12,912 bases of DNA, taken from positions 1-12,912 of the forward strand of contig JACPHL010000239.1 in NCBI GenBank assembly GCA_016188625.1, written 5' to 3'. The first letter of the stretch is position 1; every line of letters starts with the position of its first letter. Positions 1 to 12,912 of this stretch are shown piece by piece. The notes under the pieces are model-generated. The model did no database searches. It had not been told where the DNA came from and worked only from the letters and a program-made list of their open reading frames with translations. The stretch comes from Candidatus Rokuibacteriota bacterium. GTDB taxonomy: Bacteria > Methylomirabilota > Methylomirabilia > Rokubacteriales > JACPHL01. Both the position numbers and the translations under genes were made by a program.

Positions 1-1029
1 GGCGGTGCTGGCCGTGCTCCAGAGGTAGACGCGATAGCCGGCCAGCCGCTCGTTCTTCTTGAGGAAGGTGTACTGGCCGAAGCTCACGTAGCGTGCCTGC
101 AGGTCCGCCTCCCCCGTGGAGGCCTTCATGGGGATGATGGCCTTGTCGGCCAGCACCAGCTTGAGCCGGTCGATGTAAGGGAGCTGCCGCCCGCGCTGGT
201 CCACCCGGTGGAAGTAGGGGTTGCGCTCAGCGACGAACACCTCGGCCGGCGGGGCCACGGTGGGCCGCCACGGCTGGAGGGTGGGCAGCGCGGGGTTGTC
301 CATGACATAGGTGGCGTCGCGGGCGGTGTGGAGGGCGGCCCAGCTCCGGCGGCGCTCGGCCTTGGCCATCTTGGCCAGCTTCTCCGGGTCACCGAAGGCC
401 TCGTGGAACTGCTTCAGGTAGTGGGCGGGGCGGTAGAGGGTCGTGGGGGCGGCCCCGGCCTGGTCGAGGAGGAAGAGGTTGTGCGGCTTGGACCAGGTGT
501 ACCGCACCGTCCACGGGTCGGGGAACTCCACCTTCGGTGGCTCGCCGTCCACCAGGAGAATCGCCGGCGGCCCGCCGGGGGCGAGCTTCTTGTTGGTCGC
601 CACGTACTTCCACCAGTACTCGAAGTCGGCGCTGGTGAACGGGGCGCCGTCCGACCACCGGTGGCCCTTCCGGAGGTGGAAGGTGAAGATCCGCCCCTCC
701 TTCACCTCGAACCGCTCCACGATGTCGGGGACGATCTGGTAGTCCCGGTCGAAGCGGACCAGACGCGCATAGCCGTAGACGAAGGCCAGCTTCGGGTCCT
801 TGGGGGTCCCGATGAGCGTCCGCAGCTCGCCGCCGTAGGCCGCGTCGGGGTCGGTGGTCAGCACCAGCGGGTGTTCGGGGAGCCGGCGCGCGAGCGGCGG
901 CAGCTCCCCAGCCGCCACCCGCGCGGCCAGGGCGGGCGGCTCCTCGGCCGGCGCCGCCCTGGCCGGCAGCCCGGCCCAGGCGAAGAGGCCCAAGGCGCCG
1001 AGCAGACAGACCGCCAGCATCCGCTTCAT
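1..1029 (-). CDS. ABC transporter substrate-binding protein, family 5 (peptide/nickel type), 3' end missing
   Basis: This is the periplasmic binding protein of an oligopeptide/dipeptide ABC importer; it should capture peptides and deliver them to the membrane permeases. The 343 codons present have no stop and run off the left edge, so about half of a typical 500-650 aa protein is visible. Residues 1-25 form a Sec signal peptide (MKR, then a hydrophobic stretch, then a likely cut after ARA near residue 25). No lipobox cysteine is seen, which fits a soluble periplasmic protein. The SBP_bac_5 signature is clear around residues 115-140 (TFHLRKGHRWSDGAPFTSAD). Near residues 265-288 there is an ERNPYFHRVD...LPYIDRL segment, which is also typical. 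The ATG at 1029 overlaps the stop of the upstream ATPase as ATGA, so the two are translationally coupled. The ligand cannot be told from sequence. Confidence 0.9.
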   Translation of the reverse strand, partial: MKRMLAVCLLGALGLFAWAGLPARAAPAEEPPALAARVAAGELPPLARRLPEHPLVLTTDPDAAYGGELRTLIGTPKDPKLAFVYGYARLVRFDRDYQIVPDIVERFEVKEGRIFTFHLRKGHRWSDGAPFTSADFEYWWKYVATNKKLAPGGPPAILLVDGEPPKVEFPDPWTVRYTWSKPHNLFLLDQAGAAPTTLYRPAHYLKQFHEAFGDPEKLAKMAKAERRRSWAALHTARDATYVMDNPALPTLQPWRPTVAPPAEVFVAERNPYFHRVDQRGRQLPYIDRLKLVLADKAIIPMKASTGEADLQARYVSFGQYTFLKKNERLAGYRVYLWSTASTA

Positions 1030-2111
1030 GTCCGGCCCCCTGGGGCCGCCCGCTGTCGGCGGAGCAGGGGGGCCAGCCGGATCTCGTCTACCCGATGGCA
1101 GCTGGCCAGGTGGTCCGGCCCGACCGGCCTCAACTCCGGCCTCTCGACCGCGCAGCGGTCCACCGCGTACCGGCAGCGCGGGGCGTAGGGGCAGCCCTGG
1201 TTGGAGGAAGGCAGCCATCCCTGGCCGTCGTTTCCCAGGACCTGGCGGTCGGCCCGGAGCTTGGGGTCCGGCTGGAGGACGGCGGCGAGGAGCGCCTCGG
1301 TGTAGGGGTGCTTCGGCCGCTCGAAGAGCTCGCGCTTGGACGCCATCTCCACGATGCGGCCCGCGTACATGACCGCCACGCGGTCGGCGACGTAGTCGAT
1401 GACCGCCAGGTTGTGCGAGATGAAGAGGGAGGTCAGGCCCAGCTCGGCCTTCAGGTCCTTCAAGAGGTTCAACACCTGGGCCTGCGCCGACACGTCGAGG
1501 GCCGACACGGGCTCGTCGCACACGATGAGCTCGGGGCTCAGGGCCAGGGCCCGGGCGATCCCGATCCGCTGCCGCTGGCCGCCGGAGAAGGCGTGCGGAT
1601 ACCGGCTCAGGTACCGCACGTCCAGGCCGACCATGGCCATCAGCGTCTTGACGCGCTCCCGGATCTCGGCGGGTGTACCGTAGCCGTGGAGCCGCAACGG
1701 CTCGGCGATGATCTCGCCCACCGGCATCCGCGGGTTGAGGGAAGAATAGGGGTCCTGGAAGATGAGCTGGGCGTGCCGGCGCAGCGCGCGCAGCGCCTTG
1801 CCCTCCAGCTGGTCCACCCGCACCACGGTGCCGCCGGAGTTGAAGAGGATCTCTCCCCGCGTCGGCTTGAGCGCGCGCAGGATGAGGCGCGCCGTGGTGG
1901 TCTTGCCGCAGCCGCTCTCCCCCACCAGCCCCAGGGTCTCCCCGCGGGTCACGGTGAAGCTCACGTCCTCCACGGCGGCGATGGCCCCCACCTGCCGGCG
2001 CGCCAGCCCGAGGAGCCACGGCTGGAAGAGGGGGAAGTGCTTGGTGAGCTGGCGCACCACCAGCAAGGAGTCCCGCTCCCCTCCCAGGCTCGTGGCGGGC
2101 GCCGCCGTCAC
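1026..2111 (-). CDS. oligopeptide/dipeptide ABC transporter ATP-binding protein, OppF/DppF type
   Basis: This is the second cytoplasmic ATPase of the peptide importer; ATP hydrolysis by the OppD/OppF pair drives uptake. Counted from the GTG at 2111, it is 361 aa. It shows Walker A GESGCGKT (64-71), Q-loop Q119 in FQDPYSSLNP, the ABC signature FSGGQRQR (175-182), Walker B LIVCDE (195-200) and the switch histidine H233 (ISHNL). The C-terminal oligopeptide extension has HPYTEALL (268-275) and cysteines C307, C313, C320 and C338, which form the Fe-S-type cluster site common in this subfamily. An upstream in-frame ATG at 2258 would add 49 arginine/proline-rich residues lying inside oppD and is rejected. 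The GTG at 2111 forms a GTGA overlap with the oppD stop, and the binding-protein gene then starts with ATGA. The substrate class (peptide rather than nickel or glutathione) is inferred from family only. Confidence 0.94.
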   Translation of the reverse strand: MTAAPATSLGGERDSLLVVRQLTKHFPLFQPWLLGLARRQVGAIAAVEDVSFTVTRGETLGLVGESGCGKTTTARLILRALKPTRGEILFNSGGTVVRVDQLEGKALRALRRHAQLIFQDPYSSLNPRMPVGEIIAEPLRLHGYGTPAEIRERVKTLMAMVGLDVRYLSRYPHAFSGGQRQRIGIARALALSPELIVCDEPVSALDVSAQAQVLNLLKDLKAELGLTSLFISHNLAVIDYVADRVAVMYAGRIVEMASKRELFERPKHPYTEALLAAVLQPDPKLRADRQVLGNDGQGWLPSSNQGCPYAPRCRYAVDRCAVERPELRPVGPDHLASCHRVDEIRLAPLLRRQRAAPGGRT

Positions 2112-3136
2112 GCCCTGGCTCCCACGGGCGCCGACTCGGGGACGGAGTCGCGCTTGTAGCACGCCACCTCGTGGCCGGGCGCCAGGGCGCGCAGGGCGGG
2201 CATGGCATCGCCGCAGAGCTCGGGCTCTCCCTCGGGACAGCGGGAGAGGAACGGGCACCCCCGGATCCGCACGAGCGGATCAGGGACCGTCCCCGCGATG
2301 GTCTGGAGCCGCTCCCCGTCGGCCCGGCCGAAGTGGGGCGTGCTCCGGAGCAGGGCCTGGAGGTAGGGGTGCTGGGGATTCTCGAAGAGGGTGGCCACCG
2401 GGCCCGTTTCCATGACCTTGCCCAGGTACATGACGGTGACGGCGTCCGCGGCGTAGGCCACCACGCCCGGGTCGTGGGTGATGATCAGGAGCCCCATGCC
2501 GTACTCGCGCTGGAGCTTCAGGAGCAGATCGAGAATCTGGGCCTGGATGGTCACGTCCAGCGCGGAGGTGGGCTCGTCGGCGATCAGGAGCGCCGGCCGG
2601 CAGACGATGGCCATGGCGATCATGGCCCGCTGGCGGAGCCCACCGGAGAGCTCGAACGGGTAGGCGTTGACCTTCCGGTCGGGGTCGGGGAATCCCACCG
2701 CCTTCAGCGTCTCCACGGCCAGGGCCCGGGCCGCCGACCGGCTGGCCTCCCGGTGCAGCCGGGCCATCTCCCCGATCTGGTCGCCGATGGTGTGCACGGG
2801 AGAGAGGGACGTCATCGGCTCCTGGAAGACGATGCTGATGGCGCCCCCCCGGATGGCCCGCATGGTCTTCCCGTTGGCCGGGAGCGCGGCCAGATCCACC
2901 GGCGCGTCGCCGTTGGCGGAGAAGAGGATCCGGCCGGCCTCGATCCGGGCCCTGTCCGGGAGGATCCGCATGATCGACTGAGCCACGATGCTCTTCCCCG
3001 AGCCGGACTCCCCCACCAGGGCCATGGTCTGGCCGCGCTGCACGGTGAAGGAGGCCCCGTCCACCGCCCGGACCACCCCCTCGTCGAGGTAGATGTAGGT
3101 GCACAGGTTTTCGACGCGGAGCAGGGGCTCAGGCAT
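2108..3136 (-). CDS. oligopeptide/dipeptide ABC transporter ATP-binding protein, OppD/DppD type
   Basis: This is the first ATPase subunit of the peptide ABC importer and the first gene of the minus-strand operon. The 342-aa product is the usual length. Motifs: Walker A GESGSGKS (42-49), Q-loop Q105 in [10 protein letters not shown], signature LSGGLRQR (163-170; the usual form is LSGGMRQR), Walker B LLIADE (183-188) and switch histidine H221 (THDPG). The oligo_HPY extension follows, with HPYLQALL (256-263) and cysteines C294, C300, C308 and C326. The ATG at 3136 starts [11 protein letters not shown], where the domain normally begins. A GGAGG lies 18 nt upstream, which is far, so initiation may be weak. 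A sigma70-like promoter is placed about 90 nt upstream. No permease gene sits beside it; they are probably beyond the left edge. Confidence 0.94.
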
Positions 3137-3228
3137 GGCTCAGATCGGGGATGTCCTCCAGGGGGGTGGGGGGTCCGCCGCTGCCGGGGGTCCGGACTGT
3201 CTCACGCTGGGAGCCTCACGTGCCGAGT

Positions 3229-3257
3229 ATGATATGATTCGAGGCGTCCCCCGGCAA
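3229..3257 (-). promoter_or_regulatory. candidate sigma70-type promoter for the peptide transporter operon
   Basis: Reading the minus strand, TTGCCG (3257-3252) is followed after exactly 17 nt by TATCAT (3234-3229). Each hexamer matches the consensus at 4-5 of 6 positions and the spacing is optimal. The start of transcription would be near 3222, giving a leader of about 85 nt before the ATG at 3136. Promoter calls from sequence alone are uncertain, but an AT-rich -10 in this GC context is unusual. Confidence 0.5.
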
Positions 3258-3270
3258 GGGCGGCTCTCGG

Positions 3271-3286
3271 GCTCTCGCCGGAGAGC
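3271..3286 (+). terminator. small hairpin followed by a T-rich stretch
   Basis: GCTCTC, loop GCCG, then GAGAGC forms a 6-bp stem, followed on the plus strand by TTCTGTTTCC. It resembles a weak intrinsic terminator, but no plus-strand gene is upstream of it. It could stop antisense transcription leaving the oppD side, or it could be chance. Confidence 0.2.
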
Positions 3287-3397
3287 TTCTGTTTCCATCC
3301 GGATTGAGGCATAATAGGCGAACAATGGGGACGGGATCAGGAGCTTCCCGTCTCACGGGGGCTCGCGCCGGGCTGTTCCTCCCGTCCAGATCCGAGA

Positions 3398-3403
3398 TAT
3401 AAT
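3398..3403 (+). promoter_or_regulatory. perfect -10 box (TATAAT) facing the glycosyltransferase operon
   Basis: TATAAT matches the sigma70 -10 consensus at all six positions, in DNA that is about 70% GC. No good -35 is found at 16-18 nt spacing; the best candidates, around TTCCTC at 3376-3381, match at only two positions. Transcription would start near 3410, about 140 nt before the ATG at 3550. A weak -35 suggests help from an activator. Confidence 0.45.
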
Positions 3404-3549
3404 CTTACCACTTATGGGCTTCCGTCCATCTGGCAAATCGCGGCCCGTGTGGAAGGGGGGCCGGGAGGGCGGAGGGGACGTGGTGACGCTCGAGCCGCGT
3501 TGACGACCACGGGGTCCGCCCGAACGACCGGGGGGAGAGGCCGATAGGG

Positions 3550-4710
3550 ATGTCATCAACGGGAATCAGGGCCCTGGAGGTCGGGGGCCGGGGCGCGCGG
3601 TCGGCCGGCGCCGGGGACGGGGCCAGCTACCGGGTCCTGATGTACAGCCACGACTCGTTCGGGCTCGGCCATCTCCGCCGCTGCCGCGCCATTGCCCACG
3701 CCCTCGTGGAGCACCACAAGAAGCTGAACGTGCTGATCCTGAGCGGGTCGCCCATCATCGGGCGGTTCAGCTTCCGGGCGCGGGTGGATTTCGTCCGGGT
3801 GCCGGGCATCATCAAGCTTCGCAACGGCGATTACACGAGCCTGAGTCTTGACGTGAACATCGAGCACACCCTGGCCCTCCGCGCGTCGATCATCGAGCAC
3901 ACGGCGCGGGTCTTCAACCCCGACCTGTTCCTGGTGGACAAGGAGCCGCTGGGCCTCCTGGGGGAGGTCAGGAAGACCCTCCACATGCTCAAGCGCCGCG
4001 GCGGCTGCCGGCTGGTGCTGGGGCTGCGCGACATCATGGACGACCCGGGCCTCCTCGCCGAAGAGTGGCGGCGCAAGCGCGTCATGCCCGCCCTCGAACG
4101 GCTGTACGACCATATCTGGATCTACGGCCTGCCGCAGATCTACGACCCGGTCAGCGCGTACCGGTTTCCCGCGAGCGTCGCGGCCAAGGCCGCCTTCACC
4201 GGCTATCTCCGGCGCGAGCCCCAGGCCGAAGCCTACCTCCCTCACGAGGTGGCCACCGCCATCCAGGGGGGGCCCTTTCTCCTGGTGACTCCGGGCGGGG
4301 GCGGGGACGGCACCGAACTCGTGGACGCCGCCCTTTCCGCGTACGAACGCTTCAACGGCCGGCTGCCCTGGCCGGCCCTGATCGTCTACGGACCGTTTCT
4401 GCCCGCGCGCCAGCGGGCGGCCTTCGAGCGACGGGCGGCGCGGCTCAAGCGGGTCACGACCCTCACCTTCCACGAGCACCTGGAAAACCTGATGGAGCGG
4501 GCGGCGGCGGTGGTCTGCCTCGGCGGCTACAACACCTTCTGCGAGGTTCTCTCCCTCAACAAACGGAGCCTCATCGTGCCCAGGGTGACGCCCCGCGCCG
4601 AACAGCTCCTGCGCGCCACCACCGCGCGGGAGCTGGGCCTCGTCCAGGTCCTCCTGCCGGAGCAGCTCACCCCGGAGACGCTGGCGGCGGCCATCATGCG
4701 GCTTCCCTAG
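3550..4710 (+). CDS. MurG-like glycosyltransferase (COG4671/GT28-type), ending at an in-frame amber codon
   Basis: This is a predicted cytoplasmic, membrane-associated glycosyltransferase with two Rossmann lobes, like MurG. The sugar donor and acceptor are unknown. The N-lobe opens at residues 28-48 with YSHDSFGLGHLRRC, the GLGH loop typical of this group. The C-lobe has TPGGGGDGTEL (247-257), then the family block GGYNTFCEVLSLNKRSLIVP (325-344) and TPRAEQLLRA (347-356), which is the donor-binding region. The ATG at 3550 is preceded by GGAGAGG (3534-3540) at 9 nt. The gene stops at a TAG (4708-4710) after 386 residues, but the same frame stays open for 38 more codons and resembles the missing C-terminal tail. 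It is the first gene of a four-glycosyltransferase operon and a paralogue of the last one (7339-8601). All catalytic-core motifs lie before the TAG, so the short form might still work. Confidence 0.88.
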   Translation: MSSTGIRALEVGGRGARSAGAGDGASYRVLMYSHDSFGLGHLRRCRAIAHALVEHHKKLNVLILSGSPIIGRFSFRARVDFVRVPGIIKLRNGDYTSLSLDVNIEHTLALRASIIEHTARVFNPDLFLVDKEPLGLLGEVRKTLHMLKRRGGCRLVLGLRDIMDDPGLLAEEWRRKRVMPALERLYDHIWIYGLPQIYDPVSAYRFPASVAAKAAFTGYLRREPQAEAYLPHEVATAIQGGPFLLVTPGGGGDGTELVDAALSAYERFNGRLPWPALIVYGPFLPARQRAAFERRAARLKRVTTLTFHEHLENLMERAAAVVCLGGYNTFCEVLSLNKRSLIVPRVTPRAEQLLRATTARELGLVQVLLPEQLTPETLAAAIMRLP

Positions 4711-4827
4711 CAGGCCCTGCCCGCGAGCAACCGGATCCCCGGTCTCCTGGAGGGGCTCAAGAACATCAACGCCACGGTGTCCCGGTGGCAGGCGAGGCGG
4801 GAGGCGCGGCCCCGGGCCCTCGGGTGA
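4711..4827 (+). other. in-frame continuation of the first glycosyltransferase beyond the amber stop (lost C-terminal tail)
   Basis: Directly after the TAG, 38 sense codons run in the same frame to TGA (4825-4827). Thirty-seven of the 38 end in G or C, as expected of real coding DNA here. The peptide begins QALPASNRIPGLLEGLKN, which resembles a COG4671 C-terminal helix. The paralogue at 7339-8601 also extends about 50 residues past the matching point. The TGA forms GTGA with a GTG at 4824, in frame with the next gene. The same 4-nt overlap joins the other genes of this operon, which suggests 4827 was the original end. Confidence 0.6.
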
Positions 4828-4889
4828 CCGCCGCGCCCGCGGTCCTGGGACACCCCCCGGGGGGGGACGCCGGCCGCCCTGAGGCGGGA

Positions 4890-6176
4890 ATGCTCGTCGT
4901 CCTGGTCAAGGGCTACCCTCGGGTCTCCGAGACCTTCATCGCGCAGGAGATCGCCGCGCTCGAGCGCCGCGGCGTGAGCCTCACCATCGTCTCCATGCGG
5001 CGGCCGTACGACCGGATCACCCATCCCGCCCACGGCCAGATCCGGGCCCCTGTGCTCTATCTCCCGGAGTACGTGCTCGACGCCCCCCTCAGGGTCCTGG
5101 CCGGCCACGCGAGGGCGCTCAGGGAGGCGCCCCGCCGGTACCTGGCGAGCCTGGGGCTCTGGCTCCGCGACCTCGTTCGCGACCCGACGCCGAGCCGCGT
5201 CAGGCGGTTCGCTCAGGCCGGGGTCCTGGCCGCCGAGCGGCCTCCGGGCTCCCGCCACTTCCACGTGCATTTCCTCCACACGCCCGCCTCCGTGGCGCGC
5301 TACGCGGCCGCCATGGGGGGCCTCTCCTACAGCGTCTCGGGCCACGCCAAGGATATCTGGACGCGCCCCGGGTGGGAGCTTCGCGAGAAGATCGAGGGCG
5401 CGCGCTTTGCCGTCACCTGCACCGCCCAGAACCGGGAGTACCTGAGGCGACTCGCTCCGGGGGCCCGGGTGGAGCTGATCTACCACGGCCTCGACCAGCG
5501 CTTCTTCGGCCCCCCGCCGGCCTTCGGCTCCTCGCGCGACGGATCGGAGGCGGCCGATCCGGTCCGACTGCTCTCGGTGGGGCGCTTTCAGCCCAAGAAG
5601 GGGGTCGACCTGGTCCTCCGGAGCCTGGCTCGACTCCACGCGCACGCGGTGCTGACGCTGGTTGGCTACGGGCCGCTGGAGGGCGAACTCCGGGCCCTGG
5701 CGCGGGAGCTCAGGGTGGAGGGCCGCGTGACCTGGCGCGGACCGCTGGACCAGCCCGCCGTGCGGGCGCTCTACCGCGAGAGCGACCTGTTCGTCCTGGC
5801 CCCGCGCATCGCGGCCGACGGCGACCGGGACGGGCTGCCCAACGTGGTGGTCGAGGCCCTCTCCCAGGCCCTCCCCGTGGTGGCCACCCGCGTCTCGGGC
5901 CTGCCCGAGATCGTCGAGGACGGCGTCAACGGGCGGCTCGTACCTCCGGAGGATCCGGCGGCGCTGGCGGCCGCCCTGGCAGAGCTCGTGGGGGATCCCG
6001 AGGCGCGCCGACGCTACGGGGCGGCGGCCCTCCGGCGGGTCGCCGCGGGCTGGGACGTCGAGGCCGGGGTCAGCCGGCTGGTGGCGCTTCTGGCCGAGGC
6101 GATAGACGAAGCCGGCGCCGCCCGAGGGCGCCCGCAGCCCTCGAAGACGACGGCGGGCGCGCTCCCCCGTCCATGA
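4890..6176 (+). CDS. GT4 family glycosyltransferase, colanic-acid/exopolysaccharide type (WcaL-like)
   Basis: This is a predicted retaining glycosyltransferase of the GT-B fold that moves a sugar from a nucleotide donor to a growing surface glycan. The 428-aa product begins LVVLVKGYPRVSETFI, the usual start of exopolysaccharide GT4 enzymes (KxYPRxSETFI). The donor-binding half has LLSVGRFQPKKGVD (227-240), GYGPLEGEL (259-267), and DGDRDGLPNVVVEAL (310-324) in place of the EX7E block. SGLPEIVEDGVNGRLV (336-351) is the classical GT4 C-terminal motif. The ATG at 4890 has GAGG 5 nt upstream and matches the family start. A GTG at 4824 in the same frame would add 22 low-complexity residues; it forms GTGA with the read-through stop of the previous gene and remains possible. 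The end overlaps the next gene as ATGA. The last 20 residues are disordered. Confidence 0.92.
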   Translation: MLVVLVKGYPRVSETFIAQEIAALERRGVSLTIVSMRRPYDRITHPAHGQIRAPVLYLPEYVLDAPLRVLAGHARALREAPRRYLASLGLWLRDLVRDPTPSRVRRFAQAGVLAAERPPGSRHFHVHFLHTPASVARYAAAMGGLSYSVSGHAKDIWTRPGWELREKIEGARFAVTCTAQNREYLRRLAPGARVELIYHGLDQRFFGPPPAFGSSRDGSEAADPVRLLSVGRFQPKKGVDLVLRSLARLHAHAVLTLVGYGPLEGELRALARELRVEGRVTWRGPLDQPAVRALYRESDLFVLAPRIAADGDRDGLPNVVVEALSQALPVVATRVSGLPEIVEDGVNGRLVPPEDPAALAAALAELVGDPEARRRYGAAALRRVAAGWDVEAGVSRLVALLAEAIDEAGAARGRPQPSKTTAGALPRP

Positions 6177-7342
6177 GCGAGCCACGGCCCGCGGCGGCCT
6201 TCTACACCCCGCTGAAGCACCCATTCCAGCCCGAGGCCTCCGGCGATCGCGAGATCGCGCGGGCCCTCCTGGACGCACTCCGGGGGGGCGGGTTCGAGCC
6301 GGGGCTGGCCAGCCGGCTATCCACGTGGCGGCGGGAATTCGAGCCAGGCGTCGCGGAGCGCCTCGATCGCGCGGCGGCGGTGGTCGTCCAGACGCTGATC
6401 CGTCGCTTCCGGGGACGTCCGCCAACCCGGAGGCCCCGCTTCTGGATGACGTACCAGAACTACCACCGGTGCCCCGACCTCCTGGGGCCCGCCGTGGCCT
6501 CGGCGCTCGAGATCCCGTACGTCCTCGTGGACACGGCGGTCTCGACGCGGAGCCGGCGGACGCCGTTTCGACCGTGGGTGAGCGCGGCCCGCCTGGCCCT
6601 CCGGCGGGCGGACCTCGTCTTTGCCATGAGCCCGCGGGATGTCCCGCGCATCGCCCGCCTCCGGGGCGCCCGGTTCGCCGAGCACCGCCTGCTCCTCCTC
6701 CCGCCGGCCGCGGACATGGCGCGGTTCGACGTCCCGGGCCGCGTACGGGCCGCCTGGCGGACGGAGCTCGCCCGGCGATTCGCCCGTCCTGACGGTCCCC
6801 TCTTCCTCTGCGTGGCCATGATGCGGGAAGACAAGCTCGACTCCTACCGGCTCCTCGCCGACGCGCTCGGTCACCTCCTCGCCGAGACGCCCGGGCGGCC
6901 CTGGCGGCTCCTGCTCGTCGGGGATGGTCCCGCCCGGCCGAAGGTGGAAGCCGCCTTCGCCTCCCTTCCTCCTGACCGGATCTGCCTCCTGGGGGCGCTT
7001 CAGCCGGAGGCGCTGGCCACACCGTACCTGGCCGCCGACATCTTTGCCTTCCCCGGCCTCGGTGACGCCCTTGGCCTCGTCTACCTGGAAGCGGCGGCGG
7101 CCGGACTTCCCGTCGTGGCCTGCCAGGGCCCGGGTCCCGAGGTCATGGTGCCCCAGGACGGCGGGCTCCTCACCGCGCCGACGCCGGAGGCGTTCGCGGC
7201 GGGACTCCGAGACCTCCTGGATGACCCGCTCCGGCGCCAGCGGATGGCCGAGGCGGCTCGCCGCTTCGTGGCCACCGAGCGGACGAAGGAGGCGTTCCAC
7301 CGGCGGCTCGCGGAAGGACTCGGACGCCTGGGGCTGACGTGA
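6173..7342 (+). CDS. GT4 family glycosyltransferase
   Basis: This is a second predicted GT4 glycosyltransferase, 389 aa, cytoplasmic. The N-terminus FYTPLKHPFQPEASGDREIA (10-29) resembles a group of GT4 enzymes that begin with FYxPLKxP...PSGDRxxAR, known to me mainly from Alphaproteobacteria. That recollection was not checked. The C-lobe shows LFLCVAMMREDKLDSY (210-225), RLLLVGDGPARPKVE (245-259), and GDALGLVYLEAAAAGLPVVA (297-316), in which D298 and E306 take the place of the EX7E pair. GGLLTAPTPEAFA (330-342) follows. The ATG at 6173 overlaps the previous stop as ATGA and is the only start that avoids reading through the upstream gene; earlier in-frame Met codons (from 5372) are rejected. 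The end overlaps the next gene as GTGA. Donor and acceptor are unknown. Confidence 0.9.
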   Translation: MSEPRPAAAFYTPLKHPFQPEASGDREIARALLDALRGGGFEPGLASRLSTWRREFEPGVAERLDRAAAVVVQTLIRRFRGRPPTRRPRFWMTYQNYHRCPDLLGPAVASALEIPYVLVDTAVSTRSRRTPFRPWVSAARLALRRADLVFAMSPRDVPRIARLRGARFAEHRLLLLPPAADMARFDVPGRVRAAWRTELARRFARPDGPLFLCVAMMREDKLDSYRLLADALGHLLAETPGRPWRLLLVGDGPARPKVEAAFASLPPDRICLLGALQPEALATPYLAADIFAFPGLGDALGLVYLEAAAAGLPVVACQGPGPEVMVPQDGGLLTAPTPEAFAAGLRDLLDDPLRRQRMAEAARRFVATERTKEAFHRRLAEGLGRLGLT

Positions 7343-8601
7343 ACCGGCCCCCGATCCTTTTCTACTGCCAGCACCTGCTCGGGCTCGGTCACCTGCAGCG
7401 GGCGGTGATCCTGGCCCGCGCCCTCGTCGGGGCCGGCGAGCGGGTCGTCTTCGTGACCGGGGGGCTTCCCGTGCCGGGCCTGAACCTGGGGGGCGCCGAG
7501 GCGGTGGCGCTCCCGCCCCTCACCTCCGCGGACGATGCCGCGAGCAGCTTTGCCCTCCCGGACGGGAGCCCGCCCGACGAGGGCTACCTGGCCGACCGGC
7601 GGGAGCGCCTCCTCGCGTCGCTCGCCCGGTACGACCCGGGCGTCGTCCTCCTCGAGCTTTTCCCGTTCGGCAGGCATGCGCTCGCGTTCGAGCTGGCGCC
7701 CCTCCTCCTCGCCATTGCGGCGGACCGTCGCCGGCGTGGACGAGCGGCGCCCCAGGTCGCTGTGAGCCTGAGAGACATCCTGGTGGGCAAGAAGAACCAG
7801 GCGTGGTACGAGCTCGCCGTGGTGGCCGCCGTCAGACAGTGGGTCGACCGGGTTCTGGTCCACGGGAGCCCCGATCTGATCCCGCTCTCCCGCACCTTCG
7901 GCCTCGCCGACCGGCTGGCCGACCGGCTGGTCTACACGGGCTACCTCGCTGCCCCCCGCGCTCCGTCCGGGGAAGGCGCCCCCAGGGGCGAGGTGGTGGT
8001 CTCCGGCGGGGGCGGCCGCGTCGCCGCCGCGCTCTTCCTCACGGCCCTGGCCGCGCGTCAACTCTGCCCGGCGGCCGCGGCCCTCCCGTGGCGCCTGCTC
8101 ACCGGGCCGTACCTGCCCGGCGAGCTCCGGGCCGACCTCGAGGCGGTGGCCGCACGGCTCGGGGGGCCGCCGGGGCGGCCGGCGGTGGTCGTGGAGACCT
8201 TCAGGGACGACTTCCCCGCGCTCCTCGGGCGGGCCGCGCTCTCGATCAGCCAGGCGGGATATAATACCGTGCTGGACGTGGTCGCCAGCGGCGTGCGGGC
8301 GGTGGTGGTGCCCTTCGAGGGGAGCGGTGACGAGCAACCGCTCCGGGCCCGGGTCCTGGCCGAACGGGGCGTCCTCAAGGTGGTCGGGGAAGCGGAGCTC
8401 TCGCCCGCCCGGCTCGGCGAGGCCATCGAGGCCGCGCTGACCACTCCCGGCTTTCCGGCCGCGTCGTCGCTCGACGTGAAGGGCGCGGCCCGATCCGTGG
8501 AGATCCTGACAGGGCTGGTGGACGGGGTGGCCGCCACCAGGCAGCGCGGGGGAGGAGGCTCGCGCCGGACGGCCCGGGCTCAGCCCGCCCGGCGGCGGTA
8601 G
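7339..8601 (+). CDS. MurG-like glycosyltransferase (COG4671/GT28-type), second copy
   Basis: This is a 420-aa paralogue of the first gene of the operon, again with a MurG-like two-lobe layout. ILFYCQHLLGLGHLQRA (6-22) carries the GLGH loop. VSLRDILVGKK (142-152) matches the GLRDIMDD region of the first copy. VVVSGGGGRVAA (219-230) and SISQAGYNTVLDVVASGVRA (302-321), then VVVPFEGSGDEQPLRA (322-337), form the nucleotide-sugar site. The start is GTG at 7339, overlapping the previous stop as GTGA. The last 20 residues are Gly/Arg-rich and probably disordered. Residues 190-197 (ADRLADRL) are encoded by a perfect 12-nt tandem repeat. The 3' end overlaps the convergent methyltransferase gene by 22 nt. 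The two COG4671 copies differ enough to act on different acceptors. Confidence 0.9.
   Translation: MNRPPILFYCQHLLGLGHLQRAVILARALVGAGERVVFVTGGLPVPGLNLGGAEAVALPPLTSADDAASSFALPDGSPPDEGYLADRRERLLASLARYDPGVVLLELFPFGRHALAFELAPLLLAIAADRRRRGRAAPQVAVSLRDILVGKKNQAWYELAVVAAVRQWVDRVLVHGSPDLIPLSRTFGLADRLADRLVYTGYLAAPRAPSGEGAPRGEVVVSGGGGRVAAALFLTALAARQLCPAAAALPWRLLTGPYLPGELRADLEAVAARLGGPPGRPAVVVETFRDDFPALLGRAALSISQAGYNTVLDVVASGVRAVVVPFEGSGDEQPLRARVLAERGVLKVVGEAELSPARLGEAIEAALTTPGFPAASSLDVKGAARSVEILTGLVDGVAATRQRGGGGSRRTARAQPARRR
7906..7929 (+). repeat. perfect 12-nt tandem duplication inside the second COG4671 glycosyltransferase
   Basis: GCCGACCGGCTG occurs twice in a row and keeps the frame, giving the peptide repeat ADRLADRL. 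It lies in the linker after the GLA segment, before LVYTGYL. It looks like a recent in-frame slippage event. Confidence 0.8.
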
Positions 8602-9089
8602 ACGTAGTAGCGGTCGGCGTGCTCGACCTGCCCGGTCGTGTCAACCCGCTCGAGCTGCCAGGGCGACTCCAGGGTCAGATCGAGATCGCTCAGCACCACG
8701 GCCCCCGGTCTGAGCCAGCGGTGAATCCGGTCCAGGACAAGCTCCGGGAGGACATCGTCCTCGGGGCCGCCGCTGCCCAGGTCCAGATGGGCGAGGATGA
8801 CCCGGCCCGTGAAGCGGGCGTGCACGGCGGGATCGGCCAGGACCTGCGTGATCTCGCCCAGGAAGAGACGGTCCGCGGGGGGGCGGGAGCGGGGATGGGT
8901 CTTGTTCAGCCGATCGAAGCAGAAGATCTCCCGGTGGGGGAAGCGCTCGCTCAGGTGGGAGTAGGAACGTCCCGTCCCGAGCCCGAACTCCACGATGAAC
9001 CCATCCTCGCCGGCCAACCAGCGCGCGGCGAGGTCGATCGAGTCACGCTGGGCGAGCTTCTGCTGGATGTGAGAGTCGAGTCGGCTCAT
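8580..9089 (-). CDS. small class I SAM-dependent methyltransferase (Methyltransf_17-like)
   Basis: This is a predicted methyltransferase of only 169 aa, a single Rossmann domain. Motif I is VEFGLGTGRSYSHL (33-46). The acidic residue binding the ribose is probably D59 in EIFCFDR, and LAHLDLGSG (99-107) is the motif IV region. The opening MSRLDSHIQQKLAQRD and the GLGTGR-SY-HL pattern match what I recall of the PF12692 family of short methyltransferases, but no search was run. The substrate is unknown; a sugar of the neighbouring glycan is a reasonable guess. The gene reads towards the glycosyltransferases and overlaps the last one by 22 nt at the 3' ends. It starts 77 nt from the divergent deacetylase gene. 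The ribosome site before ATG 9089 is weak (CTGAG). An extended -10 lies upstream. Confidence 0.82.
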   Translation of the reverse strand: MSRLDSHIQQKLAQRDSIDLAARWLAGEDGFIVEFGLGTGRSYSHLSERFPHREIFCFDRLNKTHPRSRPPADRLFLGEITQVLADPAVHARFTGRVILAHLDLGSGGPEDDVLPELVLDRIHRWLRPGAVVLSDLDLTLESPWQLERVDTTGQVEHADRYYVYRRRAG

Positions 9090-9129
9090 GCTCAGTGGGT
9101 GGCGGCCACGACGGCCCGGTCAGTCCTTA

Positions 9130-9138
9130 ATCATAGCA
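9130..9138 (-). promoter_or_regulatory. candidate extended -10 promoter for the methyltransferase gene
   Basis: On the minus strand, TGCTATGAT (9138-9130) has the TGn extension joined to a five-of-six match to TATAAT. The -35 region is poor (CGCGAG), as is common for extended -10 promoters. Transcription would begin near 9123, about 34 nt before the ATG at 9089. Confidence 0.4.
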
Positions 9139-9166
9139 CGGCGTCGGGCGGGCTCGCGGAGCGGGA

Positions 9167-9982
9167 ATGAGCGGGGCCTGGGATGAGGCGGCCTGGGGAG
9201 CCCTGGCCGATGAGCTTGCGCGCTGGGGCCAGGGCCGCGCGAGCTTCTGGTGGCGGGATGATGACGCCGGCCGACCCGCCCGGGCCTTCGACCGGCTCCT
9301 GGCCCTCGCCGCCGACCTCGAGCTTTCCCTGGGGCTGGCCGTGGTGCCGGCATGGCTCGAGCCCGACGTCGCCGAGGCGATCCGGGCGGCGCCGGGCGGG
9401 GTGGCGGTCCTCCAGCACGGGTTCGCTCACGCCAACCACGAGGGCGAAGTCCAGCCCGGAGAGCGGAAGGTCCATCCGGCTGAGTGTGGGACGGCCCGGC
9501 CCGCCCCCGTGGTGCTCGAGGAGGTGGCGGCGGGCGGCGCGTCCCTGAAGGCGGCCTTCGGGGATCGCGCCTTGCCGGCATTCGTTCCCCCGTGGAACCG
9601 CATCGCCGACGCCGTGTCGGCGAGCCTGCCGCGCCTGGGATACCGGGCGCTCTCCGCCTTCGGCCCGCGCTCGGCGGCCCAGCCGGTGCCCGGGCTCCTC
9701 CAGGTGAACTGCCATGCGGACCCGGTCGTGTGGCGCGAGGGCAAGCGCTTCGCCGGCGCGGGCGCCACGCTGGAGCGCCTGAGAACGCATCTCGCCGCCC
9801 GGCGGGAGGGTCACGCGGACCCCGCCGAGCCCACCGGGCTCCTCACCCATCATCGGGACATGGATCCGGCGTTCTGGGCATTCCTGGAGGAGCTGCTCCG
9901 GCGGCTCCGCGGGCACCCGGCGGTGGCGTTCCCCCAGCTCCGATCTCTGCTCTCCCCCCGGCCCGGCCAACCGGGGGCCTGA
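9167..9982 (+). CDS. polysaccharide deacetylase family protein (NodB-like fold)
   Basis: This is a predicted metal-dependent carbohydrate deacetylase, 271 aa. The metal site reads WWRDDDAG (D31-D32-D33) with LQHGFAHANH (H84, H88, H91), the D and HxxxH elements of CE4-type enzymes. VPPWNRI (140-146) corresponds to the RxPY/W catalytic loop, and GLLTHHRDMD (224-233) carries the distal histidines. No signal peptide is seen, so it would act in the cytoplasm on a sugar-nucleotide or lipid-linked intermediate rather than on finished polymer. The ATG at 9167 has GGAG (9158-9161) at 5 nt. It lies divergently from the methyltransferase and beside the glycosyltransferase operon, which suggests the same pathway. 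Its substrate is not known. Confidence 0.87.
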   Translation: MSGAWDEAAWGALADELARWGQGRASFWWRDDDAGRPARAFDRLLALAADLELSLGLAVVPAWLEPDVAEAIRAAPGGVAVLQHGFAHANHEGEVQPGERKVHPAECGTARPAPVVLEEVAAGGASLKAAFGDRALPAFVPPWNRIADAVSASLPRLGYRALSAFGPRSAAQPVPGLLQVNCHADPVVWREGKRFAGAGATLERLRTHLAARREGHADPAEPTGLLTHHRDMDPAFWAFLEELLRRLRGHPAVAFPQLRSLLSPRPGQPGA

Positions 9983-9989
9983 CCCCCCG
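9972..9989 (+). terminator. GC hairpin across the deacetylase stop codon
   Basis: CGGGGG (9972-9977) can pair with CCCCCG (9984-9989) around a 6-nt loop that contains the TGA stop. No T tract follows, so any terminator role is doubtful. Confidence 0.2.
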
Positions 9990-10131
9990 ACGAGGCGTCG
10001 CGGCGGATCTTGCGAGAGCGCTCCCGGGCGCCGCGGTGTAGGCTAGAACGACGGGCATTCTCCGGTCAGCGCTCCGCGGGCCCCAGGCCGGGCCGCGCCG
10101 GCCGGCAGGGGTGCCACGGCCAGGGGGAGCC

Positions 10132-10147
10132 TCCCGCCTCGGCGGGA
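10132..10147 (+). terminator. 6-bp hairpin upstream of the small exported protein gene
   Basis: TCCCGC, loop CTCG, GCGGGA is a perfect 6-bp stem with a tetraloop. No T tract follows. It sits 37 nt before the next start codon, so it could be a leader hairpin rather than a terminator for the deacetylase. Confidence 0.2.
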
Positions 10148-10184
10148 CCGGTGTGAACGTGAGAGACCACGGGAGAGCAGTTCT

Positions 10185-10412
10185 ATGAAACAGCTCGCAG
10201 GGACACTCGTCGCGATAACCCTTCTCTTCGCCACGGTGTCGGCGGTTCAGGCGGCCGGCCCCCTGGACGGGATCTGGGCCGGTCAGCTGTCCAACCCCGA
10301 GTTCGGGGACGCCGGCGGGGTGACCGGTGACCTCCTCGGCGGAGCGGTCGAGGTCACGGAAGGGCTGACCCTCCTCCTGCTCGTGGCCCTCGGACGGCTC
10401 GGGACGATCTGA
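10185..10412 (+). CDS. small exported protein, function unknown
   Basis: This is a 75-aa protein that I do not recognise. Residues 1-23 are a clear Sec signal peptide (MKQ, then LAGTLVAITLLFATVSA, with a likely cut after VQA). The mature part begins AGPLDGIWAGQLSNPEFGD, which looks like the start of a small secreted beta-type domain. It is followed by a Gly/Val-rich stretch and a hydrophobic end (LTLLLLVALGRLGTI, 61-75) that could be a second membrane segment. The ATG has GGGAG at 9 nt. The stop and the start of the phosphatase gene share one base (TGATG), so translation of the two is probably coupled. The short, rather abrupt second half may mean that it is the remnant of a longer secreted protein, but no alternative open frame continues it. 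Confidence 0.6.
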   Translation: MKQLAGTLVAITLLFATVSAVQAAGPLDGIWAGQLSNPEFGDAGGVTGDLLGGAVEVTEGLTLLLLVALGRLGTI

Positions 10413-11032
10413 TGGCTTCGACCTGGCTCTACCTCATCCGCCACGGCGAGGTCCGCGAGGGGACCGAGGGACGGTTCGTCGGGCACACCGACGTCCCCCT
10501 CTCCGAGACCGGCCTCGAGCAGATGCGCAGGGTGGGGCGGGCGCTCGCCGATCTGCCCATCGAGGCGGTCTACTCCAGCGATCTCCTCCGGTCCCGCCAG
10601 AGCGCGGCCGAGGTGGCGCGGCCGCTCGGCCTCGCGCCGGTGGCGGTCCAGGCGCTCCGCGAGATGGCGATGGGCCGCTGGGAAGGGCTGACCCTCCGGG
10701 AGATCTCCGCGCGAGACCCCGACCTCTTCAGCCAGTGGCTGGCGCGCCTCGATACCTTCGTCTTCCCGGGCGGGGAGAGCCTCCTCCAGCTTCGGGCTCG
10801 CGTTCTGCCGGCGCTAGGGGAGATCCTCGACCGCCATGCCGGTCGGCGGGTCGCCGTCGTCGCCCACGGCGGCCCGAACCGGGTCATCCTCGCCGAGGCC
10901 CTGGGACTGCCGCTCGCCCACGTCCTCCGCCTCGGCCAGGAGTACGGGGGGTTGAGCCTGATCCAGTACCGGGCCGAGATGGCGATCGTGCGCCGCCTGA
11001 ACCAGCCGCCCGGGGCCGACCATGCCGGGTGA
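10412..11032 (+). CDS. histidine phosphatase family protein (phosphoglycerate mutase-like / CobC-like)
   Basis: This is a 206-aa phosphatase of the histidine phosphatase superfamily; the nucleophilic histidine is phosphorylated during catalysis. The first motif is LIRHGEVREG (8-17) with R10 and H11. R60 lies in SSDLLRSRQSA (55-65). Acid residue E84 lies in LREMAMGRWEG (82-92), and the second histidine H152 in VVAHGGPNR (149-157). The length and LREMAMGRWEG are similar to alpha-ribazole phosphatase (CobC) and to small sugar-phosphate phosphatases. No cobalamin genes are nearby, so CobC is not asserted. It starts by a TGATG overlap with the small exported protein gene, and an hslR-like stub begins inside its last codons. 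Confidence 0.9.
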   Translation: MASTWLYLIRHGEVREGTEGRFVGHTDVPLSETGLEQMRRVGRALADLPIEAVYSSDLLRSRQSAAEVARPLGLAPVAVQALREMAMGRWEGLTLREISARDPDLFSQWLARLDTFVFPGGESLLQLRARVLPALGEILDRHAGRRVAVVAHGGPNRVILAEALGLPLAHVLRLGQEYGGLSLIQYRAEMAIVRRLNQPPGADHAG

Positions 11033-11084
11033 GCCGGGCTCGGCAGAGATCCGCCTGGACCGCTGGCTCTGGGCCGCCCGGATG
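11022..11084 (+). pseudogene. 5' remnant of an hslR-like (Hsp15, S4 RNA-binding domain) gene
   Basis: The ATG at 11022 lies inside the end of the phosphatase gene and begins about 20 residues that end in IRLDRWLWAAR. This matches the conserved opening helix of the S4 domain in Hsp15 (LDKWLWAARFFKTRS...), a ribosome-associated heat-shock protein of about 130 aa. The next residues (MGDPLRAQAW...) do not fit, and neither other frame restores the domain, so the rest has been deleted rather than frameshifted. The reading frame runs on without meaning to 11207. The remnant shows that a phosphatase-hslR gene pair once stood here. Confidence 0.6.
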
Positions 11085-11133
11085 GGTGATCCGCTCCGAG
11101 CGCAGGCTTGGCCCGCGCAACCCTGGGGGGGGT

Positions 11134-11157
11134 CGGAAGGGGGAGAGCCCCCCTCCG
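11134..11157 (-). terminator. hairpin just downstream of the exonuclease gene
   Basis: CGGA-A-GGGGG, loop AGAG, CCCCC-C-TCCG gives a 10-position stem. On the minus-strand transcript the internal mismatch becomes a G-U pair, so the stem is complete in that direction only. It starts 6 nt after the stop of the minus-strand exonuclease gene (11164). No T tract follows, so it may act as an RNA 3'-end stabiliser or a terminator of the kind used in GC-rich bacteria. Confidence 0.5.
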
Positions 11158-11163
11158 AGCATG

Positions 11164-11871
11164 TTAGCGGAAGTACTCCTGGACCCGGCGGAAGACCTCG
11201 TAGATAAGCTGGATGTCCCCGAGGCAGTAGGCCTCGATCTCGTCGATCCGCCCCGCCTGCCAGAGGCCGTAGACCTGGGAGCCCTCCATCCCCTCCGGGA
11301 CCTTCGCGAGCCCGAGGAGCGCCGCCACGATCTCCAGGCGCACCGTCTCCCCCCGCTGCCAGTTGGCGAGGGCCTGCATCACGTCGTAGTGGGCCTCGAG
11401 GAGGTAGGGGCGGAGGGGGAGGACGCGGCTCGGCGGGACGCCGAGGTAGAGGGAGCGGCGGAGGAGGTAAGGGACGTCGAAGGCCAGCCCGTTGTAGGTG
11501 ACCAGGCGCCACTCCTTCTGCGCGGGGCGGACGGTCTCCCAGAACTCCACCAGGATCCGGCGCTCCTCCTCGATCCGCCGCGCGGTGAGGGCCTTGCGCT
11601 CGAGCTCCCCCCGCGCGTCGTGCCCCATCCCGATGCAGATGACGTGGCCGAACTCGGGGCGGAGGGCCATGAACGTCAGGATCCGCTCGTGGGCTGAGGC
11701 GGCCTCCGGCGCCTCGGGGGCGGCGAGGTAGTCGTCCAGGGTGAGGTCGGGGGGCGCCTCGGGGGCGCGCCGCCCGCCCAGGGCCCGCTCCCAGACGTAC
11801 TCCTGGATCTTCCGGGGCTCGGCCCGGAGGTCGCGCGGGATGGTCTCGATGTCGAGGACGAGATTGGTCAC
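11164..11871 (-). CDS. predicted 3'-5' exonuclease, PolB exonuclease-like (RNase H-like fold)
   Basis: This is a predicted DnaQ-like DEDD nuclease of 235 aa that would remove nucleotides from 3' ends of DNA using two metal ions. Motif ExoI is VLDIETIP (5-12; D7 and E9). ExoII is TYNGLAFDVPYL (125-136; D132). A conserved HYDVM (161-165) follows, and ExoIII is AYCLGDIQLIYEVF (214-227; D219). This pattern fits the PF10108-type family of stand-alone exonucleases related to the proofreading domain of family B polymerases. The start is GTG at 11871, preceded closely by GGGGGAG. The gene lies 41 nt downstream of the EndoQ gene on the same strand, suggesting one DNA-repair transcript. Its natural substrate is not shown by sequence. 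Confidence 0.85.
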   Translation of the reverse strand: MTNLVLDIETIPRDLRAEPRKIQEYVWERALGGRRAPEAPPDLTLDDYLAAPEAPEAASAHERILTFMALRPEFGHVICIGMGHDARGELERKALTARRIEEERRILVEFWETVRPAQKEWRLVTYNGLAFDVPYLLRRSLYLGVPPSRVLPLRPYLLEAHYDVMQALANWQRGETVRLEIVAALLGLAKVPEGMEGSQVYGLWQAGRIDEIEAYCLGDIQLIYEVFRRVQEYFR

Positions 11872-11912
11872 CGCTCCCCCGATTCTAGCGCACCGCCCGT
11901 GGGCGGCGCCCC

Positions 11913-12912
11913 TCAGAACAGGGCCATCTGCTCGGAGGTCGGGGCCTGGGCCCGCGCCTCGCCGAAGAGGCGGATGACGCCGTAGACCCCGTCGTACCCC
12001 GGGGTGATGGTGAGCCGCCCCTCCCGGACCCGCCGGATCCCCTCCAGCACCCGGGGCTGGGTGAAGCGGGCCAACTCCTCCGGGGGAAGGTCGACCCGCC
12101 CTGCTCGAGCAGGCGAAGGTGCTCGGCCTCCACGGCCGCGGACTCGGCGCCGAGCCCGAGGGCCTCGGCGATGATCTCGGCGAGGGGGACGAGGTGGCGG
12201 GCGGGGACGGCGCCCGGCGGCCGGAAGCCCTCCGGGCGGTCCGCCAGGGTCTCCACGCGGTGCATCACGCCCACGGTCAGCGGCTTGCCGCACTCCGGGC
12301 AGCGGCCGCGCGCCCGTCGGGTCTCGGCCGGCGCGAAGAGGACTCCGCACGCCCGGTGGCCGTCGAAGTGGTACTTCCCCTCCTCCGGGAAGAACTCGAT
12401 GGTGAAGAGGAACCGGGCCGGGTCCTTGGCGCGGATCGCCTCGAGGACCGCCGGGTAGGTGAGCTCCGTGTCGAAGACGTTCGCCTCGCGGGCGATCCGC
12501 TGGGGCGAGTGGGCGTCGGAGTTGGAGAGGAGCGCGATCCGGTCCAGGGCCGACCACCGCCGGTTCATGGCCGGGTCCGAGGAGAGCCCGGTCTCGATGG
12601 CGTGGATGCGCGGGGCGAGGTCCCCGTAGCACTCCTCGAGGCTGTCGAAGCCGGAGTTGGCCCCGAAGATCGAGTACCAGGGCGTCCAGGCGTGGGCCGG
12701 GACGAGAAAGCACTCCTCCGAGACCTCGAGCACCGCCTCCGCCAGCTCCCGGGCCGACAAGCCGAAGGTGGGGCGCCCGTCGGCGGAGAGCTTCCCGAAC
12801 CGGCCGAGGGCCAGGTTGATCCGGGCGGCCACCTCGAAGGAGGGGGCGAAGAGGAGGGTGTGGACCCGCCGGAGTCGCCCGCCCTGGGTGAAGACGTTCG
12901 AGACCTCCACGG
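11913..12912 (-). CDS. EndoQ-family DNA endonuclease (PHP domain), N-terminus missing, with a frameshift near the 3' end
   Basis: This is an EndoQ-like PHP-domain endonuclease, the family that nicks DNA 5' of deaminated bases (uracil, hypoxanthine, xanthine) and abasic sites. The gene runs off the right edge, so roughly the first 90-100 residues are missing. From 12910 the visible frame starts EVSNVFTQGGRLRRVH. It includes PAHAWTPW (71-78), ETGLSSDPAMN (106-116), LLSNSDAHSP (128-136), IEFFPEEGKYHFDGH (171-185), the zinc-type C188/CPECGK (C204, C207) and VMHRVETLADRPEGF (215-229). At codon 272 (GGG, 12097-12095) the frame breaks. Reading on from GTC at 12095 in the other frame gives 60 residues, including ITPGYDGVYGVI, the family's conserved end, and a final SEQMALF. 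The unshifted frame runs to 11885 with an Arg/Pro/Ser-rich tail. Confidence 0.88.
   Translation of the reverse strand, partial: RGGLERLHPGRATPAGPHPPLRPLLRGGRPDQPGPRPVREALRRRAPHLRLVGPGAGGGGARGLGGVLSRPGPRLDALVLDLRGQLRLRQPRGVLRGPRPAHPRHRDRALLGPGHEPAVVGPGPDRAPLQLRRPLAPADRPRGERLRHGAHLPGGPRGDPRQGPGPVPLHHRVLPGGGEVPLRRPPGVRSPLRAGRDPTGARPLPGVRQAADRGRDAPRGDPGGPPGGLPAAGRRPRPPPRPPRRDHRRGPRARRRVRGRGGRAPSPARAGRVDLPPEELARFTQPRVLEGIRRVREGRLTITPGYDGVYGVIRLFGEARAQAPTSEQMALF
12095..12101 (-). other. frameshift site in the EndoQ gene
   Basis: The minus strand reads GAG CAG GGC GGG TCG here. One additional G in the GGG run (12097-12095) would join the upstream frame to GTC GAC CTT, which encodes VDLPPEEL and then the conserved C-terminus. 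The two halves fit with neither gap nor overlap, so a single missing base is the simplest reading. No slippery heptamer for programmed -1 shifting is seen. Confidence 0.75.

Follow-up and report, generated by a model that had tools for sequence, protein, structure and literature searches.

The glycosyltransferase gene described here ends, as assembled, at a TAG codon that very probably reflects a single-base nonsense change, recent or artefactual, in a gene encoding a full glycosyltransferase of 425 residues. The TAG lies 38 codons ahead of the gene's normal end. The tail beyond it is homologous to that of related proteins and conserved, the stop is missing from the relatives, and the searches for recoding machinery came up empty. 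The gene belongs to an operon in the window, by which we mean the whole stretch of DNA analysed (12,912 nucleotides, contig JACPHL010000239.1 of a Candidatus Rokuibacteriota bacterium). The features discussed below are as follows.

3550..4710, + strand: GT-B glycosyltransferase of the Glyco_tran_28_C type; in the assembly it has 386 codons and stops at the premature TAG
4708..4710, + strand: in-frame TAG at a variable alignment position, where the one close orthologue has E (GAG) and Q is the most frequent residue elsewhere
4711..4827, + strand: 38-codon C-terminal tail and the original stop TGA (4825-4827); modeled as the final GT-B helix (residues 402-423)
4890..6176, + strand: next operon gene, a GT4-type glycosyltransferase (Glycos_transf_1), with the GTG at 4824 as another possible start
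7339..8601, + strand: distant paralogue (Glyco_tran_28_C), intact, which overlaps the gene before it through a GTGA

Read from the sequence and its translation, the open reading frame runs from the ATG at 3550 to the TAG at 4708-4710 and encodes 386 amino acids. Beyond the TAG, 38 sense codons follow in frame up to the TGA at 4825-4827, and all but one of them (ggt) carry G or C in the third position. An earlier sequence-only reading had described exactly this arrangement, down to the 37 G/C-ending codons, and was accurate. Could the tail be an open frame by chance? This was rejected, since its 38 codons align with the C terminus of every relative and with an orthologue that is about 81% identical.

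The relatives come from a scan of bacterial and archaeal genomes with the 386-residue part as the query. It gave 80 proteins, 55-63% identical and mostly from Alphaproteobacteria and other Proteobacteria. Every one of the 80 extends past the TAG position, nearly all by 38-66 residues, and every one matches a tail pattern of the kind PS....PGLLDGL. In an alignment of 81 relatives, P391 and G402, both beyond the stop, are invariant, and Q388 is present in 77. The TAG column itself is variable but sense throughout (Q 35, R 10, S 8, D 5, N 5, H 4, others, and E 1), with a stop in 0/81. Had the homologues of the clade all ended at this point, the sequence-only reading would have fallen; quite clearly they do not, as the 80 relatives and the close orthologue all run through. 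One homologous frame, from about position 153 of locus L070 in Rhodospirillaceae ARS31, is 824 residues long with a GT4-like domain at its end; the two operon genes appear to be fused there, whether in nature or by the assembly.

Within the class, a close orthologue was seen only in genome G058 (82% identical), which belongs to another family of the same order; the next best matches in the order are 34-40% identical. This orthologue, 80-82% identical, has no stop and sits in a largely collinear region of about 72-80% DNA identity. The codon opposite the TAG is GAG, one base change away from TAG, and CAG, which encodes the glutamine most common at this column in the family, is also one base away. 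A "TAG inside" flag raised for a further genome, G059, was discarded, its TAG being located in the leader ahead of the gene's start. Proteobacterial relatives, at 55-63% identity, lie above the 34-40% of the order members outside G058, and this comparison of sequence identities suggests that the gene or the operon may have been horizontally transferred.

How old might the change be? Against the orthologue, dN/dS is 0.145 for the body (359 codons), 0.156 for the 60 codons immediately upstream of the TAG, and 0.16 for the first 26 codons of the tail, in which there are zero second-position differences. Conservation is poor in the final 11 codons of the tail, in this comparison as in the whole family. 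Thus, the first 26 tail codons are constrained like the body, so that the change is either recent or not real. No decay beyond the stop is visible in these 26 codons, and such a tail would be expected if the stop is recent, if the cells do not carry it at all, or if it is read through. As a bound on age the tail is weak, for 26 codons are compatible with a TAG dating from the later part of the lineage.

What does the tail contribute to the protein? The enzyme carries the Pfam Glyco_tran_28_C domain and a GT-B fold. It had been called MurG-like, a name that holds at the level of the superfamily but not for MurG itself, as the MurG equivalog model TIGR01133 was not among its matches at E values up to 0.001. 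An AlphaFold2 model of the read-through form has a mean pLDDT of 80.9. Its last helix spans residues 402-423, with blocks at 391-410 scoring 83-90 and the last few residues low. No solved structure related by sequence was found; the best structural match of the model is the macrolide glycosyltransferase 2iya (Z 27.8, rmsd 3.6, 347 residues). The alignment with solved GT-B enzymes reaches about residue 417, so that the part lost is the terminal helix. In GT-B enzymes, this helix packs across the two domains. That the tail corresponds to the C-terminal helix of the family, as proposed earlier, is thus borne out by the alignment of relatives, the modeled helix, and the match to GT-B structures. 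Judging from the model, the truncated product is probably inactive or unstable, which would amount to a loss of function.

Two further arguments had been drawn from the neighboring genes. The first was that the TGA would form a GTGA overlap with the next gene, in the junction style of the operon. A GTG at 4824-4826 does overlap the TGA, in the frame of the next gene, and a GTGA junction is present at 7339-7342. However, the ATG at 4890 is the better-looking start of the next gene (MLVVLVKGYPRVSETF), and GTGA is absent from the equivalent site in G058. Since the next gene could start at either codon and the orthologous junction lacks GTGA, the argument is weak. The second concerned the paralogue at 7339-8601, which does run past the same point, though its resemblance is weak (30% identity overall).

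In the explanation we favor, one base change would have turned a sense codon into TAG in a gene that until recently encoded, or in real cells still encodes, 425 residues. Under the ordinary code, the ribosome would halt at the UAG with RF1 and release a 386-residue product lacking the last helix. This product would probably be unstable or inactive, and the next gene may be coupled less tightly. The TAG would most likely stem from a consensus error or a strain-level allele in a metagenome-assembled genome, and no second, longer functional product need be assumed. TAG is also the form that a random nonsense change is expected to take, since 70% of the one-base nonsense changes predicted from the codon usage of the genome are TAG. 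Of the four possibilities listed in the sequence-only reading, a sequencing error, a polymorphism between strains, and a recent nonsense mutation jointly explain all the observations, and amber read-through is unsupported. Set against the favored explanation is the incompleteness of the genome (84%), whose missing part could hold a suppressor tRNA.

Is this the only broken gene in the assembly, an 84%-complete draft of metagenome type with 344 contigs and 2.6 Mb? It is not, and because other conserved genes are broken in the same assembly, a consensus error or strain-level nonsense allele fits well. (i) One of the genome's 68 ABC ATPase matches has an in-frame TAG (C160:2449). (ii) prcA, encoding the proteasome alpha subunit (L159, G000:C93, 19834, + strand), is broken by a TAA where the solved homologue has Tyr, although the sequence matches TIGR03691 at 327 bits across it. 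(iii) On the gene's own contig, a TIGR00375-type gene (11916-12910, minus strand) is split over two frames that change near 12080-12110; when the two are fused, they score 132 bits against the profile instead of 106, and the match extends to the last position of the model. This frameshift rests on the family profile, since no relatives of the gene were found in five order members. The mixture of TAG, TAA, and frameshift fits base-level errors or scattered null alleles, not an amber-specific mechanism. Stops were found in 0/17 AMP-binding matches of this genome and in none of about 155 listed ABC domains of two relatives. The interrupted ATPase (L155, G000:C160, 2449, + strand) is a UrtD/LivG-like domain in one open reading frame with a second ABC ATPase domain; directly upstream, at about 1740 on the + strand, lies a permease that appears to be frameshifted. 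A codon-usage Viterbi frameshift scan made 8.6 calls per 100 kb of coding sequence here versus 5.9 in isolate controls, a rate so near that of the controls that most calls must be false positives; the raw count is therefore not used, and homology-backed cases alone are cited. Same-frame resumptions after a stop (L141, L143, L156, L157, L184, L191, and others) were also set aside, most of them looking like ordinary neighboring genes.

Might the 386-residue form instead be a functional truncation, selected in this lineage? The Glyco_tran_28_C match and most of the invariant residues do precede the stop. Yet no relative ends at the TAG, the part removed carries the invariant P391 and G402 along with the GT-B terminal helix, and the tail is without decay. 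We regard a selected truncation as very unlikely.

Read-through of the amber codon would have the UAG sometimes read as glutamine or another amino acid, yielding a short and a long enzyme. It would agree with the constraint that persists in the tail and with the C directly after the UAG. A UAG followed by C is a relatively leaky context. The tail constraint, however, is explained by recency alone, and the stop is not conserved, being absent from all 81 relatives at a variable column. As for machinery, RF1 is intact (517 bits, no internal stop), and no tRNA with a CTA anticodon is present among the 29 tRNA loci found by ARAGORN in the 84%-complete genome, all with ordinary anticodons. Pyrrolysyl-tRNA synthetase exceeds the TIGR02367 cut-off in 0/59 genomes of the order, this incomplete one included. 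In a sample of 60 contigs (0.64 Mb) of the genome, TAG ends 126 of 487 clear coding frames (26%) and is thus an ordinary terminator. Overall, the genome gives no hint that an amino acid is inserted at the stop, and the proposal of two protein lengths made by read-through finds no support and is highly improbable. Narrower, and a shade less credible again, is the idea that a lineage-specific leaky amber codon might give two glycosyltransferase lengths, with and without the terminal helix, that tune activity or coupling to the next gene.

That TAG has been reassigned to an amino acid, genome-wide or as pyrrolysine, is scarcely conceivable: a second conserved gene, the ABC ATPase, does have an in-frame TAG, but TAG normally terminates about a quarter of the coding frames beside an intact RF1, none of the 59 genomes of the order passes for the pyrrolysine enzyme, TAA is what breaks a third conserved gene, and 67/68 ABC and 17/17 AMP-binding matches have no stop. 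An alternative-code screen of 250,000 genomes names no case under Methylomirabil- or Rokubacter- (PMC8629427).

Two other genes of this genome have an in-frame TGA and are candidate selenoproteins. The first (L163, G000:C130, 6483, + strand) is a peroxiredoxin-like open reading frame whose TGA aligns with a Cys of the solved relative 2ywn (FLPA-TGA-EADL versus FTQVCTKEM). The second (L185, G000:C110, 4393, - strand) is AhpD-like, with the TGA at the second Cys of a CxxC-like motif (HQCHY-TGA-VRFH); (seleno)protein families are among its NCBIfam matches, at scores under their cut-offs. A tRNA-Sec with a TCA anticodon is encoded in the genome at C273. Read-through of TGA is plausible in both candidates. 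A literature search on selenoproteins in Rokubacteria returned nothing useful, and neither did one on premature stops in metagenome assemblies.

Taken alone, the interrupted gene has little significance, but it serves as an example of how in-frame stops in draft metagenome assemblies can be vetted, namely by looking at whether relatives are intact, how often each stop is expected from codon usage, which tRNAs and release factors are encoded, and whether further genes of the assembly are broken.

How does the case compare with known systems? As an enzyme, it resembles GT-B proteins of the GT1/GT28 kind (2iya and the MJ1255-type proteins of TIGR00661) in its Glyco_tran_28_C domain and in fold through the C-terminal helix, but it scores under the curated cut-offs of TIGR00661 and TIGR01426 and, as assembled, lacks the last helix. 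With systems in which UAG is reassigned to Gln (genetic code 15) or to pyrrolysine, it shares an in-frame TAG that interrupts a conserved gene where relatives often have Gln. It differs from them in that RF1 is present, TAG is a frequent terminator, neither a CTA tRNA nor PylRS was found, and the few in-frame TAGs occur alongside an in-frame TAA. With consensus errors of metagenome-assembled genomes, strain-level nonsense alleles, and pseudogenes of recent origin, it shares a lone in-frame stop that one base change separates from a sense codon, orthologues that are intact, a sequence past the stop that shows no visible decay, and scattered broken genes, and it differs from them in no tested feature. 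The phenomenon is an ordinary one.
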